Positions 1 through 64,000 are shown, numbered from the stretch's first letter. The stretch is DNA of 64,000 nucleotides from Ensifer sp. LC11 (GCF_001695835.1 NZ_MBSO01000001.1:124001-188000), one strand, 5' to 3'. Notes: generated by a model from the letters alone, not told the origin. Translations and numbers: made by a program.

Positions 1-1049
1 AGGAAGAACGGCGCACCGATAAAGGCGGTGACGATGCCGATCGGCAGCTCGGCCGGGGAAACGATCGTGCGGGCGATCATGTCGGCGAGGATCAACAGCG
101 TCCCGCCGAGGAGTGCTGAAGCCGGCAGAAGGTAGCGATGGTCCGGGCCGATGACGAGGCGCAGGAGGTGCGGGACGACGATGCCGACGAAGCCAATGCC
201 GCCGCTGACGGCGACGGATGCGCCGGTCGCGGCCGCGACGCTGACGATCGCGACGTTCTTTAGCCGCTGTACGGGAATGCCCATATGGAAAGCGGCGGCC
301 TCGCCAAGCGTGATCGCATTCAACCCGCGGGCCAGAAACGGGGTGACGGCGAGCGAGAGCAGAATGATGGGCGCTGACGCCAGGATCTTCGTCCAGTTGG
401 CGCCCGCCAGCGAGCCGAGGCCCCAGAAGGTCAGATCACGCAATTGCTTGTCGTCGGCCAAGAAGACGAGCACGCCGGTGACGGCGCCGGTGAGCGCGCC
501 AAGCGCGATGCCTGCCAGCAGCAGGGTGGCGATCGACGTCTGTCCGCCGCGGGTGGCGATGCGGTAGAGCAGCAGCGTCGTGACGAGGCCGCCAAAGAAG
601 GCCGCCACCGGCAGCGCGTAGAAACCGAACAGGGCGAAGAGCGGCCCGAAGGTGGCGGTTCCGAGCACGATCAAAAGGACCGCGCCAAGGCTCGCGCCCG
701 AGGAGACGCCGACGAGACCAGGGTCGGCCAGCGGGTTGCGGAAGAGGCCCTGCATGACGACGCCGGAAACGGCGAGCGAGGCGCCAACGAGCATGCCGAG
801 CACCGCGCGCGGCAGCCGGATATCGAGAATGATGATCCGGTCGCGCACGCTCAGCGCCTGATCGGCTTCACCAATCAGCCAGTACCAGACGTTCGACAGC
901 GATGCATCGGCGGCACCGGTCATGATCGAGCCGATGAACGTCGCGATAGCGGCGGCCGAAAGGGCGATGATGACAAGACGCGCCAGCCGCGCGCGGTTGC
1001 CGGAGCGCCACTCGCTGCGGATCTCTGCGGCGAAAGTCGTCAGGCCCAT
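1..1049 (-). CDS. hmuU: Heme ABC transporter permease HmuU (partial, 3' end off window)
   Basis: Inner-membrane permease of a heme importer, FecCD/BtuC family; it passes heme delivered by HmuT into the cytoplasm. The frame opens at the ATG at 1049 and runs off the window at base 1, so about 349 residues are visible and only the C-terminal tail is missing. Family hallmarks are visible: RLPRAVLGMLVG near residue 78, then FRNPLADPGLVGVSSGAS, and GGIGFVGIVVPHLLR near the C terminus, where the ATPase docks. An in-frame ATG at 1079 would overlap the end of hmuT and is less likely. The ATPase gene (hmuV) is expected just beyond the left edge. Confidence 0.93.
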   Translation of the reverse strand, partial: MGLTTFAAEIRSEWRSGNRARLARLVIIALSAAAIATFIGSIMTGAADASLSNVWYWLIGEADQALSVRDRIIILDIRLPRAVLGMLVGASLAVSGVVMQGLFRNPLADPGLVGVSSGASLGAVLLIVLGTATFGPLFALFGFYALPVAAFFGGLVTTLLLYRIATRGGQTSIATLLLAGIALGALTGAVTGVLVFLADDKQLRDLTFWGLGSLAGANWTKILASAPIILLSLAVTPFLARGLNAITLGEAAAFHMGIPVQRLKNVAIVSVAAATGASVAVSGGIGFVGIVVPHLLRLVIGPDHRYLLPASALLGGTLLILADMIARTIVSPAELPIGIVTAFIGAPFF

Positions 1050-1065
1050 GCCGCGATCCGATGCC

Positions 1066-2016
1066 TCACTGCGAGGCATTGGCCTTCTTCCCGTAGATGG
1101 CGGCATTAAGGTCGCGAACTGCACTTGCCGTGCGCGGGCCGAAGCCGAGCAGGTGCAGGCCGTCCATGCGGACGAGCGCCTTGTTCTTCGCAGCCGGCGT
1201 CAAGCTCAGCGCCGGCAGGGCGAAGAGCTCGTCGACCTTGGCGGAATGCTCGCCGCCGCGATCCATCATCAGCACCACGTCGGGCTTGGCCTCGATGATG
1301 GCTTCGTCGGTCAGCGCCTTGTAGCCGGGGAAGGTGCCGACGGCGTTGACGGCGCCAGAGAGCTCGATGATGCCGTTGGCGGCGGTCCCCTGTCCCGATG
1401 CCACGACCTTTCGGCCCTGGGTGCTCAGAATGAAGAGCACGCGCTTGCGCTCGCTTTCGGGGCGGGCTGCACCTTCGGCGACCGCCGCATCCAGGTCGGC
1501 CTCGACGCTCTTGGCAAGAGTTTCGGCCTTGTCCTCAACGCCGAGGAAAGTGCCGACCGCGCGGATCTTGGCGGGAATGCCGGCCTTGTCGAAGGTCTCG
1601 GGCACGCTGGTGAAGGCGATGTTGGCCTCCTTCAGGACGGCAAGTGCCTCCGGCGGGCCGCTACCCTCGACGGCGACGATCGCGCTGGGGTTGACGGCGA
1701 TGATGCCTTCCGGCGCGAGCTGGCGCATATAGCCGACATCCGGAAGCTTTTTCGCCGCTTCCGGATAGGTGCTCGTGGAATCGCGGCCAACCAGGCGGCC
1801 TTCCTCGCCGAGTGCATAGATGATCTCGGTGACCGCTCCGCCAACCGAAACGACGCGCGAAACGTCGGCCTTCTGCATGTCCTCGGCCATTGCCGGCCGG
1901 ACGAAGGAGGGGGCGCCAGGCGCTACAGCCGGCAGAAGGAAGGGCGCCGACAGGGCAAAGGCTGCGAGTGCCAGTTCCCAGCGGCGAAGGCGGCGGAAAT
2001 CGAGACCGTTGATCAT
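1066..2016 (-). CDS. hmuT: Periplasmic heme-binding protein HmuT
   Basis: Periplasmic substrate-binding protein of the heme ABC importer, about 316 residues. The ATG at 2016 is chosen because AAGGA overlaps the hmuS stop at 2028-2030 just upstream; a longer frame up to 2082 would run into hmuS. An N-terminal hydrophobic stretch (LALAAFALSAPFLLPAVAP) followed by AMAED looks like a Sec signal peptide cleaved near residue 45. The mature part begins with the class III binding-protein pattern RVVSVGGAVTEIIYALG and later shows DVGYMRQLAPEGI and KPDVVLMMDRGG. It sits between hmuS and hmuU in one leftward operon. Confidence 0.92.
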   Translation of the reverse strand: MINGLDFRRLRRWELALAAFALSAPFLLPAVAPGAPSFVRPAMAEDMQKADVSRVVSVGGAVTEIIYALGEEGRLVGRDSTSTYPEAAKKLPDVGYMRQLAPEGIIAVNPSAIVAVEGSGPPEALAVLKEANIAFTSVPETFDKAGIPAKIRAVGTFLGVEDKAETLAKSVEADLDAAVAEGAARPESERKRVLFILSTQGRKVVASGQGTAANGIIELSGAVNAVGTFPGYKALTDEAIIEAKPDVVLMMDRGGEHSAKVDELFALPALSLTPAAKNKALVRMDGLHLLGFGPRTASAVRDLNAAIYGKKANASQ

Positions 2017-2027
2017 CTTGGGCGTCC

Positions 2028-3089
2028 TTAAGCGGCAACCGTGGTGTCGAGGCGCGGCATGCCCTCGGCGATCGAACGCCATTCCGGGCGTTCCGCAAGA
2101 CCCTCTTTCCTCTTGCCGAAGAACTGGATGATCATCTCGCCCTTGGCATCAAGCGCCTCGATCGAGGTCACATGGCCGTCGGCGGTCGGCTTGCGCACGG
2201 CCCAGAGTTCGGCGATGTGGTCGATACGCAGGTGCAGGTGGAAGGTCGGATCCATGACGTTCAGCCACGGGCCCATCGTCGCGATCTTGGCGATCGGGCC
2301 GGAATGGATCTGGATCATGCCGCGGTTGCCGACGAAGCACATGATCGGCAACTCGACTTCGGCGCTTGAATGCAGCATCGCTTCGATGCTGGACGGATCA
2401 AGCTGCCAGGCAAAGTCTTCGCCAATGTTGTGCAGCGCCTGACGACGGCCGATCTTCAGCTTGCGCAGCATGCCGTGGAACTGGTGGGTGTCCGTCATCT
2501 TCGCCCAGCGGTCGCGCAGTTCGACGACGTCGACCACGGTTTCCGGCTTGTCGTCGCCGGACGGAGTGCTGGTGTCCGCGGTGAAGTCCTGCGCCTGGTT
2601 ATCGAGACGGAAATCGGCGACGATCCTGTCATAGGCCTCGACATTGGATGCAGCACGGAGATGCACCTTGTGGACGGCATTGCCCCACTTGTCGAAGAAC
2701 TGCAGGCTCTTGCGGACTTCGCCCTTCTCGTCGGTTTTCGTCACCGCGAAGGCATGGGCCCAGGCGCTCGGGAAGACGCGAAGATCGATCTGTTCGCCGA
2801 GCACGATGCTCGCCATTTCGCCGGTGGTGATCTTCTCATAGACGCCGATCTTCTCGTGGACCGCGCTTTCATTGCGGGTCAGCGCCATCACTTCGCCGAG
2901 TTCCTCGACCCGCGACAGGAACCGATTGGCATCGGCATCGATGCGCACGGCGGTGAGCCCACATTCGGCAGCCACGAGCGCAGCTTCGGAAACGCCGAGC
3001 TGGGCTGCGATGTCACGCTCGCGCATCTTCGGGTTTTCGGCGCGATAGGCGCGGATTTCGGAAGGAGTGGGGCGGAGGCTCTCGGTCAT
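2028..3089 (-). CDS. hmuS: HmuS/HemS-family heme utilization protein
   Basis: Cytoplasmic heme-handling protein, about 353 residues, the usual size of the HemS/HmuS family, whose members bind imported heme and in some species degrade it. The protein shows the two-repeat organisation of the family; one half contains VMALTRNESAVHEKIGVYE and the other GRRQALHNIGEDFAWQLD. ATGs lie at 3095 and 3089. The AGG motif just upstream spaces better to 3089, so that start is preferred. The stop overlaps the ribosome binding site of hmuT, and hmuP ends a few bases upstream, so the four genes form one tight unit. Confidence 0.92.
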   Translation of the reverse strand: MTESLRPTPSEIRAYRAENPKMRERDIAAQLGVSEAALVAAECGLTAVRIDADANRFLSRVEELGEVMALTRNESAVHEKIGVYEKITTGEMASIVLGEQIDLRVFPSAWAHAFAVTKTDEKGEVRKSLQFFDKWGNAVHKVHLRAASNVEAYDRIVADFRLDNQAQDFTADTSTPSGDDKPETVVDVVELRDRWAKMTDTHQFHGMLRKLKIGRRQALHNIGEDFAWQLDPSSIEAMLHSSAEVELPIMCFVGNRGMIQIHSGPIAKIATMGPWLNVMDPTFHLHLRIDHIAELWAVRKPTADGHVTSIEALDAKGEMIIQFFGKRKEGLAERPEWRSIAEGMPRLDTTVAA

Positions 3090-3099
3090 TTTCATCTGC

Positions 3100-3327
3100 C
3101 TATTTGTTCAGGATCAGTTTGCCCTGACGGGTGATTTTCATGCGGTAGATCGCGCCGTCGTGGGAAATGAGGATCTCGTTGTCACCGCCGAAGAGCTCAC
3201 GACTTTCGATAATCCGTTGCGCGCGCCCCGCCGGAAAGGGCGGATCGGATGGACGTGCGCGTTCGTGGTCGTTGGTCACTGCGGTTCGGCCGTTTCGAGA
3301 AGGCAGGCCGCGTTGATTTCCCCGCAT
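3100..3327 (-). CDS. hmuP: Hemin uptake protein HemP/HmuP
   Basis: Small HemP-family protein of at most 75 residues. The conserved part is the C-terminal half: RIIESRELFGGDNEILISHD followed by GAIYRMKITRQGKLILNK. In Bradyrhizobium and Sinorhizobium the homolog HmuP acts as a co-regulator of heme-receptor expression rather than as a transporter. The start is uncertain: ATG 3327 has AGGA almost touching it, while an in-frame GTG at 3279 has no clear ribosome binding site. It is the first gene of the leftward hmu operon and lies about 30 bases from an iron-box motif. Confidence 0.85.
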   Translation of the reverse strand: MRGNQRGLPSRNGRTAVTNDHERARPSDPPFPAGRAQRIIESRELFGGDNEILISHDGAIYRMKITRQGKLILNK

Positions 3328-3355
3328 TTCCTGCCATGCAATTCGTTTACTATCT

Positions 3356-3370
3356 TGACTTCATTACTCA
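3356..3370. promoter_or_regulatory. IRO-type iron box (RirA motif TGA-N9-TCA)
   Basis: TGACTTCATTACTCA fits the TGA-N9-TCA iron-responsive operator described for RirA in rhizobia. It lies between the divergent hmuP (start 3327) and the secreted-protein/tonB unit (start 3488), so one repressor site could control both directions. TTGACT at 3355-3360 overlaps it and could be a -35 element for rightward transcription. The motif has only six fixed bases, so the location, not the match alone, gives it weight. Confidence 0.6.
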
Positions 3371-3487
3371 TATTTATCTATGGACGCAATACCGGACTTT
3401 TATTCTCAAGTTAGTTAGTGCCGGCTTGTGGACAAGGGCGCGCGGCCCCGTTCGGTGCTTTGCTGCAACCTCTGGAGTGGTGTCGAT

Positions 3488-3925
3488 ATGAAGTTTTCCA
3501 GCCTCCCGATTGTTCCCGTTGCTGTTGCGGCCTTGGTCGCGGCAAGCGGTGTCAACGCCCAGGAGGCGGCGCCGGCAGGCGGGTTGACCATCGAGCTCAA
3601 CGAGGTCGCCCCATCGCAGAAGGGCTGCAAGCTGACCTTCGTTGCCGGCAACGAATTTGCGCAATCACTGAGCAAGGTCTCCTTCGAATTCGTGATCTTT
3701 GACCAGAAGGGCCTGGTCGAGCGCATGGCGGTGCTGGATTTCCGCGATCTGCCTGCCGGCAAGACCAAGGTACGGCAGTTCGATTTGCCCGGTACCAATT
3801 GCGCCGCCGTGAAGAGCCTGCTGATCAACGATGCACCGGCCTGTGTCGGTGACGGCGTTCAACCGGCCGCCTGCATGAGCGGCATCAAGACCGGATCGAA
3901 GTCGACGGTGGAACTCAAGGGTTGA
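3488..3925 (+). CDS. Secreted protein of the heme/tonB locus, function unknown
   Basis: About 145 residues. I do not recognise a named domain. The N terminus (MKFSSLPIVPVAVAALVAASGVNAQ) is a clear Sec signal peptide with an AQ cleavage site, so the protein is periplasmic or exported. The mature part has four cysteines (contexts KGCKL, TNCAA, PACVG and AACMS), enough for two disulfides, and a beta-rich middle. The ATG at 3488 has GGAGTGG upstream; an earlier in-frame ATG at 3428 would place the signal peptide internally and is rejected. It is transcribed divergently from hmuP, shares the iron-box region, and precedes tonB by 63 bases, which suggests a role in TonB-dependent heme or iron uptake. 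Confidence 0.8.
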   Translation: MKFSSLPIVPVAVAALVAASGVNAQEAAPAGGLTIELNEVAPSQKGCKLTFVAGNEFAQSLSKVSFEFVIFDQKGLVERMAVLDFRDLPAGKTKVRQFDLPGTNCAAVKSLLINDAPACVGDGVQPAACMSGIKTGSKSTVELKG

Positions 3926-3988
3926 GGCAGGCTCGCTCGTCATGGGCATGGAATTTGCGTCGCCTGGCGCGGCGAAGGTAAGGCTGTA

Positions 3989-4897
3989 ATGAAGCGTATC
4001 GTTATATGGGCTGGGGCCGCCGTCTTCTCGCTTGCAACGCATGGCGTCGTTCTTGCTACCCTGTTCGGCTCTAACCCTCAGGAGGCGCAGCTGGATTTGA
4101 TCGAGGGCGGAGAGAACGTCGAAGTAGCCCTACTCGGCGATGCCTTCGAAGAAACGCTTCAGGCCGGCGCTCCGTCCAATGTTGTCGAGCCCACGGAAGA
4201 TGTTCCCGAAGAGGTCCAGCCCGCGGAGATAGAGCCCGTGGAAGATGTGGCGCCGACGCAGGAGATTGCTGCCGAGGAAACCCAGGACCTGACGGCCACG
4301 GAGGCGGACGTCATTCTGCCGGCTGAAGAGATGCCGACCTTGCAGGTCGCCGAAGCCGTGGTGACGGCGAGCGTGGCGCCGGTCGAAACCGTCGTGCCGG
4401 AAGTAAAGCCGGAGGAACCGAAGAAGGAAAAGGTCGAAAAGCCGGAGCCGAAGAAGGAACCGGTCAAGAAGAAGAAAGTGACCCGCAAGAAGGCGGGAGA
4501 CCAGGGCGAGCAGGCGCAAAATCAGGTCAAGGGCAAGTTGGACGGTGAGGAAAAAGGCAACTCCGCGAATGCGACCGGCAAGAGCCAGTCATCGCAGGTC
4601 GGTAATGCCAACATGTCCAACTACGATGGCAAGGTGCGCGCCAAGATCAATCGCCGCTACAAGATCCCGTCGGAGGCTCGGCGCCAGGGTATTTCCGGGA
4701 CGACGACGGTCAGTTTCACGGTAACTGCGGACGGAGCTGTGTCGCGGGTGAGGGTTGCCGGAAGCTCGGGTCACCCCGTGCTCGACAGCGCAGCGCTTGA
4801 GGCGGTTCAACGAGCGGCACCTTTCCCGCCATTCCCGAACGGTTCCGGCATGAATTCCAAGTCTTACGCGCTTCCAGTCGTCGCCAGCGTTCGCTGA
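3989..4897 (+). CDS. tonB: TonB energy transducer
   Basis: About 302 residues. TonB couples the proton-motive force, via ExbBD, to outer-membrane receptors such as the heme receptor. An N-terminal anchor (residues 3-24, MKRIVIWAGAAVFSLATHGV onwards) is followed by a long acidic/proline spacer, a Lys/Pro/Glu-rich segment around residues 133-165 (KPEEPKKEKVEKPEPKKEP), and a C-terminal TonB domain (GKVRAKINRRYKIPSEARRQ, then GTTTVSFTVTADGAV) ending at the C terminus. AAGGTAAGG lies upstream of the ATG. No exbB or exbD is in the window. The position beside hmuPSTU points to heme uptake. Confidence 0.93.
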   Translation: MKRIVIWAGAAVFSLATHGVVLATLFGSNPQEAQLDLIEGGENVEVALLGDAFEETLQAGAPSNVVEPTEDVPEEVQPAEIEPVEDVAPTQEIAAEETQDLTATEADVILPAEEMPTLQVAEAVVTASVAPVETVVPEVKPEEPKKEKVEKPEPKKEPVKKKKVTRKKAGDQGEQAQNQVKGKLDGEEKGNSANATGKSQSSQVGNANMSNYDGKVRAKINRRYKIPSEARRQGISGTTTVSFTVTADGAVSRVRVAGSSGHPVLDSAALEAVQRAAPFPPFPNGSGMNSKSYALPVVASVR

Positions 4898-4942
4898 CGC
4901 CAAGGTGCATCCGCAATGGTGGACCGGCGCGCTGAAAAAATA

Positions 4943-4957
4943 TGATGAAAAAACTCA
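4943..4957. promoter_or_regulatory. Second TGA-N9-TCA iron-box-like motif
   Basis: TGATGAAAAAACTCA fits the same TGA-N9-TCA pattern as the box at 3356. It lies in an AT-rich stretch 46 bases after tonB and about 140 bases before the DUF2325 gene. If functional it would place the DUF2325 gene and its neighbour under RirA control. A six-base match occurs by chance about once in 4 kb, so this is a suggestion only. Confidence 0.4.
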
Positions 4958-5095
4958 TGTTTATACTTTACTCTGATTATCAAGTTTAATAGGTTGCCCT
5001 CGTCACGCAGCCGATGGGCGTGTGTCGAGATGATGTCCCGATGCGACCGGCTGCCCGTTGTGGCCCTTGTCGCACGATCAGACGGAGAGAATTGC

Positions 5096-5509
5096 ATGCG
5101 CGGCAAGCGTCACCAGAATGCAGCGAAGAATGGCAAGGGTCGTGCGGCTTCCGAGCCGGCCGCGATCCGCCAGGAGGCTGGCAAGGCAACGCTCGAAGGG
5201 CGCAGTTTTCTCTATGTCGGCGGCCGTGATTGTCAGGTGGCGCATCTGCGTGAGATCGCCAGCTCATTCGGCGCCGAGCTGCTTCACCATGACGGCGGCC
5301 TGCGTGAAGCCGTATCGCGGATCGACCGCGTGCTTCCGTCCGTCGACTGTGTCTTCTGCCCGATCGACTGCATCAGCCATGATGCATGTCTTCGCGTGAA
5401 GACCGGCTGCAAGAAGTGGGGCAAGGCCTTTGTGCCGCTGCGCAACGGCTCGAAATCGAGCCTGGAGCGGGCGCTGCAGGACCTGACCACCAGCCGCGAC
5501 GAGCGGTAA
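5096..5509 (+). CDS. DUF2325 domain protein
   Basis: About 137 residues. The C-terminal 95 residues match the DUF2325 pattern: SFLYVGGRDCQVAHLREIAS, a HHDGGLRE segment, SVDCVFCPIDCISHDAC and KTGCKKWGKAFVPLRN. Four cysteines are visible in the second half (two as CVFC-type neighbours), which would suit metal binding, but no function is established for the family. The N-terminal 38 residues are Lys/Arg/Ala-rich and probably disordered. The ATG at 5096 has GGAGAG upstream; earlier in-frame ATGs lack one. It is followed after 33 bases by a small gene and may share its transcript. Confidence 0.8.
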   Translation: MRGKRHQNAAKNGKGRAASEPAAIRQEAGKATLEGRSFLYVGGRDCQVAHLREIASSFGAELLHHDGGLREAVSRIDRVLPSVDCVFCPIDCISHDACLRVKTGCKKWGKAFVPLRNGSKSSLERALQDLTTSRDER

Positions 5510-5542
5510 TCCTCCCAGGACAAGACAAGACGAGAGCGTGCA

Positions 5543-5812
5543 ATGAACGAAGAGCGTCCCGACCTCGCCATGATGATCGGTCTGCACAAGCTGGCGGCGC
5601 AGCAGGGCGATGGCCTGGTGCCTGAACTCTATGAAATCCTGACGCGCCGTGCGCGGATGCTGGATGAGAATGCCAATGTCGCCGAGTTTCCGGGCTGGCA
5701 GACCCGCCCGCCGGTGCGCGATCCTCTCGGGCTTGTGGAGCCGAAAGATGCGATTATTCTCGCCTTTCCGCGCGCTGCAAACGACGCCGCCCGCAAGAAA
5801 GAAAGCGCCTAA
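5543..5812 (+). CDS. Small conserved-type protein, function unknown
   Basis: 89 residues, no domain recognised. It starts MNEERPDLAMMIGLHKLAAQ, is mostly helical in character, and has no signal peptide or membrane segment. A GAGAG motif precedes the ATG. It follows the DUF2325 gene closely and ends exactly where a repeat element begins, so its mRNA 3' end probably lies in that repeat. Gene status is supported by the good ribosome binding site and the operon-like spacing; function is open. Confidence 0.65.
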   Translation: MNEERPDLAMMIGLHKLAAQQGDGLVPELYEILTRRARMLDENANVAEFPGWQTRPPVRDPLGLVEPKDAIILAFPRAANDAARKKESA

Positions 5813-5960
5813 GAGCAACTCCAGGAAAAGTGTGAAGCGGTTTTCCGTCCGGCGTTGCGCAAAAGAGAGCAACTCCAGGAAAAGTGTGAAGCGGTTTTCC
5901 GTCCGGCGTTGCGCCGTTTCAAAGAGTTGGATCATTTCACCTGTTTCGGTGAAACGATGA
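5812..5960. repeat. RIME-like intergenic repeat with duplicated arm
   Basis: A 49-base segment (5812-5860) is repeated exactly at 5866-5914 with a period of 54. Each copy carries GGAAAAGTGTGAAGCGGTTTTCC, able to fold as GGAAAA/TTTTCC. The copies are followed by a second palindromic arm (CATTTCACC...GGTGAAACGATGAAATG) ending near 5960. The same two-arm design occurs at 12022-12130. This is the layout of the Rhizobium-specific intergenic mosaic elements (RIME). The duplicated left arm is unusual. Confidence 0.75.
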
Positions 5961-5979
5961 AATGTCCTGGGAGGTCAAG

Positions 5980-6294
5980 ATGTACGTTGCCATGAACCGT
6001 TTCCGCATTGCCATCGGGCAGGAGGAAGCCTTCGAGTCCGTCTGGAAGGGGCGCGATTCCAGCCTTTCGGAGATGCCGGGCTTCGTTTCCTTCCATCTCT
6101 TGCGCGGCGACAGCGTCGCTGAGGAGGGCTATACGCTCTTCGTCTCGAACTCGGTCTGGAAGGATCGCGACTCGTTTTCGGCCTGGACGAAGTCCGAGAA
6201 CTTCCGCGCTGCCCACAGAAATGCCGGCGACAACAGGGCGATGTATCTCGGCCCGCCGAAGTTCGAAGGCTTTTTGGCCGTCGAGGGCGCCTGA
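5980..6294 (+). CDS. hmuD: HmuD/IsdG-like heme-degrading monooxygenase
   Basis: About 104 residues, a dimeric alpha+beta-barrel (ABM/IsdG fold) type protein. The family releases iron from heme. Conserved points are visible: an Asn near the N terminus (AMNRFRI), PGFVSFHLLRGD with the His expected to bind heme iron, and the W-x-D-R-D-S-F-S-A-W segment. In Bradyrhizobium HmuD and HmuQ perform this step. The ATG at 5980 is preceded by GGGAGG at ideal spacing, which decides against the ATG at 5962. The location downstream of heme-uptake genes supports the assignment; a general ABM-domain enzyme is the alternative. Confidence 0.78.
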   Translation: MYVAMNRFRIAIGQEEAFESVWKGRDSSLSEMPGFVSFHLLRGDSVAEEGYTLFVSNSVWKDRDSFSAWTKSENFRAAHRNAGDNRAMYLGPPKFEGFLAVEGA

Positions 6295-6327
6295 TCAGGC
6301 GGCCCAGCCGCGTTTGATTTTATATGC

Positions 6328-6365
6328 CATTCACCTCCCGGATGGGCCGATCTGGGAGGTGAATG
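6328..6365. terminator. Bidirectional hairpin terminator
   Basis: A perfect 12-bp stem, CATTCACCTCCC (6328-6339) with GGGAGGTGAATG (6354-6365), around a 14-base loop. It lies between the convergent ends of the heme monooxygenase gene and the DUF423 gene. It is followed by TTCTTTCTC on the plus side and by an AT-rich stretch on the other side. Confidence 0.75.
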
Positions 6366-6372
6366 TTCTTTC

Positions 6373-6741
6373 TCAGGCTGTCTTTCGCGGCAGGAAGGCG
6401 CCGAGCGAAACGGCGAGCCAACCCGCCATGATCGTCGTGCCGCCGAGCGGCGCCGACATCGGAAACAGGCCGGAACCCGAGACGTGGCGCATGGCGAGAT
6501 CTGCCGAGAACAGCGCCGTCCCGAGAGCGATCAGCAGAGCCGCGACCGGCGCGGTGCGAAAGCCCGGCCAGGCTGCGTAGAGCGCGACCAGCGCCGGAGC
6601 ATGGGCCAGGCACATTGCGGAAATACCGGCGAGCAATCTTGGATCGTCGCCGTGCGAAGCGGCGGCCGCGCTGACAACGCCGGTCAGGCCCATCAGGCCG
6701 GCAACAAGAAGCGTCGTTGCGCGAAATCCGCTGTGCGACAT
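6373..6741 (-). CDS. DUF423 family membrane protein
   Basis: 122 residues with four hydrophobic segments, the usual size and layout of DUF423 inner-membrane proteins. The C-terminal part carries the family signature FSADLAMRHVSGSGLFPMSA followed by PLGGTTIMAGW. AAGGAA lies upstream of the ATG. It starts six bases after the truncated hemoglobin gene stops, so the two are probably co-transcribed leftwards. The function of the family is unknown. Confidence 0.85.
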   Translation of the reverse strand: MSHSGFRATTLLVAGLMGLTGVVSAAAASHGDDPRLLAGISAMCLAHAPALVALYAAWPGFRTAPVAALLIALGTALFSADLAMRHVSGSGLFPMSAPLGGTTIMAGWLAVSLGAFLPRKTA

Positions 6742-6747
6742 GTCAGG

Positions 6748-7140
6748 TCATTCCTTGTTCTGCATATGAAGGGCGAGGCGGGTGATCGGCTCGATAATTA
6801 TCTGCCGCAGCTTCGGATGGGCGATCGTTTCCTCAAGCGCCCGCGTGAAGCAAAGCAGCCATTCGTCGCGCTCCGCGGGGCCGATCTCGGCGACGAAATG
6901 ACGACGGCGCAGCATCGGGTGGCCGCGTTTCTCGACGTAGATGGGCGGTCCGCCAAGCCAGCCGGTCAGGTACTCGTAGAATTTCTCTTCGCTGCCAGAA
7001 AGGTCAGGCGGATGCACGGCGCGGCAACGTGCCGCTTCCGGTAATGTGTCCATCAACTGATAGAAGCGGCGCGTCAGCGCCCGAACCGTTGGATCGCCGC
7101 CGATTGCTTCATAAAGTGTGGTGGTTTCCGCTTCGGCCAT
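6748..7140 (-). CDS. Group II truncated hemoglobin
   Basis: 130 residues, typical for a group II truncated hemoglobin, a heme protein that binds O2 or NO or transfers electrons. Visible features: LYEAIGGDPTVRALTRRFY at the start of the fold, YLTGWLGGPPIYVEKRGHPM in the E-F region containing the proximal-His neighbourhood (GHPMLRRRH), and a Trp in ERDEWLLCFTRAL, matching the conserved G-helix Trp of group II proteins. AAGGAC precedes the ATG. Its placement next to heme genes may reflect heme supply or nitrosative stress; that is inference. Confidence 0.88.
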   Translation of the reverse strand: MAEAETTTLYEAIGGDPTVRALTRRFYQLMDTLPEAARCRAVHPPDLSGSEEKFYEYLTGWLGGPPIYVEKRGHPMLRRRHFVAEIGPAERDEWLLCFTRALEETIAHPKLRQIIIEPITRLALHMQNKE

Positions 7141-7255
7141 GTTCCATGTCCTTCGTTCCGTCGGTCCTAACCTGCGGCGCCCGTCCGGACAACGGTTATT
7201 GAGGCAATCGCTTTGCGGCGTTTCATCGCAATTCGCGATCCCAGTCTGGATAAAC

Positions 7256-7267
7256 CGCCTAGGCGGC
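7256..7267. other. Perfect 12-bp palindrome between the globin gene and thuR
   Basis: CCGCCTAGGCGG is self-complementary. It lies in the 236-base spacer between the hemoglobin start (7140) and the thuR stop (7377), upstream of the leftward globin gene. It could be an operator or part of the thuR terminator; nothing in the sequence decides. I see no gene in this spacer. Confidence 0.35.
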
Positions 7268-7376
7268 GGGCGTCAGCAAGGCTGGCTGCTGCTGACGCGG
7301 CGATCGTCTTTGAGGTTGGCGCCTCGGCGATGCAGGTGGCGCTGCACTTCACCCGGCTGGGGCGAGCCGCCAGACG

Positions 7377-8399
7377 TCATTTGCTCTGCGGCGGCGGCGC
7401 GGTCGATTCCCGCAGGATCAGTTCCACCGGCCAGAGTTCTTGCACTTCGGACGTGGGGCGCCCCGCCAGTAGCTGCAGCACCAGATCGGCCGAGCGCGCG
7501 CCGGCAGCGCGCATCGAAGAGCGCGTCGCCGAGAGCGACGGCACCATATTGTCCGCGGTGAGATAGGGGAAGACGTCGTCATGGGCGATGACCGAGACCT
7601 CGCGGCCGATTTCAAGCCCCATCGATCGCGCTGCCCGGTAGATGCCGAGTGCCGTCATCATCGAGCCAGCGACGAAGGCGGTCGGGCGCGGCGTCTGCTC
7701 CAGGAAGGAGCGGGCGAAGCGAAACCCGAGCTCGTCGGTGAAATTGCCGTGGGCCACCAGACGCGGGTCGAAGGGGATGCCGCGGGCTTGCAGGGCGTCA
7801 CGATATCCCTTGTCACGGTGAAGCGAGAAGGTTCGGCCCTGCCGTCCGTTGATCATGGCGATGCGGCGATGGCCGAGGTCGATGAGATGTGAAGTCGCCC
7901 GGCGGATGGCGCCTTCGTTGTCGATATCGAGCCAGGCATGCGGGACGTCGGTATCGGATCGTCCGTGCACGAGGAAGGGCATGCCGAGCTTGTGGAGGAG
8001 GGCAATGCGCTCGTCGTTCGGTTCGGGGGAATGCACGATCACGGCGTCGACGCGGCCGCTGACGGCGAGCCGGCTGTAAAGCTGGATTTCGCCCTTGGGA
8101 TCCTTGTCATCCATGGGGCTGACCAGGATGTCGATGTCCTCGGCGCCGAGCCGCTCGGCCAGGCCGCCCATGAATTCGGAGAAATGAAACTCGCCCGACC
8201 GGCCCATGACGACGCCAATGGCGCCGGCTCGGCCAGTGACGAGGCGGACAGCATTGATGTTGGGGCGATAGCCGAGGCGTGCCGCCTCTTCCGCGACCCG
8301 CTTGCGCGTCTTTTCACTGACTTCGGGATAACCGCTCAGCGCACGGCTGACGGTGGTCGGCGAAAGGCCCAGTTGTTGTGCGAACTCCCTCAGCTTCAT
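7377..8399 (-). CDS. thuR: LacI-family regulator ThuR of trehalose utilization
   Basis: 340 residues. The N-terminal helix-turn-helix is clear (MKLREFAQQLGLSPTTVSRA, then LSGYPEVSEKTRKRV, residues 1-35), followed by a periplasmic-binding-protein-like effector domain (VSPMDDKDPKGE, HGRSDTDVPHAWLDIDNEGA, then IAHDDVFPYLT). It is divergent from thuE, the arrangement described for Sinorhizobium meliloti, where ThuR represses thuEFGKAB until trehalose or related disaccharides are present. GAGGAT precedes the ATG. Candidate operator repeats lie in the spacer between thuR and thuE. Confidence 0.9.
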   Translation of the reverse strand: MKLREFAQQLGLSPTTVSRALSGYPEVSEKTRKRVAEEAARLGYRPNINAVRLVTGRAGAIGVVMGRSGEFHFSEFMGGLAERLGAEDIDILVSPMDDKDPKGEIQLYSRLAVSGRVDAVIVHSPEPNDERIALLHKLGMPFLVHGRSDTDVPHAWLDIDNEGAIRRATSHLIDLGHRRIAMINGRQGRTFSLHRDKGYRDALQARGIPFDPRLVAHGNFTDELGFRFARSFLEQTPRPTAFVAGSMMTALGIYRAARSMGLEIGREVSVIAHDDVFPYLTADNMVPSLSATRSSMRAAGARSADLVLQLLAGRPTSEVQELWPVELILRESTAPPPQSK

Positions 8400-8510
8400 T
8401 CGGTATGCGTATCCTCAACCTGGCCCGGTCCCAGAAATATACACCTTCTCTCGTGCTCACAATCGGTTTGTCAGCATCGCACACCACCTCATTTTTCAGA
8501 GGCAAACGAC

Positions 8511-8530
8511 CAAACCGTTTTAAATTTTGC
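8511..8530 (+). promoter_or_regulatory. Candidate ThuR operator, copy 1
   Basis: CAAACCGTTTTAAATTTTGC. The core AAACCGTTTT resembles LacI-family palindromes of the AAACCGGTTT type. It is repeated at 8696 with a near-identical downstream AATTT run and is present in inverted form at 8464. Assignment to ThuR rests on position only. Confidence 0.5.
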
Positions 8531-8695
8531 CAAATCCCCTTCGATTTTATGGGTCTTCCCTATTGAGGCTTGCGGGTCACCTAGTTTATTTAAGCTGTTG
8601 AAATATAATAGGTTCACGCGTCTATTTGGCGCTAGATCACTTTTTCAGTCATGTGGATTGACAGTTTTTCCGTCTTCTGCCAACTTTTTCTCAGC

Positions 8696-8715
8696 CAAAC
8701 CGTTTTCGAATTTGC
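8696..8715 (+). promoter_or_regulatory. Candidate ThuR operator, copy 2
   Basis: CAAACCGTTTTCGAATTTGC, 45 bases before the thuE start and close to the likely transcription start, a good position for repression. It shares CAAACCGTTTT and AATTT with copy 1. Confidence 0.5.
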
Positions 8716-8759
8716 GGAGGAGCAATCGAACGGTCGAGGGGAGAAGGAGGAGCCCAACC

Positions 8760-10022
8760 ATGAAAACCACGCTCAGTGCCTTGAGCTTTTGTGCCGCGAT
8801 CGTTGCAGCCGGAACGGCCAGTGCTGCCGAGCTTTCGCTCGCAGCCAACACGACGGGCAAGAACGTCAATTTCATCCGCGAGCAGCTCGACATTTTCGAG
8901 AAGCAGACGGGGCACAAGGTGAGCCTGGTCACCATGCCGCCGTCGAGCAGCGAGCAGTTCAGCCAGTACCGCCTTTGGCTTGCCGCCGGAAACAAGGACG
9001 TTGATGTCTACCAGACCGACGTCGTCTGGGCGCCGCAGCTTGCCGACCAGTTCGTAGACCTGACGGAAGCAGCCAAGGACGTTGCGGGTCAGCACTTCCC
9101 GTCGATCATCGCCTCGCAGACGGTTAACGGCCGCCTCGTGGCGCTGCCGATCTTTACCGATGCCCCGGCGCTATTCTATCGCAAGGATCTCTTGGAAAAA
9201 TACGGCAAGGCGCCACCGAAGACCTGGGACGAGCTTGCGGCGACCGCCAAGGAGATCCAGGACAAGGAGCGTGCCGCCGGCCAGGCTGATCTCTGGGGCT
9301 TTGTCTTCCAGGGCAACGCCTATGAAGGATTGACCTGCAATGCGCTCGAATGGGTCAAATCTTCGGGTGGTGGCCAGATCGTCGAGCCCGATGGCGAGAT
9401 CTCGATCAACAACGACAAGGCGGCCGCAGCCATCGACCGGATCAAGGGTTGGATCGGCACAATTTCGCCGCAAGGCGTGCTCGCCTACCAGGAAGAGGAA
9501 TCGCGCGGCGTCTGGCAGACCGGCAATGCCGTCTTCATGCGCAACTGGCCCTATGCCTATGCGCTCGGCAATGGCGATGACAGCGCGGTCAAGGGCAAGT
9601 TCGCCGTAGCACCACTGCCGACGGCAACCGACGGCGATCAACCGTCCTCGACGCTCGGCGGCTGGAATCTTGCCGTCTCCAAGTATTCCGACGACCAGCA
9701 AGCGGCAATCGCCCTTGCCAAGTTCCTCGCCTCGCCTGAGGTGCAGAAGCAAAGAGCGATCCAACTCTCTCAGCTTCCGACGGTTGCCGGGCTCTACGAT
9801 GATGCGGAGGTGGCCAAGGCTCAGCCGTTCATGCCGGCCTGGAAACCGATCTTCGAAAGCGCCGTGCCGCGTCCGTCGGCCGTCACCAAGGTCAAGTACA
9901 ACGAGGTTTCGGCCAAGTTCTGGAATGCGGTTCACAACTCCTTGTCCGGCAACGGCACGGCGGCGGAAAATCTCGAACTGCTCGAAATCGAACTCACGGA
10001 CATGAAAGGCGACAGCTGGTGA
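8760..10022 (+). CDS. thuE: Trehalose/maltose-type sugar-binding protein ThuE
   Basis: About 420 residues, the family 1 extracellular solute-binding size. It delivers alpha-glucosides (trehalose, maltitol, sucrose isomers in S. meliloti) to the ThuFGK transporter. A Sec signal peptide is visible (MKTTLSALSFCAAIVAAGTA, cleaved after ASA near residue 23). Family signatures are YQTDVVWAPQLADQFVDLTE, APALFYRKDLLEKYGKAPPKTW split by the hinge, and GGWNLAVSKYSD. AGGAGG lies about 10 bases before the ATG. An open frame continues upstream across thuR but has no ribosome site and encodes no signal peptide at its start. Confidence 0.93.
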   Translation: MKTTLSALSFCAAIVAAGTASAAELSLAANTTGKNVNFIREQLDIFEKQTGHKVSLVTMPPSSSEQFSQYRLWLAAGNKDVDVYQTDVVWAPQLADQFVDLTEAAKDVAGQHFPSIIASQTVNGRLVALPIFTDAPALFYRKDLLEKYGKAPPKTWDELAATAKEIQDKERAAGQADLWGFVFQGNAYEGLTCNALEWVKSSGGGQIVEPDGEISINNDKAAAAIDRIKGWIGTISPQGVLAYQEEESRGVWQTGNAVFMRNWPYAYALGNGDDSAVKGKFAVAPLPTATDGDQPSSTLGGWNLAVSKYSDDQQAAIALAKFLASPEVQKQRAIQLSQLPTVAGLYDDAEVAKAQPFMPAWKPIFESAVPRPSAVTKVKYNEVSAKFWNAVHNSLSGNGTAAENLELLEIELTDMKGDSW

Positions 10023-10102
10023 TCCTCCCGGGGGCGAAGGGAGTGCCTCCGGGCCTTCCCTCGCTCCACCGAGCCACCGCCGACGGCACACTCCTTGAAG
10101 GC

Positions 10103-10148
10103 AGGCAATTCCCGGCGGAATACCGTTTCAGACTTCCCGGAATTGCCT
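10103..10148 (+). promoter_or_regulatory. Hairpin in the thuE-thuF spacer
   Basis: AGGCAATTCC (10103-10112) pairs with GGAATTGCCT (10139-10148) around a 26-base loop. It lies in the 187-base gap between the binding-protein gene and the first permease gene and has no T-run. Such hairpins often protect the 5' part of a transcript or attenuate downstream genes, giving more binding protein than permease. Confidence 0.55.
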
Positions 10149-10209
10149 TTGCGGCGCCGTTCCTCTCAACCGCTCGGCCATGTGCCGAATGGCTAGGGTG
10201 AGTATAGAC

Positions 10210-11192
10210 ATGACCGATCTTTCCCTCGCGGAGCCTTCCGCACTCGAGAGCGGCGGCAGGGTCCGCTCCGATCTCAACGCCGAGCGCATCCGATCCGCCT
10301 GGATCTTTCTCGCACCGACCTTGCTGGTGCTGGCACTCGTTGCCGGCTGGCCGCTCATCCGCACCGTCTATTTCAGTTTCACCAATGCGTCGCTGACCAA
10401 CCTTGAGGGTGCCGAGTTCGTCGGCTTCAAGAACTACTTTACCTGGATAACGCTGAAGAGCGGGCGCACGGTCTATAACGGCCTGCTTGCCGATCCTGCC
10501 TGGTGGAACGCCGTCTGGAACACGCTGAAGTTTTCCGCCCTTTCCGTCACCATCGAGACGGTGCTCGGCCTGATCGTTGCCCTGGTGCTGAACGCCAATT
10601 TTCCGGGCCGCGGGCTGGTGCGTGCGGCGATCCTCATCCCCTGGGCGATCCCGACCATCGTTTCCGCCAAGATGTGGGCCTGGATGCTCAACGACCAGTT
10701 CGGCATTCTCAACGACCTCTTGCTCGGCCTCGGCCTCATCAGCCAGAAGGTCGCCTGGACGGCCAATCCGGAGACCGCGATGGTCGCCGTGCTGATCGTC
10801 GACGTCTGGAAGACGACGCCGTTCATGGCGCTGCTCATCCTCGCCGGGCTGCAGATGGTACCTTCCGATATCTATGAGGCGGCCAAGATCGACGGCGTGC
10901 ATCCGCTGAAGGTTTTCTGGCGGCTGACGCTGCCCTTGATCCGGCCGGCGCTGATGGTCGCGGTGATCTTCCGCATGCTCGATGCACTGCGCATCTTCGA
11001 CCTCATCTACGTGCTGACACCCAACAACGCCCAGACCAAGACGATGTCGGTGCTGGCGCGCGAGAACCTGTTCGACTTCGACAAGTTCGCCTATGGCGCC
11101 ACCGCCTCGACGATGCTGTTCCTGATCATCGCGGCGATCACCGTCGCCTACATGTGGTTCGGCCGGGTCAATCTTGAGGGAGGAGAGCGCTG

Positions 11193-11193
<1 letters not shown>
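10210..11193 (+). CDS. thuF: Sugar ABC permease ThuF (MalF type)
   Basis: About 327 residues, inner-membrane permease of the ThuEFGK importer. Six or more hydrophobic segments are visible, beginning with AWIFLAPTLLVLALVAGWPL. The EAA loop that contacts ThuK is clear: DIYEAAKIDGVHPLKVFWRL followed by TLPLIRPAL. The ATG at 10210 is preferred, with GGGTGAG about 7-10 bases upstream; in-frame ATGs at 10180 and 10192 are weaker. Its stop overlaps the ATG of thuG by one base. Confidence 0.92.
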
Positions 11194-12021
<828 letters not shown>

Positions 12022-12023
<2 letters not shown>

Positions 12024-12130
12024 AGCGGGATGAGGAAAAGTGTACGCGGTTTTCCGCCCGCATCCCGCTCTAACTTTTTGGAATCGATCACGTTTATTGT
12101 TTCGGGTCCAGACCCGAAACAATCGTGATC
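12022..12130. repeat. RIME-like two-hairpin element inside the thu operon
   Basis: Hairpin 1: AGAGCGGGATG (12022-12032) with CATCCCGCTCT (12061-12071), containing an inner GGAAAA/TTTTCC pair. Hairpin 2: GATCACG plus TTGTTTCGGGTC (12086-12108) with GACCCGAAACAA plus CGTGATC (12111-12130), a near-perfect stem of 19 pairs with a 2-base loop. The element starts in the thuG stop codon and ends three bases before the thuK ribosome site. It shares the AAAAGTGT...CGGTTTTCCG core with the repeat at 5812. Confidence 0.8.
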
Positions 12131-12143
12131 TGTGGAGGAAAAC

Positions 12144-13172
<1,029 letters not shown>

Positions 13173-13273
13173 TAAGTCCTGAATACCGAGAAACTTTGAG
13201 TTTCGGAGTCGCCATTGATGGCGGCCCCATCAATCGTAAGACGACATGCCCGCAAGGGCGAACGCTAAGGAGA

Positions 13274-14065
13274 ATGAACGTGCCTATCAGAACAGTTGTT
13301 TGGGGCGAGAATATCCACGAGCAGACCAACGAAGTGGTCCGCAGCATCTATCCGAACGGGATGCACAACACGATCGCGGCGGCGCTCAACACCGAAGGCG
13401 CAATCGAGGCGACGACGGCGACGCTGCAGGAGCCAGAACACGGGCTTAGCGTCGAGCGTCTTGCCAATACCGACGTGCTCCTGTGGTGGGGCCACAAGGA
13501 CCACGGCGCCGTCAGCGACGAGATCGTCGAGCGGGTCGCCAAGCGTGTCTGGGAAGGCATGGGCCTGATCGTGCTGCATTCCGGCCACTTCTCCAAGATC
13601 TTCAAGCGCCTGATGGGCACGCCCTGCGCGCTGAAGTGGCGCGAGGCCGGAGAGCGCGAACGTGTCTGGGCGATCAATCCGCGCCATCCGATCGCCGAAG
13701 GACTCGATGAGAATTTTGTCCTCGAAAACGAAGAGATGTACGGCGAGCAGTTCTCGGTGCCGGAGCCGCTCGAAACCGTGTTCATCTCCTGGTTTGCCGG
13801 CGGTGAAGTGTTCCGCTCCGGCCTGACCTGGCGCCGCGGTGCGGGCAACATCTTCTATTTCCGCCCCGGCCATGAGACCTACCCGACCTATCATGACGCC
13901 AACGTTCAGAAGGTGCTGCGCAATTCGGTGAAGTGGGCCTACAACGCCGACAACCGCTATACGGCGATCCATGATGCGCCGAATGTGCCGGTCGAAAAGG
14001 CGCTGGAGCCGATCGTCGAGCGTGGCCCCCGGCTGCACCAGGCCGGCGAAGCAGGATACAGGTGA
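13274..14065 (+). CDS. thuA: Trehalose utilization protein ThuA
   Basis: About 263 residues, a ThuA-domain protein (class I glutamine-amidotransferase-like fold). It shows [10 protein letters not shown] at the N terminus, [37 protein letters not shown], and a C-terminal [20 protein letters not shown]. With ThuB it is needed to convert trehalose, maltitol and sucrose isomers to 3-keto derivatives in S. meliloti and Agrobacterium. AAGGAGA directly abuts the ATG at 13274. The in-frame GTG at 13280 has better spacing and may be the real start, giving a protein two residues shorter. Confidence 0.92.
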
Positions 14066-14070
14066 GAACC

Positions 14071-15114
14071 ATGCGTCTTCTTGTAGTTGGAACCGGCGGC
14101 ATGGCGAACAGCCATGCCCAGGCCTTTGCCAAGATCGAAGGCGTCGAGATGGTGGGCGCGGTCGATGTCGATCCGAAGCGCGCCCGCGCTTTTGCAGACA
14201 AGCACGGCATTGCCGAGACCTTCACCTCGCTTGACGAGGCGATCGCCTGGGGCAAGTTCGATGCGGCGACGAACGTGACGCCCGACAAGGCGCATCACCC
14301 GACGACGCTGGCTCTCATCGCCGCCGGCAAGCATGTGCTTTGCGAAAAGCCGCTCGCGGAGAACTACGCCAAGGCGGCGGAGATGGCGGACGCGGCCGAG
14401 CGTTCCGGCCTGGTGACGATGGTCAATCTCACCTATCGCAACGTCGCGCCGCTGCAAAAGGCGCGGGCGATGGTGCTTGCCGGCGATGTCGGCAAACTGC
14501 GCCATCTCGAGGCGTCCTATCTGCAGAGCTGGCTTGTCTCCAAGGCCTGGGGCGACTGGGCAACGGAATCGCAATGGCTGTGGCGGCTTTCGACCAAGCA
14601 CGGCTCGAACGGCGTGCTTGGCGACGTCGGCATCCATATCCTCGATTTCGCCGGTTACGGCGCCGGCACCGACCCGTCGCGGGTCTTCGCTCGTCTGAAG
14701 ACCTTCGACAAGGCGCCTGATAACCGCATCGGCGAGTACGATCTTGATGCCAATGACAGCTTCGTCATGACGGCGGAGTTCGGCAATGGCGCCATGGGCG
14801 TCGTTCACGCCAGCCGTTGGGCAACCGGGCATCTGAATGAGCTGCGGCTGAGGCTGCACGGCGACAAGGGCGCGCTCGAAGTGGTGCACACGCCCGATGG
14901 CTCGACGCTGCGTGCCTGCCTCGGCGCGGATGTCGAGACAGCCACCTGGCGTGATGTCGACGCCGGCACCGTGCCGACGAACTATGAGCGCTTCGTGGCG
15001 GCTGTGCGCGAGGGCAAGACCGAGGAGCCGGGCTTCCGCCATGCGGCAAACCTGCAGAAGGTGCTGGACCTCGCGATGGTGACGGAAGCCGAGCGGCGCG
15101 AGCTACCGGTTTAA
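14071..15114 (+). CDS. thuB: ThuB, Gfo/Idh/MocA-family oxidoreductase
   Basis: About 347 residues, NAD(P)-dependent sugar dehydrogenase acting with ThuA on disaccharides at the 3-position. A Rossmann motif is at the very N terminus (LLVVGTGGMANSHAQAF), followed by the family signature HVLCEKPLAENYAKA near residue 90 with the conserved Glu-Lys-Pro. AGGTGAG, which includes the thuA stop, is the ribosome site for the ATG at 14071. Its stop codon overlaps that of the convergent hydrolase gene in the shared bases TTAA. Confidence 0.92.
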   Translation: MRLLVVGTGGMANSHAQAFAKIEGVEMVGAVDVDPKRARAFADKHGIAETFTSLDEAIAWGKFDAATNVTPDKAHHPTTLALIAAGKHVLCEKPLAENYAKAAEMADAAERSGLVTMVNLTYRNVAPLQKARAMVLAGDVGKLRHLEASYLQSWLVSKAWGDWATESQWLWRLSTKHGSNGVLGDVGIHILDFAGYGAGTDPSRVFARLKTFDKAPDNRIGEYDLDANDSFVMTAEFGNGAMGVVHASRWATGHLNELRLRLHGDKGALEVVHTPDGSTLRACLGADVETATWRDVDAGTVPTNYERFVAAVREGKTEEPGFRHAANLQKVLDLAMVTEAERRELPV

Positions 15115-16505
15115 CGAGAGTGGCGGTCGGGGGAGTTGCTTTTAGCAGCTTTCCCACCTTCCGGCGGTGGTGCCCAAGGCGTCACCGCCGAGCCGACTGT
15201 GTTTTCCATCGATTGACCCAGGCGGCGCAGCTGTGCGTCGTAGTTCTTGCGGGTGTTGGGGTCAAAGATCATGATCGGCGTCGATACCGCCAGACTTGCG
15301 GCACTGCCGACGGTCTGCGTGGCGCCAAGCGTGACGGCGCCGAGCCGTTCACCCAGACCGACATCGGAATCGGTCACGGTCTGGCCGGCAATCAGGCGGT
15401 TGCCGAGCAGGCGCACGACCTCCGGGCTTTCGGCGAACTTGCCGTGGTTGAGCTTGTCGCCGCCCTTCAGCGCCGTCAGATCGATGACGCTGATGCCGGC
15501 CTGTTCCAGTTGCGTGCGGTAGGGTTCGGCCGTCGGATCGATCTGCCCGAGGCGGTCGACATTGCCGGAAATGCGCCTGGAGAGCGTCAGCGCCCGGTCG
15601 TCGCGCGACACGAACAGCGTGAACTTCGGGCGTTTTTCGCCCATGGCGCGGATCTGCTGGCCAAAGACGTCGACGTCGAGATCGGGCGAGGCGAGGATGA
15701 CGTCGGTGATCTTGGGGGCGATGCGCCCATCGCGGATCGCCATCTGGCGCAGGGCCTCGACCGTCAGCCACGATCCCATGGAATGGGCCATGACGGTGAT
15801 TTCGCCAACCGCAGGGTTGCTCGAGGCGCGCCTCAGCAGCTCCTCCAGCGCGTCGCGCGAATAGTTGGTGCTCTCTTTGTCGTAATTGTAATCGAAGATG
15901 CTCGCGCGCGAGGGCCAGGTGAAGATGACGGGGGCAACGTCCGTGCCGCTGTCGTGGACGATCTGGGCAAAGCGGTATACGGCGTCCTCGTAACGGTTGT
16001 TGAAGCCGTGAACGAAGATCAGAACGCGCCGGGTCTTCGGCAGGTGGCCCTTGAGCCAGCTCTGGACGTCGTTGCCCTCATGCAGCGGCGTGACGCTGAC
16101 GGTGGAGAAATCGCGCTCCGGATTGGCGGGGAGCTTCTTCGGCCATTGGACCTGGCCGACCTGGCGGTTCTTTTCCGGCGGAATGGAAACAGCAATTTCG
16201 GTCAGCGAAAGCTCGTCCGACCGCTCGCCGCTGAAAAGCACGCCTGGTTCCGCCGACGGCGCGCGGGTCGTTGCGACCATGAGGTCGACCTTGGAGGCGC
16301 CGCTGGTCGTACCGGAGGGGACGAGCACACCGACGGGACGGCCGGCGCAGGCCGCAAGCGTTACCGCCAGAAGAAGTGTCGCGACGATACGGCTCCAATG
16401 CCCCTTCGGGCCTGCGATAGAAAACGGACGCAGCAACCAACCTCCCAATGCCGCATCATGCGGCGCGACGGCCCGCCCATTGGGCCCGACCCATTCTCCT
16501 TGCAT
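15111..16505 (-). CDS. Lipoprotein alpha/beta hydrolase, DUF900 family
   Basis: Up to 464 residues. A lipobox (LLLAVTLAAC) places an acylated Cys near residue 53 after a hydrophobic stretch, so the protein is probably a membrane-anchored lipoprotein; a start closer to the hydrophobic segment is possible. The hydrolase part shows RRVLIFVHGFNNRYEDAVYR (oxyanion/HG region) and TVMAHSMGSWLTVEAL with the nucleophilic Ser in AHSMG, then SPDLDVDVF with a candidate Asp. The family is widespread in rhizobia and its substrate is unknown. It is convergent with thuB and divergent from the dipeptidase gene. Confidence 0.85.
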   Translation of the reverse strand: MQGEWVGPNGRAVAPHDAALGGWLLRPFSIAGPKGHWSRIVATLLLAVTLAACAGRPVGVLVPSGTTSGASKVDLMVATTRAPSAEPGVLFSGERSDELSLTEIAVSIPPEKNRQVGQVQWPKKLPANPERDFSTVSVTPLHEGNDVQSWLKGHLPKTRRVLIFVHGFNNRYEDAVYRFAQIVHDSGTDVAPVIFTWPSRASIFDYNYDKESTNYSRDALEELLRRASSNPAVGEITVMAHSMGSWLTVEALRQMAIRDGRIAPKITDVILASPDLDVDVFGQQIRAMGEKRPKFTLFVSRDDRALTLSRRISGNVDRLGQIDPTAEPYRTQLEQAGISVIDLTALKGGDKLNHGKFAESPEVVRLLGNRLIAGQTVTDSDVGLGERLGAVTLGATQTVGSAASLAVSTPIMIFDPNTRKNYDAQLRRLGQSMENTVGSAVTPWAPPPEGGKAAKSNSPDRHSR

Positions 16506-16737
16506 CAGAAATGCCAGCTTTTCACCCCTCGGCTGGCGTCACGGTGGCGATCCGCCGGCTTTTGCCATCGCGGATGCGACAATCATGCAACATTTCGCTA
16601 CAGGCAGGACTGGGTAAAACCCCCTTATATTCATTGAAAAGGCTTTGGGCTTTCAATAGCATCGCCACAACTTCTCCTTGGATGCGACCGAAAAATGACG
16701 CATCCGATCTCCCTGAAATGATGAAGGAAATTCAGGA

Positions 16738-17793
16738 ATGCAGGCGGTATTCGATGGCCATAACGACGTGCTTCTGCGCCTGTGGCAGAACGCCCGGAAG
16801 GGCTCTGATCCCGTGCGTGAATTCGTCGACGGTATTGACCAGGGTCACATCGACGCGCCGCGGGCCAAGACGGGCGGTCTTGTCGGCGGCCTCTCGGCGA
16901 TCTACGTGCCCTCGGGCGATCTGATCCTGCAGCCGCCGAACGAGAACGGGCACTATGAAACGCCGCTTTCGGCGCCGCTCGAACACCTGCCGTCGCTGGC
17001 GATCGCCATCGAACTCGCCGATATCGCCGTGCGCCTCGACCGGGCAGGGGCCTGGAAGCTCTGCCGGTCGACCGCCGAGATCCGCAGGGCAGTCGAGAAA
17101 GGCGTCTTCGCCTCGGTGCTCCACATGGAAGGCTGCGAGGCGATCGGTGCTGATCTTTCGGCGCTCGAGACCTTCTATGCGGCCGGCCTGCGCTCGCTCG
17201 GGCCGGTCTGGAGCCGCCACAACGTTTTTGGTCACGGTGTGCCGTTCTCCTATCCGAAATCGCCGGACACGGCGCCGGGACTGACCGAGGCGGGCTTCGA
17301 GCTGGTGCGCGCCTGCAATCGCCTGGGCATCCTCATCGATCTCGCCCACATCACCGAAAAAGGCTTCTGGGACGTGGCAAAGACCACGGACCAGCCGTTG
17401 GTGGCGAGCCACTCGAACGCGCATGCGCTGACGCCGGTCGCGCGCAACCTGACCGACAGGCAGCTCGACGCCGTCAGGGAAAGCAAGGGTCTCGTCGGGC
17501 TCAACTATGCAACGACGATGCTGCGCGCCGATGGCCAGGAGAATGCCGCAACGCCACTTTCCGACATGGTTCGCCATATCGATTATCTGGTTGAGCGCAT
17601 GGGCATCGATTGCGTCGGGCTCGGCTCGGATTTCGACGGGGCGACGATCCCTGAGGAGATTGCCGACGCGGCGGGTAACCAGGTGCTCGTTGCGGCACTC
17701 AGGGGTGCCGGATATGGTGACGCCGAACTGGCAAAGATATGCCGGGAGAACTGGTGGAGAGTTCTGGGACAGGCTTGGCACGAGGCCGCCTGA
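16738..17793 (+). CDS. Membrane-dipeptidase-type M19 peptidase
   Basis: About 351 residues, the size of bacterial renal-dipeptidase homologs. These are binuclear zinc enzymes that split dipeptides, including D-amino-acid-containing ones. All metal ligands are visible: His8 and Asp10 in FDGHNDV, Glu131 in LHMEGCE, His204 in DLAHI, and His225 in VASHSNAHAL. RNLTDRQLDAV and GLGSDFDG complete the pattern. AAGGAAA and AGGA precede the ATG. It is 47 bases upstream of a peptide ABC operon in the same direction, so import and hydrolysis of dipeptides are probably linked. Confidence 0.93.
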   Translation: MQAVFDGHNDVLLRLWQNARKGSDPVREFVDGIDQGHIDAPRAKTGGLVGGLSAIYVPSGDLILQPPNENGHYETPLSAPLEHLPSLAIAIELADIAVRLDRAGAWKLCRSTAEIRRAVEKGVFASVLHMEGCEAIGADLSALETFYAAGLRSLGPVWSRHNVFGHGVPFSYPKSPDTAPGLTEAGFELVRACNRLGILIDLAHITEKGFWDVAKTTDQPLVASHSNAHALTPVARNLTDRQLDAVRESKGLVGLNYATTMLRADGQENAATPLSDMVRHIDYLVERMGIDCVGLGSDFDGATIPEEIADAAGNQVLVAALRGAGYGDAELAKICRENWWRVLGQAWHEAA

Positions 17794-17840
17794 ACCATGA
17801 AGAAGGGCCCAAAAGGGCGCAAACGAGGGAACTGCAAAAA

Positions 17841-19481
17841 ATGATGCACAAGCTCAACGGACGTCTTCGTCTTCTGACCGCTTCGGCGGCGTTGGCCATG
17901 GTGATGGCCGCGACCGCACCGTCCTTCGCCGAAACGCCGAAGGACACGCTGGTCGAAGCCTTTGCCATCGACGACGTTATTTCCATGGATCCGGGCGAAG
18001 CCTTCGAGCTGACCGCTGCGGAAATCACCGGCAACACCTACAGCATGCTGGTGCGCCTCGACATCAACGACACGACCAAGGTCATTGGCGATCTCGCCGA
18101 CAGCTGGACCGTGTCGGATGATGGTCTGACCTACACCTTCAAGCTCAAGTCCGGCCTGAAGTTTGCCTCCGGCAATCCGGTGACCGCTGAGGACGTCGCC
18201 TGGTCGTTCGAGCGCGCCGTGAAGCTCGACAAGAGCCCGGCCTTCATCCTCACCCAGTTCGGCCTCAACGGCGACAACGTAACGGAAAAGGCCAAGGCCA
18301 CGGACGAGCAGACCTTCGTCTTCACCGTTGACCAACCCTATGCTCCGAGCTTCGTCTTGAACTGCCTGACGGCGACGGTTGCCGCCGTGCTCGACAAGAA
18401 GCTGGTGCTCGACAATGTCAAGCCGGTCACGCCGACCGACGACTACAAGTACGATAACGACTTCGGCAACGAATGGCTGAAGACCGGCTATGCCGGCTCC
18501 GGTCCGTTCAAGCTGCGCGAATGGCGCGCCAACGAAGTCATCGTTCTCGAGCGCAATGACAACTACTATGGCGAACAGGCCAAGCTTGCCCGCGTCATCT
18601 ACCGCCACATGAAGGAAAGCTCCGGCCAGCGCCTGGCGCTCGAAGCCGGCGATATCGACGTGGCGCGTAACCTGGAGCCGGGCGATCTCGACGCCGTTTC
18701 GAAGAATGCCGATCTCGGCACGACGAACGCGGCAAAGGGCACCGTCTACTACATCAGCCTCAACCAGAAGAATGCGAACCTCGCAAAGCCCGAAGTGCGC
18801 GAAGCCTTCAAGTATCTGGTCGACTACAATGCACTCGGCTCGACGATCATCAAGGGCATCGGCGAAATCCACCAGAGCTTCCTGCCGAAGGGCGTGCTCG
18901 GTGCCCTCGACGAGAACCCCTACAAGCTCGATGTCGCCAAGGCGAAGGAACTGCTGGCCAAGGCCGGTCTCGCTGACGGCTTCACCGTGACCATGGACGT
19001 TCGCAACAACCAGCCGGTTACCGGCATTGCCGAATCCTTCCAGCAGACGCTCGGCCAGGCCGGCGTGAAGCTCGAAATCATCCCGGGCGACGGCAAGCAG
19101 ACGCTGACGAAGTACCGTGCCCGTAACCACGACATGTATATCGGTCAGTGGGGCATGGACTATTTCGATCCGAACTCCAACGCCGAAACCTTCACCAGCA
19201 ACCCTGACAATTCCGACGAAGGCAAGAACAAGACACTTGCCTGGCGTAACGCCTGGGACGTTCCGGAGCTGACGAAGAAGACCAAGGACGCCCTGCTCGA
19301 GCGTGACAGCGCCAAGCGTGCGGAGACCTACAAGGAGCTGCAGAAGACGGTGCTTGGCGAAAGCCCGTTCGTCATCATCTTCCAGCAGACCGAAGTCGCC
19401 GGCTACCGCGGCAACGTCAAGGGCCTGAAGCTCGGCCCGAGCTTCGACACCAACTTCGTCGCCGGTATCACAAAAGAATAA
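17841..19481 (+). CDS. Dipeptide/oligopeptide-binding protein (DppA type)
   Basis: About 546 residues, family 5 extracellular solute-binding protein. A signal peptide (LRLLTASAALAMVMAATAPS, cleaved after SFA near residue 33) targets it to the periplasm. Family signatures: LADSWTVSDDGLTYTFKLKS, TAEDVAWSFERAVKLD, and GSGPFKLREWRANEVIVLER. GAGGGA lies upstream of ATG ATG at 17841. It begins a five-gene ABC operon; the preceding dipeptidase gene hints that dipeptides are the substrate, although related systems carry oligopeptides or other solutes. Confidence 0.9.
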   Translation: MMHKLNGRLRLLTASAALAMVMAATAPSFAETPKDTLVEAFAIDDVISMDPGEAFELTAAEITGNTYSMLVRLDINDTTKVIGDLADSWTVSDDGLTYTFKLKSGLKFASGNPVTAEDVAWSFERAVKLDKSPAFILTQFGLNGDNVTEKAKATDEQTFVFTVDQPYAPSFVLNCLTATVAAVLDKKLVLDNVKPVTPTDDYKYDNDFGNEWLKTGYAGSGPFKLREWRANEVIVLERNDNYYGEQAKLARVIYRHMKESSGQRLALEAGDIDVARNLEPGDLDAVSKNADLGTTNAAKGTVYYISLNQKNANLAKPEVREAFKYLVDYNALGSTIIKGIGEIHQSFLPKGVLGALDENPYKLDVAKAKELLAKAGLADGFTVTMDVRNNQPVTGIAESFQQTLGQAGVKLEIIPGDGKQTLTKYRARNHDMYIGQWGMDYFDPNSNAETFTSNPDNSDEGKNKTLAWRNAWDVPELTKKTKDALLERDSAKRAETYKELQKTVLGESPFVIIFQQTEVAGYRGNVKGLKLGPSFDTNFVAGITKE

Positions 19482-19517
19482 GCGGTCTCGAAGGAATAAA
19501 CCGAAAGGATCGTTCCC

Positions 19518-20585
19518 TTGAGCATGAGCGGAACAGGGACCGTGGACGGGCGCAAACGCGCCCGTCCCGGCAAGATCGCGGCAGCCGTGCTGCGCTTTTT
19601 CATCGTTGTCGTCACGACCTATCTCGGCCTGCTGGCCGTCACCTTCTTCATCGGGCGGGTGGTCCCGATCGATCCGGTTCTGGCCGTTCTCGGCGACCGG
19701 GCGCCGACGCATGTCGTCGAAAGGACGCGTGAGGCGATGGGGCTGAACCTGCCCCTGTATCAACAATTCTTCATCTATGTGCGACAGGCGCTGACGGGCG
19801 ACTTCGGCGTCTCGGTTCTGACGACCAATCCCGTCATGAACGACATTCGCCGCGTGTTTCCGGCGACCATGGAGCTTGCGACGCTCGGCACTCTGATCGG
19901 CGCCATCTTCGGCGTGCCGCTCGGTGTGCTTGCCGCCGTCAAGCGCGGCAGCATCGCCGACCAGATCGTCCGCGTCATCGGCCTTGTCGGCTATTCCGTG
20001 CCGATCTTCTGGCTGGCGCTGCTGTCGCTGCTCGTCTTCTACGCGCGGCTGAAATGGGTCGCCTATCCAGGCCGTATCGATATCGTCTTCGAATACACGT
20101 TCACGCCGATCACCGGTTTCTACCTGTTCGACGCGCTCTGGCAGCGGCAATGGGATGTGCTTTGGGACGTCTTCCGTCACATCATCCTGCCGGCGTCGCT
20201 GCTCGGTTATTTCTCGCTCGCCTATATCAGCCGCATGACGCGCAGCTTCATGCTCAACGAGCTGCAGCAGGAGTACATCGTCGCAGCGCGCGCCAAGGGC
20301 TTGTCCGAGACCCGGATCATCTGGGGACATGCGCTTCGAAACGCGGCGGTGCCGCTCGTGACCGTGATTGCGCTTTCCTATGCCGGACTGCTTGAAGGCT
20401 CGGTGCTGACGGAAACCGTCTTCGCCTGGCCGGGCCTTGGCCTCTACATCACCAACTCGCTGCAGAATGCCGACATGAACGCCGTCCTCGGTGGCACCAT
20501 CGTCATCGGCTCGGTCTTCATCGGCATCAATCTCCTGTCCGACCTTCTCTACCGGACACTCGACCCGAGGACGCGCCAGCGATGA
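19518..20585 (+). CDS. Peptide ABC permease (DppB type)
   Basis: About 355 residues, inner-membrane permease. The N-terminal segment FFIVVVTTYLGLLAVTFFIG, the periplasmic loop with MGLNLPLYQQFFIYVRQALT, and the EAA motif EYIVAARAKGLSETRIIWGH fit DppB/OppB. The TTG at 19518 is favoured because AAGGAT sits eight bases upstream; the in-frame ATG at 19524 would have 14-base spacing. Its stop overlaps the ATG of the next permease (ATGA). Confidence 0.9.
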   Translation: MSMSGTGTVDGRKRARPGKIAAAVLRFFIVVVTTYLGLLAVTFFIGRVVPIDPVLAVLGDRAPTHVVERTREAMGLNLPLYQQFFIYVRQALTGDFGVSVLTTNPVMNDIRRVFPATMELATLGTLIGAIFGVPLGVLAAVKRGSIADQIVRVIGLVGYSVPIFWLALLSLLVFYARLKWVAYPGRIDIVFEYTFTPITGFYLFDALWQRQWDVLWDVFRHIILPASLLGYFSLAYISRMTRSFMLNELQQEYIVAARAKGLSETRIIWGHALRNAAVPLVTVIALSYAGLLEGSVLTETVFAWPGLGLYITNSLQNADMNAVLGGTIVIGSVFIGINLLSDLLYRTLDPRTRQR

Positions 20586-21514
20586 GCACCGTTACCCAGA
20601 CACGTCCGATGACGCGCCGCGAGTGGTTGCTGTCCGATCGCCCGCAGTCGCGCACCCAGGCCCGCCTTGGCCGCGCCTACATGACCTGGCAGCGTTTTGC
20701 CGCCAATAAACTGGCCGTTCTCGGCCTTATCATCCTCTTGGCGCTGGTCTTCGTTGCAGCCTTCGCCGATTTCCTGGCACCGCATTCGCCCTATATCGGT
20801 GATCTCGCCAACGCCCGGTTGCTGCCGCCGGGGAGCCCCGGCTACCTGCTCGGAACGGATGATCTCGGCCGCGACATCCTCGCGCGGCTGATCCATGGCT
20901 CGCGCTTGACGCTTGCCGTCGTTTTGCTGGTTGCGGTCATTGCAGCGCCCGTCGGCCTGATCGTCGGCGCTGTCGCCGGTTATGCCGGCGGCTGGGTCGA
21001 CGCCGTGCTGATGCGCATCACCGACATTTTCCTTGCCTTTCCGAAGCTGGTGCTGGCGCTCGCCTTCGTCGCAGCACTCGGGCCGGGCATCGAAAACGCC
21101 GTTCTTGCGATCGCCATCACCTCCTGGCCGCCCTATGCGCGCATCGCGCGCGCCGAAACGCTGACGGTGCGCAACTCCGACTATATCGCTGCCGTGCAGC
21201 TCATGGGGGCGTCGCCGATCCGCATCGTTTTCCGCCATGTGATGCCGATGTGCATGTCGTCGCTGATCGTGCGTGTCACGCTCGACATGGCCGGCATCAT
21301 CCTGACGGCCGCGGGCCTGGGCTTCCTTGGTCTCGGCGCCCAGCCGCCGCTGCCGGAGTGGGGCGCGATGATTGCGTCTGGCCGCCGCTTCATCCTTGAT
21401 CAGTGGTGGGTGGCAACCATGCCCGGCGTCGCGATCCTGATCGTCAGCCTCGGCTTCAATCTGCTCGGCGACGGCCTGCGCGATGCGCTCGATCCCCGGG
21501 AGAGCGGTCAATGA
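20582..21514 (+). CDS. Peptide ABC permease (DppC type)
   Basis: 310 residues. It shows the DppC N-terminal domain (WQRFAANKLAVLGLIILLAL), the hallmark LLGTDDLGRDILARLIHGSR, and the EAA loop DYIAAVQLMGASPIRIVFRH. It ends with DGLRDALDPRESGQ, the usual OppC/DppC C terminus. The start overlaps the previous stop and the end overlaps the next start, both as ATGA, so translation is coupled through the operon. Confidence 0.92.
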   Translation: MSTVTQTRPMTRREWLLSDRPQSRTQARLGRAYMTWQRFAANKLAVLGLIILLALVFVAAFADFLAPHSPYIGDLANARLLPPGSPGYLLGTDDLGRDILARLIHGSRLTLAVVLLVAVIAAPVGLIVGAVAGYAGGWVDAVLMRITDIFLAFPKLVLALAFVAALGPGIENAVLAIAITSWPPYARIARAETLTVRNSDYIAAVQLMGASPIRIVFRHVMPMCMSSLIVRVTLDMAGIILTAAGLGFLGLGAQPPLPEWGAMIASGRRFILDQWWVATMPGVAILIVSLGFNLLGDGLRDALDPRESGQ

Positions 21515-22344
21515 GTGCGCTTCTGACAGTCGAAAACCTCAAGGTCTCGTTCCCGACGCGCACCGGCCTCGTCGAGGCGGTGCGCGGCGTCTCCTTCACG
21601 CTCGGTCGCGAACGGCTCGGCATCGTCGGCGAAAGCGGCTCGGGCAAGTCGCAGACCGGTCGCGCGATCATGGGGCTTACGCCCGGCCACGCGCAGGTAA
21701 CGGCAAACAGGCTGGCCTTCGACGGCATTGATCTCCTGTCCGCCTCGCCGAAAGTGCGAAGGGATCTCAGGGGTAAGCGCATTGCGATGATCCTGCAGGA
21801 CCCGAAGTACTCGCTGAACCCGGTCATGAGCATCGGCCGGCAGATCGTCGAGACGCTGAAGCGCCACGAGAATGTCGGCCGCGCGGAAGCCCGGGAGAGG
21901 GCACTCGACATGCTCGTGGCGGTGCAGATCCGCGATCCGAAGCGCGTTTACGATCTTTATCCGCACGAAGTCTCGGGCGGTATGGGCCAGCGTGCGATGA
22001 TCGCAATGATGCTGGTTGCTGGCCCCGAGCTGCTGATCGCCGACGAGCCGACCTCGGCGCTTGATGTCACGGTACAGCTCGAAGTGCTTGGTATCCTCGA
22101 CAAGCTGGTGGCCGAGCGCGGCATGGGCCTGATCTTCGTCTCGCACGATCTGCGCCTGGTCTCGTCCTTCTGCGACCGGGTCATCGTCATGTATGCCGGC
22201 AAGATCGTCGAGGAGCTGGCGGCGTCCGAACTCGCCAATGCCAAGCATCCCTATACGCAAGGATTGCTGAACTGTATGCCGGCGATCGGCTCCAATCGTC
22301 ATCCCCTGCCGGTTCTCGACCGCAAACCGGAGTGGGCTCAATGA
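21511..22344 (+). CDS. Peptide ABC ATPase (DppD type)
   Basis: About 277 residues. Walker A GESGSGKSQTGRA, with Gln in the place of the usual Ser/Thr after GKS, the ABC signature HEVSGGMGQRAMIAMMLVAG, Walker B LLIADEPTSALDVT, and the switch His in FVSHDLRLVSSF are all present. The C terminus is short: it stops after the PYTQGLLNCMPAIGSN segment, without the Cys-rich extension found in many DppD proteins. The ATG at 21511 overlaps the DppC stop. Confidence 0.92.
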   Translation: MSALLTVENLKVSFPTRTGLVEAVRGVSFTLGRERLGIVGESGSGKSQTGRAIMGLTPGHAQVTANRLAFDGIDLLSASPKVRRDLRGKRIAMILQDPKYSLNPVMSIGRQIVETLKRHENVGRAEARERALDMLVAVQIRDPKRVYDLYPHEVSGGMGQRAMIAMMLVAGPELLIADEPTSALDVTVQLEVLGILDKLVAERGMGLIFVSHDLRLVSSFCDRVIVMYAGKIVEELAASELANAKHPYTQGLLNCMPAIGSNRHPLPVLDRKPEWAQ

Positions 22345-23108
22345 CATCAGCCGTTTCCGTATCCAACCTTTCCGTCACCTATGACGAGTTCAAGGCGTTG
22401 AACGACGTCAGCGTCGAGATTGCACCGGGCGAATCCTTCGGGCTTGTCGGCGAATCCGGATCGGGCAAGTCGACGCTGCTTCGGGCAATCGCCGGTCTTG
22501 CGCCGATGTCCGCGGGCGCCATCCGTGTCCACGACCGGGTGCTCAAAGGCGCCAAGCGCGACAAGGCCTTCTACCGCGCCGTGCAGATGGTGTTCCAGGA
22601 TCCCTACGGCTCGCTGCACCCGCGCCAGACGATCGACCGGCAATTGCTGGAACCGCTGGCGATCCATGGCGTGGCCGATGGCGAGCGCCGCATTCTAAGG
22701 GCGCTCGACGAAGTCGGTCTCGGATCGGGATTCCGCTTCCGCTATCCGCATCAGCTTTCCGGCGGGCAGCGCCAGCGTATCGCCATTGCCCGGGCGCTGA
22801 TCCTGGAGCCCTCAATCCTGCTCCTCGACGAGCCGACATCGGCGCTCGACGCTTCGGTGCAGGCGGAAGTCCTGAACCTCCTGGAGCAGGTCAGACGCGA
22901 CCACAAGCTGACCTTCATCATGGTCAGCCACGATCTCGGCGTCGTCACCCATATGTGCGACCGGCTGGCGGTGATGCAGGGTGGACGCGTCGTCGAACGC
23001 CTGTCCTCCGCGGATCTCGTTGCCGGGAACATCGGCGAGGACTATACGCGCAGCCTGATGGTCGCAAGCAAGGGCTTCCAGCGCAAGGACGCCGCCGCGA
23101 CGGCGTGA
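22341..23108 (+). CDS. Peptide ABC ATPase (DppF type)
   Basis: About 255 residues. Walker A GESGSGKSTLLRAIAGL, signature QLSGGQRQRIAIARALILEP, Walker B LLLDEPTSALDASVQAEVLN, and switch MVSHDLGVVTHMCD are intact. It overlaps the DppD stop (ATGA) and is the last gene of the peptide ABC operon. A hairpin follows nine bases after the stop. Confidence 0.92.
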   Translation: MTSAVSVSNLSVTYDEFKALNDVSVEIAPGESFGLVGESGSGKSTLLRAIAGLAPMSAGAIRVHDRVLKGAKRDKAFYRAVQMVFQDPYGSLHPRQTIDRQLLEPLAIHGVADGERRILRALDEVGLGSGFRFRYPHQLSGGQRQRIAIARALILEPSILLLDEPTSALDASVQAEVLNLLEQVRRDHKLTFIMVSHDLGVVTHMCDRLAVMQGGRVVERLSSADLVAGNIGEDYTRSLMVASKGFQRKDAAATA

Positions 23109-23116
23109 CGGATGAC

Positions 23117-23142
23117 GGCAAGCGGGATCGCTCCCGCTTGCC
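23117..23142 (+). terminator. Hairpin after the peptide ABC operon
   Basis: GGCAAGCGGGA (23117-23127) and TCCCGCTTGCC (23132-23142) form a perfect 11-bp stem with a 4-base loop. There is no T-run, so it may act as an mRNA end-stabilising or Rho-assisted terminator. It is placed directly after the last gene. Confidence 0.65.
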
Positions 23143-23180
23143 TGCCCCTCGTGAAATGTGCCGTGCCGACGGACGGCTCC

Positions 23181-23330
23181 TCAGGCGCTTTCCCGCCAGA
23201 AGGAGGTGGCGCCGGTGATCACCCTCTGAATGCGTCGCTGTTCGCGCCACTTTCGTCCCGTGTCCTTGATCACGGGACGCGCCTCCGGCGAGAAGATGTA
23301 GTTGCGACGTCGTCCAACATAGTCTTCCAT
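23181..23330 (-). CDS. Possible small protein or gene remnant
   Basis: A 49-codon frame (start MEDYVGRRRNYIFSPEARPV, end TSFWRESA) downstream of the C-methyltransferase gene on the same strand. It has balanced, protein-like composition rich in Arg, Tyr and Trp, but no clear ribosome binding site. The frame stays open upstream into the end of the methyltransferase gene. I do not recognise it. It could be the C-terminal remnant of a lost sugar-pathway gene. The rest of the 265-base gap holds only the operon hairpin. Confidence 0.3.
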   Translation of the reverse strand: MEDYVGRRRNYIFSPEARPVIKDTGRKWREQRRIQRVITGATSFWRESA

Positions 23331-23373
23331 CGCCGGGTTCACGCCGGAATAGAACTGCTTCTCCGGATCGCGC

Positions 23374-24606
23374 TCAGAAGACCTTGAGCTCCGGTATGGC
23401 GACGACGAAGCGGCCACCCCAGTCGCGGATCGCGGCATTGTCGGCGACGATTTCGGCCTTCAGGTTCCAAGGCAGAATGACGAGATAGTCGGGTCTTACG
23501 TCTTCGATCAGCGCCGGCGCATGCACCGGAATATGGGTTCCGGGCAAGAGCTTGCCTTGCTTCAGGTCATTACGATCGACCGCAAAGGCGATTTCGCTTG
23601 GCGACAGCCCGCAGACATTGAGGAAGGTGTTGCCTTTCGCGGCGGCGCCATAGGCGGCCACGGTCTTTCCCTCGGCCTTGGCGCTTGCCAGGAAGTTCGT
23701 AAAATCCTTGCACACGGCGGCGATGCGGTCGTCGAATGCCAAATAGGTTTCCATGCGCATCAGGCCGGCAAGCGCCTCTGTTGCCCGGATGGTTTCAAGT
23801 TGCAGCGTGGTCTCCCGCACGCCGGATGCCAGCTGGGCATAGACGCGCAGCGAGCCGCCATGCGTCGGCAATTCCTCGACGTCGAAGACCTTCAGGCCGC
23901 AACTTTCGAAGATGCGCTCGACGGCCGCCAGCGACAGATAGGAATAGTGTTCGTGGTAGATCGTATCGAACTGCACGCCCTCCATCAGGCGCAGAAAATG
24001 CGGGAATTCGAACGTCGCCACGCCATCGGGCTTCAAGAGAATGGCAAAGCCGCCCACGAAGTCGGCGATGTCAGGCACATGGGCGAGCACGTTGTTGGCG
24101 GCCGTCAGGTCGGCGCGGATGCCGCGCTTGACGAGTTCCGTCGCGGTCTCCCGCCCGAAGAAGGCGACCTCGGTCGGAACCTTGCGTTCCTCGGCGAGGC
24201 GCGCCGCATTGGCGGCAGGCTCGACGCCGAGCACTGGAATGCCCTTGCCGACGAAGTATTGCAGCAGATAGCCGTCGTTGGAGGCAATCTCGACGACCTG
24301 CGAGCCGCTGTTCAGCCCAAACCGTTCGGTCACGCTGTCGGCATAGCGGCGGGCATGTTCAAGCCAGCTGGTCGAAAACGAGGAGAGGTAGGCGTAACCG
24401 TCGGTGAAGATTTCGTCCGCTGGCACGTTCTCTGTCGTCTGCACCAGCAGGCATTCCGAGCAGACCATCGCTTTCAGCGGAAACGAGCGCTCACGGGCGA
24501 TCGCCTCTTCGGTCGGCTCGAGAAACGAATTCGACCAGGGGGTCGAGCCCAAGTCGGCGACGACGGTCTTGAGCGGGGTCGAGCAGAAACGGCAATTGTG
24601 GGACAT
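23374..24606 (-). CDS. NDP-sugar C-methyltransferase
   Basis: 410 residues, the three-part architecture of sugar C-methyltransferases such as TylC3 and NovU. An N-terminal zinc-binding region has CRFC at residues 5-8 and CSEC near residue 50. A SAM-binding Rossmann domain (VVEIASNDGYLLQYFVGKGI) is followed by TIYHEHYSYLSLAAVERIFE with the His-Glu-His catalytic pattern. The C-terminal domain shows VAAYGAAAKGNTFLN. It would methylate C-3 or C-5 of a 4-keto-6-deoxy sugar such as the RfbG product. It ends a leftward run of sugar genes, eight bases after rfbG. Confidence 0.85.
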   Translation of the reverse strand: MSHNCRFCSTPLKTVVADLGSTPWSNSFLEPTEEAIARERSFPLKAMVCSECLLVQTTENVPADEIFTDGYAYLSSFSTSWLEHARRYADSVTERFGLNSGSQVVEIASNDGYLLQYFVGKGIPVLGVEPAANAARLAEERKVPTEVAFFGRETATELVKRGIRADLTAANNVLAHVPDIADFVGGFAILLKPDGVATFEFPHFLRLMEGVQFDTIYHEHYSYLSLAAVERIFESCGLKVFDVEELPTHGGSLRVYAQLASGVRETTLQLETIRATEALAGLMRMETYLAFDDRIAAVCKDFTNFLASAKAEGKTVAAYGAAAKGNTFLNVCGLSPSEIAFAVDRNDLKQGKLLPGTHIPVHAPALIEDVRPDYLVILPWNLKAEIVADNAAIRDWGGRFVVAIPELKVF

Positions 24607-24614
24607 CGAAGTCT

Positions 24615-25682
24615 TTAGCCTCTCATGAATGCGTCGATTTGGCTGAGTGTCAGGTCACGGGCATCGGTGCCGCGGCGCCAGCCGTCATACCAGCGCGCGG
24701 CCCAGTCGATCGCCTCGTCCTGCGAAAGGCGGGCGCTCCAGGACAGCGTCCTCGCGGCGAGCGCCGGGTCGAGGCCGAGCGTCATCATCTCGCGCGGCTG
24801 CTGTTCGGATGAGGTGTCACGCCACTCGGTCGGCAGGCCCATGGCGGTCTGAATGGCCCTGGCCACGTCCTGGACGGGGATCTGCCGCTCGGTCGGGGAG
24901 GGGCCGAAGTTCAGGGCGCTGACGTTGGTTTCGCCGGCGTGAAGCGCTTCGGCAAAGACGAAGTAGCCATTGAGACAATCGAGCACGTGTTGCCACGGCC
25001 GCGTTGCCATCGGGCTGCGGATATCAAGGGTTTTGCCCGACTGCGCCGCGCGCACGATGTCGGGAACCAGTCGGTCAACCGAGAAATCTCCGCCGCCGAG
25101 CACGTTGCCGCCGCGCGCGGTTGCCATCTGGACACCGCGTTCGTGCAGGAACGAATCCCGCCAGGTCGAAACGACCAGTTCACAGGCCGCCTTCGAACCG
25201 GAATAGGGGTCGTGGCCGCCGAGTACTGCGTCTTCCGGAAAGTGCCTGCCGCTTTCGTCGTTGCGATAGACCTTGTCGGTGGTGACGACGACGATCGCCT
25301 TGAGAGCGGGCGCTGCACGTGCTGCGTCAAGCAGGCGCACCGTTCCCATGACGTTAATGTCGAAGGTTTCGGCCGGCGTCCGGTAACTCTCGCGCACCAG
25401 CGGCTGGGCCGCCATGTGGAGAATGATCTCCGGGTCGCACTGGCGGAAGGCCGCGGCAAGCGCATCGCCGCTGCGGATGTCGCAGAGATGTTCGCCTGCG
25501 GCTTCGCCCGATCCGAGCAGCGCATACAGGGAAGGTTCTGCTGCCGGTGGCAGGGCGTAACCGGTAACAAGGGCTCCCATCTGCGTGAGCCAGAGGCGGG
25601 CCCAGCTTCCCTTGAAGCCGGTATGGCCCGTCAACAGAACCCGCTTACCGGCCCAGAAGGACGGGTTTGCAAGCCGGCTCAT
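24615..25682 (-). CDS. rfbG: CDP-glucose 4,6-dehydratase
   Basis: 355 residues, extended short-chain dehydrogenase. It converts CDP-D-glucose to CDP-4-keto-6-deoxy-D-glucose. The NAD-binding motif LLTGHTGFKGSWARLWL is at residue 15, LHMAAQPLVRESYRTPAETF in the middle, TTDKVYRN with the catalytic Thr, and the YSGSK catalytic Tyr-Lys. The GFKG and AAQPLVR patterns are typical of the CDP-glucose branch rather than of RmlB. It overlaps the cytidylyltransferase stop by four bases (ATGA), so the two consecutive steps are coupled. Confidence 0.93.
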   Translation of the reverse strand: MSRLANPSFWAGKRVLLTGHTGFKGSWARLWLTQMGALVTGYALPPAAEPSLYALLGSGEAAGEHLCDIRSGDALAAAFRQCDPEIILHMAAQPLVRESYRTPAETFDINVMGTVRLLDAARAAPALKAIVVVTTDKVYRNDESGRHFPEDAVLGGHDPYSGSKAACELVVSTWRDSFLHERGVQMATARGGNVLGGGDFSVDRLVPDIVRAAQSGKTLDIRSPMATRPWQHVLDCLNGYFVFAEALHAGETNVSALNFGPSPTERQIPVQDVARAIQTAMGLPTEWRDTSSEQQPREMMTLGLDPALAARTLSWSARLSQDEAIDWAARWYDGWRRGTDARDLTLSQIDAFMRG

Positions 25683-26446
25683 GCCCAGACTTTCCAGGGT
25701 GCCGCGCCGCTTTGCCAGAGGTCTTCGAGCTGGTTCTTGTCGCGCAGCGTATCCATCGGCCGCCAGAAGCCCGCATGTTCGAAGGCCATCAGCTGGCCCT
25801 CTGCGGCCAGTCCTTCCAACGGCTCCGCTTCGAACGGCGTGTGATCGCCTTCGATGCGGTCAAGCACCGACCGGTTCAGGACGAAGAAGCCGCCATTGAT
25901 GTGGCCGTTGTCGCCGGCCGGTTTCTCGATGAAGCTTCTCACGCGCCCGTCGCTGACGGCAAGGGCGCCATAACGACCCGGCGGGATGACGCTGGTCACC
26001 GTCGCCTGACGGCCATGATGGCGATGGAAATCGGTCAGCGCCTTGATGTTGATGTCGGCAACGCCGTCGCCGTAGGTGAGGCAGAACGTGTCGCCGAGAT
26101 GATCGGCCACGCGCTTCAGACGTCCGCCGGTCATGCTGTCCGTGCCGGTGTCCACGAGCGTTACGCGCCAGGGCTCGGCCTTGTTCGAATGAAACAGCGT
26201 TTCCCCGGTCGCCATGCAATAGGTGACGTCGGAGGAGTGCAGCACGTAGTTGGCGAAGTATTCCTTGATCATGTAGCCGCGGTAGCCGAGGCAGATCACG
26301 AAATCCGAGAAGCCGTAGTGGCTGTAGATCTTCATGATGTGCCACAGGATCGGCCGCCCGCCGATTTCGATCATCGGTTTTGGCCGGAGATGGCTCTCCT
26401 CGGAGATGCGTGTGCCGTAGCCACCCGCGAGAATGACGATTTTCAT
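25679..26446 (-). CDS. rfbF: Glucose-1-phosphate cytidylyltransferase
   Basis: About 255 residues, the family size. It makes CDP-glucose from CTP and glucose-1-phosphate, the first step of the CDP-sugar route. The N terminus MKIVILAGGYGTRISEESHL, the RPKPMIEIGGRPILWHIMKI segment with the substrate Lys, and TYGDGVADINI are diagnostic. The ATG at 26446 is chosen because the nucleotide-binding motif begins right there and GAGGCGG lies upstream; an ATG at 26491 adds only an unrelated leader. Confidence 0.94.
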   Translation of the reverse strand: MKIVILAGGYGTRISEESHLRPKPMIEIGGRPILWHIMKIYSHYGFSDFVICLGYRGYMIKEYFANYVLHSSDVTYCMATGETLFHSNKAEPWRVTLVDTGTDSMTGGRLKRVADHLGDTFCLTYGDGVADINIKALTDFHRHHGRQATVTSVIPPGRYGALAVSDGRVRSFIEKPAGDNGHINGGFFVLNRSVLDRIEGDHTPFEAEPLEGLAAEGQLMAFEHAGFWRPMDTLRDKNQLEDLWQSGAAPWKVWA

Positions 26447-26543
26447 GCGACCGCCTCGTGTTTGCGCCGACGCTGGCTCGGCGCATTTCAAAGTCCTAAT
26501 ATCCGAGTGACCTTGCGCGGAGGTGGTCTCCGTTTGGTCGAAC

Positions 26544-27653
26544 TCAGGCGGCGAGGCAGCCGCGCAGGACCTCTACCACGCGGCCGATCTCGTCGGCCGT
26601 CATGTCGTGATAGCTCGGCAGATTGATCGCCCTTCCGGGAAGATCATAGGCGGTGGTGTTGGCCGCAACCTCCTCGAAGGGGGGCAGCGAGCTTAAGGGC
26701 CAGAAGAAGACGCGGGCGTCGATGTTTTCGGCCGAGAATGCCTCCTGAAGCGTCTCCCGCGTCACGCCGGTTTCCGGAGCGAAGACGACCGTCGGCATCC
26801 AGAAGCCGTTCTTCGTTCCCTCCGGCTCCGGGTTCATGGCGACGGCGTTCACGCCTGCGAGCTGCTCCCGATAGGCATAGAAAATCTCGCGCTTGCGCTC
26901 GACCAGTTCGCCGACGCGCTCGATCTGCGCCAGACCGACGGCAGCCTGCAGGTTCGACATCTTGTATTTGAAGCCGATTTCGTCAGGCCAGAACTGCTTT
27001 TTCTGTCCGCGGGCGCGGCCGTGATTGGAAAGCGTCAGGACCTTTTCATAAAGCGTGCTGTTGCTGGTGACGAACATGCCGCCTTCACCTGTCGTCACGG
27101 TCTTGGTGCCATGGAAGGAAAAGGCGCCGAAGGCACCGAGAGCGCCGGCCTTGCGGCCGCGCCATTCCGAGCCGAGTGCCTCGGCGGCGTCCTCGACGAC
27201 CGGGATGTTGTGCCGCGCGCCGATTTCGAGCAGCTGGTCCATGTCGCAAAGGTTGCCGTAGATGTGGACGGCGATGATCGCCTTCGTCCTTGGCGTGATC
27301 GCAGCTTCGGCCTTTTCCGGGTCGATGCACCAGCTGTCGGCAAGAACGTCAACGAAAACCGGTCTTGCCCCGAGGTGAACGATCGGGGCGGCCGACGCCG
27401 TCCAGTTGGTGTCCGCCAGGATCACTTCGTCGCCCGGTCCGACCCCGAGAGCGGCAAGGCCCATATGCAGCGCGCCGGTGCAGCTCGATGTCGAGATCGC
27501 ATGTGTGACGCCGAGATGCGCGGCAAACGCGGCCTCGAAGCGGTTGATGTAGTCGTAGCAGCGCTCCCCCCAGCCATTTGCCGCGGCGTCCGTTGCATAG
27601 GCGACTTCGCGTTCTGTGATCGAGGGCTTGGTGTAGAGAATGCGGGGTTTCAT
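26544..27653 (-). CDS. DegT/DnrJ/EryC1 sugar aminotransferase
   Basis: 369 residues, PLP-dependent aminotransferase of the sugar-nucleotide class. AISTSSCTGALHMGLAALGV and VVEDAAEALGSEW are family blocks, and the PLP lysine lies in FSFHGTKTVTTGEGG. The lysine is present, so this is a true aminotransferase and not the Lys-lacking 3-dehydrase RfbH/DdhC that usually follows rfbFG. It probably makes a 4-amino sugar of perosamine type from a 4-keto intermediate. No strong ribosome site precedes the ATG. Confidence 0.88.
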   Translation of the reverse strand: MKPRILYTKPSITEREVAYATDAAANGWGERCYDYINRFEAAFAAHLGVTHAISTSSCTGALHMGLAALGVGPGDEVILADTNWTASAAPIVHLGARPVFVDVLADSWCIDPEKAEAAITPRTKAIIAVHIYGNLCDMDQLLEIGARHNIPVVEDAAEALGSEWRGRKAGALGAFGAFSFHGTKTVTTGEGGMFVTSNSTLYEKVLTLSNHGRARGQKKQFWPDEIGFKYKMSNLQAAVGLAQIERVGELVERKREIFYAYREQLAGVNAVAMNPEPEGTKNGFWMPTVVFAPETGVTRETLQEAFSAENIDARVFFWPLSSLPPFEEVAANTTAYDLPGRAINLPSYHDMTADEIGRVVEVLRGCLAA

Positions 27654-27705
27654 AGGGACGCCGTTCGTAAAGACTGGGACGTTGGTCGGAAGCCGCGAAT
27701 GTTAG

Positions 27706-27743
27706 AGCGGGAGAGGCAAAGCACAGGGCTTCCTTCTCCCGCT
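27706..27743. terminator. Weak hairpin between sugar genes
   Basis: AGCGGGAGA (27706-27714) can pair with TCTCCCGCT (27735-27743) around a 20-base loop. The 114-base gap between two leftward genes (27654-27767) contains nothing else. The AGAGCGGGA start resembles the arm of the RIME-like repeats, so it may be a repeat remnant. Confidence 0.4.
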
Positions 27744-27767
27744 ACCGCTTGTTGTGATCGACCCGCG

Positions 27768-28919
27768 TCAGAGCCAGACGTGGTCGAGTCCCGCCCGTTG
27801 CAGCCACGGTTGTGCGGCGATGGCGGCGCGGGCCTTCAAAGGATTGAGGCCGATGAACAGGGCTTCGGCTTCCTCTGGCAGCTCCTCAGGCGAAAGAACG
27901 GGGATGCCGAAGTGCGTGGCGCCCTTCATGTTTTCGTTGCGATCCAGGAACGCCACGACATCGACGGCCTCGCCGATGCGACCATAGATCCAGCTTCCGT
28001 AGAAACCGGCGCCATAGATTGCGACCTTGCGCTTGGCGTAACGCTCGGCGCCATCGTTGAGCTTTTCGGATGCCTGGTCCCAGAAGGCGCAAATGTCGCG
28101 GGCCTCCTTGGCGGCGCCGGCTGCCGCAGCCGAGGGCGCGGACGCTTCTGCAAGCGCTTCCGCGCGCCTTGCCACGACGAAAAATGCACCGGGGAACGAA
28201 GCCTTGTCGATGACCTGCAACTGGAAGCCAGCGCTTGCCAGTGCTTGAGCAATCGACGCCTCACTGAAGTGGTTGAGGTGATCGACCACGGCCATGTCGC
28301 CCGGATTGCCGGCAACATCGGGGATCGAAAACAGGAACGTTCCGTCCGGCCGCAGAAGCTCGCGCACGTCGCGCATGAACGCGACCGGGTCTGCCACGTG
28401 CTCGATGACGAAGTGGCTCATGACAGCGTCGAAGGTCGCCCGCCAGGCTTCGGGCGCCGCGTAGACCGCTTGTGCTTGCTTGGGCACCCACCCCTGCCAG
28501 GCAGATACATAGTCGGAGCTGACGTCGAAGACGTGAGGCCTCAGGTCGCTGCGGGCCGCGGTCATCTTGCGCAGCGTAACAGCCTTGGCTGCACCGTAGT
28601 CGAGGATCGAGGCGCCCTCAGGCAGATCCAGCAACCGAAGCGCCAGTGCAGCCTGATGGTCGGTGCGGTAGGTAATCGTCCCATCACTCGCCACCGCGAA
28701 GATCTGGTCATGGTTCTCGCTGGTGAGCGAGATCCGGTAGCCCGTGTCGTAAAAGGCCTGGATATCGGGAATGTCGTCACTCTGGGCATGGCCGCAGGCT
28801 GCGCACACGAAGACGCGTGTCGGCACGTCGAGCAGCGTCATCATCGATGTCAGCGCCGGCGCCGGCACGTCGTAGGTCGGGGCACCAATGTGGTCGCCGC
28901 ACACACGGCAGGTCGTCAT
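27768..28919 (-). CDS. SAM-dependent methyltransferase, sugar C-methyltransferase type
   Basis: 383 residues. An N-terminal zinc-type region has CRVC at residue 4 and CAAC near residue 38. A SAM domain (ILDYGAAKAVTLRKM; MSHFVIEHVADPVAFMRDVR) is followed by a C-terminal domain with VAIYGAGFYGSWIYGRI, as in C-methyltransferases and PglD-like folds. It is only distantly like the enzyme at 23374 and lacks that protein's HEHYSY block, so the substrate may differ. It overlaps the dioxygenase stop by four bases (ATGA). Confidence 0.75.
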   Translation of the reverse strand: MTTCRVCGDHIGAPTYDVPAPALTSMMTLLDVPTRVFVCAACGHAQSDDIPDIQAFYDTGYRISLTSENHDQIFAVASDGTITYRTDHQAALALRLLDLPEGASILDYGAAKAVTLRKMTAARSDLRPHVFDVSSDYVSAWQGWVPKQAQAVYAAPEAWRATFDAVMSHFVIEHVADPVAFMRDVRELLRPDGTFLFSIPDVAGNPGDMAVVDHLNHFSEASIAQALASAGFQLQVIDKASFPGAFFVVARRAEALAEASAPSAAAAGAAKEARDICAFWDQASEKLNDGAERYAKRKVAIYGAGFYGSWIYGRIGEAVDVVAFLDRNENMKGATHFGIPVLSPEELPEEAEALFIGLNPLKARAAIAAQPWLQRAGLDHVWL

Positions 28920-29773
28920 GCCGGTTCTCCCTGCGGCGCGACCAGTTCCGGCAGAACCTCGGCGAACTTCACGCCTGCGGCGAACGAGCCCTTCCAGCCG
29001 ATGCGGATACCGACCGGTTCGGCGAAGTTGAAGTAGCGGAACTGGATGCTCCAGCGTGGGGTCTGCGAGACGTTGTGACCGGATTGATGCAAGGTCAGGA
29101 AGTCCATAAGGATCAGGTCGCCGGGCTTGCTCAGCGGTGCGACATGCTTGTAGCGCGCCAGCCGCTCCTCGCCCCTGTGGAGATGCAGCGCATAGGCGCC
29201 GGTTTTTCCGGCGCCGGCGTCGTCCTCATAGACCGGCACGAGCCCTTCGGCTTGCGAACCTTCCGCAATCTGGACGGGACCCATGTCTGCGGTGACCGGC
29301 AGCAGTGGCGTCCAGAAGACGATGCCGTCGATGCTGCGCAATTGCGAGGGGAATTCCTGATGCCACTGCGCGCGGAACTTCTCTTCGCCGGGATTGTCGA
29401 TACGCATGCCGTAGCCGCCGGCAGCGATGCCGGGGATGCTGCCGGGCCGAAGCGCCTTGAAGACCTCGTCGTTGGCGGCCGAGCTGACGAGCCGCATGAA
29501 GGCGGGGATCTGCTTGACCGCATCATAGACCTCGCCACCCCAGGAGCGGTTGACGGCGATCAGCTTGCGATAGGCGATCGTCATCGCTTCGTGCGCCGTG
29601 CCTGTCGGCGCGTCGACGCCATACTTCTTGCAGATCAGTTCGAGGGTCTGACGTATGCCTTCCTGGATCGGCGCAACCTCCGACTGGATGTCGTAGAAGC
29701 CGGGCACGACGTGGTAGCCCTTGGTTTCGAATTCCTGGCGCGCGCTTTCGGAAATGATGGTGCCGTTCTTCAT
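28916..29773 (-). CDS. PhyH-family Fe(II)/2-oxoglutarate dioxygenase
   Basis: About 285 residues. The phytanoyl-CoA dioxygenase fold is suggested by RAQWHQEFPSQ with His138 and Glu140 as candidate iron ligands, and by a distal His (229 or 233) with Arg240 in HQSGHNVSQTPRW for 2-oxoglutarate. In polysaccharide loci such enzymes hydroxylate sugars or acyl groups. The ATG at 29773 overlaps the stop of the WbqC gene, and GGAGGAA lies 12 bases upstream; the longer upstream frame is out of place inside that gene. Confidence 0.8.
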   Translation of the reverse strand: MKNGTIISESARQEFETKGYHVVPGFYDIQSEVAPIQEGIRQTLELICKKYGVDAPTGTAHEAMTIAYRKLIAVNRSWGGEVYDAVKQIPAFMRLVSSAANDEVFKALRPGSIPGIAAGGYGMRIDNPGEEKFRAQWHQEFPSQLRSIDGIVFWTPLLPVTADMGPVQIAEGSQAEGLVPVYEDDAGAGKTGAYALHLHRGEERLARYKHVAPLSKPGDLILMDFLTLHQSGHNVSQTPRWSIQFRYFNFAEPVGIRIGWKGSFAAGVKFAEVLPELVAPQGEPA

Positions 29774-30495
29774 GATACGCTTGCTTCCTCCTTCAGGAAT
29801 TCCCGCCACGAAATAGTCTTCGGTAACAAATGCTTGCGCGCATCGGGACCGGTGCGTGCTATGAGGTCCAGGACGGAAACATAGGGTGTGAAGGTTTCGC
29901 GGGGCTGGGGCCACGGCGTGCAACTGTAGCTCATGTACTCGACGTGGACGCCGGCGGCTTCGAATGCCTGGTGATCGAGGTAGTTGGCCGCGCCGTGCCC
30001 GGTCAGGTAGCGCGTTCCTCCCGCCCGCAGCACCAGGTCGAGCACCCGCTGCCACGACGTTCCGTCGACCGACATTTCACTGGAGCGCTGGACAATGCGA
30101 TTGGCGCCGATGCCCATGTAGCGGGCAGGGGCCTCGATGCTGGCGATCAGCAGATCGCAGACGGTTTCCGTGGCATAGACCTCGTCGAAGATCGCCAGCG
30201 CATCGTCGATATACGGGGCGCCGCTCAGAGATTGGCGCAGCAGCGAGCGATGGCTTGCCCGCCAGTTGTCGCCGGTGCCCGAAAGGTCGTGGATCTTGTG
30301 AAAGCTACCCTTGCCAGCAAGCGGTATCGTCATCCAGCTTCGGTCGTTGCCGTTCAGGAGCTGAATGCGGTTGGTAAAGCTGCCTTTGGAAAACTGCGCG
30401 TCGTCCAGGTAGATATAGCCGTCGGCGAGCATCAGTTGCTCGAAGAAGCCCGGCCAGGGGAAGAGCATCGGCTGGGAGATGACGACGGCTGTCAT
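29770..30495 (-). CDS. WbqC-family protein
   Basis: About 241 residues. The WbqC signature is visible: VVISQPMLFPWPGFFEQLML, DGYIYLDDAQFSKGSFTNRI, and later RYLTGHGAANYLD. The family is found in O-antigen and other polysaccharide loci beside sugar aminotransferases and acyltransferases; its reaction is not firmly known. The start at 30495 is one base beyond the stop of the GNAT gene, and the end overlaps the dioxygenase start, so these genes form one transcript. Confidence 0.85.
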   Translation of the reverse strand: MTAVVISQPMLFPWPGFFEQLMLADGYIYLDDAQFSKGSFTNRIQLLNGNDRSWMTIPLAGKGSFHKIHDLSGTGDNWRASHRSLLRQSLSGAPYIDDALAIFDEVYATETVCDLLIASIEAPARYMGIGANRIVQRSSEMSVDGTSWQRVLDLVLRAGGTRYLTGHGAANYLDHQAFEAAGVHVEYMSYSCTPWPQPRETFTPYVSVLDLIARTGPDARKHLLPKTISWREFLKEEASVS

Positions 30496-30496
30496 G

Positions 30497-31051
30497 TCAG
30501 GCCTCACCCAGCAGGAGCTCGAGCAGCGCGACATCGTGGTGCTGCCCGCCGGCGTCAGCGAAGTGTTTCTCCATCTTGCCGACGACGCGGTATCCGAGCG
30601 ACAGATGAAGCTTCATGGAGAGGTCGTTATCCACCCTGATCTCGGCGAGAAGCTTGCGCAGGCCAAGCTTTTCCCGGCCGAGCGCGATCAACTGGCGGAG
30701 CGCCGAGCGGCCGAGCCCGCGCCCACGCGCGTGTGCGGCAAGTACGATGCCGCCATAGCCGGTTGCGTTCCTGCGGTGAATCTGGGTCACCTGAACATAG
30801 CCAACCGCCTTTGCGGTCGCCGTGTCCTCTATCGCAAGAAAGGTTTCACAAGGCTGGTTCTTTCTTCGCTCCACCCAAGCCGTAAGGTCGGCATCAGTCG
30901 TTCCGTCAGGCACGGTCAACAACAGCGATTGCAGGTCCCGATCACGGCGCAGTGCAAACAGAAGAGGAAGATCGCTATCGGAAAGGGCACGCAGGCGAGC
31001 GTCGTCCTTTGGCGTGACGGCGATGTTCCCGGTTTCTACTTGCGCACGCAC
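30497..31051 (-). CDS. GNAT-family N-acetyltransferase
   Basis: 184 residues. The acetyl-CoA binding motif A is seen as LAAHARGRGLGRSALRQLIA, and motif B as NDLSMKLHLSLGYRVVG. In this context it may N-acylate an amino sugar. The start is a GTG at 31051 inside the end of the preceding gene (16-base overlap), with GGAGG about 12 bases upstream. It is the second gene of the leftward operon. Confidence 0.82.
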   Translation of the reverse strand: MRAQVETGNIAVTPKDDARLRALSDSDLPLLFALRRDRDLQSLLLTVPDGTTDADLTAWVERRKNQPCETFLAIEDTATAKAVGYVQVTQIHRRNATGYGGIVLAAHARGRGLGRSALRQLIALGREKLGLRKLLAEIRVDNDLSMKLHLSLGYRVVGKMEKHFADAGGQHHDVALLELLLGEA

Positions 31052-31788
31052 TTCAGATAACCTCCAGGGGAGCTGGAAAGCACCAGTTTGCCGTTGAGCA
31101 CAGGGTCGGTTTCGAAGTGATCCGTTTCCTTGAGATAGGCATTGAGCGCGGCATAGGGCTCGTCGCCCGGATGCCAGACCTTCGAGCGTTTGGTCGGCGT
31201 CTGCGATGCGTCTCCCCAGCCGAGCAACGTATCGGCAACGACGATATACTGCCCTTCTGTGACGAGCGGGCCGTAGGTGCGCAGCTCGTCAAGCACGTGG
31301 TCGCGGCTGTGGTCGCTGTCGAGCACCACCATGACCGAAGCGCCTTCGGGGATCTCGGCCTTCACCTTCGCCATCGTTTCAGCCGATGTCGAGGGGCCCT
31401 CGATCAGCGTGATGCGCGAGGACATCGGATGCTTTTCGATGGAGTCGCGGTTGTGGGCGCGGATGTCGATGTCGACGCCGATGACCTTGCCCTTGCCGAT
31501 CAGTTGCAGCATCGCGGCCATGAAGATCACGGAGCCGCCACGCGCCACGCCCGTCTCGATGATGATATCAGGCTTGGTGTTCCAGATGACTTCCTGGGTC
31601 GCCATGACATCGGCAGGCATCTGGATGATCGGCACGCCCATGAAGGACCAGAGATAGGAGTAGTCGTACTTGTCGAGCGTTACCAAGGTTTCGTGCGCTT
31701 GCTGGAAAGCGGCTTGATCCCTGCCGAGCGCAAGCGCCATTTCCGTCTTGTGGGCTTCGAATGCGAGACGATCGTCTGCTACTGTCAT
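31036..31788 (-). CDS. CmcI/rhamnosyl O-methyltransferase-like protein
   Basis: 250 residues, cephalosporin-hydroxylase (CmcI) family, which are SAM-dependent methyltransferases despite the name. IIETGVARGGSVIFMAAMLQ holds the SAM motif, VIGVDIDIRAHN the acidic strand, and VMVVLDSDHSRDHVLDELR the metal/active site region. Members O-methylate sugars in glycolipids. It is the promoter-proximal gene of the leftward sugar cluster; the 31789-31977 spacer separates it from a rightward epimerase. Confidence 0.82.
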   Translation of the reverse strand: MTVADDRLAFEAHKTEMALALGRDQAAFQQAHETLVTLDKYDYSYLWSFMGVPIIQMPADVMATQEVIWNTKPDIIIETGVARGGSVIFMAAMLQLIGKGKVIGVDIDIRAHNRDSIEKHPMSSRITLIEGPSTSAETMAKVKAEIPEGASVMVVLDSDHSRDHVLDELRTYGPLVTEGQYIVVADTLLGWGDASQTPTKRSKVWHPGDEPYAALNAYLKETDHFETDPVLNGKLVLSSSPGGYLKCVRK

Positions 31789-31977
31789 TGCTGCCTGACA
31801 CCCTATCTTGATGCAATCTACGGATGCGCCATCGGTTGCGAATCGCGATCCACGGCGGTTTCACCGATTCGTAACGCTTTCCTGTGAACGCTTTCATGTC
31901 GGCAATTGCAAATACGGTCAAGGCCGGTTTCTTAAGGGCGAAAAGACGGGTAGATCTTGGTTCTGGCGGAAGGTTCC

Positions 31978-32523
31978 ATGTCGCGATTCGATCGAATTTC
32001 TACACCTATAGCGGGTCTTACCGTTGTCGAGCGGCAACGCAGGGGCGACGATCGCGGCTTCTTTTCGCGCTTCTTCTGTCGTGACGCGCTTGCCGATTTC
32101 GGCGTGGGCGGCACGGTTGCGCAGATCAATCACACGATGACGCAGGCGGCGGGCACGATCCGCGGTCTGCACTTCCAGCGCGCGCCACACGACGAGGCCA
32201 AGTTCGTCTCGTGTTTGGCCGGCGCCGTTTTCGATGTGGCGGTCGACATGCGGCCGGGATCCCCGACCTATCTGCACTGGCATGGCGAGGTGCTGAGCGC
32301 ACGGAACGGTCGCTCGATGATGATCCCCGGCGGTTTTGCCCACGGATTTCAAACGCTCGCAGACGATTGCGAGCTGATCTATCTGCACGACAAGCCCTAT
32401 GCACCCGAGGCCGAGGGCGGGCTCAACCCGCTCGATCCGAGACTTGCCATCGCCTGGCCGTTGCCGGTCGCGCAGATGTCGGCGCGTGACCAGGCCCTGC
32501 CCGTGCTGCCGATGGCGAGCTGA
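31978..32523 (+). CDS. dTDP-4-dehydrorhamnose 3,5-epimerase-like protein
   Basis: About 181 residues, cupin-fold RmlC family. Diagnostic blocks: RGDDRGFFSRFFCRDALADF, INHTMTQAAGTIRGLHFQRA with the catalytic His after GTIRGL, and MMIPGGFAHGFQTLADDCEL. It probably epimerises the 4-keto-6-deoxy intermediate of the neighbouring CDP-sugar route at C-3 and/or C-5. The ATG at 31978 has GGCGGAAGG upstream. It is divergent from the CmcI-like gene. Confidence 0.85.
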   Translation: MSRFDRISTPIAGLTVVERQRRGDDRGFFSRFFCRDALADFGVGGTVAQINHTMTQAAGTIRGLHFQRAPHDEAKFVSCLAGAVFDVAVDMRPGSPTYLHWHGEVLSARNGRSMMIPGGFAHGFQTLADDCELIYLHDKPYAPEAEGGLNPLDPRLAIAWPLPVAQMSARDQALPVLPMAS

Positions 32524-32605
32524 CTGCCTTTGTCCATCGTTGACTTCACGATGGATGGGAGGAGAATGAAATCTCCGCGCCACCACGACAGAAGGGGTGT
32601 CGACG

Positions 32606-33076
32606 ATGACGATCGCCAGAAAACTTCAAGACTATATCGATGGTGCGGGGGTCGCCTACGACACCGTTGACCACCACCGCACGGCCACCACCAGTCAGAC
32701 CGCAAGGGCAGCACACGTGCCCGGCAGCAGGCTTGCCAAATCCGTGGTCGTCCACCACGAGATGGGCTACGTGCTCGCCGTGGTTCCGAGCACGCATCGG
32801 GTTGAGCTTTCCACCTTACAGGACGTGATGGACCGCCGCCTCGGGCTCGCTTCGGAAGAGGAGGTTTGCTCGCTCTTTGCCGATTGCGATATCGGCGCGG
32901 TGCCGCCCGTTGGATCGGCCTATGACGTGCCAGTGCTGCTGGATGAAAGCCTGGGCGAGGTGAACGACGTCTATTTCGAGGGCGGCGACCACAGGACGCT
33001 GGTGCACATGAGCGGACCGAACTTCCGCAATCTGATGAAGGATGCGCGCGTCGCCCGCTTCAGCCATCCGGCGTGA
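32606..33076 (+). CDS. YbaK/ProX-type aminoacyl-tRNA deacylase
   Basis: About 156 residues. The YbaK fold is indicated by ARKLQDYIDGAGVAYDTVDH, the Lys in GSRLAKSVVVHHEMG, and RRLGLASEEEVCSLFADCDI followed by GAVPPVGSAYDVPVLLDESL. Such proteins hydrolyse mis-charged Cys- or Ala-tRNAPro in trans. GAAGGGG precedes the ATG at 32606; the upstream GTG at 32597 overlaps that site. It appears independent of the sugar genes. Confidence 0.88.
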   Translation: MTIARKLQDYIDGAGVAYDTVDHHRTATTSQTARAAHVPGSRLAKSVVVHHEMGYVLAVVPSTHRVELSTLQDVMDRRLGLASEEEVCSLFADCDIGAVPPVGSAYDVPVLLDESLGEVNDVYFEGGDHRTLVHMSGPNFRNLMKDARVARFSHPA

Positions 33077-33275
33077 GGATCGGGTTGATCGGTTCCTCCA
33101 CCACCGCTGGTTTTCCCGGCGGAGGCGGCGCATGTCGCTGTGTGAAGGGCTGGCCGTCAACCAGTGGTCGACTGGCGCTCTGGCTGGAATGCGCCGGCGA
33201 GACCTTGCCAAAGTCCGGACTTGGCGGCACCATCGCCTGGACAGACATCGATCTGTCGGGTTGGGGGAGGCGATA

Positions 33276-33611
33276 ATGACGCCGAGGACTTTGACCAGAA
33301 TTCTCGCAGTCCTTTTGGTTGCAAGCGCCGCACCGGCACTTTGCGCTCAAGCTCTGGCGCAGAACAGTATTTTCGACCAGTTTCCGATTGTGGTGGCTTG
33401 CGAGTACAAGGGCACGCACCACGCGTTCTATCTGTCGAAGGTGACAGCGGACGGCACGGCGACCTACATGGCGTCGGACAATTTTGCCGGTACCATCACG
33501 CTGACGGGGGAAGCGAAGGCGGTCGGTGCCGAAGAGGGCGGAACCTGCCTTGGAAAGACGATCGAGGAATTGAGGGCGTCCGGCCAGGCGCGGGACATCA
33601 GGGCCAACTAG
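33276..33611 (+). CDS. Small secreted protein, function unknown
   Basis: About 111 residues. A signal peptide (LTRILAVLLVASAAPALCAQ, cleaved after ALA near residue 28) is followed by a beta-rich domain with two cysteines (VACEYKGT and GGTCLGK) that could form a disulfide. No family recognised. GGGGGAGG lies seven bases before the ATG. The 33077-33275 spacer before it shows no convincing gene. Confidence 0.7.
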   Translation: MTPRTLTRILAVLLVASAAPALCAQALAQNSIFDQFPIVVACEYKGTHHAFYLSKVTADGTATYMASDNFAGTITLTGEAKAVGAEEGGTCLGKTIEELRASGQARDIRAN

Positions 33612-34053
33612 CTGCCTCAGCTCGGCTCCGGCGTGGGCTTCATCCATCTGAGAACTGCTGTCTCGGCCTTGGGTCGGCGGCCATCGCCGGTTTCCGGCAG
33701 ACCCTGAGCCCGATGGAGTACCGCTTTGCGTTGAAGCTGGGCTCGCTCGCAATCGTCTGCGCGTTAGGAATGCGGGGGCGTTTATCGGATTGGAATCAAG
33801 ATATAAATTGCGATTATACCGATACTTGGAAATAGCTGTCGTGGCCTTCCTTTCCGCGGTTGAGAACAGCTCATCTATTCAGGTGATATTTCGTTGGAAA
33901 GAATGCAAAACCTCCTGAAATAAGGTGGTTTCGGACAGGACGATCCTTGCGCGTCAGCCGTTCGCAGAAACGAAACCGCATAATTTTCTGTTGTAGCAAT
34001 CAAAAAATCTGATTTACTGCCACCCGCTGCTTGGCTTTGAGGGGATATTGCCG
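33612..34053. other. 442-base intergenic region, AT-rich in its second half
   Basis: No supported gene. A 40-codon frame (33713-33835, MEYRFALKLGSLAIVCALGM...) has a hydrophobic start but no ribosome site. The stretch from 33780 to 34020 is AT-rich with runs such as TATAAATTGCGATTATACC and AATCAAAAAATCTG, and probably holds the promoter of the L,D-transpeptidase/OmpA pair. Confidence 0.5.
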
Positions 34054-34731
34054 ATGGAGTTCACCCGCAGGGATATTATGCTTGGTGGTTTGGCGCTGCT
34101 TAGCGCCGGCGCGGTTCACAAACCCGCATCTGCTGCGGCGACGTCCTATTTTTCCGGCCCTGCCGTCGACAATGGCGTGACCTACCGCAGCACGAATTTC
34201 GCCAAGATCGATCGGAAATGGCAGCGCCAGGTCGTCAAGTATTTCAGCAGCGAGCCAATCGGCACTGTCGTTGTCGATACCAGGCACCATTTTCTCTACC
34301 TGATCATGGAGAACAAGACGGCTATCCGCTATGGCGTCGGTGTCGGGCGCGACGGCTTCAAGTGGTATGGCCGCGCCACGATCGACCGGAAATCGCTCTG
34401 GCCGCGCTGGACGCCGCCGCCGGAAATGCGCGAGCGCCATCCCGAACTGCCCGAATTCGTCGACGGCGGTTCGCCGAAGAACCCGCTCGGCCCGCGCGCT
34501 ATGTATCTGCTTCGTGATGGCGTCGATACCGGCTATCGCTTCCACGGCACGCTCGAACCCGGCAGCATCGGCAAGGATGCCTCGAGCGGCTGCATCCGCA
34601 TGTTCAACGAAGATGCGATCGATCTTTATCAGCGTTGCCCCATCGGTACCGCCGTGCAAGTCCTGCCGCACATCGCCGAAAAGGCCCCCGAGGTCAGCCA
34701 AGCAACCCCGGTCGCAACCCCGGTCGAATGA
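34054..34731 (+). CDS. L,D-transpeptidase with Tat signal
   Basis: About 225 residues. YkuD-family enzyme that makes 3-3 peptidoglycan cross-links or attaches lipoproteins to peptidoglycan. The active site is HGT at 164-166 and DASSGCIRMFNED with Cys180. The N terminus FTRRDIMLGGLALLSAGA has a twin arginine followed by a hydrophobic stretch, so Tat export is likely. TGAGGGGAT precedes the ATG; a TTG at 34048 lies within that spacing and is less likely. The next gene starts at or near its stop. Confidence 0.93.
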   Translation: MEFTRRDIMLGGLALLSAGAVHKPASAAATSYFSGPAVDNGVTYRSTNFAKIDRKWQRQVVKYFSSEPIGTVVVDTRHHFLYLIMENKTAIRYGVGVGRDGFKWYGRATIDRKSLWPRWTPPPEMRERHPELPEFVDGGSPKNPLGPRAMYLLRDGVDTGYRFHGTLEPGSIGKDASSGCIRMFNEDAIDLYQRCPIGTAVQVLPHIAEKAPEVSQATPVATPVE

Positions 34732-34745
34732 GGAATATCACCCTG

Positions 34746-35282
34746 ATGCCCGCTATGCCCGGATATACGAGGCTGCTGTCTGTTGCGGCCATTCTGCTGA
34801 CGCTGACTGCCTGCAACACCACCGAGATTGCTGCGGTCGAAGAGCCGGCTGTGGTGCCGATGACCGGAAAAACCGACGATCCGGCGCCCGGCTTCGAAAC
34901 CGTATCTGCCGGCACCGAAGAAGACTTCATCCTCAATGTCGGCCGCCGGACCTACTTCACGCAGGATTCGTCCGCGCTCGATTCCGTTGCCAAGGCAACG
35001 CTCGACAAGCAGGCGATCTGGCTCAACAGCAACCCGCGCTGGCTGGTGAAGCTGCAAGGATTTTCCGACGACAGCGGCTCCGGTTCCAAGATGGAAACGC
35101 TGTCGCAGAAGCGCGCCGACGCGGTGTTGGCCTATCTCGTCTCGAAGGGCGTGGACGCGAACCGCATGTGGGCCAAGGGCTACGGCAACGACCGCGAGGT
35201 CCGCGACTGCACCGAGCGCTCCTGTAAGGTGCAGAACCGCCGCGTCGTTTCCAATTTGAGGACGGAACGCGACGCGCTCTGA
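34746..35282 (+). CDS. OmpA-family lipoprotein
   Basis: About 178 residues. A lipobox (AAILLTLTAC) gives an acylated Cys near residue 22. The C-terminal OmpA-like domain, which binds peptidoglycan, shows NPRWLVKLQGFSDDSGS, LSQKRADAVLAYLVSKGVDA and RMWAKGYGNDREV, and ends SCKVQNRRVVSNLR. GAGGAA supports the ATG at 34746; an ATG at 34728 overlaps the transpeptidase stop and is an alternative. Pairing with an L,D-transpeptidase suggests a cell-envelope attachment role. Confidence 0.87.
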   Translation: MPAMPGYTRLLSVAAILLTLTACNTTEIAAVEEPAVVPMTGKTDDPAPGFETVSAGTEEDFILNVGRRTYFTQDSSALDSVAKATLDKQAIWLNSNPRWLVKLQGFSDDSGSGSKMETLSQKRADAVLAYLVSKGVDANRMWAKGYGNDREVRDCTERSCKVQNRRVVSNLRTERDAL

Positions 35283-35331
35283 ATGCGGGGGTGTCTGTTC
35301 GCCGATTTGCGCGGGGGCGGAATGCCGCGAT

Positions 35332-36510
35332 TCATTCGGGCAGCCCGCTCTTTCGCAATGCGTCGGCGAGCGCTTTCGTGGACGACGGTCCCCCTTCGAA
35401 CACACCGACCGTAAAGCCCGGTGCGACCTCCAGCAGCCGCTGCACCGTGGCATGTGCCGCGGTAAGGTTGCCGAGATTGACTTGGCTTATCGCCAGATAG
35501 GCATAGGACACGCTGAAGTGCGGGTTGGACTGGATTGCCAGCGTCGAATAGGCGGCGGCCTCGGTGAAGCGGCTGCTGAACAAATTGACGATCGCAAGCG
35601 CACAATAGGGGTGATAGTTCAAAGGATCGAAGGGGCTCAGCCGCAGCGCCTTGTGAGCGTGCTCAACCGCCCGTTCGCACTGTGCGCCGTGGGCGTTTGC
35701 GAGCGCGCTGAATCCGAGCGCCAGCGCCGAATTGCAGTCCAGTCTTAGCGCCCTTTCGAGCACCCCGATCGCTCCTTCATAGTCACGCGTGATATTGGCG
35801 TGGACGAAAGCCGCGATGCTCAATGCCTGCGCATCATTCGCGCCGATTCTCAACGCAATATCGACATGCTCCAGCGCCGCGGCCCTGTCCTCGGGACGGA
35901 AACCGCCGCGGAAGAAGCGCTGTTCATGACCCCATGCTGCATAGCCGTGCGCCGCGACGTAGTTTGGGTCGAGCCTCAGCGCTTCGCCCAGCAGACGCAG
36001 GGCCTCGTCGGTATCGGCGGGAGTGTTCGCGTGCACATGTGGCATGGCGCGAAGATACAGATCATAGGCATTGAGATTGCCGGGTCGCTTGCGGCGCGCC
36101 CGGTCGATCTCGGCACGTCGCAGCGAGGGCTCGATCGCGCCGACGATGGTCTCTGTCAGACTATCCTGCAGATCGAAAACGTCCTCGACCGCGCCCTCGA
36201 ACTTGTCGGCCCAAAGATGGGTCGCGGAGGCGGCCTCGATCAGCTGTCCCGTGATGCGCAACCGATTTGCGGCCTTGCGGACACTTCCCTCTAGCACGTA
36301 GCGGACGCCGAGTTCCTTGGCGACCTGGCGTAGATCCACATTCGTGTGTTTGTAAGCGAAAGTGGAATTCTTGGCGATGACGAAAAAGCCTGAGACCTTC
36401 GACAGACTGGTGATCAGATCTTCGACCAGTCCTTCAGCGAAATAGTCCTGTTCCGGGTCATCGCTCGTGTTGGCGAACGGCAACACAGCGATCGACGGGA
36501 ATTCCTTGTA
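35332..36510 (-). pseudogene. 5'-truncated TPR/cyclase-type gene remnant
   Basis: 384 codons from a GTG at 36486 with a few conserved codons upstream (EFPSIAV before LPFANTSDD), after which a stop codon at 36511-36513 closes the frame. In full-length rhizobial proteins this PSIAVLPF...-TPR module follows an adenylate/guanylate cyclase domain or a DNA-binding domain; here that N-terminal half is absent. The remaining part shows DYFAEGLVEDLITSLSKVSG, VRYVLEGSVRKAANRLRITG and a series of TPR helices (EALRLDPNYVAAHGYAAWGH). The break coincides with the edge of the accessory stretch. It might still be expressed as a short TPR protein. Confidence 0.7.
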
Positions 36511-36513
36511 TTA

Positions 36514-36799
36514 CCGCGGGAAGGTTCGCATGGCGTTTTCGGCCCGGCTAAGCCGTTTTCCCGCACGGCTTGAAGCGCTCGCTGTTCGCGCGAGTGAGGA
36601 ATTTTTTATATTAATCAATTATTCAGGCGTTTTTATAAACTCAGGATTGCTGAGCCGGCGTAAATGGGAATGCTCCGTAAGCGGTCTGGCGCTCGGCAGA
36701 AAAGAAAGACCGTGCAGCGAAACTCGTGAGTGTTGCCCGGGGGTCGGTGCCCAGGGTTCACCACCCGAACATTTGTGAAATACGAGAAGGGAAACAGCA
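36514..36799. other. AT-rich junction upstream of the helicase gene
   Basis: No gene seen. It contains a strongly AT-rich patch (36598-36650, TTTTTTATATTAATCAATTATTC and TTTTTATAAACTC), unlike neighbouring DNA, suitable for a promoter. AGAAGGGA just before 36800 is the helicase ribosome site. This is the probable left junction of the accessory stretch; no integrase, terminal repeat or tRNA fragment was recognised. Confidence 0.5.
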
Positions 36800-39700
36800 G
36801 TGCAACAAGCGCTTCAAACATTGAAATATTGGTTTGATGTGGAGGCGCTCACGACCCCAAATGCCGAAGAGGATAATGACAGGGGGGCGGATCACTTCGT
36901 CACCTACGTCAGAGACGCTACGCTTCCTTGGGAGCCACGATTTCGACAACCCCAGCGGCCCCACAAGCACTTCGTTCGCTTCGGGATCGTTCCGAGGACA
37001 TCGTATGAACAGGAACTCCTCACCGCGTTGGAAACAGCGTCAGCACCGGACTATGATTCCGGCGGACAAAAGGACAAGAAGGCCTACACCTTCTTGGGTG
37101 TCTTCGAAGTTGACGCCAAGGGATATGCTCAGGTTGGCACCCTGCAGATGTCGGCTTTCGCGGTCGCGTTTTCTCGCCTGAAGAACAGCGGGCAGTTGGA
37201 GTTTCGCACCTACCACGAAACGCTCACCGAATATTTTGACAAGGAAGCTCAGCGATTGGCTGCCGAGCCGATTTCCGTCGATGGGGCATTTATCGACAGG
37301 TTGGCGGGAAAGGCGATATCGTTGCTGAACTGGACACCTGCCGGCATGAAAGACGGGCCAAGCGTCATCGTCGTCAGCAAGGCGGTTATCGGTGAGGATA
37401 GGAGAGCGAGAAACCCGCAGATCGATCCAGTGAACGGGTTCTTCCTGGAAGAGATCGATGCGGTGATCAGCGGTATCCGCAATAAGGAGCCAACCGGTCT
37501 GGTGGTCCCTTATCTGGCCGAGCCGAGCGACAGTGGCCGGATTGACTGCACCAAAATCGAGTCCATAGACGCGAAACTCTCCCTGGATCTGCTTCCCGAT
37601 GGTCGCTGGCCGGCCCAATTCCCGCTGACGCTGATGCAGCAGGTCGCGGTGAACGAAGGTTTGCGGACGCTGCGGCCCGGCGGAATGTTCTCTCTCAACG
37701 GGCCGCCGGGAACCGGAAAAACGACGTTGCTGATGGATGTCGTGGCCGCGGTAATTGTCGAGCGCGCGAAAATTCTCGCCAGCTACTCGAATCCAAGGGA
37801 TGCTTTCGAACGACGATGGCAGGTTCAATATCAGGGCAAGAAGCCGGCCAACGTCTATGCTCTCGACGGTCGACTGCATGACTTCACGATGGTGGTTGCC
37901 AGCGCCAACAACGGCGCGGTCGAGAACGTCACGCGTGAGTTTCCCAACGGTACCAAAGTCGCTCCTCGGTACCGCGACAGGGCCAACTATTTCTCACCGA
38001 CGGCAACCGCCTTATTGAATACGGTCACAGAAGGCGATGACGATGACGCTGTTGAAGAACAGGATGAGGTCAAGGCTTGGGGATTGATTTCAGCTGTCCT
38101 CGGCAAGATGGCGAATAGGACCAGCTTTGCCAACGTCCTGAACGCAAAAACAAGCGACGGAGCACGCAGTCCAGCGAACATATTTCGTCAGTTGGACGAG
38201 GAGGCGGGAACTGTCGACTGGAGTACGGCCCGAAGGGAATTCACTGACTCCCTCGCGCTGGTTTCCCGTCTCAAAGACGCGATTGCGAATTTCGAGTCCG
38301 TATCGAGCTCTCTCCCCGATCTGCGAAAAGCCGCAGCGTATTGGGCAGAAGAATTAAAGACGCGTCATGAGGCCGCGGAGGTCGCGAAAGCAGCCGGCAT
38401 GGCAGCCGCCTCTGCACTTGCAGACTGCGAAGAGGAGTTTCGTTCCGCCGATAAAGGAGCCGACTTACGGCGGCCTGGCGGGGTGATGTACATTTTGGCG
38501 CTTCTCCCTTCGACACTGAAAATCTCCAGATCTGCCAGAAATCGGATTGCCTTGTTCGAGGCTGCGATCGAACACCGAACACAGTGCGAGGCCGCACGAA
38601 ACAGCGCCCGCACCGCCGCGAGGCAATCTGAGCAGCTCCTGAAAGCCAAGGCCGGCGCCGTGAGCGAAGCTCAACAAAAACATGAGTCCGCGAAACAATC
38701 ACTCGCAACACAGAACACTCAGCTCGAGACCCTGAGGGGCAAGTTGACCGGTCTCGTTAGCTTTAACGACCTCACCTCCGCTTCGGAACATGACCGTCAG
38801 CAGATGTTGCCGCGCATGTGCGATGCTCTCAATGACGCCCGCGCAATGGTGTTCGTCAAGGCAATGGCTCTACATCGCGCATTTGTTTTCGGCGCGGGAA
38901 ATGCCTTCTCCGGAAATCTGAAGCGAGCCCTTGGCATGCTGACAGGGGACAGGAACCTGGCCCCTATCATTAACGCCGCCGGCAGGGATCTTTGGACGAC
39001 CTTGTCGCTGCTGGTACCGGTGGTGTCGACCACGTTCGCATCATTTGCACGTTGCTTCGCGCATATGCCCCGTGGCGGGATCGGATGGTTGTTTGTAGAC
39101 GAAGCTGGTCAGGCCGTACCCCAACACGCGGTCGGGGCGCTGGCGCGGGCAAAAAGGGCCCTTATCGTTGGGGATCCGCTGCAAGTGGAGCCTGTCATTA
39201 CGCTCGACAAGAACGTTGATGCGAAACTTCTGGAGCGTCACGGCGCCCGTGTCAGGCACCAGTCGACTGCAACGTCTCTGCAGGTGATTGCCGATCAGAA
39301 CAATAAGTTCGGCACATACCTCGATTCCCATACGGGAGAGCGGGTGTGGGTTGGTTCCCCGCTGAAGGTGCATCGACGCTGCGTCGAGCCGATGTTCTCC
39401 ATATCCAACAAGATTGCCTACAACAAAACGATGGTTCTCGGGCGAGGCAAGTCCGAGGAGGAGGTAAGGCTAACCGAAGGCGATGCCAAGAACGCGCGAG
39501 CTCCCAGCCCATTGTTCGGCCCAAGCTCCTGGATTGACGTTCAGGGGACGGAAGGATGCGAAAAACACTATATTCCAGCTCAAGCGGATATCGCCCTCGG
39601 ACTGGTGAAGACCTACTTGGCCAACGGGTGGGTCAATGAAAAGACGGGCATGCCAAACCTGTTTGTCATTTCGCCGTTCAAGACCGCGGCCTCGGGCATG

Positions 39701-40057
39701 CGGACAGATCTGAAGCGGACGCGAAGGGAGTGGGCATCCCATATCCCGACGAAAGAGTTTGACAAGTGGGTTAAACGGTCGGTCGGAACCGTACATACAT
39801 TCCAGGGGAAAGAGGCTGAAAGTGTCATCTTCCTGCTGGGGGGATCAACGTTCAACGCCGTACGATGGGCGGCTTCCACCCCGAACATTTTCAACGTTGG
39901 CGTCACTCGAGCTCAGCGGCGTCTATACGTTGTCGGCGATTGGAACGAATGGATGAAATGCCCGCTGGTTAAAGGCACCATGAACATCGAAGGATGGAGA
40001 GTCTCCCGTGATGTTGCCCTTGACCGCATAAACTCCTCGCTCAAAACAATCGCCTGA
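36800..40057 (+). CDS. Large superfamily 1 helicase (COG1112-like), stand-alone
   Basis: 1085 residues from a GTG start with AGAAGGGA upstream. Helicase motifs are complete: Walker A LNGPPGTGKTTLL at 299-311, an Asn-rich motif Ia-type block VVASANNGAVENVTREF, Walker B WLFVDEAGQAVPQHAV near 764, motif III IVGDPLQVEPV near 789, motif V VGTVHTFQGKEAESVIF near 996, and motif VI GVTRAQRRLYVVGD near 1033. Residues 1-290 form an N-terminal region I cannot name. Residues about 490-670 are coiled-coil-like, rich in Ala/Glu/Lys, an insertion between core motifs. No nuclease domain follows motif VI. Composition is visibly less GC-rich than that of neighbours, suggesting transfer. Such proteins occur in mobile and defence islands. 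Confidence 0.85.
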   Translation: MQQALQTLKYWFDVEALTTPNAEEDNDRGADHFVTYVRDATLPWEPRFRQPQRPHKHFVRFGIVPRTSYEQELLTALETASAPDYDSGGQKDKKAYTFLGVFEVDAKGYAQVGTLQMSAFAVAFSRLKNSGQLEFRTYHETLTEYFDKEAQRLAAEPISVDGAFIDRLAGKAISLLNWTPAGMKDGPSVIVVSKAVIGEDRRARNPQIDPVNGFFLEEIDAVISGIRNKEPTGLVVPYLAEPSDSGRIDCTKIESIDAKLSLDLLPDGRWPAQFPLTLMQQVAVNEGLRTLRPGGMFSLNGPPGTGKTTLLMDVVAAVIVERAKILASYSNPRDAFERRWQVQYQGKKPANVYALDGRLHDFTMVVASANNGAVENVTREFPNGTKVAPRYRDRANYFSPTATALLNTVTEGDDDDAVEEQDEVKAWGLISAVLGKMANRTSFANVLNAKTSDGARSPANIFRQLDEEAGTVDWSTARREFTDSLALVSRLKDAIANFESVSSSLPDLRKAAAYWAEELKTRHEAAEVAKAAGMAAASALADCEEEFRSADKGADLRRPGGVMYILALLPSTLKISRSARNRIALFEAAIEHRTQCEAARNSARTAARQSEQLLKAKAGAVSEAQQKHESAKQSLATQNTQLETLRGKLTGLVSFNDLTSASEHDRQQMLPRMCDALNDARAMVFVKAMALHRAFVFGAGNAFSGNLKRALGMLTGDRNLAPIINAAGRDLWTTLSLLVPVVSTTFASFARCFAHMPRGGIGWLFVDEAGQAVPQHAVGALARAKRALIVGDPLQVEPVITLDKNVDAKLLERHGARVRHQSTATSLQVIADQNNKFGTYLDSHTGERVWVGSPLKVHRRCVEPMFSISNKIAYNKTMVLGRGKSEEEVRLTEGDAKNARAPSPLFGPSSWIDVQGTEGCEKHYIPAQADIALGLVKTYLANGWVNEKTGMPNLFVISPFKTAASGMRTDLKRTRREWASHIPTKEFDKWVKRSVGTVHTFQGKEAESVIFLLGGSTFNAVRWAASTPNIFNVGVTRAQRRLYVVGDWNEWMKCPLVKGTMNIEGWRVSRDVALDRINSSLKTIA

Positions 40058-40408
40058 GGGAAAGGCTAGCGGAATTCATCTGAGTTTCGCTAGCTAGGCG
40101 CGCAATCGGTCAAGGCGTCATTTCGACTCGAGACGGAATCGATCGCCGCATGTTTCAAGTATTTTTTCGACGCGCTACGATCGTCTGCGAACCCCGCAAC
40201 AATGTTGTTGCTCGTGCACCAGATGTGGCTCTTTTGATTGTCTCCATCGCCTCTTTCTGTGAGAAGCTCGTCAGAGCGAAAATTTCGGCTGTTTACGGTT
40301 CTTTAACCATAAAACTCCATCGAGTCCTTTGATTGGCCGAGTCCTCGGAAAAAGCGCCGCCGCCAGGCTACTACGGTCGATGGACGCTCGAAATCCGCCT
40401 GCTTCTTC
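40058..40408. other. Region after the helicase with a hairpin
   Basis: No gene recognised in 351 bases. A hairpin, GCTAGCG (40065-40071) with CGCTAGC (40088-40094), follows the helicase stop by eight bases and is a plausible terminator. The rest is of mixed composition with no conserved frame. Confidence 0.55.
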
Positions 40409-41302
40409 TCAGACCAGCATCGACTGCTGGGCCGAGATGCCCGCCGTCGCTCCCTGCGATATTGCCGTGGTGACCGAGGCCATGGCTGGATTTGCAAGAT
40501 CGCCGGCAGCATAGATGCCGGGCATGCTGGTTTCGCGGCGTTCGTCTACCTTGAGTGCGATGCCGAAGGGCGTATTGACCGTGGCGAGGCCCAGTGGGTC
40601 ATGAAGGCTCGCGGACGGCTTGTTGCGCGGATGTGCGAACAGGATGTCAACCGCGGCACTGCGGCCGCTCTCAAGATTGACAGTAGTAATTTGGCCCCGG
40701 TGATGTGCGATCTCAACGACCCGGCCTTCGACGACACTTATGTTGCGTCGATCCAGATCGGCGCGAATCTCGGGTGAAATATCGTGACCATCGGCGAATA
40801 CCGTCAACGTTTCGGTCCAGTCGTGGTACAGCCTGACATAATTGTGCGACGGCGGGCCGGACCAGACGAGGCCCCAATGCTGGTCGGCGACTTCAAAGCC
40901 ATCGCAATAGGGGCAGGGCACGATGGATGTGCCCCAGCTTTCGGCAAAGCCCGGCACATCAGGCATCTGGTCGGCAACGCCATAGCTCAGTATCAGGCGA
41001 CGCGCGCCGAGGCTTTCGCCATCGCCAGTGAGGACGGAGAAATCGTCGATGACGCCGGAGATCCTGTCGGCCCGAGCGTTCACTAGCTTGACCGTGGAAT
41101 AACGCGCCAGTTGCTGCCGCGCCGTGGCCAGGATGTCCAGCGGTGGCTTGTGATCGTGGCCGAGCAGACCATGCGAATGGCGGGCGAAACGATTGCGCGG
41201 CACCCCGGTATCGAGAACGGTGACCTTGCGACGGGCACGCCCGAGCTGCAGGGCGGCGGCTAGGCCAGCAAAGCTGCCGCCGATGATTATGACGTCATCC
41301 AT
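40409..41302 (-). CDS. NAD(P)/FAD-dependent oxidoreductase, thioredoxin-reductase-like
   Basis: About 297 residues. FAD-binding IIIGGSFAGLAAALQLGRAR at the N terminus, a CPYC redox pair in SIVPCPYCDGFEVA near residue 135, and a C-terminal FAD motif GIYAAGDLANPAMASVTTAI. This is the TrxB-like single-unit layout; partner thioredoxin is unknown. The ATG at 41302 directly precedes the FAD motif (DDVIIIGG); an upstream extension to 41356 adds nothing conserved. It is divergent from a TetR regulator that probably controls it. Confidence 0.88.
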   Translation of the reverse strand: MDDVIIIGGSFAGLAAALQLGRARRKVTVLDTGVPRNRFARHSHGLLGHDHKPPLDILATARQQLARYSTVKLVNARADRISGVIDDFSVLTGDGESLGARRLILSYGVADQMPDVPGFAESWGTSIVPCPYCDGFEVADQHWGLVWSGPPSHNYVRLYHDWTETLTVFADGHDISPEIRADLDRRNISVVEGRVVEIAHHRGQITTVNLESGRSAAVDILFAHPRNKPSASLHDPLGLATVNTPFGIALKVDERRETSMPGIYAAGDLANPAMASVTTAISQGATAGISAQQSMLV

Positions 41303-41455
41303 GGTGATGGGCTCCGTGTTGTGGATGGAGGTGGTGAGGCTGGGCCTGGCGCGCAATAACGTTCAGTGACGCGCATTCGATATCGCTGTGCGTCGAATGG
41401 AAACCTGAGTTGACGGACACGATGAAATCCACGCTTGGAACTTATGTAACTCCGT

Positions 41456-41483
41456 AGTATCGTAATTCAGCAATAACGATACT
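41456..41483. promoter_or_regulatory. Inverted repeat, likely TetR operator
   Basis: AGTATCGT (41456-41463) and ACGATACT (41476-41483), perfect 8-base arms with a 12-base spacer. It lies between the divergent oxidoreductase and TetR genes, 20 bases before the TetR start. This is the usual place for an autoregulatory TetR operator controlling both genes. Confidence 0.65.
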
Positions 41484-41502
41484 GTCAAGGATCTTAATTA
41501 TC

Positions 41503-42153
41503 GTGCCCGAAGAAAACGTCCGCGCACGGCGCGGCCGGCCCGCCAACCAGGCGCTTGGCCAAACGATTGTCGACGCCGCCGGCGAACTTTTTGCGGAATT
41601 GGGTTTTCAAGCGACGACATTGGAGAAGGTCGCCCAGCGAGCGAAGATATCCAAGCTCAGCATCTATCGCCACTTCGAGAACAAGGAAGCGCTGTTCGGC
41701 GCGGCGTTTTCGGCTCGCTGCCAGCAGCTAATACCGCAGGCCCTTTTTGAGGGTGTCGACGGTTCGGCCGAAGAGCAACTCATGGCGGTGGGATCGTCGC
41801 TGCTTCGCACGCTGCTGCGCCCGGACGTGCGCGGGGTCGAAGCCATGGTCATGGCCGACGTCACGAGCCAGATGTCGTTGAGCAAGCTCCATTACGAAGC
41901 CGGGCCTGCCCATATCATTGCCCAAGTCGAGGCCCTGTTGCGCCAGTTGCACTCGAAGGCACTTCTAAACGTGCCTGATCCTCTCCAGTCTGCCCGCTTG
42001 TTCGCCGCCCTTTTCAAAGGCTCCGATCTGCTGCTCATCGCACGCTTCGATGAGGCAAAAGCCCAGGACGACAACGAGATCCAATCCTATTGCCGATCGG
42101 CCGTCGCCATGTTCATCGCGGCGCACGGTCGAACCGATCACCCGCGGGGATAG
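41503..42153 (+). CDS. TetR-family transcriptional regulator
   Basis: 216 residues. The N-terminal helix-turn-helix is clear: QTIVDAAGELFAELGFQATT followed by LEKVAQRAKISKLSIYRHFE (residues 21-60). The C-terminal ligand domain resembles the AcrR-type C-terminal domain. The start is a GTG at 41503 with AAGGAT about 11 bases upstream. It is divergent from the FAD oxidoreductase and followed 31 bases later by a methyltransferase gene in the same direction. Confidence 0.88.
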   Translation: MPEENVRARRGRPANQALGQTIVDAAGELFAELGFQATTLEKVAQRAKISKLSIYRHFENKEALFGAAFSARCQQLIPQALFEGVDGSAEEQLMAVGSSLLRTLLRPDVRGVEAMVMADVTSQMSLSKLHYEAGPAHIIAQVEALLRQLHSKALLNVPDPLQSARLFAALFKGSDLLLIARFDEAKAQDDNEIQSYCRSAVAMFIAAHGRTDHPRG

Positions 42154-42184
42154 CTCGCTTGAAGATCAGAGCAGGGATCATGCC

Positions 42185-43048
42185 ATGACAGAGAATGATG
42201 TTTATCAGGTATCCGACTGGAAAGGTCAGGGCGGGGAGCGCTGGGTCGCCTACCAGGCCCGGCTCGATGCGATGGTGGCGGTGTTTGGCGAGGCCGCGAT
42301 CGAGGCCGCCGCGCCCGTCGCGGGTGAACGCGTGCTGGACATCGGTTGCGGCGCGGGGGCATCTAGTCGAGACTTGGCCAACCGTGTCGGCGCGGGCGGC
42401 CAAGTCGTCGGCATGGACATATCCGAGCCGCTGATCGACAAAGCGCGCGCGCTAGCGCCGCAGCATTCGGCCGCCTCGTTCCAGGTGGCCGATGCCAGCA
42501 GCGCCGAGCTTCCGCCGGAGGCGTTCGACATTCTGTTCTCGCGTTTCGGGGTGATGTTCTTTGACAATCCCACAGCGGCGTTCACTCACATGCGCCGCGC
42601 CCTCCGTCCGGGCGGACGGGTCGCTTTCGTCTGCTGGCGCAGCATAGCCGAGAACGACTGGGTGAGCCTGCCGATGGGCGCGATGAAAGGAATCATCCCG
42701 CCGATGACGCCGCCCAATCCGGAAGCGCCCGGCCCGTTCTCGTTCGGCGACCAGGGGCGTGTGGCGCGTATTCTAACGGCGGCGGGCCTCACCGATGTCG
42801 CTATCACGCCCTTCGATGCATCCATCCCGTTCGGCAAGGGGGAGACGCGGGATGCGGCGCTCGACGACGCAGTGAAGATGACACTCGAGGTCGGCCTGCT
42901 GGCTCGCTCTCTCGTTGATCAGCCCGACGATATCCGCGTCCGCGCCGCGGTTGCGGTTCGCACCGTCTTCGCGGGGTTCACTCGCGAGCGATCAGTGATG
43001 ATCGACGGCGCGGCGTGGATCGTCACCGGCCGCAATCCGGCAAGCTGA
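42185..43048 (+). CDS. Class I SAM-dependent methyltransferase
   Basis: About 287 residues. The SAM motif is VLDIGCGAGASSRDLANRVG, followed by VVGMDISEPLIDKARAL, FDILFSRFGVMFFDNPTAAF and LRPGGRVAFVCWRS, the UbiE/COQ5-like small-molecule methyltransferase pattern. CAGGGA precedes the ATG at 42185. It is probably co-transcribed with the TetR gene. The substrate is unknown. Confidence 0.87.
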   Translation: MTENDVYQVSDWKGQGGERWVAYQARLDAMVAVFGEAAIEAAAPVAGERVLDIGCGAGASSRDLANRVGAGGQVVGMDISEPLIDKARALAPQHSAASFQVADASSAELPPEAFDILFSRFGVMFFDNPTAAFTHMRRALRPGGRVAFVCWRSIAENDWVSLPMGAMKGIIPPMTPPNPEAPGPFSFGDQGRVARILTAAGLTDVAITPFDASIPFGKGETRDAALDDAVKMTLEVGLLARSLVDQPDDIRVRAAVAVRTVFAGFTRERSVMIDGAAWIVTGRNPAS

Positions 43049-43170
43049 GCGGGATTGATACGACGACCACTGCTGCGAGGACTGGCGCAAACTGGAAACC
43101 CAGCTTTGGCATCATGCCCACCGAGAGCAGAGACCGTAATATGGGGTCTGATTGATGAGGATGCGTATGG

Positions 43171-43232
43171 ATCCGCACTTATTGTGTCACAGTCCGCGCT
43201 TAGTGGCATCTAGTCCGCGATTATGTGGCGAT
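43171..43232. repeat. Three degenerate ~21-bp tandem repeats beside the tRNA
   Basis: Copy 1 ATCCGCACTTATTGTGTCAC (43171-43190), copy 2 starting AGTCCGCGCTTAGTGGCATC (43191-43211), copy 3 starting AGTCCGCGATTATGTGGCGA (43212-43232). Iterated units of this kind, with TCCGCG and GTGGCA blocks, are typical of the ends of IS21-family elements, where several ~20-bp copies bind the transposase. No istA or istB gene is present, so this would be a terminal remnant. It lies 14 bases from the tRNA 3' end. Confidence 0.55.
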
Positions 43233-43246
43233 CAGGATGAATTTAT

Positions 43247-43323
43247 TGGCGCACCCGACAGGATTCGAACCTGTGACCTTTGGAATCGGAATCCAACACT
43301 CTATCCAGCTGAGCTACGGGTGC
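43247..43323 (-). tRNA. tRNA-Arg (anticodon CCG)
   Basis: Reading the minus strand from 43323: acceptor stem GCACCCG pairs with CGGGTGC, then a D arm (GCTCAGCTGGATAGAGT), anticodon stem TTGGA/TCCAA with loop TTCCGAT giving anticodon CCG, and a T arm with GGTTCGAATCC. The discriminator is G and CCA is encoded at 43247-43249. It reads CGG codons, which are frequent in this genome. In S. meliloti a single tRNA-Arg(CCG) is reported as essential and located on pSymB. Its 3' end faces the accessory stretch. Confidence 0.95.
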
Positions 43324-43648
43324 ATCCGTTGGCGGCAGGGCCGCCGAAGCAGGCTGTGAGCGGTTCTTAGCCTAGCTTGCGTGTCGCTTCAATGGTCAAT
43401 TGCAAGAGATTGTGGTAGAAACGTCTATCCTTCGCTGCGCTGTGGTCGCGGCGCATCGCTTCGGGCAAACGACGCGTCGGGCGGGCACGCAACTGCCTCA
43501 GGCGGTATAACCCGCTTGGTGTAGCTAGAATTGGTCAGGCGAACTTCCTTGCGACGAAGGATGGCGCACTATAAATTCTATATTATAGAAAATACTAATT
43601 TAGATTGTCCGATGCTCCGATTACGTTTTTTGGCGAGGGGGCAGTTTT
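43324..43648. other. Region between tRNA-Arg and the membrane glycosyltransferase
   Basis: 325 bases without a gene. The part next to the tRNA must hold its leftward promoter. The part before 43649 is AT-rich (CACTATAAATTCTATATTATAGAAAATACTAATTTAG in 43568-43604) and contains the near-palindrome TTCTATATTATAGAA, a likely promoter or operator for the rightward gene set. Confidence 0.5.
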
Positions 43649-45181
43649 TTGGCCATTCGAGACCTCACGACCGGTGAACCGGCATTGGAGAGGCTGCGCT
43701 CCGATCCCGCGTTGATGCTTCTTCTCGTCCTGTCTGCAGCGCTCTTTGTGCTGAACACCTGGAACGGCATCGGCATATTGCCCGATTCGACGCGCTACAT
43801 GCAGATTGTCAGCACGCCCTATGACGCGCCGCTCTATGCGTGGCTGTTGGGTGCCGGGGGATCCCTCGGACTTGAGCTTGAGCACGTCGCGCTGGGCGCT
43901 GCGTTTCTGCTCTATCTTCTCAATACCTTTCTCGTTTTTTCCCTGTTCAAGACGGCGCTGCCGGATCAGCCGTTCTTCTCAACGGTCGGAACGCTGCTGA
44001 TCATCGTCAACCCGACATTTCTCTGGACGAGCACCATTGCGATGTCAGAGGCGCTCTTCCTCGCGCTGTCATTTCTCGCCATCGGCTTTTTCATTCGCTA
44101 CCTGCGGGGGCAGGGGCGGGGATCCTTGCTTGCGTCGTCGGCCTGCATTGGGCTTGCCATGCTCGCCCGCTTTGTGGCGCCGCCGATCGGTGCCGCCTTC
44201 GCGACCATCGCGCTCTTTTACAATTCGGCCCGTTCCGTCCGTCAGAGGCTCGTCGACGTTGTCCTGCTCTTCATTGGCAGTGCCGGTATCTTTCTTGCCT
44301 GGGTCATCGTCAGCAAGCTCCTTGTCGGCCGGGCCGTTGGGCGTGAGCTCTGGTTCTACGGCAACGCCGACGCGGAGCGCTGGCTGGCCGGCCTTTCGCT
44401 GCTGGCGAGCTTCCTATTGCCCAGCCAGGTACCGCAGGTCATCCGCATTCCGGTGCTGCTTCTGACGCTTGCCGTCGCAACTGTGGTCCTGGTGCAGACC
44501 CTGACGCGGAACTGGCCCGAGCGCCGGCCCGACGATCGTGATCTGCTTGTGCTTATCTTCGGCCTGTTCGGCTTTTTCTACTTGCTGTTCGTCGTGCTCG
44601 CCGTGCACGTCGAGGCGAACCTGCAGCTCAATTCGCGTTACTCGCTTCCCTTCTACGTCAGCATCGTCTTCGTTGTGGTGATCGCAGCGGCCGACTACTG
44701 CGGCCGGCGGGTTGCTTTGCCGATCGCCCGGCGCTCGGTCGCCCTCATCCTGCTTTGCCTTCTCGCCATCCACGGTCTGCGCAGTGCTGCGCAGACTGCT
44801 GAAGCCTTCCGGGAAGGCGTCGGCTTTCAAAGCACGGCGTGGAAGTCGTCACCGATCGTCGGCGCCGTGCGCGCGCTGCCGGCAGACGCGGTCATCTTCA
44901 CCAATGCCTGCGACCCGCTCAACTTTCTGACGCGCCGGTCGACGGACTGGATCCCCTCTTACAGCGAGAGGCGCACTGGCCTCGAAAGTGACGCAGGTCC
45001 CCTTAACGCGCAGCTCGAGCGATTTCGCAAGGACCTGGCAAACAGGAATGCCTATGTCGTTTTCGTCGATGCGATCGACTGGCGATTTTACCTGGTGACG
45101 GAAAAGGAGCTCGTCCAGCTCGCCAAGCTGAAGCTGGTGCGCTCCGAAAGCGACGGCCGCATCTACCAGGCGGAAAAATAA
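43649..45181 (+). CDS. Polytopic membrane glycosyltransferase-like protein (GT-C type)
   Basis: 510 residues with about ten hydrophobic segments in the first 400 residues and a soluble C-terminal domain of about 110 residues. The first periplasmic loop has an acidic residue in [14 protein letters not shown], as in GT-C enzymes that use polyprenyl-phosphate sugars (for example GT39 or ArnT). The start is a TTG at 43649 with GAGGGGG upstream; the first in-frame ATG is 22 codons later inside the first membrane segment. It heads a rightward trio with a UbiA and a HAD gene and would transfer the lipid-linked sugar made by them. Confidence 0.7.
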
Positions 45182-45237
45182 GCGCGCGCTTGGAGCGCGA
45201 AGACAGGAGCGGGTGATCTGCAGCCGAGGAGAGGGAC

Positions 45238-46245
45238 ATGCCTGCGAACCAGGAAAATACGACCGGTGTCGAGACGCTAGGCGGCCAGCCGCAAGGACAG
45301 ATGGCCGATTACCTGTCGCTTGCCCGATTCGACCACGTCACCAAACATGTTTTCATCCTGCCGGGGCTGATCCTCGCCTGCGCGCTCAGCACGCCGGACC
45401 TCACCGCCCTGGTCGTCAATATTCCCGTGGGCCTGCTCAGCGCGGTGTGCATCGCGTCGGCCAATTATGTCATCAACGAATGGCTGGACCGGGAGCGGGA
45501 CGCGGCCCATCCGACCAAGTCGAAGCGCCGCGCGGTCGTCGTTGAGATGCAGCCGCGTATCGTCTACGGCGAGTATCTGCTTCTTGCGGTCGCAGGGTTG
45601 CTGCTTGCCTCGGTCATCGGCAAGCTGTTCTTCGTCACGTCGGTACTCTTCCTGCTTTCCGGTATCTTCTACAACGTCGAGCCGATCCGGGCGAAGGACA
45701 AGCCCTATCTCGACGTGCTGACGGAGTGCCTCAACAATCCGATCCGCTTTCTACTCGGCTGGGCGATCGTCGACCAGGCAACCCTGCCGCCGGTCAGCGT
45801 GCTTGCCGCCTACTGGATGGCCGGCGCCTTCCTGATGGCTGCCAAGCGTCTTGGCGAATACCGCGACATTGCCGCCCATGCGGGGGTTGCCGTTCTGAAG
45901 AAGTACCGGCGTTCGTTCGAATACTACACGGAGGAGAGCCTTACCGTTTCCTGCTTCGTCTACGCGATGATGACGGCGTTCCTGCTGGGCGTCTTTCTTG
46001 TCAAATACCGTGTCGAATACATTCTCGTCTTTCCTTTCATCAGCGGCCTCTTTGCCGTGTATCTCTGGCTGGCCACCCGCCCGGGCTCGGTGGTGCAGCG
46101 GCCGGAAAGGCTGTTTCATTCGCGCCGGTTGGACGTCATGTTGACCCTGACCGTCGTCGTTTTCCTGTTTGCGAGTTTCGTTGACGTACCGGTGCTGGAC
46201 TTCATGGCCGCCTCGTTCCTCGTTCCGATAACGTCGCTGCAATGA
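45238..46245 (+). CDS. UbiA-family prenyltransferase, DPPR synthase-like
   Basis: 335 residues, about nine membrane segments. The first Asp-rich motif reads NYVINEWLDRERDAAHPTKS (N-x3-D-x3-D), and the second region is NVEPIRAKDKPYLDVLTECL. The spacing KSKRRAVV and the second motif resemble decaprenyl-phosphate phosphoribosyltransferases (Rv3806c, NoeC) rather than UbiA acting on hydroxybenzoate. Such an enzyme joins 5-phosphoribosyl diphosphate to polyprenyl phosphate. GAGGAGAGGGAC precedes the ATG. It overlaps the HAD gene start by four bases. Confidence 0.82.
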   Translation: MPANQENTTGVETLGGQPQGQMADYLSLARFDHVTKHVFILPGLILACALSTPDLTALVVNIPVGLLSAVCIASANYVINEWLDRERDAAHPTKSKRRAVVVEMQPRIVYGEYLLLAVAGLLLASVIGKLFFVTSVLFLLSGIFYNVEPIRAKDKPYLDVLTECLNNPIRFLLGWAIVDQATLPPVSVLAAYWMAGAFLMAAKRLGEYRDIAAHAGVAVLKKYRRSFEYYTEESLTVSCFVYAMMTAFLLGVFLVKYRVEYILVFPFISGLFAVYLWLATRPGSVVQRPERLFHSRRLDVMLTLTVVVFLFASFVDVPVLDFMAASFLVPITSLQ

Positions 46246-47003
46246 TCCGTTCAGCCCTGCCGAACGGCCCGGTCGATTGGGATCAGTTGCGCCTCGTCGT
46301 CTTCGATCTTGACGGCACGCTCTACGATCAGCGGCGGTTGCGCACCATGATGCTGCTGCGGCTTCTTCTTGATGCGGTGCGTGCGCGCAGCCTCGACACC
46401 ATTCGCATTCTGCGGGCGTTTCGTGACTGCCGGGAAGAGCTTGGCAATGCGATGGCGGCGGACATTGCAACGCGGCAGTTCGAGCTTGCTGCCGAGCGGT
46501 GCGGGCGTTCCGCCGAGACAGTCAAGACGACGGTCGAGGAATGGATCGAGCGCCGGCCCCTCGATATCCTAAAGGCCTGCCGGTGTCGCAGCATCGAGCG
46601 GGTGTTTGCCGGTCTGGCCGCACAGGGCAAAACGCTCGCCGTTCTCTCCGACTATCCCGCTCTGGCGAAACTGAAGGCGCTCGGTCTTGATGCGGATATC
46701 GTCGTCTGCGCGACGGACCCCGAGGTCGGCGCTTTGAAGCCTCATCCGGCCGGCCTTGCCCATGTACTCAGTCGCGCACAGGTGTCGACCGGAGCGGCGA
46801 TCATGATTGGCGACAGGGTGGATCGGGACTGGGCCGTCGCCAACAGCCTGGGCATGCGTGCCCTGATCCGCAGCTCCAGGCCGATTGCGGGTGTCGACAC
46901 GTTCCGCGGCTATGATGACGAAATCTTCGGCCCCGTCATCGAGCGGCTCGGGCCGGTCGGTACGACGGCATCGTCCTCACGCTCCATCACGACATCATCT
47001 TGA
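46242..47003 (+). CDS. HAD-family phosphatase
   Basis: 253 residues. Motif I LVVFDLDGTLYDQ gives the catalytic Asp pair, motif II is TLAVLSDYPALAKLKALG, motif III is the Lys in VGALKPHPAGL, and motif IV is AIMIGDRVDRDWAVANSLGM. Coupled by ATGA overlap to the UbiA gene, it is a good candidate to remove the 5-phosphate from polyprenyl-phosphoryl-5-phosphoribose. Its last 17 bases overlap the end of the convergent epimerase gene. Confidence 0.85.
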   Translation: MIRSALPNGPVDWDQLRLVVFDLDGTLYDQRRLRTMMLLRLLLDAVRARSLDTIRILRAFRDCREELGNAMAADIATRQFELAAERCGRSAETVKTTVEEWIERRPLDILKACRCRSIERVFAGLAAQGKTLAVLSDYPALAKLKALGLDADIVVCATDPEVGALKPHPAGLAHVLSRAQVSTGAAIMIGDRVDRDWAVANSLGMRALIRSSRPIAGVDTFRGYDDEIFGPVIERLGPVGTTASSSRSITTSS

Positions 47004-48015
47004 GCAACCAGAGGGCACCCTGCTTGATTGGGGTGCGGTGAGGGCTCTTCGCCGCCACGGCGGCTGCCACTTTGGAGCTCTGCCGATACCAGTCGTAGCT
47101 CTCCTGCAGCATGGTTTCGTTTGAGTATTTTGGGCGCCATCCCATGGCGAGCAGCGGCTCGACGTCGAAGTAACATTCCTTGTGATAGGTCAGGTAGTGC
47201 CAGGGGACCAGGGGCGAGATCCTCAGCCAATGGAGCGCCCGCAGCGTGTTGATGGTGGCCGAGGTCGGAAGGCTTCTGACTTTCGATGTGCTGCCCGCGT
47301 AGCGGATCAGGGCTTCCAGATCGTGGCGCAGCGTGCCGAAGCGATCGGTCCCGACGTTGTAGGTGCCGCTCCGGCCGGCATTCAGCGCCAGCATATAAAA
47401 ATCCATGAGATCGTGGGCATGGACGAACTGGAACTTGATGTTGCCCGATCCGATGACATAGACGGCGCGGTTCTCGGTGATCCACTCGAAGAGGATCTGG
47501 AAGATGCCGAGGCGGCCGCCGCCGAGCGTGGCGCGTGGCCGGATGGTAATCAGGGTCATCCCGGCAGCGTTGCAGATTGCCTCTGCGACCTCTTCGCCGG
47601 CGCGCTTCGACTTGCCGTAAGGTTCGACCGGGCGAAGCGGGGTTGCCGCAGTGATTGGCCCGGAAGGGGGGATGCCATAGGCTGCGGTCGAGCTGACATG
47701 GATCAGTGACCTGACGCCCGCCTTGGCGGCCTCCTCGCAGACGATGCGGGTGCCTTCGACATTGACGTTCCAGTAGTCGCGACCGGCATCCGTCTGTGCC
47801 ACGAGGGCGGCATTGTGGTGCACGATGTCCACGTCGGGCATGGCCGCCCGCACGCCGTCGCGATCGAGTACCGAGCAATTGACGAATTCGATGTCCGCCG
47901 GCCGGGTGTGGTCCTCCCAGACGTCGAGGACCCGCACCTGGTCGCCCTGTTCGCGCAGCCGTCTGGCTGCAAGGTTGCCGATGAAGCCCGATCCGCCGGT
48001 GATGAGATGCCGCAT
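46987..48015 (-). CDS. NAD-dependent epimerase/dehydratase (extended SDR)
   Basis: About 342 residues. The Rossmann motif HLITGGSGFIGNLAARRLRE is at the start, HHNAALVAQTDAGRDYW in the middle, SSTAAYGIPPSG carries the Ser/Thr, and EPYGKSKRAGEEV has the catalytic Tyr-x3-Lys. GGAGGGAC precedes the ATG at 48015; the longer frame to 48156 overlaps the GMC gene and is rejected. With the GMC oxidoreductase upstream it could complete a two-step oxidation/reduction epimerisation of a lipid-linked sugar. Confidence 0.88.
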   Translation of the reverse strand: MRHLITGGSGFIGNLAARRLREQGDQVRVLDVWEDHTRPADIEFVNCSVLDRDGVRAAMPDVDIVHHNAALVAQTDAGRDYWNVNVEGTRIVCEEAAKAGVRSLIHVSSTAAYGIPPSGPITAATPLRPVEPYGKSKRAGEEVAEAICNAAGMTLITIRPRATLGGGRLGIFQILFEWITENRAVYVIGSGNIKFQFVHAHDLMDFYMLALNAGRSGTYNVGTDRFGTLRHDLEALIRYAGSTSKVRSLPTSATINTLRALHWLRISPLVPWHYLTYHKECYFDVEPLLAMGWRPKYSNETMLQESYDWYRQSSKVAAAVAAKSPHRTPIKQGALWLLKMMS

Positions 48016-48046
48016 GTGTCCCTCCAGCCCCTTGGGGATTGTCCGA

Positions 48047-49519
48047 TCAGATCGCCCGATCCGCGAGCGCGCGGGTGACGTTGCGATGCGCGACAGCCAT
48101 GACTGTGCCCTGCGGGTTGACGACCGTCGGGCCACACAGAAGCGAAGCGTCGGCAAGGTAGAGATTGCTGGTGCCGTGCACGCGCCCGAACGAATTCGCC
48201 GCGCACTTCTCCATGTCTTCTCCCATCGGGCAGGACGAGAAGAGATGAAGCGCTGTGGCGTTCGCCTGTTTGGGCGGAAGCGTCTCGGGAAGCTTGCCGA
48301 TATCGGCCAGCGATTTCAGCACCGGGTAGCCGGGAATGCTGGGATAGACCGCAAGGGCGCCGGCAGCAAAGAGAACCTCGGCGAGGCGCGCGAGGCCGTC
48401 GGCCAGCTCCTTCAGGTCCGCCGGTTGAAGGCCGACGCGCACCAGCGGATCGCGAAAGCCGGGCAGGGATCTGACCTTGCCGGATCCACCGGTGCTTTGC
48501 ACATAGTAGATCGCCATGCGGCGCCAATCCTGGTCGACCGTGTCGATCATCTCGGGGTGGGCTGCCATAGCGAGCGCCAGCGCCGGCCGCTTGCTCATCG
48601 AACAGCCCATGCTGAAACGCGGGTCGAATTCCTTGATCTGATGGACGGGTTCGAGTTCGCCGGGTGTGTTGAGCTCGTCGGGAAAAACGGCCACCACTTT
48701 CAACATCGGATGGAAACGCAGGCTGTCGCCAACATGGCGGGTGATGCCCGAGCGCCGCAGCAGCCACGGGGTCTGAACCGCACCGCCGGCGACGAAGACC
48801 GTCTTGGCCTTCAGTTCGATCTGGCGCGGGCCTGTCGCACCGTTGCTGCGGGCCTGGACCAGCCATTGACCGTTCGATCGGGTGAGCTTGGTGACGCAGG
48901 TGTCGGGCATGAGCATGCCGCCTGCCTTCAGAAAACGCGGCACGAAAGTTTCCGACATGGATTGCTTTCGACCCGGTGCTCCCCCAACGGCACCGGGTGC
49001 GTAAGCATAAAGGCGCGGTACTTCGAGGGATGACCAGCCGAGCCGCCTTGCGCCCTCGTCGAGCCGTGTCGACAGCTGCGGCGCCGGCCCAGGCAGGTAT
49101 TCGACCCGTGCCACTGCCTCGCAGGCGTCAAAATGCGGGATGAGCTCCTCAAGCGTCAACGCATCGACCCGATAGTCCCGGCTCCATCGTTCAAGCACCG
49201 ACTGCGGCGTGCGGTGATAGAGGCCCCGGTTGATCTCGCTTCCGCCGCCGACACAGCGCCCTTCGACATAGGCGATCTTCGTGGCGCCGAAGCCGATGTT
49301 CACCCCGGCGTTGCGGTACTTCTGCAATATTTCTTCGCGTGAGAAGTGGGGGGCTGACTCAAGCGCCAGATGCGGGCCTTCCTCGAGCATCAGCACCGAT
49401 TTTCCCGCCTCGGCGCAGCGGGTGGCGGTCACCGCCCCCCCCGGGCCGGATCCAATCACGATGACGTCGGGGACAAGCCTCTCAGGGGCTGGCCGGCGCT
49501 CCGGTTGCAACAGGTTCAT
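48047..49519 (-). CDS. GMC-family FAD-dependent oxidoreductase
   Basis: About 490 residues. The FAD motif DVIVIGSGPGGAVTATRCAE is near residue 17, EGRCVGGGSEINRGLYHRTP is the GMC signature, and the C-terminal block has HLFSSCPMGEDMEKCAANSF and ADASLLCGPTVVNPQGTVMA with the conserved active-site His/Asn region. The start at 49519 lies inside the end of the small-subunit gene (38-base overlap). It would oxidise an alcohol, here possibly the 2-hydroxyl of a lipid-linked pentose. Confidence 0.87.
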   Translation of the reverse strand: MNLLQPERRPAPERLVPDVIVIGSGPGGAVTATRCAEAGKSVLMLEEGPHLALESAPHFSREEILQKYRNAGVNIGFGATKIAYVEGRCVGGGSEINRGLYHRTPQSVLERWSRDYRVDALTLEELIPHFDACEAVARVEYLPGPAPQLSTRLDEGARRLGWSSLEVPRLYAYAPGAVGGAPGRKQSMSETFVPRFLKAGGMLMPDTCVTKLTRSNGQWLVQARSNGATGPRQIELKAKTVFVAGGAVQTPWLLRRSGITRHVGDSLRFHPMLKVVAVFPDELNTPGELEPVHQIKEFDPRFSMGCSMSKRPALALAMAAHPEMIDTVDQDWRRMAIYYVQSTGGSGKVRSLPGFRDPLVRVGLQPADLKELADGLARLAEVLFAAGALAVYPSIPGYPVLKSLADIGKLPETLPPKQANATALHLFSSCPMGEDMEKCAANSFGRVHGTSNLYLADASLLCGPTVVNPQGTVMAVAHRNVTRALADRAI

Positions 49520-49880
49520 GCTGATAGTCCTGGCCGTAAAGGTCTGAGTAAATACCGAATAATGCCAATGAAACATGGAACTCGACGAAGCGCCGCTTGA
49601 ACTCCAGGCGGGACCGCCGCCACTTGTCGAGTTCGCTCAGTCGGTCTTCGAGCGGAAGATGATGAAAAAATCTGCCTCTGCTGAGCAGGGGCCAGGCATT
49701 GAATAGAAGCACAAGGATATGAAAGGGCGGACGCAGATAGTCTGGCATCTGCCGGTGGACGCGCAGGAGAAATTCCGCGGCGCGCACACCCAGAGCACCC
49801 CGCCGGTCATCGATAGAGCCGCGTTCATGGGCAATCGTCTCGGCGAGCGCCAGGATGGCCTTCTGAAAATGCTGCGACAT
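49482..49880 (-). CDS. Small subunit of GMC-type dehydrogenase (gluconate 2-DH subunit 3-like)
   Basis: About 132 residues, helical, starting MSQHFQKAILALAETIAHER. The pattern ALAETI at the N terminus and the FNAWPLLSRGRFFHHLPLED middle resemble the small partner proteins encoded beside GMC dehydrogenases. No Tat or Sec signal is seen. An alternative ATG at 49898 adds six residues. It overlaps the GMC gene, so the two are translated together and probably form a complex. Confidence 0.7.
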   Translation of the reverse strand: MSQHFQKAILALAETIAHERGSIDDRRGALGVRAAEFLLRVHRQMPDYLRPPFHILVLLFNAWPLLSRGRFFHHLPLEDRLSELDKWRRSRLEFKRRFVEFHVSLALFGIYSDLYGQDYQHEPVATGAPASP

Positions 49881-50069
49881 GACCGAGCCCGTTATCAAAC
49901 TGGCCCCATTTGGAGCCTGACGCTGTGCTGATGAATACGGCTGCCTGCTCTTTACTGCTTGTATTTCTATCTGTTCTTATAAGCAAAAGCTACATAAAGA
50001 TTGCTTTCGGCCAGCCGCCGACCATGGATGTGCGGGCCGCAGGACGTCGCCAAATGCGAAGGGCACCTG

Positions 50070-50513
50070 ATGAGACGCCTTCGGGACATGAGCTTTTTCC
50101 GTTACTTCGCCTTTGGCTGCATCGCGGCGAGCCTGCAGGTGGCGACACTCGCTTTGCTTGTGGAGGTGGGGCGGCTCGGTCCCGTCTATGCGTCCACCAT
50201 CGCCTTCTACTTCGCCGTCATTGTCAACTATTTCCTGCAACGGCGCTACACGTTCCGCTCCGACGAGCCACATCTTCGGGCCCTGCCAAAATTCGTGGCG
50301 GTGTCGACCATTGGCGCCGGAATAAACGCGCTCGCCTTCAGCCTACTTGCGACCGTCATGCACTATGCCATCGCCCAGGCCCTGGCGCTGCTGCTCGTCT
50401 TCTCGGTCAACTACGCTATCAGCCGTGCGCTGATCTTTCGCAGGAGAGAGCCCGGAGAGGCGTCGGCGACGCGGCCGGCGACCACAGCGGAACCCGCCCA
50501 AACAGGCAAATGA
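50070..50513 (+). CDS. GtrA-family membrane protein
   Basis: About 147 residues with four membrane segments: [20 protein letters not shown], then the [16 protein letters not shown]-type C-terminal block and [20 protein letters not shown], both typical of GtrA proteins that flip or stabilise polyprenyl-phosphate sugars. GAAGGG precedes the ATG at 50070. It is divergent from the GMC pair, next to the putative lipid-linked pentose genes; Rv3789 of Mycobacterium, beside dprE1/E2, is of the same family. Confidence 0.85.
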
Positions 50514-50514
50514 A

Positions 50515-50540
50515 AATGCCGCGCCCGGGGGCGCGGCATT
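50515..50540. terminator. Bidirectional terminator hairpin
   Basis: AATGCCGCGCC (50515-50525) and GGCGCGGCATT (50530-50540), a perfect 11-bp stem with a 4-base loop. It lies between the convergent ends of the GtrA gene (50513) and xylG (50580). A-rich DNA on the left gives a short U-run for leftward transcripts. Confidence 0.75.
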
Positions 50541-50579
50541 AGAGAAAGGACGAGCATCCTCGGTGGGACCGAGCAGCGC

Positions 50580-51365
50580 TCACGCCATCTGCATGGCGCC
50601 GGGGCCGGGGATCGCCTTTGGCGGCACCTTGCCCATGATGATCATGCCGAGCACTTCGTCCTTGGTCACGTCCTCGGTGCGGGCCTGGCCGACGACCTGG
50701 CCGTTCTTCATGACAGACACGCGGTCGGCGAGGTCGAAGACGTCGTGGATGTCGTGGCTGATCAGGAAGATGCCGATGCCTTCGCGCTTCAGCTGCTTGA
50801 TGAGGTCGCCGACCTGGGCCGTTTCCTGGGGGCCAAGCGCTGCTGTCGGTTCGTCCATGATCAGGATGCGGGCGTCGAACAGGATCGCCCGCGCGATCGC
50901 CACCGATTGCCGCTGACCGCCGGAAAGCGCCTTCACCGGCTCCTTGAAGCGCTGGAAGTTGGGGTTGAGGCGCCCCATGACTTCGCGGGCCTTGGCCTCC
51001 ATCGCCACGTCGTCGAGCGTGCCCCAGGGGGTCCTGAGTTCGCGGCCGAGATAGAGGTTGGCGGCGGCATCGACGTTATCGGCGACGGCGAGGGTCTGGT
51101 AGATCGTCTCGATGCCGTATTTCTTGGCGTCGCGCGGGTTGTTGATGTCGGCAGCCTCGCCATTGATCAGGATCTCGCCGGCATCGCGCTTGTAGGCGCC
51201 CGACAGGATCTTGATCAAAGTCGACTTGCCGGCGCCGTTGTGGCCGAGCAGGGCCACGACCTCACCGGGGTAGAGATCGACGGAGGCGTTGTCGACTGCG
51301 TGGATGCCGCCGAAGGAGATGGAAATGTTCTTCATTTCCACGAGCGGAGTGCGTTGGTCTTTCAT
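50580..51365 (-). CDS. xylG: Sugar ABC transporter ATPase (XylG/FrcA type, single domain)
   Basis: 261 residues, about half the usual RbsA/XylG length, with one nucleotide-binding domain as in rhizobial FrcA. Walker [21 protein letters not shown], signature [20 protein letters not shown], Walker [17 protein letters not shown], and switch [17 protein letters not shown] are intact, so it probably works as a homodimer. It follows xylH by 12 bases. The substrate assignment follows the XylF-like binding protein. Confidence 0.83.
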
Positions 51366-51377
51366 GGATCGTACTCC

Positions 51378-52703
51378 TTACTTGGCGCGGGCGCGGTAGA
51401 TGGTGTCGAGCCAGACGGCAACGACGAGAACCACGCCGACGACGATGCGCTGGAACGGACTGTCGATCCCCAGGAGCACCATGCCCGACTGTAGTGATTG
51501 CATGACGAGCGCGCCGATCATGGCGCCGGCGATCGTGCCGACACCGCCGGCAAGCGACGTGCCGCCGATGACCGCAGCGGCGATCGTGTAGAGCTCGTCG
51601 AGTTCGCCTTGCGCATTGGTTGCTGCGTTGAGGCGGGCTGTCGAGATCGCAGCCGCGATGGCGCAGAGAATGCCCATCAGCGTGAAGATCTTCACGGTGA
51701 CCCAGCGCGTCTTGATGCCGGCAAGTTCGGCCGCTTCCGGATTGCCGCCGAGCGCAAAGACATAACGGCCGAAGCGCAGGCGCGTGGCGATGAAGGTCAT
51801 GACGATGCCGACGGCGATGGCGACGAGTACCGGAATGGCGATGCCGTGCGAGATCTGCAGACCGCCGTCCGGCCAGGCGATGCCGTTGGCGTCGGCAAAT
51901 TTGCGGGCGATGTTCGTTGGCCAGTAGTAGTGGTTGGCGACCGAGATCGCGCCGAGGACCAGCACGCAGCCGAGGATCGACAGGAAGTACTCCGCCCAGA
52001 CAGGACGGAGCGGGAAACCGAAGCGCTTGCGCTGCTTGCGCGAATTGAGGATGGCGCCGACGATGGCGATGCAGGCGAGGATGCCGACGATCCAGCTTGC
52101 CGTGGCGCCGATCGACCCTTCGGTGCCGCCGCCCATGAGGCGGAAGGTGGCGTTCATCGGCGCAACCGTCTGGCCGCTGGTCACGAACCAGGTGGCGCCG
52201 CGCCAGACGAGCAGGCCGCCGAGCGTGACGATGAAGGCGGGCACGTTGAGGAAGGCGATGATCGAGCCCTGCAGCGCGCCGATGGCCGCACCGACGGCGA
52301 TGCCGCTCAAAAGCGTGATGATCCAGATGGCCGGATGCTCGAGACCGAGGAACTGTGGCAGGAATTTCACCTGCATGACGCCCATGACCATGCCGCAGAA
52401 ACCGAGCACGGAGCCGACCGACAGATCGATGTTGCGGGTGACAATGATCAGCACCATGCCGGTCGCCATCACGGCGACGGAGGAGGTCTGGACCGTCAGG
52501 TTCCAAAGGTTGCGCGGCGTCAGGAACAGACCACCGGTCATGATCTGGAAGCCGACCCAGATGATGACGAGTGCGCCGACCATGCCGAGCAGCCGGGTGT
52601 CGATTTCGGTAGCACGAAAGAACCGCTTCACCGGGTTTTCGTCCGCTGTGCGGGCGCGATTTGCCTGTGCGCCCTGTGTCTTGCCTTGTGTGATGTCGGC
52701 CAT
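51378..52703 (-). CDS. xylH: Sugar ABC transporter permease (XylH type)
   Basis: 441 residues, about ten membrane segments, longer than RbsC (about 320) and close to XylH. Typical blocks: NLWNLTVQTSSVAVMATGMV, LIIVTRNIDLSVGSVLGFCG, and AAVIGGTSLAGGVGTIAGAM near the C terminus. It forms the channel for XylF-delivered pentose. It is separated from xylF by 228 bases containing a strong hairpin. Confidence 0.88.
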   Translation of the reverse strand: MADITQGKTQGAQANRARTADENPVKRFFRATEIDTRLLGMVGALVIIWVGFQIMTGGLFLTPRNLWNLTVQTSSVAVMATGMVLIIVTRNIDLSVGSVLGFCGMVMGVMQVKFLPQFLGLEHPAIWIITLLSGIAVGAAIGALQGSIIAFLNVPAFIVTLGGLLVWRGATWFVTSGQTVAPMNATFRLMGGGTEGSIGATASWIVGILACIAIVGAILNSRKQRKRFGFPLRPVWAEYFLSILGCVLVLGAISVANHYYWPTNIARKFADANGIAWPDGGLQISHGIAIPVLVAIAVGIVMTFIATRLRFGRYVFALGGNPEAAELAGIKTRWVTVKIFTLMGILCAIAAAISTARLNAATNAQGELDELYTIAAAVIGGTSLAGGVGTIAGAMIGALVMQSLQSGMVLLGIDSPFQRIVVGVVLVVAVWLDTIYRARAK

Positions 52704-52866
52704 GGACGTGCCTTCCCCCCACTTATGTTGTTGATGTTGTCGCGTCTGAGGGCACCAAGAGCCGGGATTGACGCGACAAGTCCGGTGCGACGGCAGAAAT
52801 CGAACGTTTGCCTGGGATGCGCTGGTCGCGCATGCGGCATTGTCCGCCCCGCTTTCACCTTGCGCA

Positions 52867-52895
52867 AGCGCCGCAACGGTGTGCGTTGCGGCGCT
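52867..52895 (-). promoter_or_regulatory. Hairpin in the xylF-xylH spacer
   Basis: AGCGCCGCAACG (52867-52878) with CGTTGCGGCGCT (52884-52895), a perfect 12-bp stem and 5-base loop, 37 bases after the xylF stop. No T-run follows on the transcribed strand, so partial termination or 3'-end protection of the xylF message is likely. Confidence 0.65.
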
Positions 52896-52931
52896 CTTGA
52901 AAGGTTAGAGCTTAAGGTCTGCCGGAGCGGT

Positions 52932-53969
52932 TTACTTGCACGCTGCGACGTCGCCCTTGACGCCCTGGCACGCTTCAGCCTTGGAGATCCAGCCGGCGTC
53001 GATGACGACGTTCAGGTTGTCCTTGGTGATCGGCAGCGGTGCGAGGAAGACCGACTGCATGGCCACGCCCTTCGGTCCGCCATTGAAGGTGGTGACATCA
53101 GCGACTTCTTCCATCTTCTTGCCGCCGGCAAGTTCGACAGCGACTTCTGCGGCGCGCTTGCCGAGTTCACGCGAGTCCTTCCAGACCGAAACGGTCTGCG
53201 TGCCGAGCGCCACGCGGTTCAGTGCCGCCTTGTCGGCGTCCTGGCCCGAAACCGGAACGGAACCGGCGAGGCCCTGGGCGTCGAGTGCTGCGATCGCGCC
53301 GCCGGCGGTGCCGTCGTTCGAGGCGACAACGGCATCGACCTTGTTGTCGTTGGCGGTCAGGAACTGCTCCATGTTCTTCTGGGCGTTCTCCGGCTTCCAG
53401 CCGTCCGTATAGGCTTCGCCGACGGTCTTGATCTTGCCGGCGTCGACAGCTTCCTTCAGCACTTCCATCTGTCCGGAGAACAGGAAGTCGGCGTTCGGGT
53501 CGGCGGAAGAACCCTTGATGAAGACGTAGTTGCCTTCCGGCTTCACCTTGAACACTTCGCGGGCCTGCATGCGACCCACTTCCTTGTTGTCGAAGGTGAT
53601 GTAGAAGGCCGCCGGGTTTTCGATCAGGCGGTCGTAGCCGACGACCGGAATGCCTTCGGCGGCGGCCTTTTCGATCGCCGGGCCGATGGCGTCGCTGTCC
53701 TGGGCAAGCACGATCAGCGCGTTGGCGCCCTGGGCAATCAGCGATTCGACGTCGGTCAGCTGCTTGGCGGCCGACGACTGCGCGTCAGCGGAGATGTACT
53801 TGTCGCCGGACGCTTCGAGTGCTGCCTTGATGGCGGCTTCGTCGGTTTTCCAACGCTCTTCCTGGAAGTTGGACCAGGAAACGCCAACGACCAGGTCCTT
53901 TGCCTGGGCAACGGAATGCAGGGAAACGATGACGGCAACGCCTGCCATCAGCTTCAAAACGGATTTCAT
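52932..53969 (-). CDS. xylF: D-xylose-type periplasmic binding protein (XylF)
   Basis: 345 residues. A signal peptide ([20 protein letters not shown]) is followed by the family 4 binding-protein fold: [40 protein letters not shown], and [20 protein letters not shown]. The [12 protein letters not shown] start and the YDRLI motif are typical of XylF. A ribosome site (GAGGATGAA) precedes the ATG. A ROK regulator is divergently encoded, with a palindromic operator in between. Confidence 0.87.
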
Positions 53970-54314
53970 TTCATCCTCCCGAGTGACGGCCGGCCGAGCG
54001 TGCGAACCTCCCGCACCATCCTCCGCCAGCCTGGAACGCTGTCGAAGATCGTGCCGCTACACCGTGCGGAATTATTTTCTCGACAGTCGAGAAAATGAAT
54101 GTCATGGATTCTGGAGGCTGTCAACATCGTGAGGACACGGCGTTTACGGCATCAACAAAGGGCTTCTCACGCGGCCCGTCGATTGTTCCTCGACCGCCAG
54201 GAAATTCGATGCCACAAGGCTGTCGACAAGGCTGACCGCGTCTTGTCTCGCTGCTCAACAGATGCTTTGGGAGGGGCATGTGTTCGAAGGATCCGCCACC
54301 GACAGGGACGTCTC
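53970..54314. other. xylF-ROK regulator intergenic region
   Basis: 345 bases. The key element is the palindrome at 54074-54096. A reading frame in phase with the ROK gene opens at 54099 but encodes an Arg-rich leader without similarity to ROK proteins and has no ribosome site. The rest appears to be untranslated leader and promoter DNA. Confidence 0.6.
54074..54096. promoter_or_regulatory. Near-perfect palindromic operator, probable ROK/XylR site
   Basis: ATTTTCTCGAC and GTCGAGAAAAT flank a single central A, giving a 23-base palindrome. It lies about 105 bases upstream of xylF and 219 upstream of the regulator start. ROK-family regulators (NagC, Mlc, XylR) bind long AT-rich palindromes with a G/C-containing centre, which this fits. 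Confidence 0.75.
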
Positions 54315-55541
54315 ATGCTGACCAAGTCCAGCACTGAGCTCGTGCGCCAGCAGAACAGCGCACTGGTCCTCGCCGCGCTCAGGCGTTCCGGCAATCTTTC
54401 CCATACCGAGATTTCTTCAGAAACAGACCTTGCCTCGGCGACCGTTTCAGCAATCACGGCCGAGTTGGAGAAGGCAGGGGTCCTCGCCAAGGCCGAGCAG
54501 CATGTTCAAGGCGGGCGAGGGCGGCCGCGGGTCCTCTTCACGCCGCGCCGGGACTACGGCCATCTCGTCGTCGTCAGGATCTCATCCGACATCGTGCAAT
54601 ATTCGCTGATCGATTATGGCGGCACGCTGCTCGACCGCTTCGACGAGGCGCGAAACCACGACGAGCGCGGCACGGCCCCTTTTGCCCGTTCGTTCGTGGA
54701 AGCGCTCGAACGCCTGCTACAGCGCTCGCGGCTCGACCGGGATCGGGTGCTGGCCGTCTCGATCAGCAGCAAGGGCCTTGTCGACGGCGAGGCGGCGCGG
54801 CTCTTGTGGTCGCCGGTGTTTGGGCGCGAAGAGTTGGATTTTGCCGCACTGCTTGCGCCTGAGTGGCGCGCGAAGGTCATGCTGAGCAATGAAACCCTGC
54901 TGGTCGCACAGGCGCTTGCCGCGCAAGCCGAGCGAAAGCCGGAGAGCGGGTTCAGGGCGCTTGCGGCAATCTCGCTCGGTCATAGCATCGGCCTAGGTGT
55001 CGCCCGCAAGAACCAAAGCGGCGAGATGGACGTCAGCGCGCCGAATTTCGGCCATATGTTGCACGCGCCGTCGGCGGGCCTGTGTCGCTGCGGCGCCTAT
55101 GGCTGCATCGAGGCGGCTGCCGGCTTTTATGGAATCCTGCGTGCCGCCTTTGAAGTGCCGCCAGACACGATCCCCGCCAAATTCGTGCCGGTCGCCGAGC
55201 TCGACAAGATTGCAGCCAGCGCCCGGCAAGGCCACCGCATGGCCGGCTACGCCTTTCGCCAGGCAGGCGTGGCACTCGGCAACGGCATCTCGCGCATGTT
55301 GAGCCTTTACGAGCGCATGCCGGTTCATGTCACGGGACCGGGCACCCGCTATTTCGATCTGATGCGGCCGGGGATCGATGAAGGGCTTCAGCAGTCCATG
55401 CAGGTTCGGCTTCAGGGCGCACCGGAAATATCGATCGTCGCCGATGAGCAGCGCCTCGTCTTCGAGGGCCACCTGGAGCGGGCGTTGGGTGTGATCGACG
55501 GCGAAATCGCCACTGCGGGCGCTTCTGTGATGCACGGCTGA
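54315..55541 (+). CDS. ROK-family transcriptional regulator
   Basis: About 408 residues. N-terminal winged helix (LVRQQNSALVLAALRRSGNL then SHTEISSETDLASATVSAIT, residues 9-50) and a ROK sugar-kinase-like domain: FRALAAISLGHSIGLGVARK and the zinc-type motif GLCRCGAYGCIEAAAGF (CxCGxxGCxE pattern with C-R-C-G-A-Y-G-C-I-E). The effector is probably xylose or a related pentose because it is divergent from xylF. CAGGGACG precedes the ATG at 54315. Confidence 0.88.
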   Translation: MLTKSSTELVRQQNSALVLAALRRSGNLSHTEISSETDLASATVSAITAELEKAGVLAKAEQHVQGGRGRPRVLFTPRRDYGHLVVVRISSDIVQYSLIDYGGTLLDRFDEARNHDERGTAPFARSFVEALERLLQRSRLDRDRVLAVSISSKGLVDGEAARLLWSPVFGREELDFAALLAPEWRAKVMLSNETLLVAQALAAQAERKPESGFRALAAISLGHSIGLGVARKNQSGEMDVSAPNFGHMLHAPSAGLCRCGAYGCIEAAAGFYGILRAAFEVPPDTIPAKFVPVAELDKIAASARQGHRMAGYAFRQAGVALGNGISRMLSLYERMPVHVTGPGTRYFDLMRPGIDEGLQQSMQVRLQGAPEISIVADEQRLVFEGHLERALGVIDGEIATAGASVMHG

Positions 55542-55660
55542 AGAGCGCCTTTTTTGCGCAACCATTTTTGGGGTTGTGCCGGAGGCGAACAGATCTGGTA
55601 ATACAATTTACAGTTATTTAGCGACTCCTTGTCAATGTGACGATGACGCGGGAGACACTC

Positions 55661-58027
55661 ATGTTTTCAGTGATTGCATGCATACGCGACGATCATGACT
55701 GGCGCCTTATTCTGGCTGCTGCGGTCGTCTGCCTTGCAGGCAGCGTTGCGACGATGCTGCTGCTATTGCGCGCCCAGCGAAGCGATGGAAGTCAACGCGG
55801 CCTGTGGGTCGCTGCCAGCGGTTTTGCCTGCGGCATCGGCGTCTGGTCGACGCATTTCATTGCGATGCTTGCCTATGACGGTGGGGTCCCGGTTGCCTAT
55901 GGTACCTGGGGCACGGCCCTGTCGGTGGTCGTCGCGATCGGAGTTTCATGGCTGGCGTTTGCGATCGCGCTCCGCGGTCGCTTCGGCACTTCGATGGCCT
56001 GTGGCGGCCTTTTGCTCGGTGCCGGTGTTGCGGCGATGCATTTCACCGGCATGCAGGCCATCGAAATTCAGGGGCATATTTCCTATGCCCCCGAAATGAC
56101 GGTTTCGGCTGTTCTGGCGGGAACGCTGCTGGCGGGTTTGGCCCTGCATGCCTTTAATGTCCTGCGGAGCGTGCGGCGCCTCGTTGTTTCGTCGCTGCTG
56201 CTGGTGCTTGCCATCTGCGCGCTGCACTTTACGTCGATGAGCGGCATCACCTTGGTGCCGGGAGCAGATGTCGCCGTTACCGGCACGATCCATCCCGCCT
56301 GGCTTGCGGGCGGAGTGATTGTCGCCTCGACAACGCTGATCGTGCTGGCCTTTGGCGCTCTGTTCCTCGATCGACACCTGACCGACCTGCGGGGGCTTGC
56401 CAATGCCTCGCTCGAGGGCATGGCGATCGTTTTCGATGGCGTCATCGTCGAGGCGAACGAGCGGTTCTCGGATCTCACGGGCCGGACGTTCTCGGCGCTT
56501 TCCGGACGAACGCCGGCGGAGATTTTCGTCTTTGGCGAAGAGGGGCTCGAAGGCCACAGGCGCGGCGACGGGCCCGGCGAGATCGATCTTCTGAATGCCG
56601 ACGGGCGCACCATCCCCGTGGAGTTCATGTGCCGGACGATCGAGTACCGTGGCCGGGAATGCGAAGTGATCTTCGTGCGCGACCTGCGCGCGCGCAAGGA
56701 AGCGGAGCGGACGATCGAGCATCTTGCTCACCACGATGCCTTGACCGACCTGCCGAACCGCGCATTTTTTGACCGGCGGCTGGCCCAGACGCTGGCGGCA
56801 GCGTCCAGCAGGAACGACGAGCTTGCGATCCTTTGCCTCGACCTCGACCGCTTCAAGGCGGTCAACGACATCTTCGGTCACGGCGAAGGCGACCGCATCC
56901 TGAAGAAGGTTGCCGATATCCTGCGCCAGGCTGCCGGGGAACAGGACACGATCGCCCGGCTCGGCGGCGACGAATTCGCGGTCATCCAGGTCGGCGGCAA
57001 GCAGCCGGAGGCGGCACGTCAACTGACGGACCGTATCCTGGCGCTGTTTGCCGCGGAAATGGACACCAATCGCGACCCGACGGCGGTCGGCGTCAGCATC
57101 GGCGCTGCGATCTTTCCCGTCGACGGGCAGGTCGCGGATCAGTTGCGCAACAATGCCGATATCGCGCTCTACCGTGCGAAGCAGAGCGGCAAGGGCATCG
57201 GCTGCTTCTTCGATCGTGCGATGGATGCGGCGGTGCGCACCCGCCGGCAGATCGAGAACGACCTGCGCCATGCGGTGCTTCGTCGTCAGTTCTTTCTCGA
57301 ATACCAGCCGCTGGTCGAAGTGCAGAGCGACCGGATCATCGGCTACGAGGCACTTTTGCGCTGGGACCACCCGCAGCGCGGACTGATCGGGCCCGACGTC
57401 TTCATCCCGATCGCCGAGGAAAGCGGCTCGATCATCCAGATCGGTGAATGGGTGCTGGAGCAGGCCTGCATGGAAGCGGCCAAATGGAATGAACCGCTGC
57501 CGATCTCCGTCAATGTTTCGCCGGTGCAGTTCCTTTTGCCGAATCTCTTCGACCAGGTCGCTGGTGTATTGCACCGGACCGGTCTCGATCCGTGGCGCCT
57601 GGAACTCGAGATTACCGAGGCGGCATTGATGCACAATCGCGATGATGTGCTGGCGGTGCTGGTTCGACTGCGCATCCTCGGCGTCCGGATCGTCATGGAT
57701 GATTTCGGCACCGGCCATTCTTCGCTGAGCAACCTCCAGACATTTCCCTTCGACAAGCTGAAGATCGATTGCAGCTTCACCGCCGCGCTTGAAAAGGACC
57801 CTTCGGCGCAGGCGATCGTCAGGGCAATCATCGCGCTCGGCCACAGTCTCCGGCTCGCGGTCGTCACCGAGGGCGTCGAAACGGAACGGCAGAGGCAGAT
57901 CCTGGCGCAGGAAGGCTGTCTGCAGATCCAGGGGTTTCTTTCGGGCCGGCCGGGTGCCGCCCCCAGCATCGGTCGGGAGGCACAGGCGACCTCAAGGCAG
58001 AAAGTGCCGGCGCGCGCCGACGGCTGA
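55661..58027 (+). CDS. MHYT-PAS-GGDEF-EAL membrane cyclic-di-GMP enzyme
   Basis: About 788 residues. Seven membrane segments in residues 1-240 carry MHYT motifs (WSTHFIAML, AAMHFTGMQ, ALHFTSMSG), proposed to bind a metal and sense a diatomic gas. A PAS-like segment (EGMAIVFDGVIVEANERFSD) follows, then GGDEF with an intact RLGGDEF near residue 433 and EAL with YEALLRW near 560 and DDFGTGHSSL near 679. Both active sites look intact, so it could make and degrade cyclic di-GMP. GGGAG supports the ATG at 55661 over the GTG at 55637. Confidence 0.92.
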   Translation: MFSVIACIRDDHDWRLILAAAVVCLAGSVATMLLLLRAQRSDGSQRGLWVAASGFACGIGVWSTHFIAMLAYDGGVPVAYGTWGTALSVVVAIGVSWLAFAIALRGRFGTSMACGGLLLGAGVAAMHFTGMQAIEIQGHISYAPEMTVSAVLAGTLLAGLALHAFNVLRSVRRLVVSSLLLVLAICALHFTSMSGITLVPGADVAVTGTIHPAWLAGGVIVASTTLIVLAFGALFLDRHLTDLRGLANASLEGMAIVFDGVIVEANERFSDLTGRTFSALSGRTPAEIFVFGEEGLEGHRRGDGPGEIDLLNADGRTIPVEFMCRTIEYRGRECEVIFVRDLRARKEAERTIEHLAHHDALTDLPNRAFFDRRLAQTLAAASSRNDELAILCLDLDRFKAVNDIFGHGEGDRILKKVADILRQAAGEQDTIARLGGDEFAVIQVGGKQPEAARQLTDRILALFAAEMDTNRDPTAVGVSIGAAIFPVDGQVADQLRNNADIALYRAKQSGKGIGCFFDRAMDAAVRTRRQIENDLRHAVLRRQFFLEYQPLVEVQSDRIIGYEALLRWDHPQRGLIGPDVFIPIAEESGSIIQIGEWVLEQACMEAAKWNEPLPISVNVSPVQFLLPNLFDQVAGVLHRTGLDPWRLELEITEAALMHNRDDVLAVLVRLRILGVRIVMDDFGTGHSSLSNLQTFPFDKLKIDCSFTAALEKDPSAQAIVRAIIALGHSLRLAVVTEGVETERQRQILAQEGCLQIQGFLSGRPGAAPSIGREAQATSRQKVPARADG

Positions 58028-58062
58028 GGTGTGCGTCAAGGGTTGGAAGAGTGACTGCAGCA

Positions 58063-58093
58063 AAAAGGCCGGGCATGTGGCGCCCGGCCTTTT
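58063..58093. terminator. Bidirectional Rho-independent terminator
   Basis: AAAAGGCCGGGC (58063-58074) and GCCCGGCCTTTT (58082-58093) form a 12-bp stem with a 7-base loop, with A- and T-runs at its two ends, so it works for both convergent genes (the GGDEF-EAL gene and idhA). Confidence 0.85.
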
Positions 58094-58117
58094 GTTGTTA
58101 TCTTGGCGACAGCGGCG

Positions 58118-59110
58118 TTACGCGACGCTGATCTGGCGCTTTTCGGCAACGGACTTCACGGCGGCGTCGGCGAGCGCAAGGGCTGCGAGCCCGTCCTTGC
58201 CGGACGGCGTGATTTCTGCGCCCTTCTCGATCGCGGCGATGAAGCTCTCGATCTCGTTGGCATAGGCTTCCGTGTAGCGGGTCATGAAGAAGTCGTGCAG
58301 TGGCGGGCGGGTATAGCCTTCGCCATTGGCGATCTCGATTGAGACCGGGCGCTGGTTTTCAGCCGAGACGACGCCCTTCGAGCCGTGCACCTCTATGCGC
58401 TGGTCGTAGCCATAGGTGGCGCGGCGGGAGTTGGAGATGATCGCCTGCTTGCCGGACGCGGTCTGCAGGATGACCGAGACGCTGTCGTAGTCGCCGGCTT
58501 CGCCGATCGCCTTGTCGACGAGCACGGCAGCGGTTGCCGTGACCGAAACCGGCTCTTCGCCGAGCAGGAAGCGCGCCATGTCAAAGTCATGGATGGTCAT
58601 GTCGCGGAAGATGCCGCCCGAACGCTTGATGTAGTCAACCGGCGGCGCGCCGGGATCGCGGGAGGTGATGGTGACCATTTCGACGTCGCCGATCTTGCCG
58701 GCGTCGATCGCCTTTCTGACGGCCATGAAATGCGGATCGAAGCGGCGGTTGAAGCCGACCATCAGCTTGGCCTTGGTCTCGTTGACGACCTTGAGGCAGG
58801 CCTTGACGCGCTCGACGTCGAGATCGACGGGCTTTTCGCAGAAGATCGCCTTGCCGGCACGGGCGAAGCGCTCGATGAGGTCGGCATGGGTGTCGGTCGG
58901 GGTGCAGATGACGACCGCGTCGATGTCGTCGGCCTTTTCGATCGCCTCGATCGTGCGCACGTCGCAGCCATAGGCCTTGGCGATGGCATCGGCCGCGGCG
59001 GGGAAGGCGTCGGCCACGGCGACGAGCACGGCGTCCGGATTGCCGCTGACGGCTTTCGCATGAACCTTGCCGATGCGTCCGGCGCCCAGAAGACCAAATC
59101 TCACTGTCAT
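58118..59110 (-). CDS. idhA: myo-Inositol 2-dehydrogenase
   Basis: 330 residues, the length of rhizobial IdhA. It oxidises myo-inositol to scyllo-inosose with NAD. The Rossmann motif RFGLLGAGRIGKVHAKAV is at the N terminus, AIFCEKPVDLDVERVKACL the Gfo/Idh/MocA signature, and GGIFRDMTIHDFDMARFLLG carries the catalytic Asp/His (DMTIHDFD). The ATG at 59110 is chosen over 59176 because the fold starts there. It stands alone; other iol genes are not in the window. Confidence 0.9.
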   Translation of the reverse strand: MTVRFGLLGAGRIGKVHAKAVSGNPDAVLVAVADAFPAAADAIAKAYGCDVRTIEAIEKADDIDAVVICTPTDTHADLIERFARAGKAIFCEKPVDLDVERVKACLKVVNETKAKLMVGFNRRFDPHFMAVRKAIDAGKIGDVEMVTITSRDPGAPPVDYIKRSGGIFRDMTIHDFDMARFLLGEEPVSVTATAAVLVDKAIGEAGDYDSVSVILQTASGKQAIISNSRRATYGYDQRIEVHGSKGVVSAENQRPVSIEIANGEGYTRPPLHDFFMTRYTEAYANEIESFIAAIEKGAEITPSGKDGLAALALADAAVKSVAEKRQISVA

Positions 59111-59454
59111 CTCTGTTTCTCTCGAATTCCGGTTCGTAACCGGGAAGGGGCGTGATGATCGGCGCTCATCGCGCAAAGGCGCCGCGGAATGCTCTATCCG
59201 CGAATGGGTCGAAGAAATACCGCGATACGATTGCGCGATCCCATGCTGCGCTGGCGTCTCTCCCTTGATGCCTCCACTCTCAGCCGGTCAATCCGCGCCA
59301 CTGTGTTCGGAATGAATTGGCCGATGCGATAAATTTCAGAATTTTTATTCCATTTTTGTGTCGCCCGTCAAGGGGAGCGAGCACTCTCGGGCTTGCCGTT
59401 GCCGATGAACTTCCCGTAAATGGGACGCTCTAAACAAGGCCGCCAGAGGACAGA
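59111..59454. other. Divergent region upstream of idhA
   Basis: 344 bases without a supported gene. An AT-rich core at 59310-59360 (GATAAATTTCAGAATTTTTATTCC) contains the inverted pair GGAAT...ATTCC (GGAATGAATTGG at 59309, TTTTTATTCCA at 59340), a possible regulator site for idhA, perhaps IolR. This is position-based inference only. Confidence 0.45.
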
Positions 59455-59703
59455 ATGCTCAAATTCATCGACCCGGACCATCCCTTCTACCGCCCGCTGT
59501 GGATCCGTCTGCTGATCGTCGTCTTTTGTGCCGTCTGGACTGCGGTTGAATTTCTTGGCGAGCAGCCGCTTTGGGGCATGATCTTCCTGGCGGTTACAGC
59601 CTATGCCTCGGCGGCACTGCTGGTGTTTTACAAGCCGAGCGAAAAGGTGGAAGGCGGCGAGAAAGACGAAGGCAAGGACGGTCAGGATGGTACTGCAGGC
59701 TGA
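59455..59703 (+). CDS. Small membrane protein
   Basis: 82 residues. Two hydrophobic segments (WIRLLIVVFCAVWTAVEFLG and PLWGMIFLAVTAYASAALLV) and a charged Lys/Glu/Gly/Asp-rich tail. No function known. GAGGACAG lies before the ATG. It ends three bases from the stop of the convergent J-domain gene. Confidence 0.7.
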   Translation: MLKFIDPDHPFYRPLWIRLLIVVFCAVWTAVEFLGEQPLWGMIFLAVTAYASAALLVFYKPSEKVEGGEKDEGKDGQDGTAG

Positions 59704-59706
59704 CGG

Positions 59707-60156
59707 TCAGGGCGCTGCGCCGGCTTGGCGGATCTGGCGCGCGGCTTCATCAATCAGCATGTTGGCAAGTTTCATCCGGATCGTCGCGTTGGCGCGGAAT
59801 TCCGGCGGCAGGCGGTCTGGATGGTTCTCGGCGGCAAAGATTCGCCTTCGTGCCGCAAGCGTCACCGCGGTTTCACCGTCGGTGAGGGCCAGTTCCTCGG
59901 CCACTTCGGCAAGGCTCGTCCGGCCAAGATGATCCGGCATTACGGGTGGAGGTGGCGGTTCGACGAAGGCAGCGTCGAGATAGGCGCGCTCGACGGCGCC
60001 GAAGGCGGTAAGGCCGACGCTTTCTGCCGCAAAGGCCGGCGCAAACGCGGGCAAACGCGGCGCCGCGGCGTGCGCGTCATCCGGCGATGTCTGCTCGCTA
60101 TCTTCTTCTGTCTTCAGCCGTTCGAGCACCGACTGAAACACCGACATTCCAAACAT
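59707..60156 (-). CDS. J-domain-like protein
   Basis: 149 residues. The C-terminal 40 residues read RRRIFAAENHPDRLPPEFRA and onwards, with the HPD tripeptide (NHPDR) between two helices (before: LTDGETAVTLAARRR; after: NATIRMKLANMLIDEAARQI), as in the J domain that stimulates Hsp70. The first 90 residues are Ala/Pro-rich with no recognised fold (PPPPPV run). It is not a full DnaJ; a dedicated Hsp70 co-chaperone is the best guess. Confidence 0.65.
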   Translation of the reverse strand: MFGMSVFQSVLERLKTEEDSEQTSPDDAHAAAPRLPAFAPAFAAESVGLTAFGAVERAYLDAAFVEPPPPPVMPDHLGRTSLAEVAEELALTDGETAVTLAARRRIFAAENHPDRLPPEFRANATIRMKLANMLIDEAARQIRQAGAAP

Positions 60157-60198
60157 GCGGCCTCCGACTGCCGCGGCACTATGGCGCTCGGAGATTAT

Positions 60199-60281
60199 CC
60201 CGGGCTGATCAACTTGATCATGCCCGGGCTGGTCACGTTGATCATGCCCGGGCTGATCGCATCATGCCCGGACTGATCACG
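60199..60281. repeat. Short tandem repeat overlapping the gbpR stop
   Basis: Four copies beginning CCCGGGCTGATCA or CCCGGGCTGGTCA at 60199, 60223, 60247 and 60267 (the last reads CCCGGACTGATCACG), with periods 24, 24 and 20. Units contain TGATCATGCCCGGG. The last copy includes the gbpR stop codon, so copy-number change would alter the regulator's 3' end only marginally. Confidence 0.75.
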
Positions 60282-61248
60282 CGCGGCCTTGCTTCAGGAT
60301 CAGGTCGTAAAGCAGCTTGGCGCTTGGCGGCAGCGCGCGGCCCTCGGCGGTGATCAGGCCATAGGGCTTGATGCGGATCGGGATTTCCGTCTTCAGGATA
60401 CGGATCTCGCCGGCCGGCGTGCCGTTGCCGGCAATCAGGTTGGCGACGTCGAGCGCCACCGGCGCGATCGCATTGGTGTTGCGCACGATCGACAGCGTCA
60501 GGATGATCGATGAGGTATTGATGACAGTTGCCGGCAGCCTGACGCCGGCCGACATGAAACTGTCTTCAACGGCGCGGCGCAGAAGCGTGCCGGGCGGCTG
60601 GAACACCCAGTCGTAGATGGGCAGGTCCTCGGCGCCGACAATGGGCTTGTCGAGCAGCGGATGACCGTCGCGCACGATCAGGCACACCTCTTCGTAGCCG
60701 ATCTCCACCATGTTGAAGAGCCGCGGCGGCTGGTCGTCCGGGATGCGGCCGATGATGAAGTCGTGACGGGCGGCGAGCAGTTCCTTTGCCAGCACGTTGC
60801 TGTTTTCGATCTGCACGTTGATCTCGATGCCGGGATAGGCGGTGATGACCTGGCGGATCGCGGGGACGGCAAGATTGAGCGCCGGGCCGGTGACGGAGCC
60901 GAGCGACACCGAGCCGCCGCTACCGGTTTTCAGCTCGTTGATTTCGCGCGAGGCTTCGCGAAGCTCGAGGAAAATGGTGCGCGCGCGCCTTGCCAGCGCC
61001 TCGCCATAAGGGGTCAGCTCGACGCCGCGGGCGACGCGCTCGCACACCGGTGCCTTCAGCATGATCTCGATTTCCGAGAGCATGCGCGAGGCGGCAGGCT
61101 GTGACATGCCGAGCGCTTCGGCGGCGGCGCTGATGCGCCTGTGATCGTCGATCGCGAGAATCAGCCGGAGGTGGCTGATCTTCAATCCCGAGCGGAAGAG
61201 TGCTGAATCGAAGAGTTCTCCTGATGCACCCGGCTTCTGGTCGCGCAT
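60277..61248 (-). CDS. gbpR: LysR-family regulator GbpR
   Basis: About 323 residues. N-terminal LysR helix-turn-helix: LRLILAIDDHRRISAAAEAL then GMSQPAASRMLSEIE. The C-terminal substrate domain follows (SVSLGSVTGPALNLAVPAIR; DLPIYDWVFQPPGTLLRRAV). Divergent from chvE, as gbpR is in Agrobacterium, where GbpR activates chvE expression in response to sugars such as galactose and arabinose. The ATG at 61248 (MRDQKPG) has GAGAAAG upstream; an ATG at 61290 would add 14 residues. Confidence 0.88.
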   Translation of the reverse strand: MRDQKPGASGELFDSALFRSGLKISHLRLILAIDDHRRISAAAEALGMSQPAASRMLSEIEIMLKAPVCERVARGVELTPYGEALARRARTIFLELREASREINELKTGSGGSVSLGSVTGPALNLAVPAIRQVITAYPGIEINVQIENSNVLAKELLAARHDFIIGRIPDDQPPRLFNMVEIGYEEVCLIVRDGHPLLDKPIVGAEDLPIYDWVFQPPGTLLRRAVEDSFMSAGVRLPATVINTSSIILTLSIVRNTNAIAPVALDVANLIAGNGTPAGEIRILKTEIPIRIKPYGLITAEGRALPPSAKLLYDLILKQGRA

Positions 61249-61534
61249 TTCCAAACTTTCTCGTATTCCTTGGTTTTCAAGGATTTTCAAAAATCACACT
61301 GTTTGGGCATGCTATATCATTTTTGGTATATCTTTAAAGCTATATTGCATTTGACAGTTATATGTTTTGATTCCAGTTTTTGCTCATGTGCCAGCGCGTG
61401 TGGGAGCATGCGAGGCGGGGAGGATCTTCCTTCACCTTGATCTGCGGCCGGAGACGAAGATCTCGGGCGGCGGATTGCTGCGCATAGACGGGAAGGCATA
61501 GCCTGCCGGCTTCAACTTTTTTGGGAGAGAACTG
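61249..61534. promoter_or_regulatory. gbpR-chvE intergenic control region
   Basis: An AT-rich block at 61309-61350 holds two GCTATAT repeats (61311-61317 and 61339-61345) around GGTATAT (61325-61331), a likely LysR-type binding region. TTGACA at 61351-61356 is a possible -35 for chvE. The remainder to 61534 is GC-rich leader ending in GGGAGAG before the chvE start. Confidence 0.55.
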
Positions 61535-62602
61535 ATGAAACTGATGACTTCGCTTCTCGCAGCTGCCGCGATTTCGATCGCGTCCTTCGCTGCGCCGGTG
61601 TTTGCGCAGGACAAGGGCACGGTCGGCATTTCCATGCCGACAAAGACGTCGACCCGCTGGATTTCCGACGGCGAGACGATGGAGAAGCTGTTCAAGGACG
61701 CCGGCTACACGCCGGACCTGCAGTTCGCTGACGACGACATTCCGAACCAGCTTGCCCAGATCGAGAACATGGTGACCAAGGGCGCCAAGGTTCTGGTCAT
61801 CGGCGCCATCGACGGCACGACGCTTTCCGACATCCTGCAGAAGGCCCATGATTCCGGCGTCAAGGTCATCGCCTATGACCGCCTGATCCGCGACAGCGGC
61901 AACGTCGACTACTACGCCACCTTCGACAACTTCCAGGTCGGCGTACAGCAGGCGACCTCGCTGGTTCAGGGCCTCAAGCTCGATGGCGCCACCGAGCCGA
62001 AAAACATCGAACTCTTCGGCGGTTCGCCAGACGATAACAACGCCTTCTTCTTCTACGATGGCGCGATGTCGGTCCTGCAGCCGCTGATCGACAGCGGCAA
62101 GATCGTCGTCAAGTCCGGCCAGAAGGGCATGGACCAGGTCGGTACGCTGCGTTGGGACGGTGCCGTTGCTCAGGCCCGCATGGAAAACCTTTTGTCTTCG
62201 AACTACACCGACGCCAAGGTCGATGGCGTGCTGTCGCCCTATGACGGTCTTTCGATCGGCATCATCTCGGCTCTGAAGGGCGTTGGCTACGGCTCGGGCG
62301 ACATGCCGATGCCGGTTGTCACCGGCCAGGACGCCGAACTGCCGTCGGTCAAGTCGATCCTTGCCGGCGAACAGTATTCGTCGATCTTCAAGGACACGCG
62401 CGAACTCGCCAAGGTAACGGTCGGCATGGTCAACGCGATCATGGAAGGCAAGGAGCCAGAGGTGAACGACACCAAGACCTATGAAAATGGCGTCAAGGTT
62501 GTTCCGTCCTACCTCTTGAAGCCGGTTGCCGTCGACAAGTCCAACGTCAAGGACGTGCTCGTCAGCTCGGGCTACTACACCGAAGATCAGATCAACAACT
62601 GA
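61535..62602 (+). CDS. chvE: Multiple-sugar-binding periplasmic protein ChvE
   Basis: 355 residues. It binds several aldoses (galactose, arabinose, xylose and others) and feeds the GguAB transporter; in Agrobacterium it also interacts with VirA. A signal peptide ([19 protein letters not shown]) precedes [40 protein letters not shown] and [17 protein letters not shown], all ChvE hallmarks. GGGAGAGAACTG precedes the ATG. A terminator-like hairpin separates it from gguA. Confidence 0.94.
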
Positions 62603-62616
62603 GCTTTTTGAACGGG

Positions 62617-62647
62617 AAGGGGCCTGTGCAACCGCGCGGGCCCTTTT
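62617..62647 (+). promoter_or_regulatory. Attenuator-type hairpin between chvE and gguA
   Basis: AAGGG plus CC (62617-62624) pairs with GG plus CCCTT (62639-62645) with one bulged G, followed by TT. It lies 14 bases after chvE and 55 before gguA, an intrinsic-terminator-like position that would lower gguA expression relative to chvE. Confidence 0.6.
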
Positions 62648-62701
62648 ATCCAGATGACGGAGCCGGTACTCTCTTGCAGACTGCCGCTGGAATGACTGAA
62701 C

Positions 62702-64000
62702 ATGGACAATATCATTCTTGAAATGCGGGGCATCACCAAGACGTTTCCGGGCGTCAAGGCGCTGGACAATGTCAGCTTCAAGGTCCGCGAAGGCGAAATC
62801 CACGCGCTCGTCGGCGAAAACGGCGCCGGCAAATCAACGCTGATGAAGGTGTTGAGCGGCGTCTATCCCGCTGGCACCTATGAAGGCGAGATCCACTACG
62901 GTGGCGAAGCGCGTCGCTTCTCGACGATCTCCGACAGCGAAGACCTCGGCATCATCATCATCCACCAGGAACTGGCGCTGGTGCCGCTGTTGTCGATCGC
63001 CGAGAACATCTTTCTCGGCAACGAAATCGCCAGCAACGGCGTGATCCATTGGCCGCAGACCTTTGCCCGCACCCAGGAGCTCCTGAAGAAGGTGGGCCTC
63101 AGCGAGAGCCCGGCGACGCTGATCACCGACATCGGTGTCGGCAAGCAGCAACTGGTCGAGATCGCCAAGGCGCTTTCGAAGAAGGTGCGGCTCCTGATCC
63201 TCGACGAGCCGACCGCCTCGCTCAACGAGACCGACTCCGATGCGCTTTTGAAGCTGCTCATGGAGTTTCGCACCCAGGGCATGACGTCGATCATCATCTC
63301 GCACAAGCTGAACGAGATCCGGAAGGTCGCCGACCAGATCACCATCCTGCGCGATGGCGGCACGGTCGAGACGCTCGACTGTCATAGCGAAGACATCGGC
63401 GAAGACCGGATCATCAAGGGTATGGTCGGCCGGGCCATGGAAGACCGCTATCCGCCGCGCGAGCCCAAGATCGGCGAGACGCTTCTGGAGGTGAAGAACT
63501 GGAACGTCTTCCACCAGCAGCACCGCGACCGGCAGTTCCTGCACGATGTCAATTTCACCGTGCGTGCCGGCGAAGTCGTCGGTATTGCCGGTCTGATGGG
63601 GGCCGGGCGTACCGAGACGGCGATGAGCCTCTTCGGCAAGTCCTGGGGTCACAAGATCACCGGCGAGGTGAAGATGCGCGGCAAGCCGGTCGACGTCAGC
63701 ACCATTCCGCGGGCGATCGATGCCGGTCTTGCCTATGTCACCGAGGACCGCAAGCAGCTCGGTCTCGTGCTGATCAACAACATCAAGGAGAACACGACGC
63801 TCTCCAATCTCAAGGCGGTCGCCTCGAGCGGCGTCATCGACGATCGCAAGGAGGCGAAGGTCGCCTCCGACTATCGCTCGAAGCTGCGCATCCGCTCACA
63901 CTCGATCTATCAGGAAACGGTGAACCTATCAGGCGGCAACCAGCAGAAGGTCGTGCTGTCCAAATGGCTGTTCACCAATCCGGAAGTTCTCATTCTCGAC
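62702..64000 (+). CDS. gguA: Sugar ABC ATPase GguA (partial, 3' end off window)
   Basis: 433 codons visible and running off the right edge; family length is about 510. Two nucleotide-binding domains: Walker [21 protein letters not shown] near residue 35, Walker [15 protein letters not shown] near residue 165, and the switch [14 protein letters not shown]. The second domain has the degenerate Walker [16 protein letters not shown] and signature [20 protein letters not shown]. It energises uptake of ChvE-bound sugars through GguB, expected just beyond the edge. Confidence 0.93.

Follow-up and report, generated by a model that had tools for sequence, protein, structure and literature searches.

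A cassette of seven genes in Ensifer sp. LC11 probably makes and uses a pentofuranose linked to polyprenyl phosphate, with a flavoenzyme of the unrelated GMC family as a non-orthologous replacement for DprE1 within a known pathway type. Mycobacteria use a five-carbon sugar carried by a membrane lipid for their cell wall, and DprE1 is among the foremost drug targets in tuberculosis. The preliminary description of this DNA had proposed seven genes for an arabinose-type donor pathway; all seven ORFs were found where it had placed them in the window (the whole stretch of 64,000 nucleotides that was analysed), including the ATGA overlap that joins the UbiA and HAD genes:

43649-45181, + strand: GT-C-like polytopic glycosyltransferase, candidate pentosyltransferase (Pfam PMT_2)
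45238-46245, + strand: predicted UbiA-superfamily polyprenyl-phosphate phosphoribosyltransferase of the DPPRS/PPPRS type (Pfam UbiA, profiles, PRPP-site residues)
46242-47003, + strand: HAD phosphatase, candidate 5-phosphoribose phosphatase, PRP (Pfam Hydrolase/HAD_2; DxDGT motif)
46987-48015, - strand: extended SDR, candidate NAD(P)H reductase of a keto-pentosyl lipid (Pfam Epimerase; TGGxGFIG and YxxxK)
48047-49519, - strand: GMC flavoenzyme, candidate oxidase or dehydrogenase of a lipid-linked pentose (Pfam GMC_oxred_N and GMC_oxred_C)
49482-49880, - strand: small helical protein, candidate GMC partner subunit (always upstream of the GMC gene)
about 50070-50513, + strand: GtrA-family membrane protein, candidate flippase (Pfam GtrA_DPMS_TM)

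Pfam matches exceed the cut-off for PMT_2, UbiA, HAD, Epimerase, both GMC domains and GtrA. The genes form more than one operon: three on the plus strand (GT-C, UbiA and HAD), three on the minus strand (small protein, GMC and SDR) and then GtrA on the plus strand, with the ends of the HAD and SDR genes overlapping tail to tail. The GT-C protein has nine hydrophobic segments and a PDSTRYM motif in its first loop (DSxRYM in relatives). A lateral insertion at the tRNA-Arg nearby was weighed and rejected; the cassette lies on the 5' side of the tRNA and the GC content changes little.

To which branch of its superfamily does the UbiA protein belong? It scores 67.8 bits against Pfam UbiA (cut-off 34.2), and its top NCBIfam model is the decaprenyl-phosphate phosphoribosyltransferase NF008977, also at 67.8 bits. 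This score misses the curated equivalog cut-off of 234 by a wide margin, so the protein represents a divergent subfamily and is not a strict orthologue. A profile of 51 UbiA relatives compared with PDB sequences matched the Rv3806c structure 8j8j first (5e-12) and the archaeal UbiA 4tq3 second (1.4e-6). In Rv3806c, residues R22, K28, Y70, N73, D77, K87, R90, Q135, Y138, and K143 contact PRPP or Mg (PMC10994848). Ten of the 11 PRPP-site residues of Rv3806c that were checked (R22, K28, Y70, N73, D77, D81, K87, R90, Y138, and K143) have identical equivalents in the cassette protein that are invariant in the 51 relatives; the sole mismatch is Q135, which corresponds to G142. The PRPP-site residues are also kept by NoeC of Sinorhizobium alkalisoli and by HAD-UbiA proteins. 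The aromatic UbiA and CtaB of the same genome lack the equivalents of K28, Y70, and K87 and the KRxxE motif, and in a tree they are split from the cassette and DPPRS sequences with support of 97/96, although the branches are very long and the tree is to be read with care. The predicted model of the cassette protein (pLDDT 88.5) has the UbiA fold, and searches with Foldseek and VIA gave a tie between Rv3806c and the archaeal UbiA 4tq4 (Z 20.4 and 20.6); the subfamily is therefore decided by residues and profile scores, not by the fold. The best NCBIfam model, the profile match to 8j8j and the PRPP residues bear out the proposed phosphoribosyltransferase type, and grouping with aromatic prenyltransferases was not seen. 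The protein thus belongs to the phosphoribosyltransferase branch that includes Rv3806c and NoeC, and this is its predicted activity.

A scan of 84,980 species genomes yielded 80 close relatives of the UbiA protein. The HAD gene adjoins the cassette-type UbiA gene in most of the 80, and 20 have a linked homologous GMC gene; with the window and genome G057, these make up 22 cassettes. The recurring set in the 22 genomes is GT-C, UbiA, HAD, small protein, and GMC, in two gene orders. The window-type arrangement, divergent with GtrA, is found in Ensifer, Mesorhizobium, Pararhizobium, and Rhizobium, and the GtrA gene is retained in the rhizobial-type cassettes L007 and L009-L012. The collinear arrangement (class III aminotransferase, GT-C, UbiA, HAD, small protein, GMC, SDR) is followed by a convergent gene for a YbhN-like membrane protein and by two-component genes, and is carried by Novosphingobium, Sphingobium, Croceibacterium, Aureimonas, a S. 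meliloti genome, and others. The position of the GT-C gene is the same in 21 of the 22 cassettes; L034 is arranged in a third way and lacks a GT-C match, and at L008 the contig ends ahead of the GMC position. The extended SDR is present in 17 of the 22. The cassette is rare, being found in two of 101 genomes of the family, with homologous GMC genes in three of 397 genomes of the order. Its distribution is patchy, yet it is conserved in rhizobia and sphingomonads: scattered, unlinked genes were not seen, and the proposed linkage of the HAD phosphatase, the flavoenzyme/SDR pair, the flippase-type protein, and the GT-C protein holds as a conserved unit. Many of the UbiA relatives have no GMC; most of these show UbiA together with HAD, frequently GtrA as well, and none of the epimerase types considered here. 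They would be plain ribose systems if the logic of the family holds.

The flavoenzyme itself is a GMC protein. It has a GSGPGG FAD motif, its His425 and Asn468 are invariant in 21 relatives, and among its relatives in profile searches are pyranose oxidase and cellobiose dehydrogenase. A DprE1-type oxidase (FAD_binding_4/ALO) is absent, and no DprE1 model appeared among the NCBIfam matches listed. GMC matches of about 180 bits in genomes G611 and G579 were set aside as another GMC group, which lies amid CoA-transferase and short SDR genes. The small protein matches no Pfam or NCBIfam family. Its predicted model has five helices (pLDDT 85.8), and a search of the PDB for its fold found nothing. 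The window protein has no match to PF13618 (Gluconate_2-dh3), two of 22 relatives match it at E 0.013 or worse, and comparison with one Tat-type small protein encoded beside another GMC gene gave no match. Comparison of profiles shows the small proteins of the close and distant GMC groups to be homologues (probability 94.7%, E 5.9e-8).

Distant homologous sets of GMC, small protein, and SDR adjoin other UbiA lineages, in NGR234, CCGE531, S. garamanticum, pMLa, and genomes G177 and G869; besides rhizobial plasmids, further Alphaproteobacteria carry such sets. GMC homologues that are 36-39% identical occur in G177, in G268, and on rhizobial plasmids, within a run of SDR, SMR transporter, small protein, and GMC. 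Close to this run are a second SDR and a UbiA gene, which is fused to HAD on the plasmids and free in G177; on pMLa of M. japonicum, a few kilobases and the start of the record separate the UbiA gene from the run. In G869 the order is SDR, small protein, GMC, and UbiA, flanked by two polytopic proteins. The GMC/small pair, usually with the SDR, is thus joined to several distinct UbiA lineages, and the flippase-type protein (GtrA, SMR, or YbhN-like) differs with the lineage, so chance linkage fails as an explanation.

Does the GMC enzyme stand in for DprE1? A second locus of the same genome, C24, allows a direct comparison and supplies the strongest evidence. Its operon encodes a HAD-UbiA fusion, a DprE1 homologue, an extended SDR, and a class III aminotransferase, the DprE1 homologue adjoining the second UbiA gene. 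This homologue scores 331 bits against the NCBIfam DprE1 model and shares 40% identity with the oxidase, also of the DprE1 type, in the noe operon. Among the paralogues of the cassette SDR in the genome, the one at C24 comes closest (148.8 bits, the next 53.6; 33% identity over an alignment of 332 residues), and both loci have a DPPRS-type UbiA and a HAD phosphatase beside the SDR. Sampling of 20 DprE1 loci from Rhizobiaceae showed the C24-type operon intact in 15. Across the cassettes and the sampled DprE1 loci, the SDR subfamily was found beside GMC or DprE1 and never beside UbiA alone. Since the same SDR subfamily partners DprE1 at C24 and the GMC/small pair in the cassette, the GMC/small pair occupies the slot of DprE1. 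Seventeen of 24 further GMC-cassette genomes that were searched have no DprE1 homologue; the remainder, and the window's own genome, have both. Comparison of gene content thus points to a substitution of DprE1 by GMC that holds for the locus and, in most carriers, for the whole genome. The proposal that a GMC enzyme acts in place of DprE1 gains strong comparative support at the locus but does not extend to the organism, which keeps a separate DprE1 operon.

In the proposed pathway, the family and conserved active-site residues of the UbiA protein suggest that it would transfer 5-phosphoribose from PRPP to polyprenyl phosphate, and those of the HAD enzyme that it would remove the 5-phosphate. 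A flavin oxidase and an SDR encoded beside a DPPRS gene form the gene set expected of a pair that works like DprE1/DprE2. The GMC enzyme and its small partner would convert a single ring hydroxyl of the lipid-linked ribose into a ketone by oxidation. The extended SDR would then reduce this ketone from the other face, so that flavoenzyme and SDR together would epimerise the sugar as DprE1/DprE2 do. The GMC, SDR, and small proteins have no hydrophobic segment, which makes a reaction on the cytoplasmic side likely. The GtrA protein may then flip the lipid-linked pentose, and the GT-C protein may transfer the pentose to a periplasmic acceptor. Epimerisation of the C2 hydroxyl would give arabinose and of the C3 hydroxyl xylose; xylose or another pentose fits as well as the arabinose first proposed.

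Against the epimerase model stand the DprE1 that the genome of the window still carries, the tie in the UbiA fold comparison, the class III aminotransferase of 16 cassettes, and the absence of the SDR from five cassettes (L013, L015, L017, L018, and L020). Three of these five genomes have neither the cassette SDR subfamily nor DprE1, so the GMC enzyme there cannot work with a cassette-type reductase. A live rival is that the product is an amino-pentose, as a class III aminotransferase, which the preliminary description does not mention, is common in the relatives (16 of 22 cassettes); its gene lies upstream of the GT-C gene in L012 and in the cassettes of the sphingomonad type. The GMC product, an aldehyde or ketone, would then be aminated to an amino-deoxy-pentofuranose donor, with the SDR as a separate epimerase or an optional branch. 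This reading, though doubtful, has a precedent in gentamicin biosynthesis, where a sugar alcohol is first oxidised by the flavin dehydrogenase GenQ and so made available to the class III aminotransferase GenB1 (PMC4039129). All five SDR-less cassettes carry the aminotransferase, and L109 has aminotransferase, small protein, GMC, and formyltransferase genes without UbiA, as if GMC and aminotransferase were a portable amination module. However, the window cassette, L007, L009, L010, L011, and L034 have no aminotransferase, and three genomes that combine GMC, SDR, and UbiA (G877, which carries L010, G869, and G177) have no such aminotransferase genome-wide at E 1e-50, nor a DprE1. In the window's genome the enzyme would be supplied by the DprE1 operon, whose aminotransferase is 37% identical to a cassette aminotransferase in the example pair compared. 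No cassette lacks both SDR and aminotransferase, although with n=22 this pattern of co-absence is statistically not strong. With the SDR present and an aminotransferase absent from the cassette, reduction (epimerisation) rather than amination is favoured for the window, although the aminotransferase of the DprE1 operon may act in trans. It may tentatively be suggested that the GMC/small pair is a portable module that oxidises lipid-linked pentoses. Its oxo product would either go to the SDR, giving an epimer, or be aminated to an amino-deoxy-pentofuranose, perhaps N-formylated in some species. A common oxo-sugar followed by SDR reduction or amination would cover all cassette cases.

Could the SDR act alone? 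In Citrobacter youngae O2, the single extended SDR ORF13 changes ribofuranose to xylofuranose (PMC11127046), and the cassette SDR shares its fold class and motifs; the GMC enzyme would then carry out a separate oxidation of the sugar or acceptor. This is unlikely, as a stand-alone epimerase would need no flavoenzyme, whereas the cassette SDR subfamily always has one, GMC or DprE1. Far less probable still is that the genes are accidental neighbours and that the GMC/SDR pair acts elsewhere, for example on sterols or hopanoids. The SDR and GMC proteins do match sterol and hopanoid models (SdmB, HpnA, cholesterol oxidase), but all of these matches are below cut-off and such a role was rejected; the set is also kept in both gene orders and next to UbiA genes of several lineages.

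In the open-access literature, no earlier account was found that links a GMC enzyme to UbiA or to polyprenyl sugars, and a GMC enzyme in a polyprenyl-linked pentose pathway would be a new variation on a known pathway type, as judged from comparative genomics. If the epimerase model is true, GMC provides a third, independent chemistry for pentose epimerisation, beside DprE1/E2 and ORF13. Pentofuranose pathways would become recognisable in genomes missed by DprE1-based searches, and rhizobia and sphingomonads would join the bacteria with predicted pentofuranosylated surface glycans. A GMC enzyme that does the job of DprE1 would also offer a soluble, testable enzyme pair. If the GMC/small pair is a portable module, a single set of enzymes would vary surface glycans with hitherto undescribed sugars.

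How does the cassette compare with known systems? The mycobacterial DPA pathway (Rv3806c, Rv3807c, DprE1/DprE2, Rv3789, Emb/Aft) likewise has a PRPP-using UbiA protein with the same active-site residues, a phosphatase step, a flavoenzyme with an SDR, a small membrane flippase candidate, and GT-C transferases. In contrast to that pathway, the cassette has GMC and a small partner where mycobacteria have DprE1, of the FAD_binding_4 family, its SDR is of the extended type, and its phosphatase is a HAD protein rather than of the Rv3807c type. The three-component systems of Citrobacter youngae O1/O2 share a UbiA-type PPPRS, a HAD phosphoribose phosphatase, a flippase, a GT-C protein, and an auxiliary epimerase (PMC11127046), and genes for the predicted PPPRS, PRP, flippase, and GT-C protein are likewise linked in the cassette; the flippase is of the MATE type in the C. 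youngae prototype and GtrA in the window. The epimerases described for such pathways by Kelly et al. 2024 are ORF13, for which a cytoplasmic reaction was proposed, or DprE1/E2, and GMC is not mentioned (PMC11127046).

The rhizobial noeC operon for Nod factor arabinosylation, given correctly in outline in the preliminary description (PMC5080398), has in a row a UbiA protein with the same PRPP residues, GtrA, an oxidase, an SDR, and a transferase. Its oxidase, however, is a DprE1 homologue (40% identical to that of the window's genome) and not GMC, and its SDR is short; the 64,000-nucleotide window contains no nod genes. GMC dehydrogenases with a Gluconate_2-dh3 subunit resemble the cassette in that the small-protein gene precedes the GMC gene, whereas the cassette small protein has no recognised small-subunit family and no hydrophobic segment. 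The Rhizobiaceae operon represented by C24 shares the SDR subfamily (33% identity) and the HAD and UbiA functions with the cassette; there, DprE1 takes the place of GMC and its small partner, HAD is fused to UbiA, and the aminotransferase is present.

Close relatives of the cassette's UbiA protein, with 44-48% identity, are found in Lachnospiraceae of the gut and rumen (L065-L084 and others among the loci compared with the window), and in many of these loci UbiA is followed by a HAD gene. GMC, SDR and DprE1 genes were searched for at the same loci and none were found. These loci possibly represent ribofuranose-type systems in gut Firmicutes.

The cassette that adjoins the following tRNA gene is missing in most relatives.

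Window 43247-43323, minus strand: tRNA-Arg (CCG)

A second locus of the Ensifer sp. LC11 genome carries DprE1 in an operon that is kept across Rhizobiaceae (L100, L131-L150); its class III aminotransferase is not expected for a pathway of the mycobacterial decaprenyl-phosphoryl-arabinose type. Aminotransferase genes are also found beside GMC or GT-C. The exopolysaccharide-like locus that holds the L109 run has no UbiA gene, and the run itself resembles a module for amination and N-formylation. In Rhizobium sp. Root1334 (L012) a second block, similar to the sphingomonad type, directly follows a window-type cassette.

L100 (own genome, C24), 6394-12353: operon of HAD-UbiA, DprE1, extended SDR and class III aminotransferase
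L109, 7118-11168: consecutive aminotransferase, small protein, GMC and formyltransferase
L012, 15607-19980: aminotransferase, second GT-C and YbhN-like gene

Two further loci are the following.

L156 (S. alkalisoli symbiosis plasmid), 6849-7271: GtrA-annotated second gene of a noe-like operon
L152 (S. garamanticum), 1265-2735: phosphoribosyltransferase and HAD hydrolase genes

In noeCNHOP of IRBG74 the second gene is noeN, for which a phosphatase role has been proposed (PMC5080398). The L152 pair, immediately upstream of an SDR-SMR-small-GMC run, recalls cytoplasmic PRPP-dependent ribosyltransferases.
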